Part shown: piece after piece, positions 1 through 64,000 of the stretch | Layout of the letters: each line of letters opens with the position of its first letter | Numbering within the stretch: the stretch's first letter is position 1 | Source: Accumulibacter sp. | Lineage (GTDB): Bacteria; Pseudomonadota; Gammaproteobacteria; Burkholderiales; Rhodocyclaceae | Assembly (NCBI RefSeq): GCF_023806625.1 | Contig: NZ_JAMTDX010000011.1 | Coordinates: forward strand, 139,596-203,595 | Direction: 5' to 3' | Length of the DNA: 64,000 nt | Position numbers and translations under genes: made by a program | The notes under the pieces: generated by a model | Told to the model about the DNA's origin: nothing | The model's database searches: none | The model's input: the letters and a program-made list of their open reading frames with translations, nothing else

Positions 1-774
1 GTCGGCCGAGAGGAGCATCGCCGCGTTCCAGGTGGCGACGTAGTTGAGCCCGTCGGCGACCGGGTGGTCACGCGAGTAGTTGAGCATCTCCTTGGTCCCG
101 CGGACGGCCAGCGGCGACTTGCCAGCGATCGTCCGGGCGATCTCGCGGACGCCGGCAAGAAGCAGTTCCTCGCTGGCGAAGACGCGGTTCACCAATCCGA
201 TCCGGCGCGCCTCTTCGCCGTCGACGCTACGCCCCGTGAACGCCAGTTCGCGGGCGATCCCCTCGGGAACGAGTCGCGGCAGGCGCTGCAGCGTGCCGAC
301 GTCGGCGGTCATCCCGACGTCGATCTCGCGCACCGAGAACTGCGCGCTGGCCGCCGCGTAGCGCATGTCGCAGCAGGTGACCAGATCGATCGCCCCACCG
401 ATGCACGCGCCGTGGATCGCCGCGAGCACCGGCTTGCGGCACCGTTCGATGCCCGACAGGCAGTCCTGCAGGTCGAGGATCAGCCGGCGCAGCGCCTCTC
501 GGCTGCGCGCCGCGTCGGCGTGCGCGACCAGCCGGCCGACGCCGGCGAGCATCGCCAAATCGATCCCGGCGCAGAAGTTTCGGCCCGAACCGGCGAGGAT
601 CACCACGCGCACCGCCGGCGCCTCGTCGGCCCACGCGAAAGCCTCGCGCAGTTCCTGCCACATCGCCTCGTCGATCGCGTTCGAGCGTTCGGGTCGATCG
701 AGGCGCAGTTCGGCAATTCCCGGCTCGCCGAGTTCGAGGCGCAGAGTCGTCAGATGCGGGATGGCGGTAGTCAC
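1..774 (-). CDS. Crotonase-family protein, probable dienoyl-CoA isomerase (3' end outside window)
   Basis: The reading frame runs off the left edge after 258 codons without a stop, so only the C-terminal tip is missing. Start is GTG at 774, with GAGGAG about 8 bases upstream. The oxyanion-hole segment FCAGIDL lies near residues 67-73, followed by a second glycine-rich crotonase turn (HGACIGG). A CCDMRYA segment and an EIDVGMTAD segment place acidic residues where delta-3,5-delta-2,4-dienoyl-CoA isomerases carry their catalytic Asp/Glu/Asp, rather than the two Glu of a classical enoyl-CoA hydratase. The family rearranges dienoyl-CoA double bonds during beta-oxidation of unsaturated acyl chains. 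It is divergent from the pseudouridine synthase. A plain enoyl-CoA hydratase is the main alternative. Confidence 0.88.
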   Translation of the reverse strand, partial: MTTAIPHLTTLRLELGEPGIAELRLDRPERSNAIDEAMWQELREAFAWADEAPAVRVVILAGSGRNFCAGIDLAMLAGVGRLVAHADAARSREALRRLILDLQDCLSGIERCRKPVLAAIHGACIGGAIDLVTCCDMRYAAASAQFSVREIDVGMTADVGTLQRLPRLVPEGIARELAFTGRSVDGEEARRIGLVNRVFASEELLLAGVREIARTIAGKSPLAVRGTKEMLNYSRDHPVADGLNYVATWNAAMLLSAD

Positions 775-952
775 GGCTTTTCTCCTCGAGCGGACAGTCT
801 CCCGGCTGTGCGCTCCAGGCGGGCGCGGTCTTCCGGATCATCCGCTGAGTGTACCCGATCCGCCGCCCACTTCGCGCGGCGAGCACGGCAGCCGCTGCGT
901 AGACCGGCGCTTCGCGCGACAATGCCGCATTGCCGACCCCCGCCAGCCGACC

Positions 953-1633
953 GTGCCGACGACGCTGCGCTCAGCCGTGCCCGAACTGCCCTACCGGCCG
1001 CCGCCCGACCACGGGCTGCGCGTCGTCCATCGCGACGCGGCGCTACTCGTCGTTGACAAGCCGGCCGGCCTGCTCGCCGTCCCCGGCCGCGGCGAAGCGC
1101 GGCACGACTGCCTGGCGAGCCGGGTCCGGACCGACTACCCCGAAGCACGCGTCGTCCATCGCCTCGACATGGCCACCTCGGGGCTGCTCGTCTTCGCCCG
1201 CGACGGCGAAAGCCAGCGCCGCCTCGGCCAGGCTTTCGCCGAAAGACGCGTGCACAAGGGCTACGTGGCGATCGTCGCCGGGCGGATTCCCGCCGCCGGG
1301 CTGATCGAGCTACCGCTCGCCGCCGACTGGCCGAACCGGCCGCGGCAGAAGGTCGACCTCGCCGGCCGGCCGGCGCTGACCCGCTACGCGGCCCTCGACC
1401 ACGACCCGGCGACCGATCGCACGCGCGTCGTGCTCTTCCCCGAGACCGGGCGGACGCACCAACTGCGCGTCCATCTCGCGGCGATCGGCCACCCGATCCT
1501 CGGTGACGCGCTCTATGGTGCGGACGAGATCGTGAGCGGCAACGGGCGCTTGCTGCTCCACGCCGAGTGGCTCAGCTTCGTCCATCCGTACAGCGGGGAG
1601 ACGATCGCCCTCGACTCGCCGCCGCCCTTCTGA
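953..1633 (+). CDS. rluA: RluA-type rRNA/tRNA pseudouridine synthase
   Basis: About 226 residues from GTG 953; an in-frame GTG at 977 would give 218, very close to the 219 of E. coli RluA, so the start is uncertain. The N-terminus reads VVDKPAGLLAVPGRG, the usual RluA opening. The catalytic motif HRLDMATSGLLVFAR follows, with its Asp as nucleophile, and FPETGRTHQLRVHL is the conserved C-terminal signature. There is no S4 domain, which separates it from RluC/RluD. The expected role is isomerising a uridine in 23S rRNA (position 746 in E. coli) and in some tRNAs (position 32). The frame is open far upstream to 365, but that part overlaps the crotonase gene and has no family resemblance. Confidence 0.88.
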   Translation: MPTTLRSAVPELPYRPPPDHGLRVVHRDAALLVVDKPAGLLAVPGRGEARHDCLASRVRTDYPEARVVHRLDMATSGLLVFARDGESQRRLGQAFAERRVHKGYVAIVAGRIPAAGLIELPLAADWPNRPRQKVDLAGRPALTRYAALDHDPATDRTRVVLFPETGRTHQLRVHLAAIGHPILGDALYGADEIVSGNGRLLLHAEWLSFVHPYSGETIALDSPPPF

Positions 1634-2299
1634 TTGCCGCCCGCTCTTCCCGGTGAGCTGCAAGGGTGATGGGCGGTGGTCGGCAGGTGTCGTGCTCACC
1701 GCGACCAGGAGAACCGGGTCAGGGTCCGCGGCAACCACGGTCCGCTGCCCATCGGCGGCCCGGTGGCCTTCGATCGCCTTGAGCGCAGCATGCTCTGGCT
1801 GATGATGAGCGCCGCGCGGATGGTCTGCGTCGTCGCGCCACAGACGACCCGACCCGGCACCCGCTGTGGATCTCGCCCGCCGCCGCCTGCTGGAGCACGT
1901 GCTTCGCGATCTGCGGCTTGGCGCCACATCCCCTTCGCTGCCGTACCGCGCGTCGACGGGTACGAGCGCCGACGCGGCGGCGAGGCCGAGCAGCTGGATT
2001 CCCGCCAGCCGAGGCATCGCCGCCCGGACCGCGTAACGCGAGAGCAGCATGTACGGCGGTGCACGCAGCGCCGACGGACTCGCCACCCAGACTCCTGTGA
2101 GCAGCAGGAAGAGCGGCGGCGTCTCGGCGACCGGCCGGCAATCGCGCGCCGGCGCCGCCGCCCCGCGAATGGGCTGGTCGTTGGCCGTCGACTCGATCGA
2201 TCGGCGACCGTCCGGTTGCATTGCCGGCCAATCGCCGTAGAATCCGGCCCTTCTGCGCCTGCTGCAATGCCGCACGACGCGCCTAAGCAAGGAAGTTCG
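1634..2299. other. Gap without a recognisable gene
   Basis: About 660 bases lie between the pseudouridine synthase stop and the efflux operon. All frames are partly open because of high GC, but none gives a protein I recognise. On the minus strand around 1900-2080 one frame reads like a short hydrophobic stretch (IQLLGLAAASALVPVDARYG) and then loses plausible composition, which could be a decayed gene. The right end holds the promoter of the efflux operon. Confidence 0.4.
2216..2243 (+). promoter_or_regulatory. Probable sigma-70 promoter of the RND efflux operon
   Basis: TTGCAT (2216-2221) and TAGAAT (2238-2243) are separated by 16 bases. Transcription would start near 2250, giving a leader of about 50 bases before the ATG at 2300. 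The -10 is strong and the -35 only partly matches. No regulator gene sits beside the operon. Confidence 0.5.
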
Positions 2300-3487
2300 A
2301 TGCCTGCCGCTTTCCCCGCCGTCTCCGTCCGCTCGCGTCTGTTGCTCACCACGGCGTTGTTCGCCGTCGCCGCCTGCGGCCCGCAGCAGCCGCCCGGCGG
2401 GATGGCCGGGTTTCCGGCTCCGGAGGTGACCGTACAGACCGTCGAGCCCGCGGCCTATCCGGTGAGCTTCGAGTACGTCGGACAGACGGCCGGATCGAAG
2501 GACGCCGAGGTCCGCGCGCGGGTCACCGGAATCGTCGAGAAGCGACTCTACCAGGAGGGTGCTCCGGTGCGCGCAGGGCAGCCGCTGTTCCTGATCGACG
2601 CGAAGCCCTTCGAGACGCAGGTCGCCGCTGCCGAAGCCGACGTCGCCCGCGCACGCGCGCAGAAGACCCAGGCCGACCGCGAGTCGGCGCGCCTCAAGCC
2701 GCTCGCCGAGAGCAGGGCGATCGGCCAGAAGGAAGCCGACGACGCGGCGTCCGCCGCCGAACTCGCCGCTGCCGCGGTCAAGGCGGCGCAGGCAAGGCTC
2801 GCCGAGGCGCGGCTGAACCTTTCCTACACGCGCGTCGTCTCGCCGATCGACGGCCTGTCGAGCCGTGCGCAGCAGTCGGAAGGCAGCCTGGTCAACGCCA
2901 ACACGACGCTGCTCACCACCGTCTCGCAGGTCGACCCGATCTGGGTGCTGTTCAGTGTCTCGGACAACGAGCAGCTCACGCTCAACCGGGCGATGGCCGA
3001 AGGCCGGCTGAGCCTGCCGCGCAACAACGCCTTCGAGGTGGCCATCCGCTTGTCCGACGGGTCGACCTTTCCGCGCAGCGGGCGGATCAACTTCGCCGAT
3101 TCGCGGGTCAATCCGCAGACCGGGACCTTCGAGATGCGCGCCGAGATCGCCAACGCCGACCTCGCGCTGAGGCCTGGCCAATTCGTCCGCGTCGTGCTCG
3201 CCGGAGCCGAACGCCGCGCTGCGCTGGCCGTGCCGCAGGTCGCCGTGCTCGAAGGCCCGCAGGGCAAGTTCGTCTATGTCGTCGGCAAGGACGGCGAAGG
3301 CCGGGAGATCGCCGAGGCACGACCGGTCGTCGTCGGCGACTGGTCGCAGAGCGGCGGGGTCAATGTCTGGCTGATCGAGTCCGGGCTCAAGGCCGGGGAC
3401 CGGGTGATCGTCGACGGACTGGCGCGAATCATGATGCCGAACACGCCGGTTCGCGTCAGCGCACCGGCGGCCGCGGCGAAGCCCTGA
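2300..3487 (+). CDS. RND efflux periplasmic adaptor lipoprotein (AcrA/MexA type)
   Basis: 395 residues. The N-terminus has a lipoprotein signal ending FAVAAC, so it should be anchored to the inner membrane and project into the periplasm. The order is a barrel-sandwich half, an alpha-helical hairpin of about residues 100-175 rich in Ala/Glu/Lys/Arg, then beta-barrel and membrane-proximal parts. The segment FEYVGQTAGSKDAEVRARV is typical of MexA-class adaptors. AAGGAAG precedes the ATG, which excludes the long upstream extension of the frame. It links the RND pump at 3502 to the outer-membrane channel at 6729. Substrates cannot be read from sequence; multidrug or solvent export is the family norm. 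Confidence 0.95.
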   Translation: MPAAFPAVSVRSRLLLTTALFAVAACGPQQPPGGMAGFPAPEVTVQTVEPAAYPVSFEYVGQTAGSKDAEVRARVTGIVEKRLYQEGAPVRAGQPLFLIDAKPFETQVAAAEADVARARAQKTQADRESARLKPLAESRAIGQKEADDAASAAELAAAAVKAAQARLAEARLNLSYTRVVSPIDGLSSRAQQSEGSLVNANTTLLTTVSQVDPIWVLFSVSDNEQLTLNRAMAEGRLSLPRNNAFEVAIRLSDGSTFPRSGRINFADSRVNPQTGTFEMRAEIANADLALRPGQFVRVVLAGAERRAALAVPQVAVLEGPQGKFVYVVGKDGEGREIAEARPVVVGDWSQSGGVNVWLIESGLKAGDRVIVDGLARIMMPNTPVRVSAPAAAAKP

Positions 3488-3501
3488 GCGGGAGACGGCC
3501 G

Positions 3502-6500
3502 ATGTTCTCGCGCTTCTTCATCGACCGCCCAATCTTCGCGGTGGTCATCTCGGTCGTGCTCGTCGTCGCCGGTCTCGCGGCGATGCGTGCGCTGCCGGTC
3601 GCGCAGTACCCCGAGATCGCGCCGCCGGTGGTCACCGTCCAGGCGACTTACCCCGGCGCGTCGGCCGAGGTGCTCGAATCGACGGTCGCCGCGCCGCTCG
3701 AGAACGCGATCAACGGCCTGCCCGGGATGATCTACATGTCGTCGAACTCGTCGTCGAACGGGCTGACGCAGATCCAGGTGACCTTCGAGATCGGCACGAG
3801 CATCGACATCGCCGCGGTCAATGTCAGCAACCGCGTCAAACAGGTCGAATCGCGACTGCCGCTCGAGGTACGCCGGCAAGGCGTGACCGTCGAACCCGGG
3901 TCGTCGTCGTTCCTCCAGGTGCTCGCCTTCTACTCGCCCGACGGCCGCTACGACGATCTGTTCACCTCGAACTACGTGACGCTGAACGTCCTCGACCGGC
4001 TCAAGCGCCTGCCCGGAACGACCAGCGTCCAGATCTTCGGCGCCAAGGACTACGCGATGCGCATCTGGCTCAAGCCCGACCGTCTCGCGCAACTCAGGCT
4101 GACCCCGGGCGACGTCGTACGCGCGATCAACGAGCAGAACGCACAGTTCGCCGCCGGCAAGGTCGGCCAGGCGCCGATCGAACAGGGTCAGGACCTGGTC
4201 TATACGATCACCTCGCGCGGCCGGCTCGCCGACCCGGCGCAGTTTCGCGAGATCATCGTCCGAGCGAGTCCCGACGGGTCGATGGTCCGTCTCGCCGACG
4301 TCGCGCGAGTCGAACTCGGCTCGCGCGACTACGAGTTCAACGGGCGTTACAACGGCCACCCGGCGACCCTCGTCGGCATCTTCCTGTCGCCGGGGGCCAA
4401 CGCGCTCGAGGTCGCGCGCAGCGTACTCACGACCGTCGACGAACTGCAGAAGAGCTTCCCCGAGGGGCTGACCTACTCGGTGCCCTACGACACGACGCGC
4501 TTCGTCCGCGTGTCGATCCGCGAAGTGCTCAAGACACTCGGCGAGGCGATGCTGCTCGTCTTCCTCGTCGTCTACCTGTTCCTGCAGAACTGGCGCGCGG
4601 CGGTGATCCCCTTCGCCGCGGTTCCGGTGTCGCTGATCGGCACCTTCGCCGGGATCCACCTGCTCGGCTATTCGATCAACACGCTGACGCTGTTCGGCAT
4701 GGTCCTGGCGATCGGCATCGTCGTCGACGACGCGATCGTCGTCCTCGAAAACGTCGAGCGGATCATGCGCGAGGAAGGGCTGCCGCCGCGCGACGCCGCG
4801 GTCCAGGCGATGGCCGAGGTGACCGGGCCGATCGTCGCGATCGTCCTGACGCTGACCGCGGTCTTCGTGCCGATCGCCTTCCTCGGCGGGCTGACCGGCG
4901 AACTCTACCGCCAGTTCGCGGTGACCATCTCGATTTCGGTCGTCCTCTCGGGGATCGTCGCGCTGACCCTTTCGCCGGCGCTCTGCGTGGTCATGCTCCG
5001 GCACGGTCACCGGCCGCCGGGGCGCTTCTTCGTCTGGTTCAACGGCTGGTTCGCGCGCCTGACCGGCCGCTACATCGACGGCGTCGTGTGGATGATCCGC
5101 CGCGCGGTGCTGGTCCTGACGCTGTTCTGCGGCATGGTCGTGGTCACCGGCCTGCTCTGGCGCGCGACTCCGGGAAGCCTGGTGCCCGACGAGGATCAGG
5201 GCTTCTACATCGGCGCGGTGATCCTGCCCGACGGTGCGACGCTCGAACGGACCACCCGCGTCGTCGAACAGGTCGAGGCGGCGGTGCGCAGCAATCCGGC
5301 CAACCAGGACGTCGTCTCGTTCGCCGGCTTCGACTTCGTCGGTGGCGGCTTCCGCAACAATGCGGCGACGATGTTCGTCACCCAGAAGCCCTGGGACGAG
5401 CGCGCGGTCACCGCGCAGCAGCTGGTTGGCGAGTTGTTCATGAAGACCGCCGGGATCCGCGAGGCACTCGTCCTGGCCTTCAATCCGCCGGCGATCTTCG
5501 GCCTCGGCACCGCCGGCGGCTACGAACTGTTCATCCAGAACCGCGGCGACGGCGGACCCCGCCGCCTGCAGGAAGTGCTGCAGGGCTTCCTCGCCCGGGC
5601 GAACAGCGACCCGCAGCTCGGCGGCGCGCAGACGCTCTGGCGCGCGACGGTGCCCCAACTGTTCGTCGAGGTCGACCGCGAACAGGCGAAGAAGGCCGGA
5701 GTGGCCATCGACGAGGTCTTCGCCGCGCTGTCGGCGACGCTCGGCACCTACTACGTCAATGACTTCAACAGGTATGGGCGCACCTGGCAGGTGCTGATGT
5801 CGGCCGAGGCCGGCTACCGCAGGCGCCCCGACGACATCCAGGGGGTCTACGTGCGCTCCGCGAACGGCGAGATGCTGCCGCTGGCCTCGCTGGTCCGCGT
5901 TCGCCATTCGTCGGGCCCCGATTCGCTCGACCGCTTCAACAACCTGCCGGCGGTCAAGATCATCGGCCAGACGGCGCCGGGGATCAGCTCGGGACAGGGC
6001 ATCGCGCGCGTCGAGCAGATCGCCCGCGAAGTGCTGCCGCCCGACTTCAGCTTCGACTGGGGCGGCTCGTCGTACCAGGAGAAGAAGTCGAGCGGCGCGT
6101 CGACCTTCGCCCTCGCGCTCGCCGTGGTGATGGTCTTCCTGATCCTCGCCGCGCTCTACGAGAAGCTGACGCTGCCGTTCTCGGTGCTCCTCGCGCTGCC
6201 GTTCGGGACCTTCGGCGCGCTCGTCGCGATCTGGGCGAAGAACCTCGTCGGCCCGTTCTTCGGCGCGGCGCCACTGACCAACGACGTGTACTTCCAGATC
6301 GGCCTGGTCACGCTGCTCGGGCTGGCGGCGAAGAACGCGATCCTGATCGTCGAGTACGCGGTGCTCAAGCACGGCGAAGGGTTGTCCGCTTCGGCGTCGG
6401 CGATCGAGGCAGCCCGGCTGCGCTTCAGGCCGATCCTGATGACCTCGCTGGCCTTCATTTTCGGCGTCCTGCCGCTGGCCCTGTCGACCGGCGCCGGGGC

Positions 6501-6732
6501 CGGCGCGCGCCATTCGGTCGGCACCGGCGTGATGGGCGGGATGATCGCCGCGACGCTGCTCGCCGTCTTCCACGTGCCGCTGTTCTTCAAGGTGCTCTAC
6601 GACCGGAAGATCGTCGAGCGGCGCTCGCACGACGAACTGCTCGACGAGGTCCGCCACCTGTCCCACGGCGCGGCGCCCACCGGGAACGCGGCCGAGCGCG
6701 CGAGCGGAGCCGGCGAAGGAGGCCCGCGATGA
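3502..6732 (+). CDS. RND efflux inner-membrane pump (AcrB/HAE1 family)
   Basis: 1076 residues, slightly longer than the usual 1030-1050. It opens MFSRFFIDRPIFAVVIS, the HAE1 signature. There are twelve predicted membrane helices, with two large periplasmic loops after TM1 and TM7. TM4 contains GIVVDDAIVVLENVERIM, with the two adjacent Asp of the proton relay; the second half repeats this region as LLGLAAKNAILIVEYAV. The protein exports hydrophobic substrates by proton antiport as a trimer. It starts 14 bases after the adaptor gene and overlaps the channel gene by four bases (ATGA), so the three genes are co-translated. The C-terminal tail after residue 1045 is hydrophilic and poorly conserved. 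Confidence 0.97.
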   Translation: MFSRFFIDRPIFAVVISVVLVVAGLAAMRALPVAQYPEIAPPVVTVQATYPGASAEVLESTVAAPLENAINGLPGMIYMSSNSSSNGLTQIQVTFEIGTSIDIAAVNVSNRVKQVESRLPLEVRRQGVTVEPGSSSFLQVLAFYSPDGRYDDLFTSNYVTLNVLDRLKRLPGTTSVQIFGAKDYAMRIWLKPDRLAQLRLTPGDVVRAINEQNAQFAAGKVGQAPIEQGQDLVYTITSRGRLADPAQFREIIVRASPDGSMVRLADVARVELGSRDYEFNGRYNGHPATLVGIFLSPGANALEVARSVLTTVDELQKSFPEGLTYSVPYDTTRFVRVSIREVLKTLGEAMLLVFLVVYLFLQNWRAAVIPFAAVPVSLIGTFAGIHLLGYSINTLTLFGMVLAIGIVVDDAIVVLENVERIMREEGLPPRDAAVQAMAEVTGPIVAIVLTLTAVFVPIAFLGGLTGELYRQFAVTISISVVLSGIVALTLSPALCVVMLRHGHRPPGRFFVWFNGWFARLTGRYIDGVVWMIRRAVLVLTLFCGMVVVTGLLWRATPGSLVPDEDQGFYIGAVILPDGATLERTTRVVEQVEAAVRSNPANQDVVSFAGFDFVGGGFRNNAATMFVTQKPWDERAVTAQQLVGELFMKTAGIREALVLAFNPPAIFGLGTAGGYELFIQNRGDGGPRRLQEVLQGFLARANSDPQLGGAQTLWRATVPQLFVEVDREQAKKAGVAIDEVFAALSATLGTYYVNDFNRYGRTWQVLMSAEAGYRRRPDDIQGVYVRSANGEMLPLASLVRVRHSSGPDSLDRFNNLPAVKIIGQTAPGISSGQGIARVEQIAREVLPPDFSFDWGGSSYQEKKSSGASTFALALAVVMVFLILAALYEKLTLPFSVLLALPFGTFGALVAIWAKNLVGPFFGAAPLTNDVYFQIGLVTLLGLAAKNAILIVEYAVLKHGEGLSASASAIEAARLRFRPILMTSLAFIFGVLPLALSTGAGAGARHSVGTGVMGGMIAATLLAVFHVPLFFKVLYDRKIVERRSHDELLDEVRHLSHGAAPTGNAAERASGAGEGGPR

Positions 6733-8144
6733 GCCGGCGGCTGTGCGCCTGTGTCGCAGCTGTGGCGATCGCCCTCGTCGGCTGCCAGGCGACGCCGACC
6801 GCGCCTCCGGCGCTCGACCTGCCGCCGGCCACGGCCGAAACGTCGCCCGATCTCGAGCGCTGGTGGCTGCTCTTCGACGATCCGGGGCTGACCGCGCTGA
6901 TCGACGAGGCGCTCGCCCACAACCTCGACCTGCAGGCGGCGATCGCCCGCGTCGACCTCGCCCGGGCCAACCTGCTGCTCGCCCAGTCACCGCTCTACCC
7001 GAGCGCCAACCTTGCCGCCGACGTCAACCGGACGCGCCAGACGCTGGTCGGTTCGCAGCCGCTGCCCGCCGGTTTCAACCCGCTGAACGACAACGCCCGC
7101 GTCGGCGTGCGCGCTGCCTACGAGGTCGACGTCTGGGGACGCTACCGCCAGGGGGCCGAGGCTGCGCGCAACGAACTGCTGGCCAGCGAATACGCGCGGG
7201 CCAGCGTGCGCACCGCGGTCGCCGCCGAGACCGCGCGGATCTACTTCGGGCTGCTCGCTGGCGACGCCGAAGTCGATCTGTTGCGCGCGACGCTGCGCTC
7301 GCGCGACGAGACCGTCGAGCTGCAGACGAAGCTCTACCGGGCCGGGCTCATCGGCGACTACGATCTGCAACGGGCCGAGGCCGAGCGCGCTTCGGTTGCC
7401 GCGAACCTGGCGCTCGCCGAGCGCACTGTCGGTAGTTACGAGACCGCGCTCGCGGCGATCGTCGGCCGCTCGCCGCGCGAGGTGTTCGCGCCGCAGATCG
7501 AGCGCCACGTCAAGGAAGCGCGGCTGCTCGGCGTTCCCGAGGTTCCTCCGGGGCTGCCCGCCGACCTGCTCGAACGGCGTCCGGACATCCGCGCAGCCGA
7601 AGCGCGGATCGCCGCGGCGAGCCTGCGCATCGACGCGGCACGCGCCCAGTATTTCCCGTCGCTGGCGCTGACGGCTTCGTATGGCTCCGAGTCGGCGGCG
7701 CTCGCCGACCTGTTCACCGGCCCGGCGCTGGCCTGGGGAATCGCCGGGGCGGTGCTCCAGCCACTGATCGGTCTCAAGGCGATCGAGGCCAGCGTCCAGG
7801 CCGAGACGGCGCGCCGCGAAGCGGCGCTGGTCGCCTACGTGCAGACCGTCCAGACCGCGTTTCGCGAGGCCCGCGACGCGCTGGTCGCCAACCGGACGAT
7901 GCACGACGCGCTGGTCGCACAGGGCGAGCGCGCGGGCAGACTCGAAGCCTCGCTCAAGCTCGCCGACCTGCGTTACCGCGCGGGCTATTCGGGCTACATC
8001 GAGGTGCTCGACGCGCAGCGCCAGCTCTTGCAGGCGCAGACGTTGCAGATCCTCGCCGCTCGCGACGTGCGCTTCGCGCTCGTCGACCTGGCCAGGGCGA
8101 TGGGCGGCGGCTGGGATTACCGGGCGGACGCAGCGGCGCGCTGA
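6729..8144 (+). CDS. RND efflux outer-membrane channel lipoprotein (OprM/NodT family)
   Basis: 471 residues with a lipoprotein signal ending ALVGC. Two homologous coiled-coil repeats follow, the pattern of TolC-like factors, with segments WWLLFDDPGLTALIDEAL and LLERRPDIRAAEARIAAA that are standard in the NodT subfamily. It should form a trimeric outer-membrane barrel with a periplasmic tunnel that docks on the adaptor. The start overlaps the pump stop (ATGA at 6729-6732). It completes a self-contained tripartite exporter. Confidence 0.95.
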   Translation: MSRRLCACVAAVAIALVGCQATPTAPPALDLPPATAETSPDLERWWLLFDDPGLTALIDEALAHNLDLQAAIARVDLARANLLLAQSPLYPSANLAADVNRTRQTLVGSQPLPAGFNPLNDNARVGVRAAYEVDVWGRYRQGAEAARNELLASEYARASVRTAVAAETARIYFGLLAGDAEVDLLRATLRSRDETVELQTKLYRAGLIGDYDLQRAEAERASVAANLALAERTVGSYETALAAIVGRSPREVFAPQIERHVKEARLLGVPEVPPGLPADLLERRPDIRAAEARIAAASLRIDAARAQYFPSLALTASYGSESAALADLFTGPALAWGIAGAVLQPLIGLKAIEASVQAETARREAALVAYVQTVQTAFREARDALVANRTMHDALVAQGERAGRLEASLKLADLRYRAGYSGYIEVLDAQRQLLQAQTLQILAARDVRFALVDLARAMGGGWDYRADAAAR

Positions 8145-8151
8145 CGGCCAA

Positions 8152-8379
8152 TCAGTCGCGCGGTCGCCCGGGTGGCCCCGAGTCGCTGCGCAGCGTCAGC
8201 GCGAAGAGCAGCAGGAAGCAGCCGACCAGCAAACCGGCGATCGAGGCGATCAGCAAAGTCCCGAGCTGGAACGAGCCGGCGTAAAAATTGCCGGCGAGGC
8301 GCATCGCGCCCGCATAGACGCAGAGCAGCACGGCGCCAAGACCCGCGCAACGCCCGAGGAGGACCAGAAAATCGCGCAT
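8152..8379 (-). CDS. Small two-helix membrane protein, function unknown
   Basis: 75 residues from an ATG preceded by GGAAAGGGA. Two hydrophobic helices span about residues 5-22 and 37-62, separated by a short loop containing GNFYAGSFQLGTLL; the tail is polar (SGPPGRPRD). It resembles short, uncharacterised two-TM proteins of betaproteobacteria. It is convergent with the efflux operon, ending 7 bases from its stop. No function can be assigned. Confidence 0.6.
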   Translation of the reverse strand: MRDFLVLLGRCAGLGAVLLCVYAGAMRLAGNFYAGSFQLGTLLIASIAGLLVGCFLLLFALTLRSDSGPPGRPRD

Positions 8380-8529
8380 CTTTTCCCTTTCCGAATGCCC
8401 TGCGCCGGCGACCGCAGCCGCCCGGGCCGGCGATGCAGCCCGATCCGGGCCGCGCGCCGGGCAGCGGCCCCAGACGGACGATTGTAAGCGAGCAGGCGAG
8501 CGAGTCAACAAGGCTTTCGCCTGCTCAGC

Positions 8530-8558
8530 GGCCAGACCGGTCGTTTGACCGGTCGGCC
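8530..8558. promoter_or_regulatory. Operator-like pair of GACCGGTC palindromes
   Basis: Two copies of the self-complementary octamer GACCGGTC lie 12 bases apart, start to start, flanked by GGCC on both sides, so the whole 29-base stretch is a near-perfect inverted repeat. It sits about 65 bases upstream of the ComB-like gene. There is no T-run, so a terminator is unlikely. The layout resembles TetR-family operators, but no such regulator is nearby. Confidence 0.35.
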
Positions 8559-8621
8559 AAGATCGCCGATACTGGGCCAGTTCGAGCAGGATCCGTCCAT
8601 CCTGGAGGAGCCTCAGCCGCC

Positions 8622-9377
8622 ATGCGCATTCGCCGTCTCTTCCTGAACCGCCTCGTCGCGCTATCCGAGCCCGTCGACGCCGTCGTGGTCATCGACGTGC
8701 TGCGCTCGTTCACCACCGCAGCGTACGCTTTCGCCGCCGGGGCGAGCACGATCTATCCGGTCGAGACGATCGCCGGGGCGTTCCGTCTGCAACGCCGCGT
8801 TCCCGACGCGCTGACCACCGGAGCAATCGGCGGTGGCGATCCGATCCCCGGGTTCGATTACGGCAATTCGCCGTCGGCCCTGCTCGGGGCGTCCTTCGCC
8901 GGACGCCCGCTGATCCAGACGACTGCCGCCGGGGTCCGCGGCCTGACGCGCTTCCGCGGGGCGCGCGTGCTCTTCGCGGGGAGCCTGGTCCTCGGGCGGG
9001 CGACGGCACGTGCGCTGCTTGAGCGTCAGCCCGAGGAGGTGTGTCTGGTGGTCACCGGCGAGTGGGTCGACCGCGACGGAGACGAGGACATCGCCTGCGC
9101 CGACTACATCGAGGCGCTGCTTCGGGGCGAGAATCCCGATCCACAGCTCTACGCCGCGCGTGTGCGCGACTCCGACTTCGGTCGCCGCTTCCAGGCGGAC
9201 GACAACCCGAACCTGCCGGCGAGCGATCTCGCGCTCTGCGCACAGCCCGACCGCTTCGACTTCGCGCTGCTCGTGACGCACAGCGACGGGCGACTGCAAC
9301 TCGAGCGCACGCGCCCGGGCGGCGAACTGCGCCACGGTCTCCGGCTGACCGAGAGCAGCACGCCGGCACTCGTCTGA
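8622..9377 (+). CDS. comB: ComB-family 2-phosphosulfolactate phosphatase-like protein
   Basis: 251 residues from ATG 8622, with GGAGGAG upstream. The opening VDAVVVIDVLRSFTTAAYAFAAGA matches the ComB core, as do GFDYGNSPSAL, LIQTTAAGVRGL and the CADYIEALLRG helix. In methanogens the enzyme removes phosphate from 2-phosphosulfolactate on the way to coenzyme M. Many bacteria without coenzyme M carry homologues whose substrate is unknown. No other coenzyme M gene is in the window, so the reaction here is open. It is followed by thrH and purU on the same strand, with a 91-base gap to thrH. Confidence 0.8.
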   Translation: MRIRRLFLNRLVALSEPVDAVVVIDVLRSFTTAAYAFAAGASTIYPVETIAGAFRLQRRVPDALTTGAIGGGDPIPGFDYGNSPSALLGASFAGRPLIQTTAAGVRGLTRFRGARVLFAGSLVLGRATARALLERQPEEVCLVVTGEWVDRDGDEDIACADYIEALLRGENPDPQLYAARVRDSDFGRRFQADDNPNLPASDLALCAQPDRFDFALLVTHSDGRLQLERTRPGGELRHGLRLTESSTPALV

Positions 9378-9468
9378 CCCGCCGGCGTTCTTCGCCGAGG
9401 CGCAGACTCCCGCGCCGCTTTTGATAGAATCGCGCCTTCCCTTGACCCGTCTGCTCACGGAGTCCGCC

Positions 9469-10089
9469 GTGCACATCGTCTGTCTCGACCTCGAAGGCGT
9501 GCTGGTTCCCGAGATCTGGATCGAGTTCGCTACGCGCACGGGAATTCCCGAGCTTCGCCGGACGACCCGCGACGAACCCGATTACGACAAGCTGATGAAA
9601 CTCCGTCTGGCGATCCTCGCCGAGCACCGCCTCGGGTTGCCCGACATCCAGCGGGTCATCGCCGCGATGGGCCCGATGGACGGCGCTCGCGCGTTCGTCG
9701 ACGAACTGCGCGAGGACTATCAGCTGATCATCCTCTCGGACACCTTCTACGAATTCGCCCATCCGCTGATGCGCCAGCTGGGTTGGCCGACGCTGTTCTG
9801 CCACAGTCTCGAGGCCGACAGCGAGGGCCGGCTGGTCAGCTACCGCCTGCGCATGCACGACCAGAAGCGCGAGGCCGTGCGGCGACTCAAGGAACTGCGC
9901 TTCACGGTCGTCGCCGCCGGCGATTCGTACAACGACACGGCAATGCTCGGCGAGGCCCACGCCGGAATCCTCTTTCGTCCGCCCGAGAAGGTGATTCGCG
10001 ACTTCCCGCAGTATCCGGTGACTCGCTCTTACGCCGAGCTGCGCAGCGAGATCGACCGAGCCTTCTCGGCCCACGCCGCCAGAGCCTGA
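9469..10089 (+). CDS. thrH: ThrH: phosphoserine phosphatase / homoserine phosphotransferase
   Basis: 206 residues, HAD superfamily. The GTG at 9469 is chosen because the family starts directly at the nucleophile strand CLDLEGVLVPE, and ACGGAGT stands just upstream. HAD motif I is DLEGV, with the Glu in place of the second Asp that marks ThrH. Motif II is ILSDTFYEF. Motif III/IV lies in AAGDSYNDTAML. ThrH dephosphorylates phosphoserine and can transfer the phosphate to homoserine, linking serine and threonine synthesis. It lies six bases upstream of purU, so the two are probably co-transcribed; both touch serine/one-carbon metabolism. Confidence 0.92.
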   Translation: MHIVCLDLEGVLVPEIWIEFATRTGIPELRRTTRDEPDYDKLMKLRLAILAEHRLGLPDIQRVIAAMGPMDGARAFVDELREDYQLIILSDTFYEFAHPLMRQLGWPTLFCHSLEADSEGRLVSYRLRMHDQKREAVRRLKELRFTVVAAGDSYNDTAMLGEAHAGILFRPPEKVIRDFPQYPVTRSYAELRSEIDRAFSAHAARA

Positions 10090-10095
10090 ACGGCG

Positions 10096-10968
10096 ATGTA
10101 CGCGCGGCGCTTCTACACGCTCTCCGGCTCGTGTCCCGATCAGGTGGGGATCATCGCCCGCGTCTCGGGTTTCATCGCCCGGAATGGCGGCTGGATCCTC
10201 GCCTCGAGCTACCACGCCGACCACGGCAACGGCGACTCGGGTGGGCGCTATTTCATGCGCATGGAGGTGAAGGCCGATTCGCTGCCTTTTCACCTCTTCG
10301 AATTCCGCGAGCGTTTCCGCCCACTCGCCGAAGAGTTGTCGATGGACTGGAAGATCAGCGACTCGTCGGTCAAACGTCGCGTGGTGGTCATGGTCAGCAA
10401 GCAGGAGCACTGCCTCTACGACCTGCTCGCCCGCTGGCAGGCGCGCGAGCTCGACATCGAGATTCCCTGCGTGATCGCCAATCACGACACCTTCCGCTCC
10501 TTCGTCGAATGGCACGGGATTCCCTTCCATTACGTGCCGGTGAGACCCGAAAGCCGTGACGCGGCGAACGCCGAGATCGCGCGCATCTTCGAGGAAGTCA
10601 AGGGCGACACGATCGTCCTCGCGCGCTACATGCAGATTCTGCCGTCGGACTTCTGCGAGCGCTATCCCGGCCAGATCATCAACATCCATCATTCGTTCCT
10701 GCCGAGCTTCGTCGGCGCGCGGCCCTACCACCAGGCGTACCAACGCGGCGTCAAGCTGATCGGCGCGACCTGTCATTACGTGACCCCCGATCTCGACCAG
10801 GGGCCGATCATCGAACAGGACGTCATCCGCATCGATCACTCCGACTCGGTCGATGACATGGTCCGCTACGGCAAGGACATCGAGAAGGCCGTCCTCGCCC
10901 GCGGACTGCGCTACCACCTCGAGGATCGCGTGTTGGTGCACGCCAACAAGACGGTGATCTTCCGGTGA
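10096..10968 (+). CDS. purU: Formyltetrahydrofolate deformylase
   Basis: 290 residues. An N-terminal ACT domain (about 1-85, SCPDQVGIIARVSGFIA) is followed by a formyltransferase fold (about 90-290). The catalytic set is visible: Asn in VIANHD, His in INIHHSFLPSF and Asp in TPDLDQGPIIEQD. PurU hydrolyses 10-formyl-THF to formate and THF and balances the one-carbon pool, usually under control of methionine and glycine through the ACT domain. It follows thrH closely. Length and motifs match the family. Confidence 0.96.
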   Translation: MYARRFYTLSGSCPDQVGIIARVSGFIARNGGWILASSYHADHGNGDSGGRYFMRMEVKADSLPFHLFEFRERFRPLAEELSMDWKISDSSVKRRVVVMVSKQEHCLYDLLARWQARELDIEIPCVIANHDTFRSFVEWHGIPFHYVPVRPESRDAANAEIARIFEEVKGDTIVLARYMQILPSDFCERYPGQIINIHHSFLPSFVGARPYHQAYQRGVKLIGATCHYVTPDLDQGPIIEQDVIRIDHSDSVDDMVRYGKDIEKAVLARGLRYHLEDRVLVHANKTVIFR

Positions 10969-11123
10969 GTTGGGGCAGTGAGCCATCCCGGCCGCGGGCA
11001 ATGCCGGCCGCCTCGCCGAGTGCTGGCCATCGCGCCTGAAATGAGCGGCTGGACGCTGGACACGGCGAGCGATCCTGAACCGCGTCCGGACGGTCGCCGG
11101 CTGCAATCGGAGCGGCTGCAGCG

Positions 11124-13100
<1,977 letters not shown>

Positions 13101-13112
13101 AGGAGCGCAAAG

Positions 13113-13538
13113 ATGAAGTACGAACTGGCCGAATGGTCCCCGAAAATCGAGGTGGGTCTGCCGGCGATCGACACCCAGCACCGTCAGCTGTTCGATCTCG
13201 CCGCGACTTTTCACGGCAACGGCGATCAGATCCGCGTGCTCACGTCTCTGGCCATGCTCACCGAGTACGTCAAGGTGCATTTCCGCGAGGAGGAGGAGAT
13301 GATGGCCGCCTGCGGATACCCTGGTCTCGAGGCGCATCGCCGGCTGCACGGGGAGTTTCGCCGGATGCTCTTCGAACTGTTCGAGAACGCCAAGCAGATG
13401 ACCCTCGACGAAATCGCCGATGAGGTCAAGTTTCTGATCAACGGCTGGTTCTACCAGCACATCCTGGTCGCCGACTTTGCCTACGTCCCGAGCGTCAAGG
13501 CGATGACCGCCAATCCGCCCGCAACCGACGCCGGCTGA
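13113..13538 (+). CDS. Bacteriohemerythrin
   Basis: 141 residues. It contains the hemerythrin di-iron ligand pattern: His in IDTQHRQLFDL, His/Glu in VHFREEEEMM, paired His in LEAHRRLHGEF, and His/Asp in FYQHILVADF. The fold is a four-helix bundle binding O2 at a non-heme di-iron site, serving oxygen sensing, storage or delivery in microaerobic bacteria. It starts 12 bases after the ABC-F gene with AGAGGAG upstream, so it may be co-transcribed. There is no fused signalling domain. Confidence 0.94.
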   Translation: MKYELAEWSPKIEVGLPAIDTQHRQLFDLAATFHGNGDQIRVLTSLAMLTEYVKVHFREEEEMMAACGYPGLEAHRRLHGEFRRMLFELFENAKQMTLDEIADEVKFLINGWFYQHILVADFAYVPSVKAMTANPPATDAG

Positions 13539-13843
13539 GAGCCGGTCGGGAGTTCCCCCCCGGCGAGCCGACGAAGCAGCCTTCCGGAGCGATCGGCACG
13601 ACCCGGGCGACCGGGCAAGTCCGCTCATCGCCCGCGCTCCGGCTTCGTGGCCAGCCCCCTGAACAGCTGCACAAGCCTTCGTGAGATCCTTCACTCGACC
13701 GACGGCGGCAGCCGACTAGCATTCGGACCTGGGGAAGCGTTCTTCGCACGGCAGCCGAACTGCCCTGCGACGACCGGGAAGACCGGGCAAGGCCAGTCTC
13801 GCCCGCTTCGCCCTGCCCATCGAACTGCCGAGGACGCGCGTCC
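13539..13843. other. Intergenic, nothing recognised
   Basis: About 305 bases between the hemerythrin and the diguanylate cyclase. No gene-like frame, strong hairpin with T-run, or clear promoter pair was found. Confidence 0.5.
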
Positions 13844-15685
13844 ATGAAGGTGCTGCAAGCGCTGTCGCTACGACAGCGGCTCACCGTGCCGTACGTATTC
13901 CTGATTCTGCTGCTCTGCGCGGTCACCGGCGCCGCTTCGTACGCGACGAGGCGAGCCGCCGTCGAGGGACTGCAGCAGCAATGGCTCGCCGAGCGGGTTG
14001 CGCGAAGCGCCGAAACCGTCCAGCGGCATGTCGGCGCTGCCGCCAACGTCCTCGATGTCGCACTCCCGGCCACGCTGCCACCAGCGAAGGGCCTGGTTGG
14101 CGAGCTCGACAGTCTGCCCCTGCGCTTGTTCCAGGCGGCGTCGCTTCATCCCGACGGTGACGGATGGGCCTATTACACTGACCGCCACGGACACGTCCTC
14201 GGTGTGGCGCGCTCCCCCGCGGGCGAGGCCGAAGTGCTCGTCGGCTCGCCCCAGGATGGACAGCGAAGCCTCCTCCGCTCGCCCGCAGCCGACGGCGGAG
14301 CGCGCCGCATCGACCACCAGGCGGCGCCAGCGGAGGCGCGCGTCGAGCCGTGGTTGACGCTGGTCAGTGGGTCGCCCGGCGAGCGCTGGACGGCACCCCA
14401 CGTCGCTCCGCGGAATGACGCGCGGGTGATCACGCTGGCGCGGCGGGTCGATGACTCGAGCGGCCATTTTCAGGGAGTCGTGGCCACCGACGTAGCACTC
14501 GCAGGAATCGACGCCCTGCTCCGCTCGCTGGCGCTGCCCGCCGGCGCCGTCGCCCTGATCGTCGATGCCCACGGCGAGCTGATCGCCACCTCACGGGCGC
14601 CATCCCGTTCCGTGCAGGGCGGCGGGACGGTGGCCCGGCCGGACGACGCCGTTCGCGACGACCCGCTGATCGCCGCGAGCCAACAGGAACTCGGCCGGCT
14701 GGAGGCCGCTCCGGCCGGCGCACCATTGCCCCGCGTACTCGCCTTCGAGGCCGCCGATGGGCAGGAAGTCACCGCAGCCGCCGTGCGCCTGCACGACGCC
14801 GCCGGACTCGACTGGACGGTCGTCGTCGCGCTGCCGAGCAGCGCTCTCCCGGGAGATCCGGGTCGAAGCATACTGCAGGCCGTCCTGTTGACCGTGGTCG
14901 CCGCGCTGCTCACCCTGCTCCTCGGCCTCGCCGTCTACTCGGTGGTCGCCGCCGACCTCCAGCGGCTTTCTGGCGCAGCGCGTCGCTTCGGCAGCGGCGA
15001 GCGCGAAGCGGACTTCGACGTCGCGCGCAGTGACGAAATCGGTGACCTCGCCCGCAGCTTCAGGGCCATGCACGATCGCCTGCTCAGCGACCGGCTGACC
15101 GGCCTGGCCAACCGGGAAGCCTTCCTGCGCCGTGTCGACGAACGCCTCTTCCAGCAGCGCGATCTCCCCGAGCCCCGCCCCTTCGCGGTCCTGTTCATCG
15201 ACCTCAACGACTTCAAGCACATCAACGACAGTTTCGGCCACGACGTCGGCGACCGCGTCCTGCGCGAAATGGCGCAGCGCATGCTGGCCGGCCTGCGCAG
15301 TCGCGACCTCGTCGCCCGCTACGCCGGCGACGAGTTCGTCGTCCTGCTCGACACCGTGCGCAACCGACGCGACGCCGAGCAGGCGCGCGGCAAGCTCGAA
15401 CAGCTCCTCGGCGGGCCGTTGCAGGCGACCGATGCGCTCGGTCCGGCCGGCGCATCGGGCGCATCGGTCGGTCTGTCGATGTATCCCGAAGATGGCCAGG
15501 ACGTCGACTCGCTGGTCAGACGCGCCGACGCCGACATGTATCGGCGCAAGAACAGGCGCAGTCGCCCAGCGGGCCAGCCGTCCCGAGAGAAGCGCCCTGC
15601 ACCCTGCAGCCCGGTGAGCGAGCCGGATCGGGTGACGGCGGCAACGACCGCACGCAGAGCACAGACACAGTCTACGCCGGCATGA
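13844..15685 (+). CDS. Membrane sensor diguanylate cyclase (periplasmic sensor, HAMP, GGDEF)
   Basis: 613 residues. TM1 is at about 15-33, a large periplasmic region with double-Cache-like composition at 35-340, TM2 at 345-370 and a HAMP at 370-420. The GGDEF domain follows (about 420-590). Its signature is RYAGDEF at 492-498; AGDEF is an accepted active variant. FIDLNDFKHINDSFGHD supplies the metal and nucleotide residues, and RSRD five residues before AGDEF is an intact RxxD inhibitory site. It should make cyclic di-GMP from GTP in response to an unknown periplasmic signal. The last 14 bases overlap the convergent btuD gene. Confidence 0.92.
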   Translation: MKVLQALSLRQRLTVPYVFLILLLCAVTGAASYATRRAAVEGLQQQWLAERVARSAETVQRHVGAAANVLDVALPATLPPAKGLVGELDSLPLRLFQAASLHPDGDGWAYYTDRHGHVLGVARSPAGEAEVLVGSPQDGQRSLLRSPAADGGARRIDHQAAPAEARVEPWLTLVSGSPGERWTAPHVAPRNDARVITLARRVDDSSGHFQGVVATDVALAGIDALLRSLALPAGAVALIVDAHGELIATSRAPSRSVQGGGTVARPDDAVRDDPLIAASQQELGRLEAAPAGAPLPRVLAFEAADGQEVTAAAVRLHDAAGLDWTVVVALPSSALPGDPGRSILQAVLLTVVAALLTLLLGLAVYSVVAADLQRLSGAARRFGSGEREADFDVARSDEIGDLARSFRAMHDRLLSDRLTGLANREAFLRRVDERLFQQRDLPEPRPFAVLFIDLNDFKHINDSFGHDVGDRVLREMAQRMLAGLRSRDLVARYAGDEFVVLLDTVRNRRDAEQARGKLEQLLGGPLQATDALGPAGASGASVGLSMYPEDGQDVDSLVRRADADMYRRKNRRSRPAGQPSREKRPAPCSPVSEPDRVTAATTARRAQTQSTPA

Positions 15686-16466
15686 ACCAGCGCTGCCCGT
15701 CCTCGACGATTTCGCGCAACGGATAGCCGTAGAGAGCGCTCAGCGACTCGCTGGTGATCACCTCGCCACAGCGACCGTGCCGCGTCGTCCCGTCGCCGAA
15801 CATCAGCAGCGCGTGAGTGCAGAAGCGCGCCGCCAGACCGGGCTCATGGAGGACCATCACGCAGGTCGCCGGCTGATCGAGCGCGAGTCGGGCGAACAGC
15901 TCGAGCAGCGCCATCTGGTGATTGAGGTCGAGGTGAGCCAATGGCTCGTCGAGCAGGTAAAGGCGCGGCGCCTGGGCGAGCAGCGTGGCGATCGCCAGCC
16001 TCTGCCGCTCGCCCCCGGAGAGCGTCCGCGTATCGCGCTGCGCGAGACCGGCGAGCCCGACCTCGGCCAGCGCCTGGTATGCGATCCGCGCGTCCTCGTC
16101 GCTCTCCCAGTCCCAGCGCGCCAGATGCGGATGGCGACCGGTCAGCGCCGACTCGAGGACCGACGACGAGAACGCGTCGCTTCCGCCTTGCGGCAGCCAG
16201 CCGCGAATCCGTGCGCTCGCTCGTGCGCCGAGGCGCGAGTAAGCGGCTCCCGCGAGCAGCACCTCGCCGGCCTCGGGCTTGCGCAGGCCGGCGAGCACGG
16301 CGAGCAGCGTCGACTTGCCGGCGCCGTTGCGGCCGAGTATCGCCAGCCGCTCGCCGGCCCGCACCTCGAGCGTCAGGTCGCGGCAGAAAGTGCGGCCGGC
16401 GACACCGACGCGCAGACCACGGGTGCTCAGCAGCACGTCGCCAGCACTCGTCGACGGTTCAGCCAC
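15672..16466 (-). CDS. btuD: Cobalamin ABC transporter ATP-binding protein
   Basis: 264 residues. Walker A is ILGRNGAGKST, signature LSGGERQRL and Walker B LYLLDEPLAHLDL. The family is FecE/BtuD/HmuV, ATPases for vitamin B12, heme and siderophore import. The cobalamin assignment comes from the riboswitch upstream of the operon rather than from the protein itself. The start overlaps the permease stop by eight bases. The 3' end overlaps the convergent diguanylate cyclase by 14 bases with no terminator between them. Confidence 0.85.
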   Translation of the reverse strand: MAEPSTSAGDVLLSTRGLRVGVAGRTFCRDLTLEVRAGERLAILGRNGAGKSTLLAVLAGLRKPEAGEVLLAGAAYSRLGARASARIRGWLPQGGSDAFSSSVLESALTGRHPHLARWDWESDEDARIAYQALAEVGLAGLAQRDTRTLSGGERQRLAIATLLAQAPRLYLLDEPLAHLDLNHQMALLELFARLALDQPATCVMVLHEPGLAARFCTHALLMFGDGTTRHGRCGEVITSESLSALYGYPLREIVEDGQRWFMPA

Positions 16467-17448
16467 GGCCCGGGACGGCCCGTCCGAGCAGGAAGAGAAA
16501 GACCGGGACGCCGATCAGCGCGGTGAGCACGCCGACGGGTAGCTGTTGCGGAGCGACGACCGTCCTGGCCAGCGTGTCGGCGACGACCAGCAGGCTGCCA
16601 CCGGCGAGCACCGACGCCGGAAGCAAGAGCCGCTGGTCGTTGCCCGTGGCCAGGCGAACCAGGTGAGGGACGATCAGCCCGACGAAGCCGATCGCCCCGG
16701 CGTGAGTCACCGCCGCGGCGGTGGCCAGCGAGGCAACGAGGTAGACACCGCGGCGCAGGACGCGCACCTCGACTCCGAGCGCCTGCGCGACATCGGCGCC
16801 TCGGGCGAGCAGATTGAGTTCGCGCGCGAAGGGCAGCGCGGCGAGCAACGCGGCGAGCAGCAGGAGCAGCGCGAGCCGCGGGTCGCCGGTCTGCGAGAGA
16901 TCGCCCATCAGCCAGAAGAGCATGCCACGCAGGCGGTCTTCGGGAGCCAGCGAGAGCATCAGCGTGACGAGCGCCCCGCAACCGGCAGCGACGATCACCC
17001 CGGTGAGCAGCAACCGTGACTGCGTCCAGCCACCCTCGCCGTGGGCCAGCCCGAAGACGACGAGCATCGCCGCGAGCGCGCCGAAGAAGGCCAGCGCGTT
17101 GATTCCGGCGGCGCCGAGCCCGACGACGATCGCCAGCAGCGCGCCGACCCCCGCGCCACCCGAAATGCCGAGCACGTAGGGATCGGCGAGCGGGTTGCGC
17201 AGCAGGACCTGGAGCAACGCGCCCGCCAGAGCCAGCAGACCGCCGCAGGCAAAGCCCGCCAGCGCCCGCGGCAGGCGCAGGCTGCAGACGACCTCGCGGG
17301 TTGTATCGGCTCCCTGACCGAGCAGCGTGCCGAGAACCTCGATCGGTCCGATCGGCACGCTGCCGACCATCAGCGCCAGCGAGAGGCAGAGCTGCGCCAG
17401 CCCGGCGAGCGCGGCGAGGATCAGCAGCGCACGGCGACGGGTGGGCAT
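16459..17448 (-). CDS. btuC: Cobalamin ABC transporter permease (FecCD family)
   Basis: 329 residues from ATG 17448, which overlaps the receptor stop as TGATG; the longer frame upstream lies inside the receptor gene and is not used. It has about ten hydrophobic helices, with SLRLPRALAGFACGGLLALAG, GISGGAGVGA and GAIGFVGLIVPHLVRL as FecCD signatures. It would form the inner-membrane channel with BtuD. A periplasmic binding protein (BtuF) is expected but not encoded in this operon or elsewhere in the window. Confidence 0.87.
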   Translation of the reverse strand: MPTRRRALLILAALAGLAQLCLSLALMVGSVPIGPIEVLGTLLGQGADTTREVVCSLRLPRALAGFACGGLLALAGALLQVLLRNPLADPYVLGISGGAGVGALLAIVVGLGAAGINALAFFGALAAMLVVFGLAHGEGGWTQSRLLLTGVIVAAGCGALVTLMLSLAPEDRLRGMLFWLMGDLSQTGDPRLALLLLLAALLAALPFARELNLLARGADVAQALGVEVRVLRRGVYLVASLATAAAVTHAGAIGFVGLIVPHLVRLATGNDQRLLLPASVLAGGSLLVVADTLARTVVAPQQLPVGVLTALIGVPVFLFLLGRAVPGRG

Positions 17449-19430
17449 CAGCGGAAGTTGTAGCTCGCGGTCATCAGGAAGCTGCGCCCGTCGGCCGGAT
17501 AATAGTAGTAGTCTGACTGGAACGCCGAGTAGCCGGCGTAGGGTGAATACACCTTGTCGAAGGCGTTGAGCACGCGCGCGGTGACTGACCACGGCTTGAA
17601 GTTCCAGGAGGCCATGAAATCGGCCGTGGTGTAGCCGGGCAGCTTGTCCAGCGCGTTGGCGAAGTCGCCGCTGTAGTACTGCGATCCGACGTAGTTGACC
17701 ACGGCCGTGTAGGTTCCGAACTGCGCGCCGTTCCAGGTCAGACGGGCCGCTGCCTTGTTGGTCGGGACGAGCGGGATCTGGTTTCCGGTATAGGGGCCGG
17801 AGCGGAAGGTCGAGTCCGCGTAGGTGTAGGTCAGGCGGAGGAAGATCGACGGGACGATGCGCCAGTCGCCTTCGAGTTCGACCCCCTGGCGGCGGGTCTT
17901 GTCCAGATTGACGTTGGAAAACACGGCGCCGTCATAGACGATCTCGTCCTCGAGGTCAATCCGGTAGACGGCCGCACGCCCGCTGACCGGCCCGATCATG
18001 AAGCTGCCGCCGATCTCGCCGAGCGTCCCGGTCTGCGGCTTGAGGTTGCCGGCGAAGGTTGGATTGCCGGTGAACGGATCGTAGCTGAACAGTTCGTCGG
18101 TGTTGGCGAAGCGGAAGGTCGTCCCACCCCGGGCGTAGGTCCGCCAGCCGTCGCCCGCGTAGCTGAGTCCGAGATCCCAGGCGTTGCGGGTGTAGTCGGC
18201 GCTCCCGTTCATGGCCGGCTGCAGACCGTAGAACCCGTTGTAGGCGTCCTGCGATGCCGACTGGTCGACGCGCTGGCTGCGAAAGCCGACGGTGCTGGCC
18301 AGTCCGGCAAGCCATTCCGTCACGTTCTGGATGTAGGCCCCGGTGCTGGTCTGCCTGGCTTCCTGCGTTGCCGCCGTGCTGTAGTTCGCGTCCACTTGTC
18401 CCGAGTAGTAGTCGAGGCCGGCGACGGTCTCGCTCTTCAGGCTGCCGAACCCGTGCTGCCAGCGTAGGCGCGGGGTCACCGACCAGGTGTCGCGGACGCG
18501 CTGGGCTTTGCTGCCGAAGGACACATAATCCGCGTGCTGGTCCTGGCGGTCGTAGGAGACCTCGGCCTCGAGGCGCAGCGTGTCGGTAATCGGCAGGGCG
18601 ACCCCCGGGCGGAGCCGGTAGCCGTTGCTGTTCTGGGAATCGTTGGGGTAGCTGGAGGACTGGGGATTTGCCAGATAGGCGGGCCGCAGCAGCGCGCCGG
18701 GCTGGCCGGAGCGGTTGTCGTAGACCGCGTAATCGAGAAAGGCTTCGCCCTGTCCGACGTAGAGCGCGCCGCGCCCGCTGAGGGCGGCCAGTTCGGCCTG
18801 CGAGTTCTGCCGCCAGCCGCCGGTGTGCGAATAGCCGGCGAAAGCGTTGGCGTACCCCGCCTCGTTGCCGATCGCGCCGTTGGCGCTGACCGTCTGCGTG
18901 TCGGAGCTGCCGAGTCCAACGGTGATTCCGGCGCGCGGGGTGCCGGACTTGTCGGTGATGATGTTGACTACGCCGCCGGTCGCCTTGTCGCCGTACATGA
19001 CCGTGCCGGCGCCACGCTGGATCTCGATGCGCTGCACGCTGTCGAGCGGGATCGCCGACCAGCTGACGCTGCCACTGTCGATCGGGTTCATGCGCTGGCC
19101 GTCGAGCAGGATCAGCGTGTTGCTGCCGGCGGCTTCGCCGAAGCCGCGGATGTCCACCGTGGCATCGATGCCCAGGCTGCCAGTGAGGGCGCGCACACCG
19201 ACGCCGGCGCTGCCCTTGAGCATGCTCGGCAGGTCGTAGGCTGGGGTGTTGCGGATGTCGTCGCGCGTGATCACGCTGACGCTGGCCGGGACATTGGTAT
19301 CGGACTCCTTGAACCGGCTGGCGGTGACGATGACGGCATCGGGTTCCTCGGCCCGGAGCGGATCGGCTTGTGCAGCGGTTGCGAAGGCGAGAACGAGCGC
19401 CGCGGCGAGCGGCGTGAGAGGCGGCTGCAT
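17448..19430 (-). CDS. btuB: TonB-dependent outer-membrane receptor, probably for vitamin B12
   Basis: 660 residues from ATG 19430, with GGAGAAG upstream and a clear Sec signal (MQPPLTPLAAALVLAFATAA, cleavage after AQA). A TonB box-like segment VIVTASR follows, then the plug (NTLILLDGQRMNPID, IQRGAGTVMYGDKATGGVVNII) and a 22-strand barrel ending in aromatic YNFR. It imports its ligand using TonB-ExbBD energy. B12 specificity is inferred from the cobalamin riboswitch in its leader and from coupling to btuC/btuD. An upstream extension of the frame enters the leader and is rejected. Confidence 0.88.
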   Translation of the reverse strand: MQPPLTPLAAALVLAFATAAQADPLRAEEPDAVIVTASRFKESDTNVPASVSVITRDDIRNTPAYDLPSMLKGSAGVGVRALTGSLGIDATVDIRGFGEAAGSNTLILLDGQRMNPIDSGSVSWSAIPLDSVQRIEIQRGAGTVMYGDKATGGVVNIITDKSGTPRAGITVGLGSSDTQTVSANGAIGNEAGYANAFAGYSHTGGWRQNSQAELAALSGRGALYVGQGEAFLDYAVYDNRSGQPGALLRPAYLANPQSSSYPNDSQNSNGYRLRPGVALPITDTLRLEAEVSYDRQDQHADYVSFGSKAQRVRDTWSVTPRLRWQHGFGSLKSETVAGLDYYSGQVDANYSTAATQEARQTSTGAYIQNVTEWLAGLASTVGFRSQRVDQSASQDAYNGFYGLQPAMNGSADYTRNAWDLGLSYAGDGWRTYARGGTTFRFANTDELFSYDPFTGNPTFAGNLKPQTGTLGEIGGSFMIGPVSGRAAVYRIDLEDEIVYDGAVFSNVNLDKTRRQGVELEGDWRIVPSIFLRLTYTYADSTFRSGPYTGNQIPLVPTNKAAARLTWNGAQFGTYTAVVNYVGSQYYSGDFANALDKLPGYTTADFMASWNFKPWSVTARVLNAFDKVYSPYAGYSAFQSDYYYYPADGRSFLMTASYNFR

Positions 19431-19547
19431 GATCTTCTCCGTTGGCCGGCAGGCGTCCCCGGGTGCCGGCAGTGCGATCGAATGAAGCGCTCGGGAGAAG
19501 GGCGGTCGCGCAGCGCGGCGCCACACCCCCGTGGCACTTCAGCTTGG

Positions 19548-19730
19548 CGTCCCAGGCCGGTATCCGGGCTTGCAAGTCTTGATGCGCCGCCTTCCCAGAC
19601 CTTGGTCCAGTGGCGTCATGGCGCATCCGCACTCGCTTACCGTTGCGGGGGCAGCAGCGGAATGGTCGTCGTCCGACGCACCGCTTTCCCGTTTAACTGC
19701 GGTTGGAGAACCCTTCCGCAGCACCTGACA
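19548..19730 (-). ncRNA. Cobalamin riboswitch
   Basis: Reading the minus strand from about 19727, the conserved B12 aptamer elements appear in order. They are GGTGC (19725-19721), GGGAA, the GCCCCCGCAACGGT segment, GCCACTGG, GGGAAGGCG and the B12 box GCCCGGATACCGGCC ending at 19555. It lies about 120 bases before the receptor ATG. The downstream part contains a GCCAC/GTGGC hairpin and a second stem near the ribosome-binding site, suggesting control of translation. Adenosylcobalamin binding would shut off the btuBCD operon. Confidence 0.93.
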
Positions 19731-19738
19731 CGACGCGA

Positions 19739-19767
19739 ATTGTACTCCGGGCGACGGCTGATTGCAC
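19739..19767 (-). promoter_or_regulatory. Probable promoter of the btuBCD operon
   Basis: On the minus strand a TACAAT -10 (19744-19739) lies 17 bases after GTGCAA (19767-19762), a weak -35. Transcription would begin near 19732, immediately before the riboswitch. The placement supports the call more than the -35 does. Confidence 0.45.
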
Positions 19768-20035
19768 CCGGCGGAAGTCCGCATGAGCACAGAGCGGCGA
19801 ACGACGAAGACGGTCGAGAGTTCTTCCCGGACCGATCCAGCGCCCCCTCGTCGCTGGCTGAGAGCTGGCCCTCCGGCAACGAAGCGTCCGCGGACCTCCA
19901 ACAGCAAGCCGGCCGGAGCGACCAGATCGAGTGATCAACTCCCGGAGGGCTTCGACCCTGCGCACCGGATGCGACGGGCACTACCCGTCGTGGCTCGAAT
20001 CGGCACCAAGTGCTGCTCGCCATGCGCCTGACGCC

Positions 20036-20064
20036 TTGACCGGGAAGGGGGTTGAATCTATAGT
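20036..20064 (+). promoter_or_regulatory. Sigma-70 promoter of the zapB-like/zapA genes
   Basis: TTGACC (20036-20041) and TATAGT (20059-20064) with a 17-base spacer. The expected start point is about 20071, directly in front of the ATG at 20072, so the first gene would have a leaderless transcript. From 19768 to 20035 I see no gene. Confidence 0.65.
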
Positions 20065-20071
20065 CCGTCCC

Positions 20072-20272
20072 ATGCTGAACGAACTCGATGCGCTGGAGCG
20101 AAAAGTTGCGCAGGTCGTCGCGTTGTGTCATCAACTGCGGTCCGAGAACCATGGCCTGCGTGAACAACTGACGACGGCCGTCGCCGACAGGGAAGTCCTC
20201 GCCCAACGCATGGCCGCGGCGTGTGCTCGCCTCGAGAGCCTCGCCCACCAACTGCCGGAAGCCAAAGGCTGA
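20072..20272 (+). CDS. ZapB-like small coiled-coil protein (TIGR02449 type)
   Basis: 66 residues, almost entirely a heptad coiled coil, from LDALERKVAQVVALCHQL onward. It matches the short ZapB-like family usually encoded just before zapA. The expected role is as a helper of the FtsZ ring through ZapA. There is no Shine-Dalgarno sequence before the ATG, and the promoter would start the message at or next to it. Extending the frame upstream gives only unlikely sequence. Confidence 0.75.
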   Translation: MLNELDALERKVAQVVALCHQLRSENHGLREQLTTAVADREVLAQRMAAACARLESLAHQLPEAKG

Positions 20273-20286
20273 ACGCTGCCCCGATC

Positions 20287-20619
20287 ATGCCCAACGATAG
20301 CCAGTTTCTCGACATCACCCTGCTCGGCAAGGAGTACCGCGTTGCCTGCCCGCCGGACCAGCAGCCAGCGCTGATCCAGGCAGCGGCGTATGTCGACGGC
20401 AAGATGCGCGAAATCGCCGAGAAGACGCGGAGCACTCTCGCCGAACGGATTGCCGTGATGGCCGCGCTGAACATCGCCCACGAGCACCTGGGTCTCAATC
20501 AGGAAGCTGACCAGGCTCATCAGAAAATTGAATCGTCGATCGGGCTGGACATGGACGGCGTTAGGGGTAGAATTTGTTCAATGGAGGCAGCGATCGACGC
20601 GGTGGTGAACGCCGAATAG
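20287..20619 (+). CDS. zapA: Cell division protein ZapA
   Basis: 110 residues. The N-terminal globular head (LDITLLGKEYRVACPPDQ, about 8-60) and C-terminal helix (about 65-110) follow the ZapA plan. ERIAVMAALNIAHE is the family's central helix. ZapA binds and bundles FtsZ filaments at midcell. It starts 14 bases after the zapB-like gene and is followed by 6S RNA, an order widely conserved in proteobacteria. The 6S promoter lies inside its 3' end. Confidence 0.93.
   Translation: MPNDSQFLDITLLGKEYRVACPPDQQPALIQAAAYVDGKMREIAEKTRSTLAERIAVMAALNIAHEHLGLNQEADQAHQKIESSIGLDMDGVRGRICSMEAAIDAVVNAE
20546..20573 (+). promoter_or_regulatory. Promoter inside zapA driving 6S RNA
   Basis: TGGACA (20546-20551), a 16-base spacer and TAGAAT (20568-20573); both hexamers match five of six consensus bases. 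The predicted start near 20580 would give a 6S precursor with an extra 5' segment of about 60 bases. That segment can fold through GGAGGC (20583) and GCCTCC (20632). Confidence 0.5.
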
Positions 20620-20637
20620 GTGGCAGCGGCAGCCTCC

Positions 20638-20822
20638 GACAGAGTTCCCTGCGGTGTTCGTCAAGGCCATAATTCCTTGAACCAACGCAAGTGGCATTGG
20701 TCGCGGACCATGGAAACCGCTGTTGTGTGCGCCCCTTTGTCGGGCGTACCTGATGTGGAAGGGAAGCGACCGTCCTGAACCCAGGTTCAGGATGCCGGCC
20801 TGACGACACTCGCGGGGACGTC
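20638..20822 (+). ncRNA. ssrS: 6S RNA
   Basis: About 185 bases directly after zapA. The segment GCGGTGTTCGTCAAGGCC near the 5' side pairs with GACGACACTCGCGGGG near the 3' side to form the closing stem. The characteristic 3' hairpin CCTGAACCCAGGTTCAGG is present near 20793. 6S RNA mimics an open promoter and sequesters sigma-70 RNA polymerase in stationary phase. Ends are approximate. The 5-formyl-THF cyclo-ligase gene that often follows is absent; an unrelated operon ends downstream on the other strand. Confidence 0.85.
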
Positions 20823-20833
20823 AATCGGGGAAG

Positions 20834-20864
20834 CGCGGAACGGCAACGTTCCGCGTTCCTTTTT
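20834..20864 (+). terminator. Rho-independent terminator after 6S RNA
   Basis: Nine-base stem CGCGGAACG / CGTTCCGCG (20834-20842, 20847-20855) with a GCAA loop, followed by GTTCCTTTTT. The T-run lies only on the plus-strand side, so it serves the 6S RNA transcript. Confidence 0.85.
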
Positions 20865-20926
20865 CCCCGTCCCGCTCGCCGCTTCTCCTCAGTGGCTCGT
20901 ATCCTCTTTCTCCCCGGGCGCTCCTC

Positions 20927-21730
20927 TCAGGCGAAGCGTGCCGACAGTCCGCCGTCGACGAGCAGCTCGGTCGCCGTGATGTACTTCGCTTCGTCCGAGG
21001 CGAGGAACAGCGCTGCGTAAGCGGTATCCCAGGCGTCGCCCATGTGGCCCATCGGGCACTGCGCATCACGCGTACGGATCAGGTTGTCGATGTCCCCCTC
21101 CTCGCCATAGACGCGGGTCAGCGCGGCATGGACCAGCGGCGTATTCATCAGCCCGGGCAGAACGCAGTTCGCGCGGACGCCATCGCGGGCGTGGCGGATG
21201 GCCATGGTCCTGGTCATCGCCACCATCGCCCCCTTGCTCGCCGCGTAGAAGCCGTAGTTGACACCCGCCCAGCCGCGCACGGCCACCGACGCGTTATTGA
21301 CGATCACCCCGGCGTGCTGGCGAATCATCACCGGCAGGGTGTGGTGGCAGGTGAGGTACGCGCTCTTGATGTTGACCGCCATCAGGTGATCCCAGGTCGC
21401 CTCGTCGAGCTCGGCCGGGCCACCGACCACGGCGATGCCGACGTTGTTGACCAGGATGTCGATTCGCCCGAAGGCGTCGAGCGTTTCGGTGACGAGCCTC
21501 TGCACGTCGGCCGGGCGGGTGACGTCGGCGATCACGGCGATCGCTCGCCCGCCTTCGTCGCTGATGATCTGCTGGGTCTCGGCGGCCGCAGCGGCATCGA
21601 TGTCCACGCCGACGACCCGCGCCCCCTCCCTGGCGAAGAGGACCGACATCGCCTTGCCGTTGCCCCAGCCCGGACCGACCGAGCCACTACCAGTGACGAT
21701 GGCCACCTTGTCCTGCAGGCGTCCGCCCAT
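20927..21730 (-). CDS. SDR-family NAD(P)-dependent oxidoreductase
   Basis: 267 residues. The Rossmann start KVAIVTGSGSVGPGWGNG is a lengthened glycine motif seen in some SDRs. NNVG (about residue 90), the catalytic Ser in NNASVAV and YAASK (Tyr-x3-Lys) complete the active site. VDIDA after the second strand suggests NAD preference, because an Asp there binds the ribose hydroxyls. The gene lies two bases after the acyl-CoA ligase stop, so the two are co-transcribed. The natural substrate is unknown; a hydroxyacyl-CoA or alcohol intermediate fits the neighbours. Confidence 0.88.
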   Translation of the reverse strand: MGGRLQDKVAIVTGSGSVGPGWGNGKAMSVLFAREGARVVGVDIDAAAAAETQQIISDEGGRAIAVIADVTRPADVQRLVTETLDAFGRIDILVNNVGIAVVGGPAELDEATWDHLMAVNIKSAYLTCHHTLPVMIRQHAGVIVNNASVAVRGWAGVNYGFYAASKGAMVAMTRTMAIRHARDGVRANCVLPGLMNTPLVHAALTRVYGEEGDIDNLIRTRDAQCPMGHMGDAWDTAYAALFLASDEAKYITATELLVDGGLSARFA

Positions 21731-21732
21731 GG

Positions 21733-23268
21733 TCAACCCTCCCCTGAGTGCTGCAACCGCCGCCGCAACTCGGTCTTGAGCACCTTGCCGTAGTTGTTCT
21801 TCGGCAGCGCGGAGACGAAGAAATAGTCCCTCGGGCGCTTGTAGCGGGCGAGCGCCGCGAGACACAGACGATCGAGTTCCTCGTCCGAGACGGGGCTTCC
21901 CGGGCGACGGACGACGAAGGCGACGACCGCCTCGCCCCACTCGGCGCTCGGCCGGCCGACGACCGCCACTTCGGCGACCCCGGGGCAACGCAAGAGCACT
22001 TCCTCGACCTCGCGCGGATAGATGTTGGTCCCGCCGCTGATGATCACGTCCTTCGAGCGGTCCCTGAGCGTCAGGAATCCGTCGCCGTCGAAGCTCCCGA
22101 CGTCGCCGGTGTGCAGCCAGCCACCGCGCAGCGCCTCGGCGCTTGCCTCGCCATTCCGCCAGTAGCCGTGCATCACCGTTTCACCGCGCACGAGCACTTC
22201 GCCGTTTTCTCCCGGGGGCAGCGGCTGGCCCTGGCCATCGGCGACGATGACCTCGACGACGCTGTGCGCGACACCCACCGAGGCGATGCGCTCCCCGTAC
22301 CGGGGGTGCCGGCGATCGGCCAGGTGCGCGCGCGAAAGCGCGGTGATGGTCATCGGACTCTCGCCCTGACCGTAGATCTGCACGAAGCGGTCGCCGAGCA
22401 CGGCGATCGCCCGCTCGATCCCGGCGAGATACATCGGCCCGCCGCCATAGACGATCGTCCGGATGCCCTGGCCATCACCGCCGCTCGCGGCAACGTGGTC
22501 GACGAGGCGATGAACCATCGTCGGCGCAGCAAACATCGTCACCCTGCCGTAGCGTCGCGACAGCTCGACGATCTCCGGCGGGTCGAAGCTTCCCGATTCG
22601 GGCACGACGTGGCGGGCGCCGACCAGAACGTTCGGGAAATTGTACATGCCGGCCCCGTGCGACATCGGCGCCGCATAGACGATGCTGTCCTGCGCCGTCG
22701 CCTGGTCCACGTCCGGAAAATACGCGAGGGTCATGGCCAGCAGGTTGCCGTGCGAAAGCATCACGCCTTTTGGCTGTCCGGTCGTCCCCGAGGTGTAGAA
22801 GAGCCAGGCGAGATCGTCACGCGCGCGCTCGACAACCGGCATCGGCGTGCCGCCGACGAGTTGCACGTACTCCGCGCCATCGACCGAGACGATGCGCAGC
22901 GCGGGTGTGCAATCGATCCAGATCTGCCAGTCGTCGCTGACTTCGCCGGCAACGACGAGCAGCGACGCGGCCGCGTCGGCCACGATCCGCGCCACCTCGC
23001 GCGGATGCAGCCGGCCGTTGATCGGCACGGCGACCAGCCCCGCGTGCCAGATGGCGTAGAGGATTTCGAGATACTCGGGACGGTTGGCCATGAACAGCGC
23101 AACCCGGTCGCCGGCGCGCAGGTGCATCGTCCCGCGCAAGCCACCGGCGATTCGCGCGGCGCGCTCCGCGAGCCCGGCGTAAGACGACCACTCGAGATCG
23201 CCAAAGGCGAGCGCCGGTCGCTCAGGGAAGATCCGGGCGGTACGCGCCAGCAGATGCGCCAGATTCAT
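21733..23268 (-). CDS. AMP-dependent acyl-CoA synthetase
   Basis: 511 residues, ANL superfamily. The phosphate-binding loop is YTSGTTGQPKGV (about 165-176). GQGESPMTIT is the adenine motif, HTGDVGSFDGDGFL carries the ribose-binding Asp, and RSKDVIISGGTNIYPREVEE is the hinge. The C-terminal catalytic Lys lies in NNYGKVLK. It activates a carboxylic acid to its CoA thioester. The N-terminal form NLAHLLARTARIFPERPAL is typical of medium/long-chain or aromatic-acid ligases. Context suggests degradation of an organic acid. Confidence 0.92.
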   Translation of the reverse strand: MNLAHLLARTARIFPERPALAFGDLEWSSYAGLAERAARIAGGLRGTMHLRAGDRVALFMANRPEYLEILYAIWHAGLVAVPINGRLHPREVARIVADAAASLLVVAGEVSDDWQIWIDCTPALRIVSVDGAEYVQLVGGTPMPVVERARDDLAWLFYTSGTTGQPKGVMLSHGNLLAMTLAYFPDVDQATAQDSIVYAAPMSHGAGMYNFPNVLVGARHVVPESGSFDPPEIVELSRRYGRVTMFAAPTMVHRLVDHVAASGGDGQGIRTIVYGGGPMYLAGIERAIAVLGDRFVQIYGQGESPMTITALSRAHLADRRHPRYGERIASVGVAHSVVEVIVADGQGQPLPPGENGEVLVRGETVMHGYWRNGEASAEALRGGWLHTGDVGSFDGDGFLTLRDRSKDVIISGGTNIYPREVEEVLLRCPGVAEVAVVGRPSAEWGEAVVAFVVRRPGSPVSDEELDRLCLAALARYKRPRDYFFVSALPKNNYGKVLKTELRRRLQHSGEG

Positions 23269-23330
23269 CGCCGGAAGGCTCCTGCGCGACGGATTCCGGG
23301 ATCAGCGACCGATCGCCCGGCGAGCGGTCG

Positions 23331-24263
23331 TCAGCCTTCGCCAGCAAGCAGGAAGTCCTGGACGATGCGCACCTGCCATTCGTTGAGGAACATCGGCGCG
23401 TGTCCGACCCCCTGCACCTCGACGAGCTTGGCCTTTGGCCCGCGGGTGGTCATCTCGGCCGCCGTCTCATGCGCGAGGATGTCCGACTGCGCACCGCGCA
23501 GGACGAGCGTCGGGCAGCGGATCGCGTCGTACATCGGCCAGAGACTGATTTCCTTGGCTTCGAGGAAAGCCTTCTGGTACGGCACGGCGATCGCGCGGTC
23601 GTAGTTCATCTCGTAGCCTCCCTCCGGCTTGGGCCGCGTTCCGACGACGGTCATGTAGCGCCACTGCGCGTCGGTCAGATCGCCAAACGGCGCGCAGACG
23701 ACGCGCACGTAGGCCTCGGCTTCGGCGAGATCGGCGAAATCCGGCGCCCGGCCCAGGTACTCGCCGATCCGCTGCAGCGCCTCGAGCGCGATCGCCGGGC
23801 CGACGTCGTTGAGCACCAGGCGAGTGATCGGCGACCCCGGCAGACTCGAGAGAAGCATGCCGATCAACCCGCCCATCGAAGTTCCCAGCCAGTGCACGGA
23901 GTCGACGCCGAGTCGGGCGATCAGGGTCATCACGTCGTTGGCGTAGACCGGCAAAGCATAGTCGTCGGGAATCGGCAGACGATCGCTCTGCCCGCGCCCG
24001 ACGATGTCCGGACAGACGACCCGGTAGTCATCGGCCAGCGCATTGGCCAGCACATCGAAATCCCGCCCGTTCCGCGTCAGGCCATGCACGCAGAGCAGTA
24101 CCCGCGGATTGGCCGGATCGCCCCACTCGGTGTACGCCATCCGGTGCAGGCCGTGCGGGCCGAGACAGCGTACCGAAGACTCACGCATCGCGCGCGGAGT
24201 CCCGGGAGGCTGCCCGGGCCGCGAGCTCACCAGCAGTTCGTCGAATTGCCTGAGTATCGTCAT
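23331..24263 (-). CDS. Alpha/beta hydrolase
   Basis: 310 residues, cytoplasmic. Oxyanion/HG motif LCVHGLTRNGRDF, nucleophile elbow GTSMGG (Ser near 130), acid in GAQSDIL and His in VGHAPMF. GGGGTG precedes the ATG at 24263; an inner ATG (MRESSV) has no ribosome-binding site. The cap between the nucleophile and the acid contains YRVVCPDIVGRGQSD-type MhpC/BphD-like core features. It probably hydrolyses an ester or C-C bond in the same catabolic set as the ligase and SDR downstream (62-base gap). Confidence 0.88.
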   Translation of the reverse strand: MTILRQFDELLVSSRPGQPPGTPRAMRESSVRCLGPHGLHRMAYTEWGDPANPRVLLCVHGLTRNGRDFDVLANALADDYRVVCPDIVGRGQSDRLPIPDDYALPVYANDVMTLIARLGVDSVHWLGTSMGGLIGMLLSSLPGSPITRLVLNDVGPAIALEALQRIGEYLGRAPDFADLAEAEAYVRVVCAPFGDLTDAQWRYMTVVGTRPKPEGGYEMNYDRAIAVPYQKAFLEAKEISLWPMYDAIRCPTLVLRGAQSDILAHETAAEMTTRGPKAKLVEVQGVGHAPMFLNEWQVRIVQDFLLAGEG

Positions 24264-24420
24264 GATTGCACCCCGTCGTCGTCGAGTGTCGCCCGGTCAC
24301 CGGGCTGATCTGCCTCCGTGCAGTATCCGCGGAGCCCATGGCGAAGTCAATCGCCCCTTGCCGCAGTGCAGCGCGGAACGAGGCTTTGCCCACCGCGACG
24401 CCTCGTCCATGACTCGAAGA

Positions 24421-24480
24421 AGATCTACTTATCTCTATAAATCAATATACAATGGACGTTTTGTGAAATTATTCTCAAGA
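24421..24480. promoter_or_regulatory. AT-rich island between divergent genes
   Basis: 44 of 60 bases are A or T, in sharp contrast with the surroundings. It contains TATACAAT (24446-24453), a good -10 for the diguanylate cyclase gene; the matching -35 is poor. It lies between the divergent hydrolase (start 24263) and cyclase (start 24550) and could be a promoter or a nucleoid-protein binding site. Confidence 0.45.
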
Positions 24481-24549
24481 TCCACCAGGCGCACTCCGTT
24501 GATGAACCGGCAAGCCATGACGGCGCACAGTTCCGAGGGGGTCCTCACG

Positions 24550-25284
24550 ATGCTCAAGCATGATTCAACATCGCCGGTGCACGCTTCCCGGCGAGCCTGC
24601 CGGCGACTGCACAGGCGCTCTCCACCGACCGGGACGAGCTCGTGCGTCCAGCCGCCGATGGCTTTCCCGGTCCCTGCCGCACGCCCTCGGCAGCCTCGTG
24701 CCGGGACCCCGGAAACAGGTGCCGAGCGCGCGCTGCTCGAACTGCTCGACGCCGAAGCACGCATCGCCGATCTCGAACGGGCACTCGGCGAAGCGCGCGC
24801 CGCGGCGCTGACCGACGCGCTGACCGGTGCGTACAACCGGCGCGGGCTGGCCGACGCCTACCAGCGCGAAGCAGCCCGCATGCAAAGGCATGGCCGGGCG
24901 ATGGCTCTCGCGCTGATCGACCTCGACGACTTCAAGCGGATCAACGACACGCTCGGCCACGACGCGGGCGACCAGGCGCTGATCCATCTCGTCGGCGTGC
25001 TCCGCTCGACCCTGCGCCCTTCCGACCTGCTCTGCCGCTTCGGTGGCGAGGAGTTCGCCGTGCTCCTGCCCGAAACGTCGCTCGCCGAAGCGGCGGCGGC
25101 CATCACGCGCTCCCAGCAGCAGCTCGGTACCCATCCCTTGCCGGACGCCGGGCTGGTCCTGAGGTTCAGCGCCGGGGTGGTCAGCGCCCGACCCGGCGAG
25201 TCGCTCGAGCAGGCGATCGCACGCGCCGACTGCGCGACCTACGCGGCGAAGCGCGCCGGCAAAAACCGTGTGGTCCAGGGATGA
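24550..25284 (+). CDS. Soluble diguanylate cyclase (GGDEF)
   Basis: 244 residues from ATG 24550, placed eight bases after GAGGGGG; earlier in-frame ATGs (e.g. 24502) lack a ribosome-binding site. Residues 1-60 are low-complexity and basic. A short coiled coil (ALLELLDAEARIADLERAL) leads into the GGDEF domain from about residue 90. The active site GGEEF (165-169) is canonical, LIDLDDFKRINDTLGHD binds metal and nucleotide, and RPSD five residues before GGEEF is an intact inhibitory site. With no membrane or sensor domain, activity is probably set by expression or by the coiled coil. Confidence 0.9.
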   Translation: MLKHDSTSPVHASRRACRRLHRRSPPTGTSSCVQPPMAFPVPAARPRQPRAGTPETGAERALLELLDAEARIADLERALGEARAAALTDALTGAYNRRGLADAYQREAARMQRHGRAMALALIDLDDFKRINDTLGHDAGDQALIHLVGVLRSTLRPSDLLCRFGGEEFAVLLPETSLAEAAAAITRSQQQLGTHPLPDAGLVLRFSAGVVSARPGESLEQAIARADCATYAAKRAGKNRVVQG

Positions 25285-25451
25285 GCGACGCCGCAGCGAC
25301 CCGGCGATGCTCAGGAGCGTGGTAGACTGGCGGAGCCGAAGCCGCTGACCGGAAGAGTACGGGTGAGCGCAACACGGAGCGCAAAAGCCGCAACGCGGAC
25401 TCGCGGCGCAGCAGATGCATCGACCGATTGACCATCCCCGGGCCTGTCGCC

Positions 25452-26936
25452 ATGCGCTACATTTCGACTCGTGGTCTCACCGGCGGTACCGGCGGCGCGC
25501 CGCTGCCGACCTTCTGCGACATCCTGCTCGCCGGCCTCGCGCCCGACGGCGGTCTCTACGTCCCCGAGAGTTACCCCCGGGTCGAGCTCGCCGAACTCGA
25601 CGGCTGGCGGAGTCTGTCTTACGCCGGACTCGCGCACGCGATCCTCTCGCGCTTCATCGACGACATCCCGGCCGGCGACCTTTACGAACTGGTCGCCAGG
25701 ACCTATACCGCCGAGGTTTACTGCCATGGCCGGAACCCCCGCCAGGCAGCCGAAATCGCACCGCTGCGCTGGCTCGAACCACCGGCCGAGCAGCGTGGCG
25801 AAGGCGGACTGGCGCTCCTCGAACTGTCCAACGGCCCGACCCTCGCGTTCAAGGACATGGCCATGCAGCTGCTCGGAAACCTTTTCGAGTACGTGCTCGC
25901 CCGCCGAGGAGAGGAAATCAACATCCTCGGGGCGACCTCGGGCGATACCGGGTCGTCGGCGGAGTACGCGATGCGCGGGAAGCACGGCGTGCGCGTGTTC
26001 ATGCTCTCGCCGCACGGCCGGATGAGCGCTTTCCAGCGTGCGCAGATGTTTTCGCTCGGCGACGAAAACATCCACAACCTCGCCGTGCGCGGGGTGTTCG
26101 ACGACGCCCAGGACATCGTCAAGGCGGTGGCCAACGACCCTGCCTTCAAGACGCGATACCGGATCGGCGCGGTCAACTCGATCAACTGGGCGCGTGTCGC
26201 TGCTCAGGTCGTCTATTACTTCAAGGGCTACCTGGCGGCAACCGGCGGGGCGCACGGCAGCAGCGATCGCCAGGTCGCTTTTGCGGTTCCCTCGGGCAAC
26301 TTCGGCAACATCTGTGCCGGACACATCGCGCGCATGATGGGCCTGCCGATCGGCCGCCTGGTTCTGGCGACCAACGAGAACGACGTGCTCGACGAATTCT
26401 TCCGCAGCGGCATCTACCGTCCGCGCGGTACGGCCGAGACCCGTCCGACTTCGAGCCCGTCGATGGACATCTCGAAGGCCTCCAATTTCGAGCGCTTCGT
26501 CTTCGACCTCGTCGGCCGTGACCCGGCGGTCGTTCGCCAGCTCTGGTCGGCAATCGACGCCGGACGCAGCTTCGACCTGTCGGCAACCCCATTCTACGGA
26601 CGCCTGCCGGAGTTCGGCTTCGTCTCGGGCCGCAGCACACACGCTGACCGTCTCGAAACGATTCGCCGGACCTGCGAAACCTACGACCTGATCGTCGATC
26701 CGCACACCGCCGACGGCCTCAAGGTAGCCAGCGAGTGGCGGACTCCCGGCATGCCGATGATCGTTCTCGAGACGGCCCTGCCCGTCAAGTTCGAGGAAAC
26801 GATCGTCGCCGCAATCGGGCGCAAGCCCGACCGCCCGACGGCCCTCGAACATCTCGAGGACCTGCCCCAGCGGGTCACCGTCGTCGATGCCGACGTCGAG
26901 GCCGTCAAGCGCTTCATCGTCAAGCACGCGGGCTGA
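25452..26936 (+). CDS. thrC: Threonine synthase
   Basis: 494 residues, PLP fold type II. The start MRYISTRG is the family N-terminus. The PLP Lys lies in NGPTLAFKDMAMQ (about residue 137), followed by ILGATSGDTGSSAEYAMRG and the phosphate loop region of FAVPSGNFGNICAG. Length fits the longer proteobacterial/fungal ThrC class. It converts O-phosphohomoserine to threonine and phosphate. In many betaproteobacteria thrC follows the homoserine dehydrogenase gene; here it stands alone after a diguanylate cyclase. Confidence 0.96.
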   Translation: MRYISTRGLTGGTGGAPLPTFCDILLAGLAPDGGLYVPESYPRVELAELDGWRSLSYAGLAHAILSRFIDDIPAGDLYELVARTYTAEVYCHGRNPRQAAEIAPLRWLEPPAEQRGEGGLALLELSNGPTLAFKDMAMQLLGNLFEYVLARRGEEINILGATSGDTGSSAEYAMRGKHGVRVFMLSPHGRMSAFQRAQMFSLGDENIHNLAVRGVFDDAQDIVKAVANDPAFKTRYRIGAVNSINWARVAAQVVYYFKGYLAATGGAHGSSDRQVAFAVPSGNFGNICAGHIARMMGLPIGRLVLATNENDVLDEFFRSGIYRPRGTAETRPTSSPSMDISKASNFERFVFDLVGRDPAVVRQLWSAIDAGRSFDLSATPFYGRLPEFGFVSGRSTHADRLETIRRTCETYDLIVDPHTADGLKVASEWRTPGMPMIVLETALPVKFEETIVAAIGRKPDRPTALEHLEDLPQRVTVVDADVEAVKRFIVKHAG

Positions 26937-27214
26937 CCACGACGAGCCGGAACGACGTCCCGGCAACAGAAGGCAGCCGGCTCTCCCCCAGACCCGGCAA
27001 GTCCCTTACAATGCACGGCGGCAATGCTCAGCGGCTGTCGACGCGAGCATCGCTGCTCACGGCCGGCGTCGTCCTTCCACGCGGAGGAGACGCGCGTCGA
27101 CCGGCATGCGGGGGTTGTCGGAGGAGAGGTGCCGGACGATCGGCGTGCGGCCTGCCAGGCCGACAACGCGCGCGCCGGCGACAAGGCGGTTTCGTAAACA
27201 AGAAAGGAGCAGAA

Positions 27215-28891
27215 ATGTCTTACTCGGCGTTCGTCCAGGCGCGCGATTTCCTTCTCGCCCATCGTACCGACTACGAGACGGCGTACCGCGACTTCAAGTG
27301 GCCACAGCTGACCGACTTCAACTGGGCACTCGATTATTTCGACGTGATGGCTGCCGGCAACGATCGGCTGGCTCTCTGGGTGGTCAACGAAGACGGTTCC
27401 GAGCAGAAGATGTCCTTCGCCGAGATGGCCAAGCGCTCGAATCAGGTGGCCAACTGGCTGCGCGCGCAGGGTGTCCGGCGTGGCGACCGGATCCTGATGA
27501 TGCTCGGCAACGAGGTGCCTCTCTGGGATACGATGCTCGCTTCGATCAAGCTCGGTGCGGTCCTCTCGCCGGCGACGACGCTACTCGCGCCGGACGATCT
27601 CCGCGACCGGATCGAGCGCGGCCAGATCCGTCACGTGATCATCGGCCACACGCAGGCGGACAAGTTCGCGGAGCTGGCCGGTGACTACACGCGGATAACC
27701 GTCGGTGGCGCCGTCGACGGCTGGCTGTCGCTCGAAAAGGCCTATCTCGAGTCGAGTGACTTTCTGCCCGACGGGCCGACCAGGGCGACCGACCCGCAAC
27801 TGCTCTACTTCACCTCGGGGACGACCTCGAAGCCCAAGCTCGTCCTGCACAGCCAGCAGAGCTACCCGGTCGGGCACCTGTCGACGATGTACTGGATCGG
27901 CCTGCAGCCCGGCGACGTGCACTGGAACATCAGCTCGGCCGGCTGGGCCAAGCACGCGTGGAGCTGCTTCTTCGCCCCCTGGAACGCCGGTGCAACGGTG
28001 TTCATCTACAACTACTCGCGCTTCGCCGCCTCAGCGATCCTCGAAACGCTCGTCCGCTGCTCGGTGACCACGCTTTGCGCGCCGCCGACCGTCTGGCGGA
28101 TGCTGATCCAGGAAGACCTGAAGAAGTATCCGGTCAAGGTCCGCGAGCTGATCGGCGCCGGAGAGCCGCTCAATCCCGAAGTCATCGACCAGGTCAAGGA
28201 AGCCTGGGGAATCACGCTGCGCGACGGCTTCGGACAGACCGAGACGACGGCACAGGTCGGCAACTCGCCGGGACAGGTGGTCAAGCTCGGCTCGATGGGC
28301 AGACCGATGCCCGGTTATCAGGTGCGCCTCGTCGACATCGACGGCAACGTTTCGGACGAAGGCGAGATCTGCCTCAGCCTGTCGCCGCGACCGCTCGGAC
28401 TGATGATCGCCTACGACGACGACCCCGACAAGACTAGCGAAGTGATGCGCGACGGCTTCTATCACACCGGTGACACGGCCGCGGTCGACGCCGACGGCTA
28501 CATCACCTACGTCGGCCGGGCCGATGAAGTGTTCAAGGCCTCCGACTACCGGATCAGCCCGTTCGAGCTCGAAAGCGTGCTCATCGAGCACGACGCGGTC
28601 GCCGAGGCGGCGGTCGTGCCGAGTCCGGACCCGCTTCGTCTCGCCGTTCCGAAAGCCTTCCTGACGCTGCGCGCCGGTTACGAGCCGAGTCGCGAACTGG
28701 CCCGTGACATCTTCGTCTTCCTGCGCAGCCGGCTTTCACCCTACAAGCGCGTCCGGCGGATCGAGTTCGGCGAGTTGCCGAAGACGATCTCCGGGAAGAT
28801 CCGCCGCGTCGAACTGCGCAAGGGCGAGCAGGAGCGGGCCTCCGCCCCGCGTGGAGCACTCGAGTTCCACGAAGACGACTTCAAGTTCTGA
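27215..28891 (+). CDS. Acyl-CoA synthetase, medium-chain type
   Basis: 558 residues from ATG 27215, with AAAGGAG upstream. ANL motifs: FTSGTTSKPKLV phosphate loop, DGFGQTETT adenine motif, YHTGDTAAVDADGYI and GRADEVFKASDYRISPFELE. The C-terminal Lys is in PKTISGKIRR. The opening (DFKWPQLTDFNWALDYFD) is that of the acyl-CoA synthetase medium-chain group, which activates butyrate to medium-chain or aromatic acids. It could supply acyl-CoA, but its separation by 72 bases from the lipid cluster makes a direct role uncertain. Upstream, 26937-27214 holds no gene; TACAAT at 27007 may be its -10. Confidence 0.92.
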   Translation: MSYSAFVQARDFLLAHRTDYETAYRDFKWPQLTDFNWALDYFDVMAAGNDRLALWVVNEDGSEQKMSFAEMAKRSNQVANWLRAQGVRRGDRILMMLGNEVPLWDTMLASIKLGAVLSPATTLLAPDDLRDRIERGQIRHVIIGHTQADKFAELAGDYTRITVGGAVDGWLSLEKAYLESSDFLPDGPTRATDPQLLYFTSGTTSKPKLVLHSQQSYPVGHLSTMYWIGLQPGDVHWNISSAGWAKHAWSCFFAPWNAGATVFIYNYSRFAASAILETLVRCSVTTLCAPPTVWRMLIQEDLKKYPVKVRELIGAGEPLNPEVIDQVKEAWGITLRDGFGQTETTAQVGNSPGQVVKLGSMGRPMPGYQVRLVDIDGNVSDEGEICLSLSPRPLGLMIAYDDDPDKTSEVMRDGFYHTGDTAAVDADGYITYVGRADEVFKASDYRISPFELESVLIEHDAVAEAAVVPSPDPLRLAVPKAFLTLRAGYEPSRELARDIFVFLRSRLSPYKRVRRIEFGELPKTISGKIRRVELRKGEQERASAPRGALEFHEDDFKF

Positions 28892-28963
28892 GCCTTTGCC
28901 GTACCGACCGACAACCGCCCCTGGGGAGCGCGGCGTCCCCGGGGCCGGTCGACTCCGCAGGCG

Positions 28964-29623
28964 ATGAGTCTCCATCTTCTGAAGCCGCGCTTCCAGGGCG
29001 TGCTGCGCCCGGTCGTTCGCCAGATCCATGCCTCGGGCGTTCGCGCCAACCAGGTCACCGTGTTCACCTGTGCAGCGTCGATCGCCGTCGGTGGCTGGCT
29101 GGTCGTTGCGGCACGGTCCGGGCAGTTCGACAGCTTTCTGCTGCTGCCGGTCTGGTTCGCCTTGCGCATGGCGCTGAATGCGATCGACGGGCTGCTCGCG
29201 CGCGAGTTCGCCCAGGAGTCGGTGCTCGGCGCGTATCTCAACGAGCTGTCCGACCCGCTGTCCGACGCCACACTCTACCTGCCCTTCGTCTTTCTGCCCG
29301 GCGGAGCCGGTGCTGCCGTGCTCGCGGTGATCTTCCTGTCGGTCGTCTCCGAGATGGCCGGACTGCTCGGCCAGCTTTCCAGCGGCCAGCGACGTAACGA
29401 CGGCCCGATGGGCAAGAGCGACCGGGCACTGGTCTTCGGCGCGCTCGGGCTGCTCGTCGGCACGGGAATCAGCCCCGGCCCGTGGCTCACCTGGGTCGTC
29501 GCCGGGGTCGCGTTGTTGCTCGGCCTGACCATCGTCAACCGCGTCCGCCGCGGGGTCGCCGCCAGCGATCGCTTACTCGACCTCGGCGGACAGCGCCAGG
29601 AAGATCGACGTGCGCCGCGCTGA
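28964..29623 (+). CDS. CDP-alcohol phosphatidyltransferase family protein with altered metal motif
   Basis: 219 residues with about six membrane helices. The family joins a CDP-activated lipid to an alcohol using the motif DxxDGxxAR...GxxxDxxxD, whose four Asp bind two metal ions. Here residues 72-76 read NAIDG, and after G89 the series is AYLN (N93), ELSD (D97), PLSD (D101). The first and third Asp are therefore Asn, with E94 and D101 as possible substitutes. AR at 79-80 is kept. This may mark a subfamily with a different acceptor or donor. The next gene starts inside its last 14 bases. First gene of the proposed lipid operon. Confidence 0.85.
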   Translation: MSLHLLKPRFQGVLRPVVRQIHASGVRANQVTVFTCAASIAVGGWLVVAARSGQFDSFLLLPVWFALRMALNAIDGLLAREFAQESVLGAYLNELSDPLSDATLYLPFVFLPGGAGAAVLAVIFLSVVSEMAGLLGQLSSGQRRNDGPMGKSDRALVFGALGLLVGTGISPGPWLTWVVAGVALLLGLTIVNRVRRGVAASDRLLDLGGQRQEDRRAPR

Positions 29624-31358
29624 GCAGTCGGAGTTCACCACTCACGACGGCAGCCGGCTGTTCTACCGCTACTGGCCGCCGCTTCGCGAGACCGACGTCA
29701 CCCGCGCGATCCTGCTCTTCCATCGCGGGCACGAGCATTCCGGCCGGCTTCAGCACGTCGTCGACGAACTCCGCCTCGACGACTTCGCGTTCTTCGCCTG
29801 GGATGCCCGAGGCCATGGGCGATCGCCCGGCGAGCGCGGCGACAGCCCCAGCTTTTCGGTGCTCATCCGGGACATCGAGCGCTTCGTCCGGCACGTCGGC
29901 GAAAGCTACGGCGTCACCCCCGAAAACATGGTGGTCATCGGGCAGAGCGTCGGCGCCGTGCTGGTCGCGACCTGGGTCCACGACTACGCTCCTCGCCTGC
30001 GCGGCGTCGTACTCACCGCGCCGGCATTCAGCGTCAGACTCTACGTGCCGCTCGCCCGACCGGGCCTCGGCTTGTTGCAGCGCGTCTTCGGCAACCTGTT
30101 CATCAACTCGTACGTCAAGGCGAAATTCCTGACCCGCGATACCGCGCGGATCGCCTCGTACGACAGTGATCCGCTGATCACCCGGGCGATCTCGGTACGT
30201 GTGCTGCTCCGCCTGCTCGATGCCGGCGAGCGGATCGTCGCCGACGCCCAGGCGATCCGCGTGCCGCTGCTGCTGCTGATCTCCGGCAAGGACTGGGTCG
30301 TCCACCGCACCCCGCAGGAGGTGTTCTTCGAGCGACTCGGCTCCCCGCTCAAGGAACGCCACCTGCTGCCGGACTTTCTCCACGACACACTCGGCGAGCG
30401 TGACCGGGAGATCGCCCTGGCGCACATTCGCGGCTTCGTCGGCCGGCTTTTCGCCGCGCCGCAGGCGGCGGATTCACTGCTCGACGCCGACCGCCGCGGG
30501 CACACGCACGACGAGGAAGTCGCCCTCGGCCGGCCACTACCCCCGCTATCGGCAGCCAACCTGAAATACACCGCGACCCGTCTCGCAATGCGCACGCTCG
30601 GCAGGCTTTCCGGCGGCATCCGTACCGGACTCGAAACCGGCTTCGACTCGGGAAGCAGCCTCGACTACGTCTACCGCAACCAGGCAGAGGGGCGACTGCT
30701 GATCGGCCGGCTGATCGATCGCCTGTACCTCGATTCGATCGGCTGGCGCGGTATCCGCGAGCGCCGCAGGCACCTCGCCGCGGCGCTGCTGCATGCAGCA
30801 CGGGCACTCCGGGCAGCCGGCCAGCGGCTACGCATCGCCGACATCGCCGCCGGGCATGGGCGCTACCTGCTCGAAGCGGTCGCCGAACTTCCCGAACGAC
30901 CCGAGTCGATCGTCCTGCGCGATCTTTGCGAAGTCAACGGCGAACGCTGTCGCTCGCTGATCGGGCAACTCGGGCTCGACGAGATCGCCCGCTTCGAGTG
31001 CGGCGACGCCTTCGACGAGGCACAGCTCGCCGCTCTCGCCCCACGGCCGAACCTGATCGTCGTCTCGGGCCTTTACGAGCTGTTCAGCGAAAACGACCGG
31101 GTAAGCGGTTCGCTGCGCGGCGTTGCCCGTGCCATCGACCGCGGCGGCTACCTGATCTGCACCAATCAGCCATGGCACCCGCAGCTCGAACTGATCGCCC
31201 GCACGCTGACCAGCCACCGTGACCACCAGCCGTGGATCATGCGCCGACGGACTCAGGCGGAACTCGACGATCTTCTGCGCACGGCCGGCTTCGCGAAGGT
31301 CGAGCAATGGATCGACGATTGGGGGATATTCACCGTCTCGCTGGCCCGCCGCCTCTGA
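29610..31358 (+). CDS. Alpha/beta hydrolase fused to class I SAM methyltransferase
   Basis: 582 residues from a GTG start with AGGAAG upstream. Residues 10-300 are a hydrolase/lysophospholipase-like domain with WDARGHGRSPG, nucleophile GQSVGA (Ser113), acid in SGKDWVV and His in DFLHDTLGE. A linker (about 300-365) leads to a methyltransferase domain (365-582) with SAM motif I IADIAAGHGRYLL near 409 and a Rossmann acidic loop LRDLCEVN. The final strand region (WIDDWGIFTVSLA) fits the fold. Both domains look catalytically intact. The neighbours make a lipid substrate likely: deacylation plus methyl transfer. It overlaps both neighbouring genes. Confidence 0.87.
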   Translation: MRRAEQSEFTTHDGSRLFYRYWPPLRETDVTRAILLFHRGHEHSGRLQHVVDELRLDDFAFFAWDARGHGRSPGERGDSPSFSVLIRDIERFVRHVGESYGVTPENMVVIGQSVGAVLVATWVHDYAPRLRGVVLTAPAFSVRLYVPLARPGLGLLQRVFGNLFINSYVKAKFLTRDTARIASYDSDPLITRAISVRVLLRLLDAGERIVADAQAIRVPLLLLISGKDWVVHRTPQEVFFERLGSPLKERHLLPDFLHDTLGERDREIALAHIRGFVGRLFAAPQAADSLLDADRRGHTHDEEVALGRPLPPLSAANLKYTATRLAMRTLGRLSGGIRTGLETGFDSGSSLDYVYRNQAEGRLLIGRLIDRLYLDSIGWRGIRERRRHLAAALLHAARALRAAGQRLRIADIAAGHGRYLLEAVAELPERPESIVLRDLCEVNGERCRSLIGQLGLDEIARFECGDAFDEAQLAALAPRPNLIVVSGLYELFSENDRVSGSLRGVARAIDRGGYLICTNQPWHPQLELIARTLTSHRDHQPWIMRRRTQAELDDLLRTAGFAKVEQWIDDWGIFTVSLARRL

Positions 31359-32707
31359 GCCGGCCCCCGCTGGTCGACGCCCAGGCTGGACCGGACGAAC
31401 CCCGCCCGTGGCGGCGCTCGCTCGCCTGGCTGGTCTTCCTCGGTCCGTTCTTCTTCGTGAGCTACGGTTTCGCGACCTGGGTCAGCAGCCAGCGCGCCGA
31501 GGTCGGCTTCATCGTCTTCGACTGGGAGCACCACATTCCGCTGCTTCCCTGGACGATCCTTCCCTACTGGCTGATCGACGCGCTCTACGGCGTCTCGCTG
31601 TTTCTCTGCGCGAGCCGGCGCGACCTCGATACGCATGCCTGGCGCCTGCTGCTGGCCCAGCTGATCGCCGTCGCCTGCTTCCTGGTCTTTCCGCTTCGCT
31701 TCAGCTTCGCCAGGGACGAAGTCGGCCTCACCTGGCGCTGGCTGTTCGACCTCCTGGCGAGCTTCGACAAACCCTTCAACCAGGCGCCTTCGCTGCACAT
31801 CGCGCTGCTCGTCATCCTCCTGCAGGTCTATCTGCGCGCCGTTCCGCGCGCCTGGCACCTGCTCGTCCACGGTGTGGCGCTGCTCATCGGCGTGTCGGTG
31901 CTGACGACCTGGCAACATCACTTCATCGACGTCCCGACCGGAGTCTGGCTCGGCTGCCTGGTCGTCTGGCTGTTGCCCGACGGCCATCTCCCGCTGTTCC
32001 GGCGGGCCAGGATCCGCCGGGATCCGCGCCGGCTGCGTCTCTCGCTGGCCTACGCAGGAGCGGCCTTGCTGATCGCTTGCCTGGCCGCCGGGCTCGCCGG
32101 CGGCTGGCTCTGGCTGCTCTGGCCCGCGGCTTCGCTGGCCCTCGTCGCGTTGATCTACGCCTTCCTCGACGGCGCCTCGTTCGGCAAGCGCGCCGACGGC
32201 TCGTTGCCGGGCGCGCTCGGCGTGCTCTTCGGCCCCTACCTGCTCGGGGCCTGGCTCAACTCTCGCTGGTGGACGCGCCGGCACCCGGCGCCCGACTCGC
32301 CGGCCCCCGGATTGCTGATCGGCCGCATACCAGGCCACGGCGAAGTCGGGCGAGACCGGAGCGGGGCGATCGTCGACCTCTGCGCCGAGCTCCCCTGCCC
32401 GACATCGGGCGTTCCCTACTCGCTCGTTCCGCTGCTCGACCTCGTCGAGCCTGAGGTGGGCGAGATCGAACGCGCGGTCAGAGCGATCGACGCCGCGAAC
32501 CCTGCCGGACCGGTGCTCGTCTGCTGCGCGCTGGGTCTCGCGCGCAGCGCGCTGGTCGCGGCCGCCTGGCTGATCCACGCCGGAATCGCTTGCCGGCCCG
32601 AAGCGGCGGTCGCCCACGTGCGCGCGGCGCGCCCGCGAGTCGTCCTCGGCGCGCGGGAAGTGAAACTGCTGCACCAGTGGTGGCAGCACCGGGCGGATGA
32701 TCGCTGA
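31307..32707 (+). CDS. PAP2 phosphatase fused to dual-specificity phosphatase
   Basis: 466 residues from ATG 31307, inside the previous gene (52-base overlap), with AAGG upstream. Residues 40-330 form a membrane PAP2 domain of several helices, with PSLH and TTWQHHFIDVPTG matching the second and third PAP2 motifs. A soluble C-terminal domain (about 340-466) has the Cys-phosphatase loop CALGLARS (Cys407, Arg413, CX5R) and an upstream Asp in IVDLCAELPC. This pairs a lipid phosphate phosphatase with a PTPMT1-like activity. It could dephosphorylate the product of the phosphatidyltransferase at 28964. Confidence 0.86.
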   Translation: MDRRLGDIHRLAGPPPLSRPPLVDAQAGPDEPRPWRRSLAWLVFLGPFFFVSYGFATWVSSQRAEVGFIVFDWEHHIPLLPWTILPYWLIDALYGVSLFLCASRRDLDTHAWRLLLAQLIAVACFLVFPLRFSFARDEVGLTWRWLFDLLASFDKPFNQAPSLHIALLVILLQVYLRAVPRAWHLLVHGVALLIGVSVLTTWQHHFIDVPTGVWLGCLVVWLLPDGHLPLFRRARIRRDPRRLRLSLAYAGAALLIACLAAGLAGGWLWLLWPAASLALVALIYAFLDGASFGKRADGSLPGALGVLFGPYLLGAWLNSRWWTRRHPAPDSPAPGLLIGRIPGHGEVGRDRSGAIVDLCAELPCPTSGVPYSLVPLLDLVEPEVGEIERAVRAIDAANPAGPVLVCCALGLARSALVAAAWLIHAGIACRPEAAVAHVRAARPRVVLGAREVKLLHQWWQHRADDR

Positions 32708-33659
32708 ACTGCCGCCGTTGGCTCTGAGCGGATCCCCGGGGCAGGTCGTCGTCGCGATCCTCGCCCTGCTCGTCTTCGCCTCGCTGACCGCTCGGTTGCT
32801 GCGCTTCACGCTGGCCCGCCGGCAGCCGCACGCGGTGATCGACAACCTGGTCAGCCGCATCAATGCCTGGTGGGTCATCGCACTCGTCGTCGGGTTGGCG
32901 CTCGCCGCCGGGAGAGACGGCGTGACGCTGCTCTTTGCCGCGGCATCGCTGCGCGCCCTCGGCGAGTTCTTCCCGCCCCCGCCGGTCGATTCGGGCCTGC
33001 GCAAGCTGCGCATCGGGGGCTTCCTGATCGTCGTCACGCTGCAGTACGGCTTCGTCTGGAACGGCAGCCTGGTCGCCTACGGCGTGTTCATTCCGCTGCT
33101 CGCGGCGTTCGCTCTGCCGCTGGCCAAGCTCTGCGCCAGCGATGCACGGCTCTGGCCGACCGGGATGCGCGACCTGCGCCTCGGCCTGCTGTTCTGCGTC
33201 TGGGGAATCTCGCACGTCCCGGCGCTCTTCGCGCTTCCCGGTCAGCCAGCCGACGGCCACGCCTGGCTGGTGGTCTTCCTGCTGCTCGTCGTTCAGTTGA
33301 GCGACGTGCTCCAGTATGTCTGGGGCAAGCTCGCCGGACGGCATGCGATTGCGCCACGGATTTCGCCGGGCAAGACCGTCGAAGGAACGATCGGTGGTCT
33401 GCTGAGCGCCAGCGCAGTGGGCGCGGCGATCTCTGGGGTGACGCGTTTCACTCCCGGCGAGGCGGCCATCGTCGCGCTGCTCCTGGCGATTCTCGGCTTC
33501 CTCGGCGGACTGACCCTCTCGGCGATCAAGCGCCAGCGCGGAGTCAAGGACTGGGGAAGTCTGATTCCGGGCCACGGTGGAATGCTCGATCGGCTCGACT
33601 CACTCTGCCTCTCGGCACCGGCCTTCCATTACCTGCTGTGTTCCTCTCTGCTCGCCTGA
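32697..33659 (+). CDS. Second CdsA-type phosphatidate cytidylyltransferase
   Basis: 320 residues with about eight membrane helices. The C-terminal CdsA signature is present: LSDVLQYVWGK, RISPGKTVEGTIGG and LIPGHGGMLDRLDS. It makes CDP-diacylglycerol from phosphatidate and CTP. A separate, shorter cdsA sits at 44702 in the housekeeping block, so this copy is a paralogue tied to the cluster. The start overlaps the phosphatase by 11 bases. Its N-terminal 90 residues are longer than those of the housekeeping enzyme and carry two extra helices. Confidence 0.88.
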   Translation: MIAELPPLALSGSPGQVVVAILALLVFASLTARLLRFTLARRQPHAVIDNLVSRINAWWVIALVVGLALAAGRDGVTLLFAAASLRALGEFFPPPPVDSGLRKLRIGGFLIVVTLQYGFVWNGSLVAYGVFIPLLAAFALPLAKLCASDARLWPTGMRDLRLGLLFCVWGISHVPALFALPGQPADGHAWLVVFLLLVVQLSDVLQYVWGKLAGRHAIAPRISPGKTVEGTIGGLLSASAVGAAISGVTRFTPGEAAIVALLLAILGFLGGLTLSAIKRQRGVKDWGSLIPGHGGMLDRLDSLCLSAPAFHYLLCSSLLA

Positions 33660-33669
33660 GCGCGGCCGA

Positions 33670-34275
33670 TCACCCGCGCTTGCGCCCGAGCCGCCCGACC
33701 AGCCAGCCGACGACCACGCCGCCGAGGCCGGCGCCGATCGCCGCGTACCAGAGCGCGGCCCTGGCCTCCTTGAGCAGCGAGTTGGTGAACACGTTCGACG
33801 AGAGGTGCAGCGCGACGACCTTCCATTCGCCGTCGATCTTCGCGCTCGTCGAAGTCCAGTTGGAGTTCAGGCTGAACGGCCCACGGGCAACCGGGAAGAA
33901 TTCGTCGACCATCGTCCCGTCGGCGACGGCGACCTCGCCGCCGCCGAAGAAGCGTGCCGGGGCGCCGACCTTGGCCTTCGTCAGATAGCGGTCGAGGATC
34001 CGCTGTTCGCCCCTGACCATCCGGTGGTAGTAGGCACGGATCTCGTCGTGCCCGCGCGAGACTTCGCCGTTTAGCCAGGTGACCGTTGCCGCGCGATCCA
34101 TCTGGGCGATCATCCGCTCGACGTCCTGCGCGTTGATGCTCGCTTCCATCTCGCGGAACAGAGCGAGCAGCGCCTGGCGATCGGCGCCATGTGGATCCGT
34201 GTCGGCAGCCCTGACCACGCTCGCCGAGCTGACCAACAGAACCAGCAGAGACAGGAGGTTCAGGAGTGGACGCAT
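33670..34275 (-). CDS. SnoaL/NTF2-like exported protein with C-terminal membrane anchor
   Basis: 201 residues from ATG 34275, preceded by AAAGGAAC; an ATG five codons earlier overlaps that site and is less likely. There is a signal peptide (MRPLLNLLSLLVLLVSSASV, cleavage near VRA) and then a cone-shaped NTF2-like domain (about 28-155) containing ALFREMEASINAQDVERMI and a GEWKVVALHLS strand. A single hydrophobic helix (about 172-192, AAIGAGLGGVVVGWLVGRLG) is followed by a basic tail. Such domains bind small ligands or serve as enzymes; none is implied here. It is convergent with the lipid operon and downstream of the methyltransferase gene. Confidence 0.78.
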   Translation of the reverse strand: MRPLLNLLSLLVLLVSSASVVRAADTDPHGADRQALLALFREMEASINAQDVERMIAQMDRAATVTWLNGEVSRGHDEIRAYYHRMVRGEQRILDRYLTKAKVGAPARFFGGGEVAVADGTMVDEFFPVARGPFSLNSNWTSTSAKIDGEWKVVALHLSSNVFTNSLLKEARAALWYAAIGAGLGGVVVGWLVGRLGRKRG

Positions 34276-34363
34276 GTGAGTTCCTTTCATCGGCGCGATG
34301 GCCAAAAGCATCGATTTCCGGGCAAGCGAAATCCTCGCAGACTTCCTCGCAGGCTGTTCATGA

Positions 34364-35224
34364 TCAGCCACCGCCCGTCCAGGTGACCGCGCGACGTCTC
34401 CGCTGGGGACCGCCGAGGCCGTCGGGTGCGACCCGCGACGGATCAGCGAGCCGCCGCCTGACCGTCTCGAAGAGGCAGATCGCCGCCGCAGCGGCGACAT
34501 TCAGTGATTCGCTGCCACCGGGCATCGGGATGCGCACTCGTGCCGGCGTGGCGTCGAGAAGCGCTGCCCGAACGCCCTGCCCCTCATGGCCGAAGACCCA
34601 GGCCAAAGGCCCATCGATCTGGGCATCGAAAACGCTCGTCAAGGCATCGGGTGCGGTGACCAGCGCCCGCCCGCGATAGCCGCCGAGAAAGGCCGCGAGA
34701 TCGCAGGCCTCGTGGATCGCCAGCCGGAAGTGCGCACCCATCGCCGCGCGCAGCGTCTTCGGCGACCACGCCTGCGCACAGTCGGCGGAGAGCAGGACCT
34801 GCGCGAAACCCGCCGCTGCCGCACTGCGCAGGATCGACCCGACGTTGCCGGGATCCTGCAGTCCGTCGAGCAGGACCGCGTCCGACTCGGGATCGGCGGC
34901 ACGTCTGGCTACCGGCTGCACGACGACCGCGACGATCCCGCTGGGCGCCTCGACGCTGGTCAGCTTGGCGAGCAGCGCGTCAGGAACGACGGTCAGTGTC
35001 GTCCTGCGGCCCCAGGTGGCGATCCACGAGGCGATTTCTGCGCTGTGGCTGCCGCTCTCACTGACCACCACCTCCTCGGGAGGCCCCCGGCTCTGCACGT
35101 ACGATTCGACGAGATGCAGGCCGTCGAGCAGAATGCGGCCGCTTCTGCGACGCTCGCGGGCGCTGGCGAAGAGCCGCAGCAGGGAGCGGTAGTGCTCGTT
35201 CGCCGCCGAACCGACCCGCCTCAT
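34364..35224 (-). CDS. TrmH/SpoU-family RNA 2'-O-ribose methyltransferase
   Basis: 286 residues. An N-terminal L30e-like substrate-binding domain (about 1-105) is followed by the SPOUT knot domain, with [20 protein letters not shown] (motif 1), [11 protein letters not shown] (motif 2) and [20 protein letters not shown] (motif 3). It methylates a ribose in rRNA or tRNA; the target nucleotide cannot be told from sequence. The start overlaps the rnhB stop (ATGA), so it belongs to the end of the lpx operon. Confidence 0.92.
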
Positions 35225-35811
35225 CGATGCACCAGCCGAGCCACTGGCGAGAAGCTGCGCCGGTGCTGCGGGCTCGGGCCGAACTCGCGCAGCGCGGCCA
35301 GATGACCGGCGGTGGGGTAGCCCATGTGCCTCGCGAAGCCATACTCGGGATGCCGCGTGTCCAGCTCGCGCATCGTCGCGTCGCGGGCGGTCTTGGCGAG
35401 GATCGACGCCGCGGCGATCGCCACGAACCGGGCGTCCCCGCCGACCACCGCCACGACCGGACAGGCGACATCGGGGCAGCGATTGCCGTCGACGAGCACA
35501 CGTTCCGGAAGCCGCCCGAAACGGGCAGCCAGTTCCAGCACCGCCCGACTCATTGCCAGCAGGCTCGCCTGGAGGATGTTCAGCCGGTCGATCTCCTCGA
35601 CGCTCGCCTCGCCGAGTCCCCAGGCCAGCGAGCGGCGGCGAATTTCCCCGGCAAGGAACTCGCGGCGGTTGGCCGAAAGCTTCTTCGAATCATCGATCCC
35701 GGCGATCGGCCGGGCCGGATCGAGGATCACCGCGGCGGCGACGACCGGACCGGCGAGCGGGCCACGGCCGGCTTCATCGACGCCGCAGATCAGGCCCTCA
35801 GGTTGCTCCAT
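35221..35811 (-). CDS. rnhB: Ribonuclease HII
   Basis: 196 residues from ATG 35811. The catalytic acids are visible in [21 protein letters not shown] (Asp, Glu) and VLVDGNRCP, and in [11 protein letters not shown]. It cleaves RNA in RNA-DNA hybrids and at single ribonucleotides in DNA. The start lies inside lpxB (14-base overlap), the usual lpxB-rnhB arrangement. Confidence 0.96.
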
Positions 35812-36976
35812 CGCCAGGCAACCCCGCCGGCAGGCATCCGAGGACGGCGAGCGCCGCGCTGTCGGCGGCATTTCGGCGCAACTGCAGGTGCATCTCCCGG
35901 AAGATCTCCCGGAGGCCGGAGCATACGCTCCGGTCGGCGTGCAGATTGAGCAGCGCCTGGGCCAGGTTCTCGGGTGTCGCGTCATCCTGGATGAACTCCG
36001 GGACGACGAACCGGCCGGCGAGGACGTTCGGCAGGCCGACGTACGGCAGATAGCCGCCGATCAGGCGCATCAGGCGGTAGGAGAGCGGCGACATCCTATA
36101 CACGATGACCATCGGCCGCTTGAGCAACGCCGCTTCGAGCGTCGCCGTACCGCTCGCCACGAGCACCAGATCGGCCGCCATCATCGCCTCGTGCGCGCGA
36201 CCCGAAAACAGCTCGAACGGCAGGTCTCCGGCGGCGCAGCGACGCAGCGCCGCCTCGAAGCGCCCGCGAGTTTCCGCGGTCGCCAGTGGAACGACGAAGC
36301 GCACGCGAGACATTCGCAGGCTGATCAGTCGCGCCGTTTCGATGAAGGTCTCGGCCATGTACTGCAGTTCCGACTGACGGCTGCCGGGCAGCAGCGCGAT
36401 CACCGTCTGCTCGGCAGCGATTCCCAGCTGCGCTCGCGCAGCGTCGCGCCCATCCTCGAACGGCAACATGTCGGCGAGCGGGTGGCCGACGTAGCTGACC
36501 GGAATCCCCTGCTTCTGGTAAATCGCCGGCTCGAACGGAAAGAGCGCGAGGATCCGCGAGACCGCCGCGCCGATCTTGTGGATCCGCCCACCCCGCCACG
36601 CCCAGATCGACGGGCTGACGTAGTGGACGGTGCGGATCCCCCGCTCCTTCAACGCTCTTTCGAGTCCGAAATTGAAGTCGGGAGCGTCTACGCCGATGAA
36701 TACGTCGGGCGGGTCGGCGAGCAGGCGGCGCCTGAGTTCGCGGCGAATCGCCAGGATCTCGCGAAAATGCCGGAGCACCTCGAAATAGCCGCGAACGGCG
36801 AGCTTCTCGAGCGGATGCCAGGCGTCGAAGCCCAGGCGAAGCATCCGCGGGCCGCCGATGCCGTAGAACACCGCGCCCGGCAGTCGGCGTTGCAGTGCCG
36901 CGATCAGCTGGCTGGCGAGAAGATCGCCCGACGCTTCGCCGGCGACCATCGCGATGCGCACCGGGGCGCGGGTCAT
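35798..36976 (-). CDS. lpxB: Lipid-A-disaccharide synthase
   Basis: 392 residues, GT19 family. The start [18 protein letters not shown] is the family signature; [14 protein letters not shown] is the nucleotide-sugar motif, and [21 protein letters not shown] is the C-terminal donor site. It condenses UDP-2,3-diacylglucosamine with lipid X to make the lipid A disaccharide at the inner face of the inner membrane. It overlaps lpxA by four bases. Confidence 0.97.
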
Positions 36977-37743
36977 CGAATGATGCCGCGCTTCGATACC
37001 GCGAGAAAATCGAGCAGCGGCTGGATCTCCGGATGGGCGACGACTTCTTCCTGCAGTCTGGCACGCGCCTCGTCGAGCATCAACCCCGACTTGTAGATCG
37101 TCCGATAGGCGCGCTTGAGGGTGAGCAGCGCCTCGGGTGAGAAGCCGCGCCGTTTGAGTCCCTCGGCGTTGATCCCGTAGGGGCTCGCCGTGTTCCCGGC
37201 GGCCATGACGTAAGGCGGAACGTCCTGGACGACGACCGCCCCGGCCGCAGTCATCGCGTGCGCGCCGACGCGGCAGAACTGATGAACACCGGAGAAGCCA
37301 CCGAGGACGACCCAGTCGCCGATATGCACGTGCCCGGCCAGCTGGGCATTGTTGGCGAACACGGTGCGGTTGCCGACCTGGCAGTCGTGGGCGATGTGCA
37401 CGTAGGCCATGATCCAGTTGTCGTCGCCCATGCGCGTCACGCCCGCGTCGAGCGCCGTACCGAGGTTGAAGGTACAGAACTCGCGGATCGTGTTGCGGTC
37501 GCCGATTTCGAGACAGGTCGGCTCGCCGCCGTGCTTCTTGTCCTGCGGCGGCTCGCCGAGCGAACAGAACTGGTAGATGCGGTTGTCGGAACCGATTCGC
37601 GTCCGCCCCGAGATGACCACGTGTGGGCCGATCACCGTGTTGTCGCCGACCTCGACATGCTCACCGACGATCGAGTATGCGCCCACCGTGACGTTGGCAC
37701 CGAACTGCGCGCCAGGGTGGATGATCGCCGTCGAATGGATCAT
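36973..37743 (-). CDS. lpxA: UDP-N-acetylglucosamine acyltransferase
   Basis: 256 residues, a left-handed beta helix of hexapeptide repeats over about 1-185 and a helical C-terminus. The catalytic His lies in [14 protein letters not shown] and a second conserved segment is [17 protein letters not shown]. It performs the first step of lipid A synthesis by transferring a 3-hydroxyacyl chain from ACP to UDP-GlcNAc. Start ATG 37743 overlaps the fabZ stop by four bases. Confidence 0.97.
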
Positions 37744-38201
37744 TGCTGACCCCGCGGACTCTCGCGAACCAGGTTGCTCTTCGCGCACATCAGTTCGGCC
37801 TCGGCGACGACCTCGCCGTCGACCGTCGCGACGGCGTCGAATTTCCAGATGTTCCGGAACTGCCGCTGGATGCTCACCGCGAGGTGCAGCTGGTCGCCAG
37901 CGGTCACGGTCTTCTTGAAACGTGCCTTGTCGATGCCCACGAAATAGAACAGCGAGCTCAGGTCCGGCTTCTCGCCAAGCGTGCGGAACGAGAGGATTCC
38001 CGCTGCCTGAGCCAGCGCCTCGAGGATCAGCACGCCGGGCATCACCGGATAATGCGGGAAGTGCCCGACGAAGAACGGCTCGTTGATGGTCACGTTCTTG
38101 TACGCGCGGATCGACTTGCCGGGCTCGCATTCGAGCACGCGATCGACCAGCAGGAACGGGTAGCGATGCGGCAACTGCTCGATGATCTCGTGTATGTCCA
38201 T
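37740..38201 (-). CDS. fabZ: 3-hydroxyacyl-ACP dehydratase FabZ
   Basis: 153 residues from ATG 38201. A GTG at 38210 that overlaps the lpxD stop (GTGA) would add three residues and is a real alternative. The hot-dog fold signature is [15 protein letters not shown], with the catalytic His in [11 protein letters not shown] and Glu in [14 protein letters not shown]. It dehydrates 3-hydroxyacyl-ACP in fatty acid elongation and competes with LpxA/LpxD for hydroxyacyl-ACP, which explains its place in the lpx operon. Confidence 0.96.
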
Positions 38202-38206
38202 GCTGC

Positions 38207-39238
38207 TCACGATGTTTTCCCCATCCGTTCGAGTTTCTTCTCCACTTCGGACAGACGCTCGGCAATCTGCGCCAGGCGCCTGATCTGGGCCGCGTTGTGC
38301 AGCCACTCCTGATGCGTGGCCAGAGGAAAGAAGCCCGTATACTGCCCTGGCTGGCGCAGGCTCCTGGCAACCAGCGTGCCGGCCGAGACGTGGACGTCGT
38401 CGACGATCTCGAGATGCCCGCTGATCATCCCGGCCCCGCCGACCGTGCACCGGCGGCCGATCTTCGCGCTGCCGGCGATGCCCACGCAGCCGGCCATCGC
38501 CGTGTGCTCGCCGATGCTCACGTTGTGGGCGACCTGAATCTGGTTGTCGAGCTTGACCCCGTCGCCGATCTGCGTATCGTCGAGCGCACCGCGATCGATC
38601 GACGTGTTGGCGCCGATCTCGACGTCGTCTCCGAGCACGACTCGCCCGATCTGCGGGATTTTCACCCAGCGCTCACCGTCCCGGGCAAAGCCGAAGCCGT
38701 CAGCGCCGATCACCGCGCCGGCGTGGACGATCGCTCGCCGGCCGATCACGCAGTCGTGACCGACGACGACATTCGGGTAGAGCAGCGAATCCTCGCCAAT
38801 CGAAGCCCCATCGCCGATCACGCAGCCCGGAAAGAGGGTGACGTTCTCGCCGATGGTCACGTCTTGGCCGACGACGACGTTCTCGCCGACGCTGGCCGTC
38901 GCCGGCACTGGCGAATTGACGACCGCCGACGGATGGACTCCCGCCGGTCTGCGGCGCGGGGGATTGAGCAGCGCGGCGACTCGGGCGTAACAGGCATACG
39001 AGTTCGGGTGGACGATCCTCGGCAGGTCGGTGTCGTCGGCGAACTGGGGCGGGACGATCACCGCGCCGGCGCGCGTCCCGTGAAGTTGTTCGCGGTATTT
39101 CGGGTTGGCCAGGAAGGCGATCTGACCTGGGCCGGCCGAGAGCAGACTGCCGACCTGGAAGACGACGGTCGCCACATCGCCACGCGCGACGCCCCCGAGG
39201 CGAGCGACGATCTCGTCGAGCCGCAGACCGGCGGACAC
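38207..39238 (-). CDS. lpxD: UDP-3-O-acylglucosamine N-acyltransferase
   Basis: 343 residues from a GTG start. It has an N-terminal uridine-binding domain (about 1-100), a hexapeptide beta-helix (100-290) and a C-terminal helix that is probably a coiled coil ([20 protein letters not shown]). The catalytic His lies in [16 protein letters not shown]. It adds the second 3-hydroxyacyl chain in lipid A synthesis. It follows skp after 31 bases. Confidence 0.96.
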
Positions 39239-39269
39239 GGTCTTCGCACCCTTCAGGCGACGGCCAGGC

Positions 39270-39785
39270 TCACTTGCCGCCCGGCTGATCGGACAAAGCC
39301 TTGATCACCTTGTCGGTGATGTCGAGCCGCGGACTCACCCAGACGACGTCCTGAACGATCAGATCGTACTTCTCGCTGTCGGCCAGTTGCTTGATCGCCT
39401 TGTTGGCCTTCTCGATGATCGCCGCGTTCTCCTCGTTCTGACGCAGGTTCAGATCTTCGCGGAACTCACGCTGCTTGCGCTGGAACTCGCGCGACAGTTC
39501 GCCGAGATCCTTTTCCTTGGCCCGCCGCTCGGCTTCGGACATGGTCAGCGCCCCCTTCTCGAGCGACTCCTGAAGCCCCTGCACCTGCTTGGCCAAGCGC
39601 TGCAGATCCTTGTCACGCTGTGAGAACTCCTGCTCGATCTTCTTCGCTGCCTTGACCGCAGCGGGAGCGTCACGGAAAAGGCGCTGGGTATTGACATAAC
39701 CAATCTTCAGCTGATCGGCCGACGCGTACGACGCCGGCAGCGACGCGATCAGGGCCAGGAGCAGCCCGGCAACCGTCTTCTTCAA
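39270..39785 (-). CDS. skp: Periplasmic chaperone Skp/OmpH
   Basis: 171 residues with signal peptide MKKTVAGLLLALIASLPASY (cleavage near ASA). The start codon is TTG at 39785, fixed by GAGGAG seven bases upstream and by the signal peptide; the ATG just before it is out of frame and stops after two codons. The core LKIGYVNTQRLF and the long charged coiled-coil arms (about 45-125) form the jellyfish trimer that carries unfolded outer-membrane proteins to BamA, encoded immediately upstream. Confidence 0.93.
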   Translation of the reverse strand: MKKTVAGLLLALIASLPASYASADQLKIGYVNTQRLFRDAPAAVKAAKKIEQEFSQRDKDLQRLAKQVQGLQESLEKGALTMSEAERRAKEKDLGELSREFQRKQREFREDLNLRQNEENAAIIEKANKAIKQLADSEKYDLIVQDVVWVSPRLDITDKVIKALSDQPGGK

Positions 39786-39800
39786 ACCATTTCTCCTCGA

Positions 39801-42128
39801 TTAAAACGTCGTTCCCATCTGGAACTGGAACTTCTGGAGTTTAGCAGTACTGACCTCGTTGATCGGCTGGCCGAAGCTGAATTTCAGCGGACCCAGCGGC
39901 GAGACCCATACCGCGGCGATGCCCGCGGACATCGCCATTCCGTGGTCGGCGAAGGTGTAGCCGGCGATGGTCACCTTCTTGCCGTTCCGGTCGGTGTAGC
40001 TGTAGTCCTTGGTGAACACGTTGCCGGCGTCGAAGAACGGACCGACGCGCACCGACTTGTCGAAGCCGGGAATGGCCATCAGCAGTTCGGCATTGAACAC
40101 TGCCTTGCTGGTGCCGCCGAGGTAGGTGTCCGGATACAGCGGATCGACCGGGCCGAGACTGGCCGTCTGGTAGCCACGGACCGAACCGATTCCGCCTGCG
40201 TAGAAGTTCTTGTAGAACGGAACGCTCTGTCCCTGCAGACCGTCAGCGTAACCCAGCTCGCCCATCAGCATCAGAACCATGTCCTTGGTGATCGAGAAGT
40301 ACTGCTCGTTGCGGTAGGTCAGTTTGTAGTAGGTCAGATCGGCCCCGGGGATGGCCAGCTCGACCCCGGCGCGCTGGGTCCCGCCGCTGGTCGGAAAGAC
40401 CGAACTGTTGCGCGTGTCGCTGACCCACGCGATCGTCGCCGGAACGGTGACGTTCGAATTGCCGTGCTGGTTGACAAAGTTGATGTACTGGATCGGCGTC
40501 GCCGCGGTGATCGGCGTGATGTCGATCGTCGTCTGGTCGACCGCCAGTCCGAAATTCAGTGTCTGCTTCTCGGCGATCGGATAACCGAAGCGAATCCCGC
40601 CCCCGTACGACTCGGTCTGGAAAGCGTAACCGAGCGAAGTCGGATTCAGTTTCCGCGCATAAGCGTCAAAGCCCTGGCTGATTCCGTCGACGGTGAAGTA
40701 GGGATTGGTGTAATTGATCCCCAGAGTGCGGTTGAGTTTGCCGGTATTCACCTGCAGCGCGAGAAACTTGCCACTGCCGAAAATGTTCGACTGCGAGATC
40801 GACCCGGAAAGGATCACCTTTTCGGCGCTCGAGTAACCGGCACCGATCGAAATGCTGCCGGTCGATTTTTCGGTGACATTGACATTGACGTCGATCAGGT
40901 CGATCGTCCCGGGCACCGGCGGGGTCTCGACCGTCACTTCGCCGAAATAACCCGTCCGGTCGATCCGCTCGCGTGACGCGGTGACCTTCTCCGCGTCGTA
41001 CCAACCGCCCTCCATCTGGCGCATTTCCTGACGGATGACCTCGTCGCGCGTCTTGGTGTTGCCGGTGACGTTGATCCGGCGAACGTAGGTCCGTTTGCCG
41101 GGATCGACGAGGATCGTAAACGCGACCAGACGCTTCTCCTTGTCGAGCTCCGGCGAGGCGTTGACGTTGGCGAAGGCATAGCCCTGAGCACCGAGCTTGT
41201 CGGTGATCGCCTTGGTGCTTTCGTTGAGCTTTTCGCGGGAGAAGACGTCGCCGGGCTTTATCTTGACGGCTTTCCTGAACTCCTCCTCGGGCAGGGTCAG
41301 GTCTCCGGCCAGCTTGACCGAGGAAACGACGTAGCGCTCACCCTCGTTGATGCTGATCGTGATGTAGATTTCCTTCTTGTCCGGGGTGATCGAGACCTGA
41401 GTCGACTCGATGCTGAACTCGAGATAACCACGGTCGAGGTAATAGGAACGCAGCGTTTCGAGGTCGGCCGAGAGCTTCTGCTTCGAGTACTGGTCGCTCT
41501 TGGTGTACCAACTGATCCAGTTCGGCGTCCTCTGCTGGAGGATGGCCAGCAGATCCTTCTCGCGGAACGCCTGCGCGCCGACGATGTTGATCTGCTGGAT
41601 TTTCGCGACGTCGCCTTCGTCGATGTTGAAGTTGATCGCCACGCGATTGCGCTCGAGCGGCGTGATCGTCGTGGTGATCGTCGCCGCGTAAAGACCCCGC
41701 GCCAGATACTGGCGCTTCAGTTCCTGCTCGGCCCGCTCGAGCGTCGCCCGGTCGAAGGTCCGCGAAACGGCCACCCCGACCTCCTTGAGGCCCTTGATCA
41801 GCTGATCCTTGTCGAACTCCTTGAGCCCGACGAAGTCGATCTGGGCAATCGCCGGTCGTTCCTGCAGGACGACGATCACCACGTCGCCCTCCGTTTCAAT
41901 GCGCACGTCCTTGAAGAAGCCGGTGGCGAAGAGTGCCTTGATCGCCTGGGCCGCCTTCTCGTCGTTCATCGTTTCGCCGACCTTGATCGGCAGATAGCTG
42001 AAGACGGTTCCCGCCTCGACCCGCTGCACTCCCTCGAGCCGGATGTCCCTGACCGTGAAGGGCTCGACCGCCGCTGCGCCGCAAGCGAAAAGAGTGGCCA
42101 CCAGCCCCGCGAGCAGGTTCTTCTTCAT
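39801..42128 (-). CDS. bamA: Outer-membrane protein assembly factor BamA
   Basis: 775 residues with a signal peptide (LLAGLVATLFACGAAA). Five POTRA domains cover about 22-420, starting FTVRDIRLEGVQRVEAGTVF. The 16-stranded barrel follows, with the conserved loop-6 motif VRGYQ in GGIGSVRGYQTASLGP and a terminal aromatic FQFQMGTTF beta signal. It inserts outer-membrane proteins together with Bam lipoproteins. It sits between rseP and skp, the standard order. Confidence 0.97.
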   Translation of the reverse strand: MKKNLLAGLVATLFACGAAAVEPFTVRDIRLEGVQRVEAGTVFSYLPIKVGETMNDEKAAQAIKALFATGFFKDVRIETEGDVVIVVLQERPAIAQIDFVGLKEFDKDQLIKGLKEVGVAVSRTFDRATLERAEQELKRQYLARGLYAATITTTITPLERNRVAINFNIDEGDVAKIQQINIVGAQAFREKDLLAILQQRTPNWISWYTKSDQYSKQKLSADLETLRSYYLDRGYLEFSIESTQVSITPDKKEIYITISINEGERYVVSSVKLAGDLTLPEEEFRKAVKIKPGDVFSREKLNESTKAITDKLGAQGYAFANVNASPELDKEKRLVAFTILVDPGKRTYVRRINVTGNTKTRDEVIRQEMRQMEGGWYDAEKVTASRERIDRTGYFGEVTVETPPVPGTIDLIDVNVNVTEKSTGSISIGAGYSSAEKVILSGSISQSNIFGSGKFLALQVNTGKLNRTLGINYTNPYFTVDGISQGFDAYARKLNPTSLGYAFQTESYGGGIRFGYPIAEKQTLNFGLAVDQTTIDITPITAATPIQYINFVNQHGNSNVTVPATIAWVSDTRNSSVFPTSGGTQRAGVELAIPGADLTYYKLTYRNEQYFSITKDMVLMLMGELGYADGLQGQSVPFYKNFYAGGIGSVRGYQTASLGPVDPLYPDTYLGGTSKAVFNAELLMAIPGFDKSVRVGPFFDAGNVFTKDYSYTDRNGKKVTIAGYTFADHGMAMSAGIAAVWVSPLGPLKFSFGQPINEVSTAKLQKFQFQMGTTF

Positions 42129-42132
42129 AGGG

Positions 42133-43503
42133 TCAACCGGAGAAAAGGCGATTGATGTCGTTGTAGAAGGCGAACGCCATGAGCATCAGCAGCAGCGTCA
42201 GACCGATCTGCTGACCGATCTCCATCGTGCGCTCGGAGACGGGCCCACGCTTGATGATTTCGACGAGATAATACAACAAATGGCCCCCGTCCAGAATCGG
42301 GATGGGCAGGAGGTTGAGCACGCCGAGGCTGATGCTCACCAGGGCGAGAAACTTGAGGTAATAATCGACGCCGAGTCTCGCCGACTGCCCGGCGTAATCG
42401 GCAATGGTCACCGGTCCGCTGATGTTCCGCCACGAGACCTCGCCGACGATCATCTTGCCGATCATCAGCAGCGTGAAAGCCGACTTGTCCCAGGTCTCGG
42501 CGAGAGCCTTGGCCAGCGCCGGCAGCGGTTGGTAGCGCACGGTGGTCATCAGTTCGGCGCGGGCCTCGGGCCACTCGCGCACGGCCGCACCAATGCGACC
42601 GATCTCCGTGCCCCGCTCGTCGACGACCCCCGGAGTGACGTGGATCACCAGTCGCTCGTCGCCTCTCAGAACGTCGAACTCGAGCGGGCTGCCCGGCGAA
42701 CTGCGCACAGCGCGGACGACCTCAGCCCAGCTGTCGATCGGCTGCCCATCGATGGCGGTGATCAGGTCGCCGGTCAGGAGGCCGGCAGCTTCGGCCGCCC
42801 CGCGCGCGCTCACCTTGCCGAGAACCGGGGGCAAACGAGGTCGGTAGAGGTTCAACCCCAGTCGCTCGAGGGCGTCTCCTTCCCAGCCAGAATTGCGAAT
42901 CCCCGACAGATCGAGAAGGCGCAGCGAAATCTCGTTGCGCGGGTTGATCACCTCGAGGGCCACGCTGTCGTGATCGACGGCCATGCGCAGCAGTGCCCAG
43001 CGCATCTCCTGCCAGGTCGCCACCTTCTCGCCGCCGACGGCGAGGATCCGTTCGCCGTCCTCGACGCGTGCTTCGGCAGCCGGGGTGCCGGCCACCGGCA
43101 GAGCGACGATCGGCCTGAATTCCTCGGTCCCGTTCCAGAACAGTCCCCAGTAAAGCACGATGGCCAGCAGGAAGTTCGCCGCCGGCCCGGCGGCGACGAT
43201 GGCCATCCGGCGCCAGACGCGCTGCCGGTTGAATGCCCGGTGCAGTTCTGCGGCAGGAACCTCGCCCTCGCGCTCGTCGAGCATCTTGACGTAACCGCCC
43301 AGGGGAAAAGCGGCGATCGCCCATTCGGTCCCGTCGCGCGCGAGTCGCCATGAGCACAGCGGCCTGCCGAAGCCGACCGAGAAACGGAGCACCTTGACGC
43401 CAAGCCAGCGGGCGGCGAGGTAATGACCGAACTCGTGGACGACAACCAGGATGCCGAGGACCACGGCGAAGGCGGCCAGGTAGTAGAGGAAGCTGCTCAT
43501 CAC
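42133..43503 (-). CDS. rseP: RIP metalloprotease RseP
   Basis: 456 residues. The zinc motif HEFGH lies in TM1 (about residue 23), two PDZ domains span about 110-310, and the third metal ligand is in [11 protein letters not shown]. It cuts anti-sigma factor RseA after DegS and removes signal-peptide remnants in the inner membrane. The start overlaps the dxr stop by four bases. Confidence 0.96.
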
Positions 43504-44702
43504 GTGGCCAAGGCGGCGAGCCGATCGTCGGCGACTGCCCGCGCCAGGCGGTCAGCGGCGAGAACCTCGCCCAGCGACCGGGGCGAGCAGTTGGCCGGGC
43601 AACGATCGAGCACTTCGGCAATCAGCCGGGGAATCGCCGTGAACGCGATCCGCCGCTCGAGAAACGCCTGGACGGCGACCTCGTTCGCCGCATTGAGGGT
43701 CGCCGGCGCACAGCCTCCCTGCGCCAGCGCGCGGTAGGCGAGGCCGAGACACGGGAAACGCCCGTGGTCGGGTTTCTCGAAGTGCAGCGCAGCCACCCGG
43801 CAAAGGTCGAGCGGCTCGACGCCAGCAGCGATGCGCTCCGGATAGCCGAGAGCGTGCGCGATCGGCGTGCGCATGTCGGGGTTTCCGAGTTCGGCGATGA
43901 CCGAACCGTCGACATACTGGACGAGCGAGTGCACGACGCTCTCGGGATGGATGAGCACCTGGATGCGCTCTGCAGGAACGTTGAACAACCAGTGCGCCTC
44001 GATGACCTCGAGACCCTTGTTCATCATCGTCGCCGAATCGACCGAGATCTTCGGCCCCATCACCCAGTTCGGGTGCGCGCAGGCCTGCTCCGGGCTCACT
44101 GAAGCGAGATCGCCGGCATCGGTCAGCCTGAATGGCCCACCCGAGGCGGTCAGGAACAGTGCCGACACGCCGCTGTCTCCGAGGTTGCCGGAGTAGCCGG
44201 GCGGCAGCGACTGAAAAATCGCGTTGTGCTCACTGTCAATCGGCAACAGCGTTGCGCCGTGATCCCTGACGGCGCGCATGAAGAATTCGCCGGCCATGAC
44301 CAGCGCTTCCTTGTTCGCCAACAGCACCTTCTTCCCGGCCACCACCGCGGCCAGCGCCGGCGGCAGGCCGGCGGCCCCGACGATCGCGGCCATCACCGTG
44401 TCCACGATCGGCAGCTCGACCATCCTGATCAGTGCGTCGGGACCCCAGGACACGCTCGTCGGACAGCCGGCAGCGGCGAGCCCGGCGGCCAACCGGGCAG
44501 CCAGCGCCTGATCGCCGACGACCGCGTGTTCCGGCCTGAACTCGAGGCACTGTTCAAGCAGACGCTCCGCCTGCCGGTTGGCGCACAGCGCGACGATCGC
44601 GAAGCGATCGGGATGACGGCGAACGACGTCGAGCGTATTCACGCCTATCGATCCGGTCGAGCCGAGAATCACCAGACTCTGCACCCCCCCTCTCCCAGCC
44701 AT
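43500..44702 (-). CDS. dxr: 1-deoxy-D-xylulose 5-phosphate reductoisomerase
   Basis: 400 residues from ATG 44702. NADPH motif [17 protein letters not shown] at the start; [12 protein letters not shown] and [13 protein letters not shown] carry the metal and substrate ligands, and [21 protein letters not shown] is the catalytic lid region. It performs the first committed step of the MEP isoprenoid pathway, supplying precursors for UppS encoded two genes upstream. The ATG overlaps the cdsA stop (TGATG). Confidence 0.97.
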
Positions 44703-45541
44703 CAGTGCCGCGCCAGGAGCCAGACCAGCGCCACCAGTGGCAAGGTGGACGTCAGGCTGTCGATACGGTCGAGCACGCCGCCATGACCAGGCAGCACGTT
44801 GCTGCTGTCCTTGAGGCCGGCCTGTCGCTTGACGAGCGACTCGAAGAGGTCGCCGACGATGCTCATCGCGGTCAGCCCTGCGAGGAGGGCAATCAGCAGA
44901 GGCCAGTCGCCTGCCAGATTCGCCGGCAGTCTCGGAGACACGAGCAGGCCATAGACGATCACGCACAGCCCGCCGCCGATCGCGCCCTCCCAGGTCTTGC
45001 CGGGGCTGATCGTCGGCGCCAGCTTGTGCGCGCCGAAGCGCCGCCCGGCGAAATACGCCCCGATGTCCGCCAGCCAGACGACGGCCATGATCGCCAGCAG
45101 ACCCAGCGGGCCGACTTGGCGGAGCTGGACGAGGGCGAGCCAGGCGGGGAGGATGACCACTGCCCCGGTCAGCACGCCGAGCGCCGGGGAGTGCGACAAC
45201 GGCCAGCGCCGCCTGAGCCAGAGCGGCGCGACCACCACCCAGAACGCGGCAGCGGGCAGATAGAACAGGGCCCCGGTGGGCCATCCCGCTGCCGCCGAGT
45301 CCGCTTGGAGCCCGACCGCAGCGGGGTCGAGGACTGAAACGGCCGTGCACACGATCAGCAGGGCTGCCGCGAGCATGCTGCGCAAAGGCTCGCTGGCAGT
45401 CATCAGCCCTCCCCACTCCCAGGCCGCCACCGCGGCCACCGCGCTGACGAAGACCAGCCAGCCGAGTGGTGGCAGGAAGAACAGCGCGAGGAGGAAGGCG
45501 GCAAGGAGGAAGACCGCGGTGATGACCCGGGTTCTAAGCAT
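44702..45541 (-). CDS. cdsA: Phosphatidate cytidylyltransferase (housekeeping copy)
   Basis: 279 residues with about eight membrane helices. The C-terminal CdsA signature is intact: [28 protein letters not shown] and [15 protein letters not shown]. It makes CDP-diacylglycerol for all phospholipid headgroups. It overlaps uppS by eight bases. The location between uppS and dxr marks it as the general enzyme, in contrast to the paralogue at 32697. Confidence 0.96.
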
Positions 45542-46328
45542 CGCTGCGCAAGCCAGTCAGCTGACCGGCCGCCGCCGGACAGCCCGCCACCTGCTCGCTG
45601 GTTCGTCCGAAGCGGCGCTCGCGCAGCCGGTACGACTCGAGCGCCGCCTCGAAGGCGGCCGAATCGAACTCGGGCCAGAGAACGTCGGTGAAGTGCAGCT
45701 CCGAGTAGGCGAGTTGCCAGAGCAGGAAGTTGCTGATCCGCTTCTCGCCCCCGGTCCTGATGAACAGATCGGGTTCGGGGGCGTAGCTCATCGCCAGGTG
45801 AGGGGCGAGGTCGTCCTCGTTCCACGCGCCGCCCGAGTCCTGGCCCGAGAGCCGCATCCGGTTCACTGCCTGCAGGATGTCCCAGCGACCGCCGTAGTTG
45901 GCGGCGACGGTCAGGACGAGTCGACTGTTGCGCTCGGTGCGTTCCTCGGAAGCCCTGATCAGTGCGCGCAACTCGGGGTCGAAACGGGAAAGGTCACCGA
46001 TCACGCGCAGGCGGACACCGTTGTGGTCGAGCTTGCCGACCTCCACTTTCAGCGCCCGAACGAACAACTGCATGAGCAGCGACACTTCCTCGGCAGGACG
46101 GCGCCAGTTCTCGGAACTGAAGGCGAACAGCGTCAGATACTCGATGCCCCGCTCGAGACACATCCGGACGACCCGGCGAACGGTTTCGACGCCGCGCCGG
46201 TGACCGGCGATTCGCGGCAGCAGGCGCTTCTTGGCCCAGCGTCCGTTGCCATCCATGATGATCGCGACGTGACGGGGAACGTCGGAAGTGGAGGGTACAT
46301 GGCGCGTCGAACTGGCAAAAGGCAGCAT
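45534..46328 (-). CDS. uppS: Di-trans,poly-cis-undecaprenyl-diphosphate synthase
   Basis: 264 residues. The catalytic motif [16 protein letters not shown] contains the essential Asp, and [11 protein letters not shown] and [22 protein letters not shown]-type regions (quoted in part) complete the cis-prenyltransferase signature. It makes the C55 lipid carrier for peptidoglycan and O-antigen. The first 20 residues are variable. It lies 26 bases downstream of frr. Confidence 0.96.
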
Positions 46329-46354
46329 GGTGCAGAGACCTCTTCGGGCAGCCG

Positions 46355-46915
46355 CTAAATGGCCATCAGCTCCGTTTCCTTGTGGCTCAGATGCTTGTCG
46401 ATCTCGGCGACGTAACGATCGGTGAGCTTCTGGATTTCGTCCTGAGCGCGGTGCTCGTCGTCCTCAGAGCACTCCTTCTTCTTGAGCATCTCCTTCAATA
46501 CGGCGATCGCATCGCGACGGAGGTTGCGCACGGCAACCTTGGCACCCTCGGCTTCGCCCTTGACCACCTTGATCAGTTCGCGCCGTCGCTCCTCGGTCAA
46601 CGGCGGCATCGGAACGCGAATCAGGTCGCCCTGGGCAGACGGATTGAGCCCGAGGTCAGAGTCACGGATCGCCCTTTCGACCTTCCCGGCCATCGCCTTC
46701 TCCCAGGGCTGGACACCCAGCGTACGCGAATCGAGGACGGTCACGCTGGCCACCGAGCTGATCGGCACCGATGTTCCGTAGTAGTCGACATGCACATGGT
46801 CGAGCAATCCCGCGTGCGCCCGTCCGGTGCGCACCTTGGCGAGGTCGGTCCTGAGCGCCTCGATCGACTTCTGCATCTTGTATTCGGCGGACTTCTTCAC
46901 GTCTGCTAGGGACAT
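46355..46915 (-). CDS. frr: Ribosome recycling factor
   Basis: 186 residues from ATG 46915. It has the three-helix bundle plus beta/alpha head of RRF, with [19 protein letters not shown] and [19 protein letters not shown]. It splits post-termination ribosomes with EF-G. It follows pyrH after 11 bases. A longer frame upstream enters pyrH and is rejected. Confidence 0.97.
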
Positions 46916-46926
46916 CTCACTCTCCG

Positions 46927-47649
46927 TCAGCAATACACCAGAGTGCCTTCGTCTTCGCCCATCGTGACGCGCCTCAGCGCGCCCTCCCGAAAGATCGAGA
47001 AGACCTTCACGGGCAGCTTCTGGTCGCGGCACAAGGCGAAGGCGGTTGCGTCCATCACCGCGATGTTGCGCGCGATGGCCTCATCGAAACTGATCCGGTC
47101 ATAGCGGCGGGCGGAGGGGTCCTTCTGCGGATCGGCCGAGTACACGCCATCGACCTTGGTCGCCTTGAGCACGATTTCAGCACCGATTTCCGCACCGCGC
47201 AAGGCCGCAGCGGTGTCGGTGGTGAAGAACGGATTCCCCGTTCCACCAGCGAAGACGACCGTCCGGCCCTGCTCGAGGTAACGGATCGCTTTGGCACGAA
47301 TGTACGGCTCGACGACCTGCTCGATGTTCAGCGCAGACTGCACCCGCGAAGCCATCCCGGCGGCGCGCATCGCGTCCTGAAGCGCCAGCGCGTTCATCAC
47401 CGTGGCCAGCATGCCCATGTAGTCCGCCTGGGCGCGATCCATTCCACGCGCAGCGGGCGCGACGCCGCGGAAGATGTTCCCGCCGCCGATGACCACGCCG
47501 ACCTGCACGCCGAGATCCACGACCTCCTTGATCTCCGTGACGATTCCGGTGATCGTCCGCCAGTTGATGCCGTAGGCGTCACTGCCCATCAGGGCCTCAC
47601 CCGAGAGCTTGAGCAGGATGCGTTTGAACCTCGGCTGACTTGCGGGCAT
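46927..47649 (-). CDS. pyrH: Uridylate kinase
   Basis: 240 residues, amino-acid-kinase fold. [15 protein letters not shown] is the family start, [12 protein letters not shown] binds UMP, and [22 protein letters not shown]-type residues (region about 125-145) form the GTP/ATP-binding part. It phosphorylates UMP to UDP as a hexamer. It lies between tsf and frr as in most proteobacteria. Confidence 0.97.
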
Positions 47650-47701
47650 CGGCGACTTCCTCCTTCAGCAGGATCGACAGGGTGGCGGCGAGCTCCGCCG
47701 C

Positions 47702-48598
47702 CTACTTCTGAGCCACAGCGGCTGCCTGAGCCGCCACTTCGGCAGCAAAGTCGTTCGAGCGTCTGGCCAAACCCTCGCCGACGACGAAGAGCGCGAAGCC
47801 AGCCACCGACGCCCCCCTGGCCTTGAGCAACTGGCCGATCGTCTGCTTGCCGTCTTCAGCCTTGACGAACACCTGCCCGAGCAGGGTCACCTCGTTGAGA
47901 AACTTCTGCACCGATCCCTCGGCGATCTTTTCGAGCATCGCCTCGGGCTTGTTGGCTTCGCGTGCCTTCTCGATCGCGATCCGCCGCTCGCTGTCGACGA
48001 GTTCGGCCGCGACTCCCGAGGCATCGAGCGCCTTCGGCTTGGTGGCCGCGATGTGCATTGCGAGATCCCGGCCGAGCTGCCCGTCGCCACCCGTGTAGTC
48101 GACCAGCACGCCGATCTTGGCGCCGCCATGGACGTAGGAAGCGAGTCGGCCCTTCGCCTCGAGACGGACGAAACGGCGGATCGACATGTTCTCGCCGATC
48201 CTGCCGACGAGCGCCGTGCGCGTCTCTTCGACGCTGCTGCTGCCCAGCGACAGAGCCGACAGGGCGGCCACGTCGGGCGGATTCGCGCCGGCGACCAGCG
48301 CTGCGCAATCGCCAGCGAGCTTGAGGAAGTCTTCGTTCTTGGCGACGAAATCGGTCTCGCAATTGACCTCGACGATCGCGCCGACCCTTTCGTCAGAGGA
48401 CCGGAAGATCGCCACGACGCCCTCGGCAGTGATCCGCGTCGCCGCCTTGCTGGCCTTCGAGCCCAGTTTCACGCGCAGGATTTCCTCAGCCTTGGCGAGA
48501 TCGCCGGCAGCCTCGGTCAATGCCTTCTTGCACTCCATCATCGGCGCGTCGGTCCTCTCGCGCAACTCCTTCACCATGCTTGCGGTGACTTCCGCCAT
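47702..48598 (-). CDS. tsf: Elongation factor Ts
   Basis: 298 residues from ATG 48598. The N-terminal UBA-like domain ([20 protein letters not shown]) contains the EF-Tu contact, and [16 protein letters not shown] is the TDFV motif that displaces magnesium from EF-Tu. It catalyses GDP release from EF-Tu. It is separated from rpsB by 256 bases that contain a strong hairpin. Confidence 0.97.
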
Positions 48599-48680
48599 AT
48601 CCTTCTCCAGTTGCCTGCACGGGTCGCCTCGGCGACCACTTGTTTTCCGAACCGCCCGACTCCGCTGACCGGAACCGGGC

Positions 48681-48715
48681 GGCAGTCTGGCGTGAGCCCG
48701 CTGCGCCAGACTGCC
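48681..48715. repeat. 12-base perfect inverted repeat between rpsB and tsf
   Basis: GGCAGTCTGGCG (48681-48692) and CGCCAGACTGCC (48704-48715) flank an 11-base loop. There is no T-run on either side, so it is not a simple terminator. In the rpsB-tsf message it could form a stable stem that adjusts tsf expression or mRNA stability. Confidence 0.6.
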
Positions 48716-48854
48716 CAGCCCGATGGCCAGGCCGGTGAGCGAATCGGCCAAACCATCGGCCCGCCGTCCCGCGCACCTGCTTTCACCCGAGCCTGTGACC
48801 AGTGCTTAGTCGGCTCGCTCTTGCCGCAAGACTTGTGGCCTGATGCACCAGGTC

Positions 48855-49595
48855 TCAGTCGTCGGACTCCTCGATGAACTCGTCGTCCGAAACCGCTTCG
48901 AGGATTTCCTCGACGAACTGGCTGCGTCCTTCGAGCACCGCATCGGCGACGCCGCGCGCATACAGCCGGATCGCTCGCGAAGAGTCATCGTTACCCGGGA
49001 TCACATAATCGACTCCGTCCGGAGAGTGGTTGGTATCGACCACTCCGACGACCGGGATGCCCAGTTTGCGCGCTTCGGTGACGGCGATCTTGTGATAGCC
49101 GACGTCGACCACGAACAGGGCGTCGGGCAGCGACCCCATCTCCTTGATGCCACCGATCGACTTGTGCATCTTGTCGAGTTCGCGGGTGATCATCAGCGCT
49201 TCCTTCTTGGCGAGCTTGTCGAGCGAGCCGTCCTCGCACATCGTCTCGGTCTCCCTGAGGCGCTTGAGCGACTGCTTGATCGTCTTGAAGTTGGTCAGCA
49301 TCCCGCCTAGCCAGCGCTGGTCGACGTACGGGGACCCGCTGCGCGTCGCTTCTTCGGCCATGATCTCGCGCGCCTGGCGCTTGGTGCCGACGAAGAGGAT
49401 CGTCCCCTTGTTCGCCGACAGCCGGCGCACGAAAGCCAGCGCCTCGTTGTACTTGGCGAGCGTCCTTTCGAGGTTGACGATATGGATCTTGTTCCGCGAG
49501 CCGAAGATGTACGGCGCCATCTTCGGATTCCAGAAACGCGTCTGATGGCCGAAATGAACGCCGGCCTCGAGCATCTGCCGCATCGTTGTAGACAT
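48855..49595 (-). CDS. rpsB: 30S ribosomal protein S2
   Basis: 246 residues. [20 protein letters not shown] is the family start, with [16 protein letters not shown] and [19 protein letters not shown] as further conserved stretches. The acidic tail ([10 protein letters not shown]) is usual in betaproteobacteria. It is first in the transcript leading to tsf, pyrH and frr. It has a promoter and a leader of about 180 bases upstream, fitting autogenous control by S2. Confidence 0.98.
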
Positions 49596-49775
49596 GCCTT
49601 GAATGTTCTCTCTGTCAGGGTTGAACCACCATCCGCCCCGTTAAAGCCCGCCCTGCTGCCAAGTACGGACACCCTTGATCAGGCGAATGTGCGAAATACG
49701 GACGCCCGTGAAACGAACGCCCAACGCGCCGTCGATGCACGCGTCCAGTCTCGCCAGCCGTCGGCCGGCAAAAAT
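49596..49775 (-). promoter_or_regulatory. rpsB mRNA leader
   Basis: About 180 bases of untranslated leader on the minus strand between the predicted start point near 49775 and the rpsB ATG. It contains two related segments, CGTCCGTATTT and TGTCCGTACTT, and has GC-rich pairing potential. S2 autoregulation through such leaders is known in proteobacteria; I cannot confirm the consensus fold by eye. The rest of 49811-50000 holds no gene. Confidence 0.45.
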
Positions 49776-49781
49776 CGGCGG

Positions 49782-49810
49782 ATGTTACCATCAGCAGGCG
49801 CCGACGGCAA
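49782..49810 (-). promoter_or_regulatory. Sigma-70 promoter of rpsB
   Basis: On the minus strand TTGCCG (49810-49805), a 17-base spacer and TAACAT (49787-49782). Both hexamers match reasonably and the spacing is ideal. Confidence 0.6.
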
Positions 49811-50000
49811 TTCTCGCCGGGCTCCAGCGAACGACGGGGGAAGCGCGACCCGCTGGCAGCTCTGCGGGTCGGCCTGGGCGACCAGTCGGGAACCCCACGG
49901 CAGGCTCGCCGAAGACCGCGCAAGCGCCGCAGTCGCCCGCGCCCGGCTCGCACGGCGCTAGAATACAAGTCATGATCGCCTTCTCGCCCGCAGCCTGCTG

Positions 50001-51101
50001 ATGCCCCTGCCTGCGCCCGGTTTGGCCAACGACCGACGCGCGGACTCGGCTTTCGTTCGCTCGACCCGTCTGCCGCTCCATCTGGCGCTGGCCTACGTGA
50101 TCCTCATCGCCTACGCCAGCCTGTACCCTTTGGCAAACTGGCGGAGCCTGGGCATTTCGCCGCTCGAGTTCCTCAGTGCCGGCTGGCCACGCTACTGGAC
50201 GGTCTTCGACCTGACCGTAAACGTCCTCGCCTACCTGCCGCTGGGCTTCCTGTTGACCCTCGCGCTGCGCGGAATCCCGGGCGGCAACTGGTCGGCGGCG
50301 CTCGCCGCCCTGCTCCTCGGCAGCCTGCTCAGCCTCACCCTGGAATGCCTGCAGAACTGGCTGCCTTCGCGCGTGCCGTCGAACGTCGATCTCGGCTGCA
50401 ACATCGCCGGCACGGCCTTGGGCGTGGCGCTCGCCTGCTGGAACGGCAGGAGGATCTTCCGCGCACTGGCACGATTCCAGCGCAGCGTGCTGGCGCCGAT
50501 CGCGCATGCCGAGCTCGGTCTCGTTCTGCTCGGCATGTGGCTGCTGACTCAACTGTCACCGGAAACGCTGCTCTTCGGTGCCGGCGACCTGCGCAGCGTT
50601 CTCGATCTGACGCCAGCCGTACCGTACGCCGCCCCCTCGTTCCTGGTTCTCGAAACGGCGGTCATCGGCTGCAACACGGTGGTCATCGGCCTGTTCGCGC
50701 GAACCTTGTTCGCCGACAGCTCGTCGCCTCATCTCGTCCTGGCGGCGTTCTTCGTGCTCGCCCTGACGGTCCGAACGCTGGCCGCAGCCGTTCTCGTCGC
50801 CCCCCAGGACGCTTTCGCCTGGCTGACGCCTGGGGCCCAGGTGGGCCTGCTGATCGGCGGCTCGCTGCTTGCCATGGCGCTGCTCCTGCCGGCGCGCTTC
50901 CGCGTCGCGCTTGCCGGAGTCGCCCTGCTCGCCGGAACGACCCTGGTCAACCTGACCCCAGCCAACCCCTACTCCGAAGCAGCGCTCGCCGCCTGGCGCC
51001 AGGGCCATTTCCTGAACTTCAATGGTCTGACTCGCTGGGTCGCCAGCCTCTGGCCGTTCCTTGCCCTGCCCTACCTGACGGCCGTCGGAAGGAATCTGTA
51101 G
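50001..51101 (+). CDS. VanZ-family membrane protein
   Basis: 366 residues with roughly nine or ten hydrophobic helices. The VanZ-like part is N-terminal: YVILIAYASLYPLANWR, then NVLAYLPLGFLLTLAL and LLSLTLECLQNWLPSRVPS followed by NVDLGCNIAGTALG, a pattern of VanZ domains. The C-terminal half adds five helices of no clear family. VanZ proteins are linked to teicoplanin resistance in Gram-positives, but in Gram-negatives their role is unknown. TAGAAT at 49959 may be its -10. A MITE-like element begins 14 bases after the stop. Confidence 0.82.
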   Translation: MPLPAPGLANDRRADSAFVRSTRLPLHLALAYVILIAYASLYPLANWRSLGISPLEFLSAGWPRYWTVFDLTVNVLAYLPLGFLLTLALRGIPGGNWSAALAALLLGSLLSLTLECLQNWLPSRVPSNVDLGCNIAGTALGVALACWNGRRIFRALARFQRSVLAPIAHAELGLVLLGMWLLTQLSPETLLFGAGDLRSVLDLTPAVPYAAPSFLVLETAVIGCNTVVIGLFARTLFADSSSPHLVLAAFFVLALTVRTLAAAVLVAPQDAFAWLTPGAQVGLLIGGSLLAMALLLPARFRVALAGVALLAGTTLVNLTPANPYSEAALAAWRQGHFLNFNGLTRWVASLWPFLALPYLTAVGRNL

Positions 51102-51115
51102 CCGCGGCCCGCCCC

Positions 51116-51410
51116 ACGGGTCGTGAATGAATCCACTGCGCGGCCAATCTGCGGCGTTGCTCAGTCGCTCCGCCCACGGCCGGCTGCGGCGGCGCGCAGC
51201 ATGCTGCGCGAAACCCCGCCTGCGTCCACGGCCGGCTTTGCACAGCCGGCCGGCTGCGGCGGCGCGCAGCATGCTGCGCGAAACCCCGCCTTCGCCCTCT
51301 CCCATCCATCTGATAGGTCTCGCCGTTCGCTCCGGGAGAGAAAGGAAGGAACCCCCCTTTCCTGGCACCTGGCATCGCGACCTGCTCGTGACGATTCCTT
51401 GACAACCTCT
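51116..51410. mobile_element. MITE-like element, copy 2 (295 bases, with internal expansion)
   Basis: The ends are ACGGGTCGTGAA (51116-51127) and TTGACAACCTCT (51399-51410), imperfect inverted repeats related to those of the copy at 57906-58050. Both outer portions align with that copy in reverse orientation. About 45 bases from 51126 share the core with GCGCGGCCAATCTGCGGCG, and 51300-51410 shares CCTGCTCGTGACGATT. It is longer because of a tandem repeat (51177-51290) and a purine-rich insert near 51340. It encodes nothing and fills the gap between the VanZ and DnaJ-like genes; its last base is part of the latter's stop codon. Confidence 0.75.
51177..51290. repeat. Tandem direct repeat, 70-base period
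   Basis: A 44-base block at 51177-51220 recurs without mismatch at 51247-51290. Each block contains the perfect 18-base palindrome CGCGCAGCATGCTGCGCG followed by AAACCCCGCC. The 26 bases between the blocks contain further CGGCCGGC-type palindromes. Two units only, so not a CRISPR. Confidence 0.9.
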
Positions 51411-52453
51411 CAGCGATGGCCGGAACCTCGCCGCAAGCGCATCCGCTCGTTCCACGCAGCGAGCGCCGGCGAGCACCGCCCGGGATCGGCAGCGACCCGC
51501 TCCTCGATTCCGGCGAGCAACTCGAGGTCCATGTCCGGCAGTTCCTGCGGATAGATCGCCTGCAGGTGAATGACCAGGTCACCCGCCAGCGAAGCCTGCT
51601 TGTCGGGATAGCCCAGTCCGGCGAAGCGCTGCTCGGGCGACTGGTGCGCGTGTCGTGGAAGCTCGACGCTGACCGTGCCGAACAGCGTCGGCACCTCGAT
51701 GGCCCCCCCGCAAAGCATGAAGATTACGCTGACCGGAACGTGGCAATGGATATCCCTGCCCTGGAGATTGAACAGCGGATGCTCGGCGAAAGCGACCTCC
51801 AGATAGAGATCACCGGGCCGCATCCGGGTGCCCCCCGGAGGCAGCGGCGCCTGCCGTGAGAGACGCAGACGCTCGCCGTCGAGCAGGCCCGGCGGGACGG
51901 TGACCGACAGTGTTCGCAGTTCCGGGCGCCAGCCCGTCCCGGCGCATTCCGGACACGCCGTCTCGTAGAGGTAGCCGCGCCCACTACACCCCGTGCAGCG
52001 ACTTGTTCGCCCACTACCACAGGAAACCCGGCCGCAGCCGCTGCACGCCGGGCAGGGCACCGAGTTCCTGTGCTGGATTCGACCGCTGTTGCGGCACGCA
52101 GCACAGCGGACGCTGTGCACGAGTTCGACGTTCTTCCGGCAGCCGAGTGCCGCCTCCTCGAGCGTCAGGATCAGCACCTGGGTCAGATCGGCTCCAACCT
52201 CGTCGCCTGCGGCCTGCCCTCCCTGATCCGCTGCGCCTTCCTCGTCTGGCTGCTCCAGCGCGGCCAGGCGCTGCGGGTCGAGATAGCTCTCGTAGGCGGC
52301 ATGGATACGCTTGAACTCGCTCTCTGCGGCAGCCGAAGGGTTCCGGTCGGGGTGCCAGAACATCGCCAGCCGCCGGTAAGCGCGCTTGACTTCTTCGGGT
52401 GACGCCCCGCGGCTGACGCCCAGGACGACGAAGGGATCTTCGTTGCTGCTCAT
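51410..52453 (-). CDS. DnaJ-like co-chaperone with zinc-finger region
   Basis: 347 residues from ATG 52453. The J domain (about 5-70) has DPFVVLGVSRGASPEEVKRAYRRL and the HPD motif in FWHPDRNP. There is no Gly/Phe-rich linker. The cysteine-rich part (about 120-185) has CAAC, CPAC, CTGC and CPEC: four CxxC pairs, with spacing close to a DnaJ zinc domain. The C-terminal substrate domain follows (LSVTVPPGLLDGERLRL). At 347 residues without the G/F stretch it is a divergent DnaJ rather than the housekeeping copy. It should stimulate DnaK. The stop codon abuts the MITE-like element. Confidence 0.85.
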   Translation of the reverse strand: MSSNEDPFVVLGVSRGASPEEVKRAYRRLAMFWHPDRNPSAAAESEFKRIHAAYESYLDPQRLAALEQPDEEGAADQGGQAAGDEVGADLTQVLILTLEEAALGCRKNVELVHSVRCAACRNSGRIQHRNSVPCPACSGCGRVSCGSGRTSRCTGCSGRGYLYETACPECAGTGWRPELRTLSVTVPPGLLDGERLRLSRQAPLPPGGTRMRPGDLYLEVAFAEHPLFNLQGRDIHCHVPVSVIFMLCGGAIEVPTLFGTVSVELPRHAHQSPEQRFAGLGYPDKQASLAGDLVIHLQAIYPQELPDMDLELLAGIEERVAADPGRCSPALAAWNERMRLRRGSGHR

Positions 52454-52655
52454 CGGACGATCACCAGGGAACCGGGCCTGCGGCCGGACAGCACAGCGAC
52501 CGGCGACCCGTCGGATGGCCCCAATTCTACGCGATCGGCGACCGATCGCCGCGCTCCCTTCGCCGGACTGCACACGGCCTCGCGCGAGGGCCCCGGCAAA
52601 CGGCGTTAGAATGGCCCCTGGCAGCCAGCCGACGACGACGCGAGGAGGCGCTTCG

Positions 52656-52964
52656 ATGAGCTATTTCCGGCACCATGTGTTCTTCTGCTGCAATCAGCGC
52701 GGCGAGGGCGAGACCTGCTGCAACGGCGCAGGAGCCACGGCGGCTCAGACCTACGCCAGGGAGCGAGTCGCCGAACTCGGGCTCAAGGGACGCGGCAAGG
52801 TGCGCATCAACAAGTCGGGCTGCCTCGATCGCTGCGACGACGGTCCGGTTCTCGTCGTCTACCCCGAAGGCGTGTGGTATAGCTACGTCGACCACGAGGA
52901 CATCGAGGAGATCATCCAGGAGCACCTGCGGAACGGGCGAATCGTCGAGCGTTTGAGGATCTGA
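52656..52964 (+). CDS. Thioredoxin-like [2Fe-2S] ferredoxin
   Basis: 102 residues from ATG 52656, with GAGGAGG upstream. The cysteine pattern fits the thioredoxin-fold 2Fe-2S ferredoxin family (COG3411): FFCCNQRGEGETCCNGAG, then INKSGCLDRCDDGPVLVVYPEG. The last two Cys of GCLDRC are typical cluster ligands. It is soluble and probably an electron carrier; its partner is unknown. It lies 99 bases upstream of a hydrolase gene. Confidence 0.88.
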   Translation: MSYFRHHVFFCCNQRGEGETCCNGAGATAAQTYARERVAELGLKGRGKVRINKSGCLDRCDDGPVLVVYPEGVWYSYVDHEDIEEIIQEHLRNGRIVERLRI

Positions 52965-53063
52965 ACCGGCAGACCCGCCCCGGGCCGCGCATCTGCCGGC
53001 CAGGTAGGTGGCCTGGCGCCGGCGGTGGCGTCCGTTGCCGCAAAGCAAGAGGAGAGTCCGCGC

Positions 53064-53702
53064 ATGAGAATCCAGCCCGAGCCCCTGCTGATCGACGGAC
53101 CGGCCGGCCGGATCGAGGTCATCGTCGAGAATCCCGGTGCGCCGCGCGGCATCGCGCTGATCGCCCACCCGCATCCGCTGTTTGGAGGCGGCAACACCAA
53201 TAAGGTCGTCCAGACGCTCGCGCGGACCTTCAATCACCTCGACTACGTCGCGTTGCGACCGAACTTCCGCGGCGTCGGTCTCAGCGAGGGCAGGCACGAC
53301 GACGGCCAGGGCGAAACCGAAGACATGCTCTGCGTGCTCGCCGAGGCCAGGTGTCGCTTCGGGAATCTGCCGGTCGCCCTGGCCGGATTCTCCTTCGGCG
53401 CCTATGTGCAGACGCGCGTCGCCGAGGCGCTGCTGGCCAGCGGCCACCCGCCGCAGCGGCTGGTTCTCGTGGGCACCGCGTCGGGCTTCGTCGAAGGGGC
53501 ACGCCGCTACCAGACGCGCGCCGTGCCCGGCGACACGATCGTCATCCACGGCTCCGAGGATGCCACCGTGCCGCTGGCCAACGTCATCGAGTGGGCCAGA
53601 CCGCTCGACCTCCCGGTGGTCGTCGTTCCGGGGGCCGACCACTTCTTCCACCGGCGCCTGCACCTCATTCGCGAAATCGTCAGCCGCGCATGGCGTCACT
53701 GA
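53064..53702 (+). CDS. Alpha/beta hydrolase (dienelactone hydrolase-like fold)
   Basis: 212 residues from ATG 53064, with AGAGGAGAG upstream. Start features: IALIAHPHPLFGGGNTNKVV; nucleophile GFSFGA (Ser near 115), acid in HGSEDATVPL and His in GADHFFHRRLH. This is the small COG2945 group with the AHPHP oxyanion motif, whose substrates are unknown. The ABC ATPase start overlaps its end by 13 bases, so translation is coupled to the exporter genes. Confidence 0.88.
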   Translation: MRIQPEPLLIDGPAGRIEVIVENPGAPRGIALIAHPHPLFGGGNTNKVVQTLARTFNHLDYVALRPNFRGVGLSEGRHDDGQGETEDMLCVLAEARCRFGNLPVALAGFSFGAYVQTRVAEALLASGHPPQRLVLVGTASGFVEGARRYQTRAVPGDTIVIHGSEDATVPLANVIEWARPLDLPVVVVPGADHFFHRRLHLIREIVSRAWRH

Positions 53703-54643
53703 CCCGCCGCAGCACGCGGGCGGTCGGCGACCCGGGTGCGATCCTCGAAGTTGGACATCTGGCCAAGTCCTGGGCAGGCGAAGTCGTCGTCGACGATCTC
53801 TCGTTCTCGGTTCCGGCGGCGACCTGCTTCGGCCTGCTCGGGCCGAACGGCGCCGGCAAGACGACCACCCTGCGCTGCTGCCTTGGCCTGAGCGAGTTGG
53901 ACGGCGGCGAGGTTCGCCTCGCCGGCCGGGCGATTCCCGGCGAGGCCAGGCTCGCCCGCGCGCGCGTCGGCGTCGTTCCGCAGGCCGACAATCTCGACCC
54001 GGATTTCACCTGCCACGAGAACCTGCTCGTTTACGGCCGATACTTCGGCATCGCCGACACGCTGATCGCCGAGCGCATTCCGCAGTTGCTCGACTTCGCC
54101 GGCCTTGCCGGCAAGCAGGACGCGCCGATCCAGACGCTGTCGGGTGGCATGAAGCGGCGGCTCACCCTGGCCCGGGCGCTGATCAACGACCCCGACATCC
54201 TGTTCCTCGACGAACCGACGACCGGCCTCGATCCGCAGGCCCGCCACCTGATCTGGGAGCGCCTCAAGCGGCTCGTCGCCGAAGGCAAGACACTGCTCCT
54301 GACCACCCACTTCATGGACGAAGCCGAACGCCTCTGCGATCGACTGGCGATCCTCGACCGCGGGCGGATCATCGCCGAGGGCGCTCCGCGCGGGCTGATC
54401 TCCAAGCACATCGAACCGCAGGTCGTCGAGGTCTTTGGCGACGACGCCGTCGACTGGGCCCGCAAGCGCATGGTTCTCGGCGAACGCGTCGAGGCGGCCG
54501 GTGACACCGCCTTCGTCTACTGCCTCGATCCCGCCCCCCTGCTGTCCGCACTGGCCGGCGAAGCGCAACTGCGCTTCGTGCATCGCGCAGCCAGTCTCGA
54601 GGACGTCTTCCTCAAGCTGACCGGTCGCGACCTGCGCGACTGA
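53690..54643 (+). CDS. ABC-2 type exporter ATP-binding protein (NodI/DrrA type)
   Basis: 317 residues. Walker A GLLGPNGAGKTTTLRC, signature TLSGGMKRRLTLARAL, Walker B ILFLDEPTTGLDPQARH, and the switch His in LLTTHFMDEAERL. The C-terminal extension (about 235-317) is the DrrA/NodI type. With the permease at 54672 it forms an ABC-2 exporter. The nearest described pair, NodIJ, exports lipo-oligosaccharides, but homologues are widespread in non-nodulating betaproteobacteria, so the substrate is open. Confidence 0.92.
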   Translation: MASLTRRSTRAVGDPGAILEVGHLAKSWAGEVVVDDLSFSVPAATCFGLLGPNGAGKTTTLRCCLGLSELDGGEVRLAGRAIPGEARLARARVGVVPQADNLDPDFTCHENLLVYGRYFGIADTLIAERIPQLLDFAGLAGKQDAPIQTLSGGMKRRLTLARALINDPDILFLDEPTTGLDPQARHLIWERLKRLVAEGKTLLLTTHFMDEAERLCDRLAILDRGRIIAEGAPRGLISKHIEPQVVEVFGDDAVDWARKRMVLGERVEAAGDTAFVYCLDPAPLLSALAGEAQLRFVHRAASLEDVFLKLTGRDLRD

Positions 54644-54655
54644 GAGGCTGTCAAG
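54641..54655. repeat. Solo end resembling the MITE terminus
   Basis: TGAGAGGCTGTCAAG overlaps the ATPase stop codon. It differs by one base from the end of the element at 51410, which also follows a stop codon (TGAGAGGTTGTCAAG on the minus strand). No other element sequence follows. It could be a remnant end or chance. Confidence 0.35.
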
Positions 54656-54671
54656 TCAAGATCTCCGAGCC

Positions 54672-55457
54672 ATGCGTCTCGCCCGACTGCACCTCCCCCG
54701 CCCCGGCCTCCGCTGGCTGCCCGTCTGGCGCCGCAACTTCCTCGTCTGGCGCAAGCTCGCCGTTCCCTCGCTGCTCGGCAACCTCGCCGACCCGCTGATC
54801 TACATGCTCGGTCTCGGCTACGGACTCGGCAGCCTGATGCCGGCGATCGACGGGGTCGACTACCTCGGCTTCCTCGCCGCCGGAACGGTCGTCGCCAGCA
54901 CGATGCACGCGGCGACCTTCGAGGCGCTCTACTCGGCCTTCTCGCGGATGCACGTCCAGAAGACCTGGGAGGCGATCCTCAACACGCCGCTGTCGCTCGA
55001 CGAAGTGCTCGCCGGCGAACTCTTCTGGGCGGCTTCGAAGAGCCTCTTCTCGGGACTGGCGATCCTCGCCGTCGTCGCCGCCCTCGGGCTCGTTTCGTCG
55101 GTGTACGCGCTGGCGGCGATTCCGGTCATCTTCCTGACCGGCGCGGCCTTCGCTGCGCTCGGCCTGGTGGTCTGCGCCCTCGCTCCCTCGTTTGACTTCT
55201 TCATGTACTACTTCACGCTGTTCCTGACCCCGATGCTATTGATCTCGGGAGTGTTCTTCCCGGCCGGGCAGTTGCCGGCGGCGATCCAGGCGATCGCCGG
55301 CTGGCTGCCGCTGGCTCACGCCGTGCAGCTCGTGCGGCCTCTGTTGCTCGGCGAGCTTCCCGACGACCCGCTCGGCCATCTCGCAGTGCTGCTGCTGGTC
55401 GCCGGTCTCGGCTTCTGGATCGCCTGCGTCCTCGCTCGCCGCCGCCTTCTCGCCTGA
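54672..55457 (+). CDS. ABC-2 type exporter permease (NodJ type)
   Basis: 261 residues with six membrane helices. FLVWRKLAVPSLLGNLADPL and YLGFLAAGTVVASTMHAATFE, then LTPMLLISGVFFPAGQLP, match the NodJ/DrrB family. It would dimerise and pair with the ATPase at 53690. The gap of 28 bases contains a MITE-like end. Confidence 0.9.
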   Translation: MRLARLHLPRPGLRWLPVWRRNFLVWRKLAVPSLLGNLADPLIYMLGLGYGLGSLMPAIDGVDYLGFLAAGTVVASTMHAATFEALYSAFSRMHVQKTWEAILNTPLSLDEVLAGELFWAASKSLFSGLAILAVVAALGLVSSVYALAAIPVIFLTGAAFAALGLVVCALAPSFDFFMYYFTLFLTPMLLISGVFFPAGQLPAAIQAIAGWLPLAHAVQLVRPLLLGELPDDPLGHLAVLLLVAGLGFWIACVLARRRLLA

Positions 55458-55569
55458 CACCGCGCGACGGCTCCCTCGCCGGGGGCGGCCGGCGGAGGTC
55501 ACCGCGCCGATCGCCGACCCGGCAGCGCGCGAGGTAGAATCTCGCCAGTCCAAGCGGAGGAAAGCGACC

Positions 55570-55863
55570 ATGCACGTCACCCTCGTCCATGTCCGGGTCA
55601 GACCGGAATCGATCGCCGCGTTCATCGCGGCCACGCGGCTCAATCACCAAGCGTCGGTCGGCGAGCCCGGGAATCGCCGATTCGACGTGCTGCAGGCCCC
55701 CGACGACCCGGCGCGATTCATCCTCTACGAGGCCTACGCCTCGGCGGCGGACGCCGCTGCGCACAAGCAGACGACACACTACCTCGCCTGGCGCGACACG
55801 GTCGCCGGGATGATGGCCGAAGCGCGGCGCGGTGAGCCGATGAACGGGCTGTTCCCCGAATGA
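55570..55863 (+). CDS. Antibiotic biosynthesis monooxygenase (ABM) domain protein
   Basis: 97 residues, a single dimeric alpha+beta-barrel ABM domain: VTLVHVRVRPESIAAFIAAT, RRFDVLQAPDDPARFILYEAY and HKQTTHYLAWRDTV. It resembles LsrG-type and quinol monooxygenase-like small enzymes that act without cofactor. The His-rich helix HKQTTHY is usual. It overlaps the alcohol dehydrogenase start (ATGA). GGAGGA precedes the ATG and TAGAAT lies at about 55532. Confidence 0.9.
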   Translation: MHVTLVHVRVRPESIAAFIAATRLNHQASVGEPGNRRFDVLQAPDDPARFILYEAYASAADAAAHKQTTHYLAWRDTVAGMMAEARRGEPMNGLFPE

Positions 55864-57044
55864 GCGACGGCGCTGGCCGATTCTCGATCGGACGCCTGCC
55901 GCGAATCGAGTTCGGTAGCGGCGCGATCGCCCGGCTTCCGGAGATCGCCGCGGGCTATGGCCGGCGCCTGCTGCTGGTCACCGGCGCCCGCTCGTTCGTC
56001 GAGTCGGCCGCCGGCGAGCGGCTGTTCGCCGCCTTTCGCCAGCGTGGCCTCGATTGGCAGCGCGTCGGGGTCTCCGGAGAACCTTCGCCCGAATTCGTCA
56101 ATCAGGCGGTGGCCAGCTTTCGCGCCTCTGCCTTCGACGCCGTCGTCGGCGTCGGCGGCGGCAGCGCGCTCGACGCGGCCAAGGCGATCGCCGGGCTGCT
56201 GCGCACCGGCAATCCGGTCGAAGACCACCTCGAGGGCGTCGGACCCGAACTGCCGTACCGTGGGCCGGCGACGCCGTTCATCGCCGTCCCGACGACCGCC
56301 GGAACGGGGTCCGAGGCGACCCGCAACGCCGTACTCAGCGCCCCCGGGGGGTTCAAGAAGTCGTTTCGCGACGAGCAGCTGGTCGCCGAATGGGCGATCG
56401 TCGACCCCGATCTGCTGGCCAGCTGCCCGCCCGAACTGATCGCCGCCGACGGTCTCGACGCCTTCACCCAGTTGCTCGAATCGTTCGTCTCGCTGCGCGC
56501 CAACCCGGTCACCGACGCGCTCGCCCGGTCGGGAATCATGGCCGCGCGGGATGCCCTGCCGGCTCTTCACCGCGCGCAGTCGGCCGCCGCGCGGGCACAG
56601 ATGGCCTACGCCTCGCTGACCTCGGGGATCTGCCTCGCCCAGGCCGGGCTCGGCGCGGTCCACGGGCTCGCCTCGCCACTCGGCGCGCTGTTCCCGATCC
56701 CGCACGGCGTCGTCTGCGGAACGCTGGTCGCCAGCGCGACGGCAGGCAACATCGCCGCGCTCGAAGCGCGCGAGCCGGACAACCCGGCGCTGCCCAAATA
56801 CGCCGAAATCGGGCGCCGCTTCGCCATGCAGAAGGGTCTCAACGGGCGCGACGCGCGGCGCTTCCTGGTCGACACCCTGCGCCGCTGGGAAGAGGAACTC
56901 GCCCTGCCACGCCTTTCGGCCTACGGAATCGCCGCGAGCGACCTGCCGCGGATCGTCGCCGCGAGCCGCGGGTCGAGCATGAAGACCAATCCCGTCGTGC
57001 TCGGCGACGACGAACTGACCGGCATCCTCGCCTCGCGCCTCTGA
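55860..57044 (+). CDS. Iron-containing alcohol dehydrogenase
   Basis: 394 residues, group III ADH. The nucleotide site VVGVGGGSALDAAKAIAG and PTTAGTGSEATRNAV are clear. Metal ligands are expected from the Asp in AADGLDAFTQLLES, the His in GAVHGLASPLGALFPIPHGVVCG and a further His of that segment. The C-terminal His seen in many family members is replaced around SRGSSMKTNP, so the metal (Fe or Zn) is uncertain. It oxidises an alcohol or reduces an aldehyde with NAD(P). Translational coupling to the ABM gene suggests a shared pathway. Confidence 0.92.
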   Translation: MSDGAGRFSIGRLPRIEFGSGAIARLPEIAAGYGRRLLLVTGARSFVESAAGERLFAAFRQRGLDWQRVGVSGEPSPEFVNQAVASFRASAFDAVVGVGGGSALDAAKAIAGLLRTGNPVEDHLEGVGPELPYRGPATPFIAVPTTAGTGSEATRNAVLSAPGGFKKSFRDEQLVAEWAIVDPDLLASCPPELIAADGLDAFTQLLESFVSLRANPVTDALARSGIMAARDALPALHRAQSAAARAQMAYASLTSGICLAQAGLGAVHGLASPLGALFPIPHGVVCGTLVASATAGNIAALEAREPDNPALPKYAEIGRRFAMQKGLNGRDARRFLVDTLRRWEEELALPRLSAYGIAASDLPRIVAASRGSSMKTNPVVLGDDELTGILASRL

Positions 57045-57082
57045 ACGGGCGAGACGCCGGGGCGCGATCGGCACCGGTCCGC

Positions 57083-57889
57083 TCAGTCCTGGATCGCCGG
57101 GTCGGGGAGGATCAGCCGTTCGTAGACGGCCCGGTAAGGCTCAGGAGAGACGCTGATTCCGCCCTGGAACGGGTGGTCGCTGACGGCGATGAAATAGATC
57201 ACCAGCGCAACCGGCGTCGCGACCAGAAGGGTCAGCGCGGTGTGCAGCTGGAAGCTGTCGACGCGCAGCAGAAAGCACGCCGATATCGCGCTCAGCCCGA
57301 GCAGCGTCACGACCACCCACAGTTCGATCGGCAGTGCCGTGTCGGTGACCGCCTGCAGCCGCCGCCAGTGCGCCTCGACCAGGCGGTTGTACGCTTCGAG
57401 GACGCGGGCGTGGACGATCTTCTGGCCTTCGCTCGCCGGTTCGAAGGCGAGGATCGCGCGCTGCGCCGCTTCGATGATCCGCAGCGTGTTCGGCGGCAGT
57501 TCGCCGTGCAGGTGCATCGGCCATTCGTGATCGATCACGTGCCGTGTATAGGCAGCGAGCGCCCTCTTCGTCTGCTTCTCGAGCAGCGGCGGATAGCCGC
57601 CGAGATTCTGGTAGAGGACGGCGATCGCCGCCGCCTCGCGGCCGACGTCGGCGGCCGCATCGTCCATGTTCTGCCAGACGGCCACCGCGGTCAGACCGGC
57701 AGCCACCGCATAGACGCCGATCAGTGCGGAGAGCAGCCCGGCGATCGAACCGTTGTCGAAATGCCGGTGAAGCAGCGACGCGCGCACCCGCGGCGTGACC
57801 AGCCAGACTCCAGCGACCGACAGCACGAGCGTCAGCGTCAGAACGAAGACGGCCAGTCCGATTGAAGAGAGTTCGTGGAACCAGTTCAT
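57083..57889 (-). CDS. DUF4239 (bestrophin-like) membrane protein
   Basis: 268 residues from ATG 57889, with AGGATC upstream. Two N-terminal helices (about 8-32, 52-76) and two near 200-240 frame a soluble middle portion with NMDDAAADVGREAAAIAVLYQN, a DUF4239 signature. The role is unknown; distant similarity to bestrophin channels has been proposed. The MITE-like element ends 16 bases before the start codon, so its promoter has been displaced or supplied by the element. Confidence 0.82.
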   Translation of the reverse strand: MNWFHELSSIGLAVFVLTLTLVLSVAGVWLVTPRVRASLLHRHFDNGSIAGLLSALIGVYAVAAGLTAVAVWQNMDDAAADVGREAAAIAVLYQNLGGYPPLLEKQTKRALAAYTRHVIDHEWPMHLHGELPPNTLRIIEAAQRAILAFEPASEGQKIVHARVLEAYNRLVEAHWRRLQAVTDTALPIELWVVVTLLGLSAISACFLLRVDSFQLHTALTLLVATPVALVIYFIAVSDHPFQGGISVSPEPYRAVYERLILPDPAIQD

Positions 57890-57905
57890 CGTTGATCCTG
57901 TGGTG

Positions 57906-58050
57906 AGAGGTTGTGAAGAAATCGTCACGAGCAGGCCGATATGCCAGGCGCGAGCGAGCGAACGACGAGACATATCAGGTGGATAGGCGAGGAGTGAGCG
58001 AGTGAGCAACGCCGCAGATTGGCCGCGCAGTAGATTTATTCACAACCTCT
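57906..58050. mobile_element. MITE-like element, copy 1 (145 bases)
   Basis: Perfect 12-base terminal inverted repeats AGAGGTTGTGAA (57906-57917) and TTCACAACCTCT (58039-58050). The interior is non-coding and shares its ends with the element at 51116-51410 in reverse orientation, including GAGCAACGCCGCAGATTGGC near 58003-58022. An inner GATATG/CATATC pair may add a stem. No clear target-site duplication is seen. It lies in the upstream region of the DUF4239 gene. Confidence 0.8.
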
Positions 58051-58120
58051 TAGGGCGGCGGCCATTCTAGCGGCAATCGCCACCGGCCAGACAACCCGCT
58101 GATCCCGCGCGCCCGGATGG

Positions 58121-58594
58121 TCAGCCCCGCCGATCTGCCTCGGCCGCCGTCCGGTGCAGGCTCTCGATGAAGCGGGTAGCCAGGGCGATCTCGCGCAGAA
58201 AGCAGGCCAGTCCGGCAATCAGCGCGAGCATCGCGGCGACGAACAGGCCGGCGATCGTGCTCGACAGATCGACCTTCAGCTCGGCGCCGGCGAACAGCGC
58301 GACGACGACCAGGCAGACGAGCAGATCGCAGGCCGTACACAGACTGATCGCCCAGTGGATCCAGCGCGCCCTCCGGGAGAGCGCGAGGATCGTCGCCAGG
58401 CTCTCCGCGCGTTCGGCGGGATCGGGCTCGCCGGCCAGACTCCTCTCCAGCACGTGGAAACGGTCGATGACCCGTGCGAGGCGATTGGCCAGGACTCCGA
58501 GCAGCGCACCGACCCCGGCGAGCAGAAAGACCGGCGCGACGGCGAGCTGGATGACCTGCGCCACCGACGAGACCTGTTGCGGAAGAGGGATCAT
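58121..58594 (-). CDS. DUF2721 membrane protein
   Basis: 157 residues from ATG 58594, with GAAGAGGG-type purines not well placed but AAAGGAC upstream. Three hydrophobic helices: about 15-35 (VAPVFLLAGVGALLGVLANRL), 82-108 and 113-135. Between the first two lies a charged stretch, ARVIDRFHVLERSL, matching the DUF2721 family, whose function is unknown. It is divergent from the large lipoprotein gene. Confidence 0.82.
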   Translation of the reverse strand: MIPLPQQVSSVAQVIQLAVAPVFLLAGVGALLGVLANRLARVIDRFHVLERSLAGEPDPAERAESLATILALSRRARWIHWAISLCTACDLLVCLVVVALFAGAELKVDLSSTIAGLFVAAMLALIAGLACFLREIALATRFIESLHRTAAEADRRG

Positions 58595-58747
58595 CGTCTG
58601 TCCTTTGGCAAGCGGGCGCCGCGCGGCCCGACTCGCGCCGCTTGCCCGCGGCAGGCACGGCGGCCGTTGACCGCCCGGCCTGCTCGTCACATACTCTGCG
58701 CCCGAACGGACGCCCGATCAACCCCGCTCCCCGCAAAGGAAGATTCC

Positions 58748-61330
58748 ATGCCCAGACCGAGTCTTCGTGCGAGCCTGCTCGCCACCGCGATCGCCACCGC
58801 TGCCGGCTGCGCAGGCCAGCAGGCGAACCCGCCGCTCGCCGGCGATCCCGGGCCAACCTTCGCGCTGCCGCCGCCGGCGGCCAGCCCGGGCTTCGCTGCG
58901 CCGCCCGACACAGCAACTGCAGCCCAGAGCCAGACTGCTCCCGGCCAGCCGCCGAGCCAGTCGCTCGCCGACCCCTGGCCACGGCAGGTGAAGCTCTCCG
59001 GGGCGACGGCGCTGATCTATCTGCCGCAGGTCGACAGCTGGCAGGGCAACCGCCTCGCCTTTCGCGCGGCCGTCTCGGTCAACCCGAGTGGAACGAAGGA
59101 GCAGACTTTCGGAGTGATCACCGGCAGCGCGCGGACCGACGTCGATCGCCTGACCCGCACCGTCACGCTCTCCGACCTGAACCTGACGCAGGCCCGCTTC
59201 CCGACGCTGGCCGACGACGGTCTCGCCTACCTGAGCCAGCTGCGCGGGCAGCTCCCGGCGACGCTGACGACGGTCTCGCTCGACCTGCTGCAGGGTCAGC
59301 TCGCCGCCTCACGGACGGTCAAGCCGAAAGCCGTGCCGGTGAACAACGACCCGCCGCGGATCATCGTCAGCACCTCGCCGGCGATCCTCGTCCCGATCGA
59401 CGGCGCGCCGGTGATCCGCCAGGTCAACAGCAGCCGCTTCGAGCGGGTGATCAATACCCAGGCACTGATCGCCCGGACGCGGCTCGACGGCACCTGGTAC
59501 CTGCACGTCTTCGACGGCTGGCTGTCGTCGGCCTCGCTCGACGGTCGGTGGACGCGCGCCACGCGCGTGCCCTTCGGCCTCGACGACCTGGCCAGCCAGC
59601 TGGCCGGCGAGAAGCGCATCGATCTGCTCGACGGCGGTCCGCGGGCAAACCCGAAGCCGTCGCTGAACGACGGCGTGCCGACGATCTATGTCAGCCAGGT
59701 GCCCGCCGAGCTGATCGTCTTCAAGGGGCAGCCCAACTTCGTTCCGGTCACCGGCACTGGCCTGCTCTGGGCCGACAACACCACCGCCGACGTGCTCGTC
59801 GATACTTCCGACAACCAGTATTACACGCTGATGGCCGGGCGCTGGTACCGGGCGCCGGCGCTCGGCGGGCCGTGGACCTGGGTCGCGGCGAACTCGCTGC
59901 CGGCGGATTTCGCGCGCATTCCGGCCGACTCCCCGTCGGCCGTCGTGCTCGCCTCGGTCTCCGGAACGCCTCAGGCCCAGGAAATGCTGATCGCCAACTC
60001 GGTTCCGCAGACGGCCGTCGTCCCGCTGAGCAAGGGTCCGAAGTTCACCCCGACGTTCGACGGCGCCCCGCAATACCGGCCGATCGACGGAACGCCGCTG
60101 CAGTACGTCGCAAACTCCGCCGACCCGATCATCCGCGTCGGGCCGACGAGCTACTACGCGGTGCGCGCCGGCGTGTGGTTCACGGCGACCGGGCTGACCG
60201 GCCCGTGGTTCGTCGCGACCAGCGTCCCGCCGGTGATCTACACCATCCCGGCGAGCTCGCCACTGCATTACGTGACCTACGTGCAGGTCTATGGCGCGAC
60301 CAGCGAGGTCGTCTACGTCGGGTACACGCCGGGCTACCTCGGCACGATGGTCGCCCCCGACGGCGTCGTCGTCTACGGCACCGGCTATGCCTACACTCCG
60401 TGGATCGGCAGCGTCTGGTACGCAGCGCCGTACACCTGGGGAATCGCCGCGGCACCGATCTACAACCCCTACGTCGGCTTCGCCTTCGGCTACGGGCTTG
60501 GTCTGGCTACGGCCGCCTGGGCTGCGCCGTACTGGGGCGCATACTATCACCCGGGATACTGGGGCTACCCCTGCTGCGGGTCGACGAGCGCCAGCGTCTA
60601 TGGCCACTGGGGCAATACCGTGTACTCGGGAACGCGCACCTGGTACTCGGCCGCCGACGGCCGCGTCGGCACGGCGGCGACCGGAACCTACACCAACGAG
60701 CGCACCGGCACCAGCGGATCGTACGCCGCTGGACGCAGCTACAACCCGTGGACGGGTCAGGCGCAACGCGGCTACGACCGCACTTTCGATACCGCCGGCG
60801 GAACCACCGGCAACGTCGCCCGCGGCGGCTCGTACAACACCTACACCGGGCAGCGTTCGTACGGTTCGAGCGTCTCGGCGACCGGCCCCGAAGGCAGCTC
60901 GGTGTCACGAACGGCCACCGCGACCGCCGGGCCCGAAGGCGTCGGCGCGCAGCACACGGTCAGTGCCTACGACGCGCAGACCGGGCAAACCAAGAGCTAC
61001 ACCTCGAGCGGGCTGTTCGGCAACCACTACGCCGGGTCGGACGGCAACGTCTACCGCAACAGCGGCAGCGGCTGGCAACAGCAAGGCGCCGGCGGCTGGC
61101 AGTCGGCGACCGGCGACACCTCGTGGGCCGACCGTGAAGCGCAGGCCCGCAGCGCGGCCGACAGCCGTGCCAGCGGCTGGGGCGGCGGCGACGACCGCTT
61201 CGGCAGCGGAGGCTGGGGAGGCGGCGACCGCTACGGCGGCGGCGACTTCGGCGACCGCTTCGGCGGCGGCGGTTTCGGCGGCCGTTTCGGCGGCGGCGGT
61301 TTCGGCGGACGCTTTGGCGGGCGGCGCTGA
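58748..61330 (+). CDS. Large repeat-rich lipoprotein of unknown function
   Basis: 860 residues from ATG 58748, with AAAGGAAG upstream. The lipoprotein signal ends TAAGC (Cys near 21), then a Pro/Ala-rich spacer. The middle (about 80-560) has at least three copies of a beta-rich unit built around WY or WF followed by GPW, for example YYTLMAGRWYRAPALGGPW and YYAVRAGVWFTATGLTGPW; the first copy is the degenerate TWYLHVFDGWLSSASLDGRW. A Tyr/Gly/Ala-rich zone (about 560-640) and Ser/Thr/Gly-rich repeats (TGTYTNERTGTSGSY) follow. The C-terminal 60 residues are GGGFGGRFGG repeats. It is probably displayed on the outer membrane; a structural or binding role is a guess. Confidence 0.75.
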   Translation: MPRPSLRASLLATAIATAAGCAGQQANPPLAGDPGPTFALPPPAASPGFAAPPDTATAAQSQTAPGQPPSQSLADPWPRQVKLSGATALIYLPQVDSWQGNRLAFRAAVSVNPSGTKEQTFGVITGSARTDVDRLTRTVTLSDLNLTQARFPTLADDGLAYLSQLRGQLPATLTTVSLDLLQGQLAASRTVKPKAVPVNNDPPRIIVSTSPAILVPIDGAPVIRQVNSSRFERVINTQALIARTRLDGTWYLHVFDGWLSSASLDGRWTRATRVPFGLDDLASQLAGEKRIDLLDGGPRANPKPSLNDGVPTIYVSQVPAELIVFKGQPNFVPVTGTGLLWADNTTADVLVDTSDNQYYTLMAGRWYRAPALGGPWTWVAANSLPADFARIPADSPSAVVLASVSGTPQAQEMLIANSVPQTAVVPLSKGPKFTPTFDGAPQYRPIDGTPLQYVANSADPIIRVGPTSYYAVRAGVWFTATGLTGPWFVATSVPPVIYTIPASSPLHYVTYVQVYGATSEVVYVGYTPGYLGTMVAPDGVVVYGTGYAYTPWIGSVWYAAPYTWGIAAAPIYNPYVGFAFGYGLGLATAAWAAPYWGAYYHPGYWGYPCCGSTSASVYGHWGNTVYSGTRTWYSAADGRVGTAATGTYTNERTGTSGSYAAGRSYNPWTGQAQRGYDRTFDTAGGTTGNVARGGSYNTYTGQRSYGSSVSATGPEGSSVSRTATATAGPEGVGAQHTVSAYDAQTGQTKSYTSSGLFGNHYAGSDGNVYRNSGSGWQQQGAGGWQSATGDTSWADREAQARSAADSRASGWGGGDDRFGSGGWGGGDRYGGGDFGDRFGGGGFGGRFGGGGFGGRFGGRR
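61240..61326 (+). repeat. Gly-Phe-Gly repeats in the lipoprotein 3' end
   Basis: Tandem units of about 24 bases (CGGCGGTTTCGGCGG core) encode GGGFGGRF repeats. Such runs are prone to slippage, so length may vary between strains. Confidence 0.75.
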
Positions 61331-61470
61331 CGCGCAGCCGGCGGTCCCGATGACGGTCAGCGGATTGCGACGCACCTCGCCAACACCGGGCGTGCTTGTT
61401 CACCCAGGGGATCGAGTCTGCCGGCGTGATCGCCGCGCCGACCACTCCCCATCGATCATGGAGTCTCGAT

Positions 61471-61806
61471 ATGGTCTTCGAACGGAAATCCTTCGCCGGC
61501 TTGGCGCTCGGCGTGCTGACGCTGGCCGGCTGCGCCTCCGACCAGCAGATCCTGGCCAGCGAACAGGATCAGGCGTTGCTCGTCGCCACCCGCCGCGGAC
61601 AGTTCGAACTGTCCTGCCCGACGGCCAGAGGAATCGTCCTGTCGAGCAACCTGCTCCAGCCGGTGGTCTGGAACGGTCTCGAACGCGCCGAGTATACGGT
61701 TGGCGTCGAGGGCTGCGGTCGGAAGACGACCTACGTCGTCGTCTGCCAGCTCGGCTCGCCGAGCTGCCTCGCCGTCGCCGCCCGAAATCCCGCCCTGGCG
61801 CCGTAG
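61471..61806 (+). CDS. Small lipoprotein, function unknown
   Basis: 111 residues from ATG 61471, with GGAG upstream. Lipobox LTLAGC (Cys near 22). The mature part has paired Cys (LSCPTARG, EGCGRKTTYVVVCQLG, PSCLAV) that could form disulfides in the periplasm. TTYVVVCQ is similar to C-terminal parts of small lipoproteins in related bacteria. It follows the large lipoprotein by 140 bases and may act with it. Confidence 0.72.
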   Translation: MVFERKSFAGLALGVLTLAGCASDQQILASEQDQALLVATRRGQFELSCPTARGIVLSSNLLQPVVWNGLERAEYTVGVEGCGRKTTYVVVCQLGSPSCLAVAARNPALAP

Positions 61807-61919
61807 CCGCGGGGACCAGCCAGCGCAGCGCGGCGCTCTAACGAGCCACGTCGTTGCCGGCCGGCGTCCTCGGGCGACCGACCGGCGACCGAGCATCTCG
61901 CCGCAGAGAAAGGACGGAT

Positions 61920-63608
61920 GTGAACGAGCCTTCCACGACCAAACAGGCTGCTCGCTTCGGGCTGTTCCAGGGCCTGCTGCCGATCGCCAGCCGGGCGGCG
62001 GCGACGCGCGACGCGCTGGCCGGCTTCACGCTCGCGGCGATGAACGTTCCGCAGGCGCTCGGCTACACCAAGATCGCCGGAACGCCGGTGATCAGCGGCC
62101 TGTACACGCTGCTGCTGCCGCTGATCGCCTTCGCCGCACTCGGCTCGTCGCGCTACCTGGTCGTCGCTGCCGACTCGGCGACCGCGGCGATCCTGGCCAC
62201 CGGCCTCTCCGGGCTGGCCGTCGCCGACACCGCACACTACCTCTCCCTGGCCAGCCTCGTCGCGCTGCTCACCGCCGGCTTCCTGCTCCTCGCCCGCGTC
62301 TTCAGGCTCGGCTTCCTCTCCGACTTCCTGTCGCGCACCGTGCTCGTCGGCTTCCTGACCGGAGTCGGCTTCCAGGTCGGCATCGCGGTTCTCGACGAAC
62401 TGCTGCGCCTGCCGATGCACGCTCACCAGCCGCTCGAGCAGTTGCTGACGATCGTCCGCGAATTGCCGCAGACCCACCTGCCGACGCTCGGCGTGTCGCT
62501 CGCCGTGATCGCCACGATCCTGCTCCTGCGCCGCGTCGCGCCGAAGCTGCCCGGCGCGCTGATCGCCGTCGTCGCGGCGATCAGCGCCAGCGCGAGCCTG
62601 GACTTCGCCGGCCACGGCATCGAGATCATCGGACCGGTGTCCGGTGGCTTCCCGAGGCTCGCGCTGCCACCGCTCGACTGGAACCTGATCCGCACGCTGC
62701 TGCCCACCGCCGGCGCCTGCTTCATCATGATCGTCGCGCAGAGCGCGGTGACCGCCCGCGCCTACGCGACGCGGCACCACCAGGCGCTCGACTCGAACCA
62801 GGACCTGCTCGGCCTGTCGGCAGCCAACGCCGCCGCCGCGTTGAGCGGCACCTTCGTGGTCAACGGCAGTCCGACGCAGACGGCGATGGTCGAGAGCTCG
62901 GGCGGGTCGAGCCAGCTCGCGCACCTGTCGACGGCGCTGGTCGTCCTCCTCGTGCTGCTCTTCCTCACCGGTCCGCTGCAGTACCTGCCGGTCAGCGCAC
63001 TCGGAGCGATCGTGTTCACCATCGCGGTGCACCTCGTCGACCTCAAGGGCCTCGACGACCTGCGCCGCAAGTCGCGCGACGAGTGGCTCCTGGCGCTGGC
63101 CACCGCCGCGGCGGTCGTCGTTCTCGGCGTCGAGCACGGCATCCTGCTGGCCATTGTCCTTTCGCTGCTCGACCACGTGCGCCGCGGCTACCGCCCGCGC
63201 ACCGCGATCGAGCTGCGCGACGCCGAGGGCAACTGGCACTGGGAAGCCGTCGCCCCCGGCAAGCACGCCCAGCCGGGACTCGTCGTCTACTGGTTCGGCG
63301 GCGACCTCTATTACGCCAGCGCCGGCCACTTCCGCAGCCAGGCGATGGCCCTCGTCCACGACTCGCCAGAGCCCGTCCGCTGGCTGGTCATCGACGCCGG
63401 AGCGATCACCGGAGTCGACTACTCGGCCGGCGGCGCCCTCGCCGAACTGCACGAAGACCTCGCCCGACAGGGCGTGCGGCTGGTTTTCGCGCATGTCGGC
63501 ACGCCGCTGCGCGCCGACCTCGACCGGCTCGGACTCACCGCGCTGGTCGGCGAGAGCGCGCTCTTCGATCGCCTGCGCGACTGCGTCGATGCTTACGCGG
63601 CGCAGTGA
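61920..63608 (+). CDS. SulP-family anion transporter with STAS domain
   Basis: 562 residues from GTG 61920, with AAAGGA at 61908; an earlier in-frame ATG (61854) has no good site. About eleven to fourteen helices follow the SulP plan: MNVPQALGYTKIAGTPVISGL, then SRTVLVGFLTGVGFQVGI and FVVNGSPTQTAMVESSGGSSQ. The C-terminal STAS domain (about 430-562) includes WLVIDAGAITGVDYSAGGAL, with the usual Asp-x-Ser region. It imports sulfate, bicarbonate or a dicarboxylate; the substrate cannot be told. No carbonic anhydrase is adjacent. Confidence 0.93.
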   Translation: MNEPSTTKQAARFGLFQGLLPIASRAAATRDALAGFTLAAMNVPQALGYTKIAGTPVISGLYTLLLPLIAFAALGSSRYLVVAADSATAAILATGLSGLAVADTAHYLSLASLVALLTAGFLLLARVFRLGFLSDFLSRTVLVGFLTGVGFQVGIAVLDELLRLPMHAHQPLEQLLTIVRELPQTHLPTLGVSLAVIATILLLRRVAPKLPGALIAVVAAISASASLDFAGHGIEIIGPVSGGFPRLALPPLDWNLIRTLLPTAGACFIMIVAQSAVTARAYATRHHQALDSNQDLLGLSAANAAAALSGTFVVNGSPTQTAMVESSGGSSQLAHLSTALVVLLVLLFLTGPLQYLPVSALGAIVFTIAVHLVDLKGLDDLRRKSRDEWLLALATAAAVVVLGVEHGILLAIVLSLLDHVRRGYRPRTAIELRDAEGNWHWEAVAPGKHAQPGLVVYWFGGDLYYASAGHFRSQAMALVHDSPEPVRWLVIDAGAITGVDYSAGGALAELHEDLARQGVRLVFAHVGTPLRADLDRLGLTALVGESALFDRLRDCVDAYAAQ

Positions 63609-64000
63609 CGGCCAGTCGGCGAGCTGCGCGCGAAACCAGGGCGGAGCGGCGCGAGCCGACCAGCAGCGCCTCGAACATCGCGATCGACCTACCGGCAACG
63701 GGACGAAGGCCCCCCGACGAGGAACACGACCGGCGATCGGCGACGCCTTCGCGGACAGCCCGAAGTCGATTGATTGCCGGTGAGCCGGCGGCCTTCCCAA
63801 ACGCCGGCGTAGTGCGTCGCGAGAGCCCGTCGGCTATCCGTCGGGCGTCTGCCGGCCGAACAGCGCGTCGACTTCGGCGAGCAGCGTGTGCCCCTTGGCT
63901 CCCGAGTTCGACACCTTTTACGTTCCAACGGCATAATTGGCTGGGCGGCCCCAATAAAAACAGGGGGTTAGTCATCTGGCCGAGTTGGTGTGTAGTGACA
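63609..64000. other. Right-end gap with a possible gene remnant
   Basis: No complete gene. On the minus strand 63917-63834 a 27-codon open stretch ends LLAEVDALFGRQTPDG and then TAG, which reads like a true C-terminus, but an in-frame TAA stands just upstream (63920-63918). From about 63910 to the end the composition is more AT-rich, with a run CCCCAATAAAAACAGGGGG. This may be a junction with an inserted element lying outside the window. Confidence 0.3.

What the first reader, a model, noticed from the sequence alone, without database searches (positions are those of the whole stretch)
28964..33659. Four overlapping genes that may form an undescribed phospholipid pathway
A CDP-alcohol phosphatidyltransferase, hydrolase-methyltransferase fusion, PAP2-DSP fusion and a second CdsA overlap by 14, 52 and 11 bases. 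They give a logical route: CdsA2 makes CDP-DAG, the transferase attaches an alcohol phosphate, the phosphatase trims it, and the fusion methylates or deacylates. The housekeeping cdsA is elsewhere (44702), so this set is dedicated. I recall similar sets in other proteobacteria but no assigned product.
Basis: partly seen in the sequence, partly recalled or inferred. Interest (0 to 1): 0.75.

Follow-up and report, generated by a model that had tools for sequence, protein, structure and literature searches.

The report
Ynb/Arc1-type dedicated phospholipid gene set
These four overlapping genes are a relative of the E. coli ynbABCD operon and, very probably, of a Pseudomonas cluster that helps cells survive membrane-cutting toxins from rival bacteria; they look like a private phospholipid production line whose product is still unknown.

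Summary
The four genes are real, overlap and are co-inherited, but the set is not undescribed. It is E. coli ynbABCD (34-55% identity) in the order A-C-D-B. In Pseudomonas and many relatives it has two more genes, a PlsC-like acyltransferase (P) and a small membrane protein (M): A-C-D-M-P-B. That fits PA2541-PA2536, arc1A-F, tied in print to survival of type VI attack and lipase toxins (PAO1 sequences not compared). I found no product in print. New here: (1) YnbA has Asn for Asp at two positions of the CDP-alcohol transferase signature in 121 of 121 loci; 58 of 58 readable non-YnbA controls have Asp. It keeps two arginines proposed to bind the acceptor's phosphate in PI-phosphate synthase. (2) A-B-P occurs without C and D in 8 of 10 genomes with YnbA but no YnbC. 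(3) The window is a variant without P and M but with a SnoaL-like gene, which never shares a locus with P (0 of 126). Best reading: a dedicated pathway making a non-housekeeping phospholipid from CDP-DAG and a phosphorylated alcohol, used against phospholipase damage.

The parts
28964..29623 (+). YnbA-type CDP-alcohol phosphatidyltransferase with signature N72xxD75GxxA79R80...G89xxxN93xxxD97; R154 and R193 align with the acceptor-phosphate arginines of PI-phosphate synthase
29610..31358 (+). YnbC: monoglyceride-lipase-like alpha/beta hydrolase (S113, D228, H258; triad roles assigned by me) fused to a SAM methyltransferase (PF12147)
31307..32707 (+). YnbD: PAP2-type membrane domain fused to a dual-specificity (CX5R) phosphatase; start 31307 (ATG) or 31319 (TTG)
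32697..33659 (+). YnbB: second CdsA-type CDP-diacylglycerol synthase
33670..34290 (-). S: SnoaL/NTF2-like protein, by eye exported with a C-terminal membrane helix; marks the locus variant without P (and, in 11 of 12 loci, without M)
   Evidence: start chosen by eye; Pfam matches of this copy are all below cut-off
27215..28891 (+). T: AMP-binding acyl-CoA synthetase-like gene 72 bp upstream, same strand; adjacent only in the window and two Accumulibacter loci, so probably a neighbour rather than part of the module
44702..45541 (-). the other (presumed housekeeping) cdsA, for contrast

Best explanation
The genes form a Ynb/Arc1-type module: a dedicated side branch of phospholipid synthesis, most likely used to remake or armour the membrane when phospholipase toxins attack it. 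SHOWN here: gene identity, co-inheritance, conserved catalytic residues. SHOWN by others: E. coli YnbB makes CDP-DAG in vitro but cannot supply bulk lipid; loss of P. aeruginosa arc1A sensitises cells to lipase effectors. INFERRED, step by step: (1) YnbB turns phosphatidic acid (made by P where P exists, from the general pool here) into CDP-DAG. (2) YnbA moves the phosphatidyl group to an alcohol that carries a phosphate, because the two arginines proposed to bind that phosphate in PI-phosphate synthase are kept; the alcohol is not Ino1-made inositol phosphate and probably not glycerol-3-phosphate. Its metal site is rebuilt (Asn at D1 and D3; the invariant Glu94 next to D3 is a possible substitute ligand). 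(3) The phosphatase domain of YnbD, placed in the cytosol by hydropathy, removes that phosphate; its PAP2 domain, placed on the periplasmic side, acts on a second lipid phosphate. (4) YnbC cuts acyl chains from monoacyl lipids with its lipase domain and methylates the product or an intermediate with the other.
For: Identity to E. coli YnbA-D of 43, 34, 55 and 40% (A, B, C, D). All 27 YnbC genomes of 398 have YnbA, 26 a full YnbD. In 126 loci around YnbC: A 121, D 120, B 117, P 105, M 106. A, B and P side by side without C or D in 8 of 10 genomes with YnbA and no YnbC: a synthesis core. YnbA Asn/Asn in 121 of 121 loci and 9 of 10 further copies; controls 58 of 58 Asp/Asp once L310, itself a YnbA, is set aside. 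Best solved relatives of YnbA are PI-phosphate synthases (6h53, 6.9e-11); a PGP synthase (7drj) scores 0.063. R154 and R193, invariant in 52 of 52, align with R155 and R195 of 6h53, the numbers used for MtPIPS, where sulfate binding and mutants led the authors to propose that they bind the phosphate; K135, a possible ring contact, aligns with Gly. Ino1 is found neither in this genome nor in the E. coli control. The membrane-DSP half of YnbD occurs fused to a diacylglycerol-kinase domain (L242, L243). YnbC's hydrolase matches monoglyceride lipases (3.8e-19). arc1 is Gac/Rsm-controlled and mainly defensive (sections read); arc1A matters for lipase resistance (passages). The genome also has adjacent Arc3A/Arc3B-family genes.
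Against: No lipid product is known. PA2541-PA2536 were matched by gene order and printed annotations, not by aligning PAO1 sequences. The window variant lacks P, and the best of the genome's five PF01553 hits scores 63 bits against 243.5 or more for P members, so data from six-gene clusters may not carry over. Two Asn in place of metal-binding Asp could mean weak or different chemistry. A third contact in PI-phosphate synthase, S132, which touches the bound sulfate, is Gly in YnbA, so the phosphate pocket is not wholly kept. A ynbB knockout grows normally with unchanged MPIase; an effect shows only when Tam41p is expressed. In one study arc1A is auxiliary to arc3A; in the other no single toxin tested explained the Arc1 effect, and Arc1 loss also slightly helped the rival. 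The window's own YnbD matches a PAP2 model only weakly. Six of 126 loci lack D nearby; G149 has it about 40 kb away.
Confidence: 0.55

Rival explanations
1. Lysolipid repair: the set mainly clears and re-acylates the products of phospholipase attack (lysophospholipids, monoacylglycerol, lyso-PA) and rebuilds ordinary PE, PG and cardiolipin, making no new lipid. YnbC's lipase degrades monoacyl lipids, P re-acylates lyso-PA, YnbB returns it to CDP-DAG, YnbA and YnbD make PG.
For: Lipase protection by arc1A; monoglyceride-lipase-like YnbC; PlsC-like P; four arc1 products resemble PG-synthesis enzymes.
Against: YnbD does not replace PGP phosphatases; YnbB cannot replace CdsA for bulk lipid; YnbA is nearer PI-phosphate synthase than PGP synthase and lacks two signature Asp; repair alone does not need a methyltransferase; the window variant has no P.
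Confidence: 0.25
2. Glycolipid route: YnbB, perhaps with YnbA, makes a sugar-pyrophosphate-diacylglycerol such as GlcNAc-PP-DAG, the start of MPIase, as published for E. coli YnbB.
For: YnbB overproduction raises MPIase, and YnbB restores MPIase but not bulk lipid. A phosphate rather than a hydroxyl as attacking group might fit a rebuilt YnbA metal site (inference).
Against: A ynbB knockout keeps its MPIase level; ynbB scored in a transposon screen for cells making only ECA-PG, yet was then reported unnecessary for ECA-PG; the usual partners of YnbB are A, C, D and P, none of which matches a sugar enzyme.
Confidence: 0.1
3. Back-up phosphatidylglycerol or phosphatidylinositol synthesis with ordinary products.
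For: Domain content; sub-threshold NCBIfam hits to archaetidylinositol-phosphate and PI-phosphate synthases (54.8 bits against 180, 32.9 against 170).
Against: No Ino1 in this genome or in the E. coli control; the possible ring contact K135 is Gly; YnbD does not rescue a PGP-phosphatase-deficient strain.
Confidence: 0.07

Closest known systems
E. coli K-12 ynbABCD (b1408-b1411)
   Same: All four proteins, adjacent on one strand; same Asn/Asn signature in YnbA; no P or M found in the 20 kb fetched
   Different: Order A-B-C-D there, A-C-D-B here; no S gene in the 20 kb fetched
P. aeruginosa arc1A-F (PA2541-PA2536)
   Same: Six-gene set that fits the A-C-D-M-P-B order of the Pseudomonas loci examined here, by published annotation, not by sequence; defence phenotype published
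   Different: The window has no M or P and has S; regulation in the window untested
PI-phosphate synthase (RsPIPS, MtPIPS) and archaetidylinositol-phosphate synthase
   Same: Sequence family and two phosphate-site arginines
   Different: D1 and D3 are Asn; K135 and S132 positions are Gly; no Ino1 in the genome
DSP-lipid kinase fusions (probably the PRK12361 family)
   Same: Membrane segment plus DSP as in the C-terminal half of YnbD
   Different: Followed by a diacylglycerol-kinase domain; no PAP2 match

Membership tests
ynbABCD set | YnbA, YnbB, YnbC and YnbD homologues together on one strand | tested here: met
arc1A-F cluster | six genes; in the Pseudomonas loci seen here A-C-D-M-P-B | tested here: not met
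   A, C, D, B present in that order; M and P not found in the locus and no P-family protein among the genome's five PF01553 hits. A reduced relative at most
arc1A-F cluster | sequence homology of PA2541-PA2536 to these proteins | not tested
   PAO1 sequences not fetched; matched by order and by annotations printed in papers
arc1A-F cluster | Gac/Rsm-controlled, protects against type VI lipase effectors | not testable with these tools
   reported for P. aeruginosa
CDP-alcohol phosphotransferase (PF01066) | Pfam model over its cut-off | tested here: met
   34.9 bits, cut-off 22
CDP-alcohol phosphotransferase (PF01066) | signature D1xxD2GxxAR...GxxxD3xxxD4, called absolutely conserved in PMC4634129 | tested here: not met
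   D1 and D3 are Asn, D2 and D4 kept. A divergent branch of the family
PI-phosphate synthase | NCBIfam equivalog cut-off | tested here: not met
   32.9 bits against 170
PI-phosphate synthase | two acceptor-phosphate arginines | tested here: met
   R154, R193
PI-phosphate synthase | S132 and K135 acceptor contacts | tested here: not met
   both align with Gly in the YnbA profile
CdsA-type synthase | PF01148 and C-terminal signature (KD, GHGG, DRxD) | tested here: met
   185.5 bits, cut-off 24; these residues invariant in 35 of 35; the signature itself is recalled
Dual-specificity phosphatase | CX5R active site | tested here: met
   C403 and R409 (numbering of the copy in L182) invariant in 57 of 57; the window copy is just under the Pfam cut-off (33.1 against 33.5)

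The most novel reading that the evidence does not exclude
YnbA founds a branch of CDP-alcohol phosphotransferases with a rebuilt metal site that makes a phospholipid not yet described, with a phosphorylated non-inositol acceptor, trimmed by YnbD and methylated by YnbC; the lipid is a membrane armour against phospholipase toxins, spread through Pseudomonadota as a portable A-B-P core with add-on tailoring genes, and carried, without P, by most complete E. coli genomes.
Probability: 0.3. Interest if true: 0.85.

Novelty: new variant of a known kind. Interest (0 to 1): 0.58.

Why it matters
It joins two unsolved problems: four E. coli genes without an agreed function, present over at least 80% of their length in 4242 of 5426 complete E. 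coli genomes, and a Pseudomonas defence cluster of unknown chemistry. If right, Arc1-type chemistry can be studied in E. coli K-12, the search for the lipid has a named acceptor class (a phosphorylated alcohol), and a signature described as absolutely conserved has a large natural exception.

Tried and rejected
Inositol phospholipid: disfavoured (no Ino1; K135 and S132 lost). Back-up PG: disfavoured. An acyl-CoA synthetase (T) as part of the module: my first test used a wrong reading frame and was repeated correctly: 5 of 126 loci match, next to the set only in the window and two Accumulibacter loci, the other two being 26-28% hits far from the set. A YnbA fusion in L239: an over-extended frame; it is a lone copy with a degenerate signature. 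S as a substitute for P: never in one locus (0 of 126), but the YnbC tree needs only 3 switches between P and S, so weak. PADLOC: one weak hit, in the methyltransferase half (3.3e-5). Promoters and terminators: nothing usable. Mirror-tree correlations of 0.44-0.75, none reached in 1000 permutations, in 27 loci thinned from 107, show shared history, which linked genes have anyway.

Papers. Passages only: PMC6362211, PMC7413402, PMC8609368, PMC10881803, PMC7018664, PMC4634129, PMC2435150, PMC2246019, PMC8190622, PMC4066749, PMC5541441, PMC9603957, PMC12663445, PMC11888443. PMC8926400: abstract, sections 5 and 6, passages. All other papers were seen only in search listings; Sato et al. 2019 (YnbB) only as cited in reviews. 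'No product in print' rests on the searches, in a library that lacks most subscription journals, and on listings that were cut (40 of 157 shown).

Corrected on checking: a start at 31343 that I had considered for YnbD is no start codon; L034, unread, has the Asn/Asn signature; L310, a control, is a YnbA (286 bits).
Full report
OBSERVATION. The second overlap is 52 bases from the ATG or 40 from the TTG. The other cdsA is at 44702-45541 on the opposite strand.

IDENTITY. Against E. coli K-12 they are YnbA (43%), YnbC (55%), YnbD (40%) and YnbB (34%). In E. coli the order is A-B-C-D; 4242 of 5426 complete E. coli genomes hold at least 80% of that stretch in one place.

CO-INHERITANCE. A is present in 121, D in 120, B in 117; some misses lie at contig ends. 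In 398 Pseudomonadota genomes YnbC is in 27; YnbA (E at most 1e-50) in 37, including all 27; full YnbD (E at most 1e-100) in 26, all within the 27. Twelve further genomes had weaker YnbA-profile matches (1e-21 to 1e-13), not counted, and 17 had matches to half of YnbD only. Distribution is patchy: 20 of 250 genomes of the window's order, and none of the 7 other genomes listed for its family; 8 of 274 of its class, 5 of them with E below 1e-100.

A LARGER MODULE. A PlsC-like acyltransferase (P, PF01553 but below NCBIfam cut-offs) lies in 105 of 126 loci and a small membrane protein (M, no family over cut-off) in 106, 102 having both. The commonest order is A-C-D-M-P-B (72 loci); other loci run A-B-P-C-D. 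M lies between D and P in 89 and elsewhere in the cluster, mostly next to D, in 16; the last, L034, is probably an orientation slip of my script. In L014 and L019 one open frame spans D and M. Of the 10 genomes with YnbA but no YnbC, 8 have A, B and P side by side; one has only pieces of A and B, one a lone degenerate A. So A-B-P looks like a core and C, D and M like add-ons. A SnoaL-like gene (S) is in 12 of 126 loci, never with P, and once with M. The window has S and neither P nor M. On a YnbC tree of 57 rows (of 121) the P/S state needs 3 switches, rows with neither left out, so the exclusion is suggestive only. None of the five PF01553 proteins found in the genome scores like the P family.

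YNBA. The published signature of CDP-alcohol phosphotransferases has four Asp, three binding metal and the fourth the likely base (PMC4634129, passages). In YnbA the first and third are Asn in 121 of 121 loci (120, L034) and in 9 of 10 further copies (the tenth has Cys and Asn). Control: of 106 PF01066 places in 36 genomes I examined 71, leaving out the window's own YnbA and 34 not fetched; 59 could be read with the strict pattern: 58 have Asp at both, and 1 (L310) has Asn at both and is itself a YnbA (286 bits); 12 could not be read. A second, distant Asn/Asn paralogue (50 bits) sits in the Xanthomonas locus L042. The closest solved structures are PI-phosphate synthases. YnbA R154 and R193 align with R155 and R195, proposed from sulfate binding and mutants to hold the acceptor's phosphate; S132 (sulfate contact) and K135 (possible ring contact) align with Gly. 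I infer a phosphorylated acceptor other than inositol phosphate, in a pocket that is only partly kept. Ino1 was not found in this genome, nor in the E. coli control.

YNBD AND YNBC. The two halves of YnbD occur apart: a PAP2_3 protein alone (L244, L245) and a membrane-DSP unit followed by a diacylglycerol-kinase domain (L242, L243). Averaged hydropathy puts the PAP2 motifs outside and the DSP inside (a rough inference). YnbC's hydrolase is closest to monoglyceride lipases; S113, D228 and H258 are conserved in 40, 41 and 41 of 41.

WHAT OTHERS FOUND. E. coli YnbB makes CDP-DAG in vitro but does not replace CdsA, and its overproduction raises MPIase. YnbD does not rescue PGP- or C55-PP-phosphatase-deficient strains. 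A ynbC insertion raised polyphosphate in one strain background; deletion in the Keio background did not. P. aeruginosa PA2541-PA2536 were named arc1A-F: Gac/Rsm-controlled, mainly defensive against B. thailandensis type VI attack, five of six products lipid-related, four related to PG-synthesis enzymes. A later study finds arc1A needed, in an auxiliary way, for resistance to lipase effectors. PA2541 is listed as an RsmA target with one binding site. Printed annotations: PA2536 probable phosphatidate cytidylyltransferase, PA2537 probable acyltransferase, PA2540 putative phospholipase. That fits A-C-D-M-P-B read from 2541 to 2536; that PA2541 is the transferase and PA2539 the phosphatase is recalled. 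PAO1 sequences were not aligned, so the Arc1 link is strong but indirect. The window's genome also carries adjacent members of the Arc3A and Arc3B families (PF10101, PF13163).

JUDGEMENT. The set is real, dedicated and partly known. I favour a private phospholipid pathway serving membrane defence; the acceptor, the product and the methylation step are unproven, and the defence role in this organism is carried over from a fuller cluster.

Noticed in passing
window 33670-34290 (-); L245 3736-4377 (-): SnoaL-like protein, by eye exported with a C-terminal membrane helix. In the 10 kb of L245 it sits near a lone PAP2 protein and a frame that reads like a fatty-acid desaturase (my reading), with no YnbA or YnbC match, hinting at its own link to lipid chemistry.
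   Followed up: partly
L042 15030-15683: A second, distant CDP-alcohol transferase with the same double Asn signature lies between M and P in the cluster of Xanthomonas bonasiae.
   Followed up: no
L014 12325-14106, L019 12218-14002: One open frame spans YnbD and the small protein M in Chitiniphilus, which ties M to YnbD.
   Followed up: no
G000 contig C37 11985-15604 (-): Adjacent DUF3999 and DUF2339 genes, the families of Arc3B and Arc3A, on a contig other than the window's.
   Followed up: partly
window 27215-28891 (+): AMP-binding acyl-CoA synthetase 72 bp upstream of the set; 91% and 89% identical matches lie in the same place in two Accumulibacter loci, and not next to the set in the other loci examined.
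   Followed up: yes
L242, L243: YnbD-like membrane-DSP half followed by a diacylglycerol-kinase domain: a phosphatase and a lipid kinase in one protein.
   Followed up: partly
L007, L012: Records titled Bordetella parapertussis are metagenome bins; L007 groups with unnamed betaproteobacterial bins on the YnbC tree, so the species label looks doubtful. L012 was thinned out of the tree.
   Followed up: no
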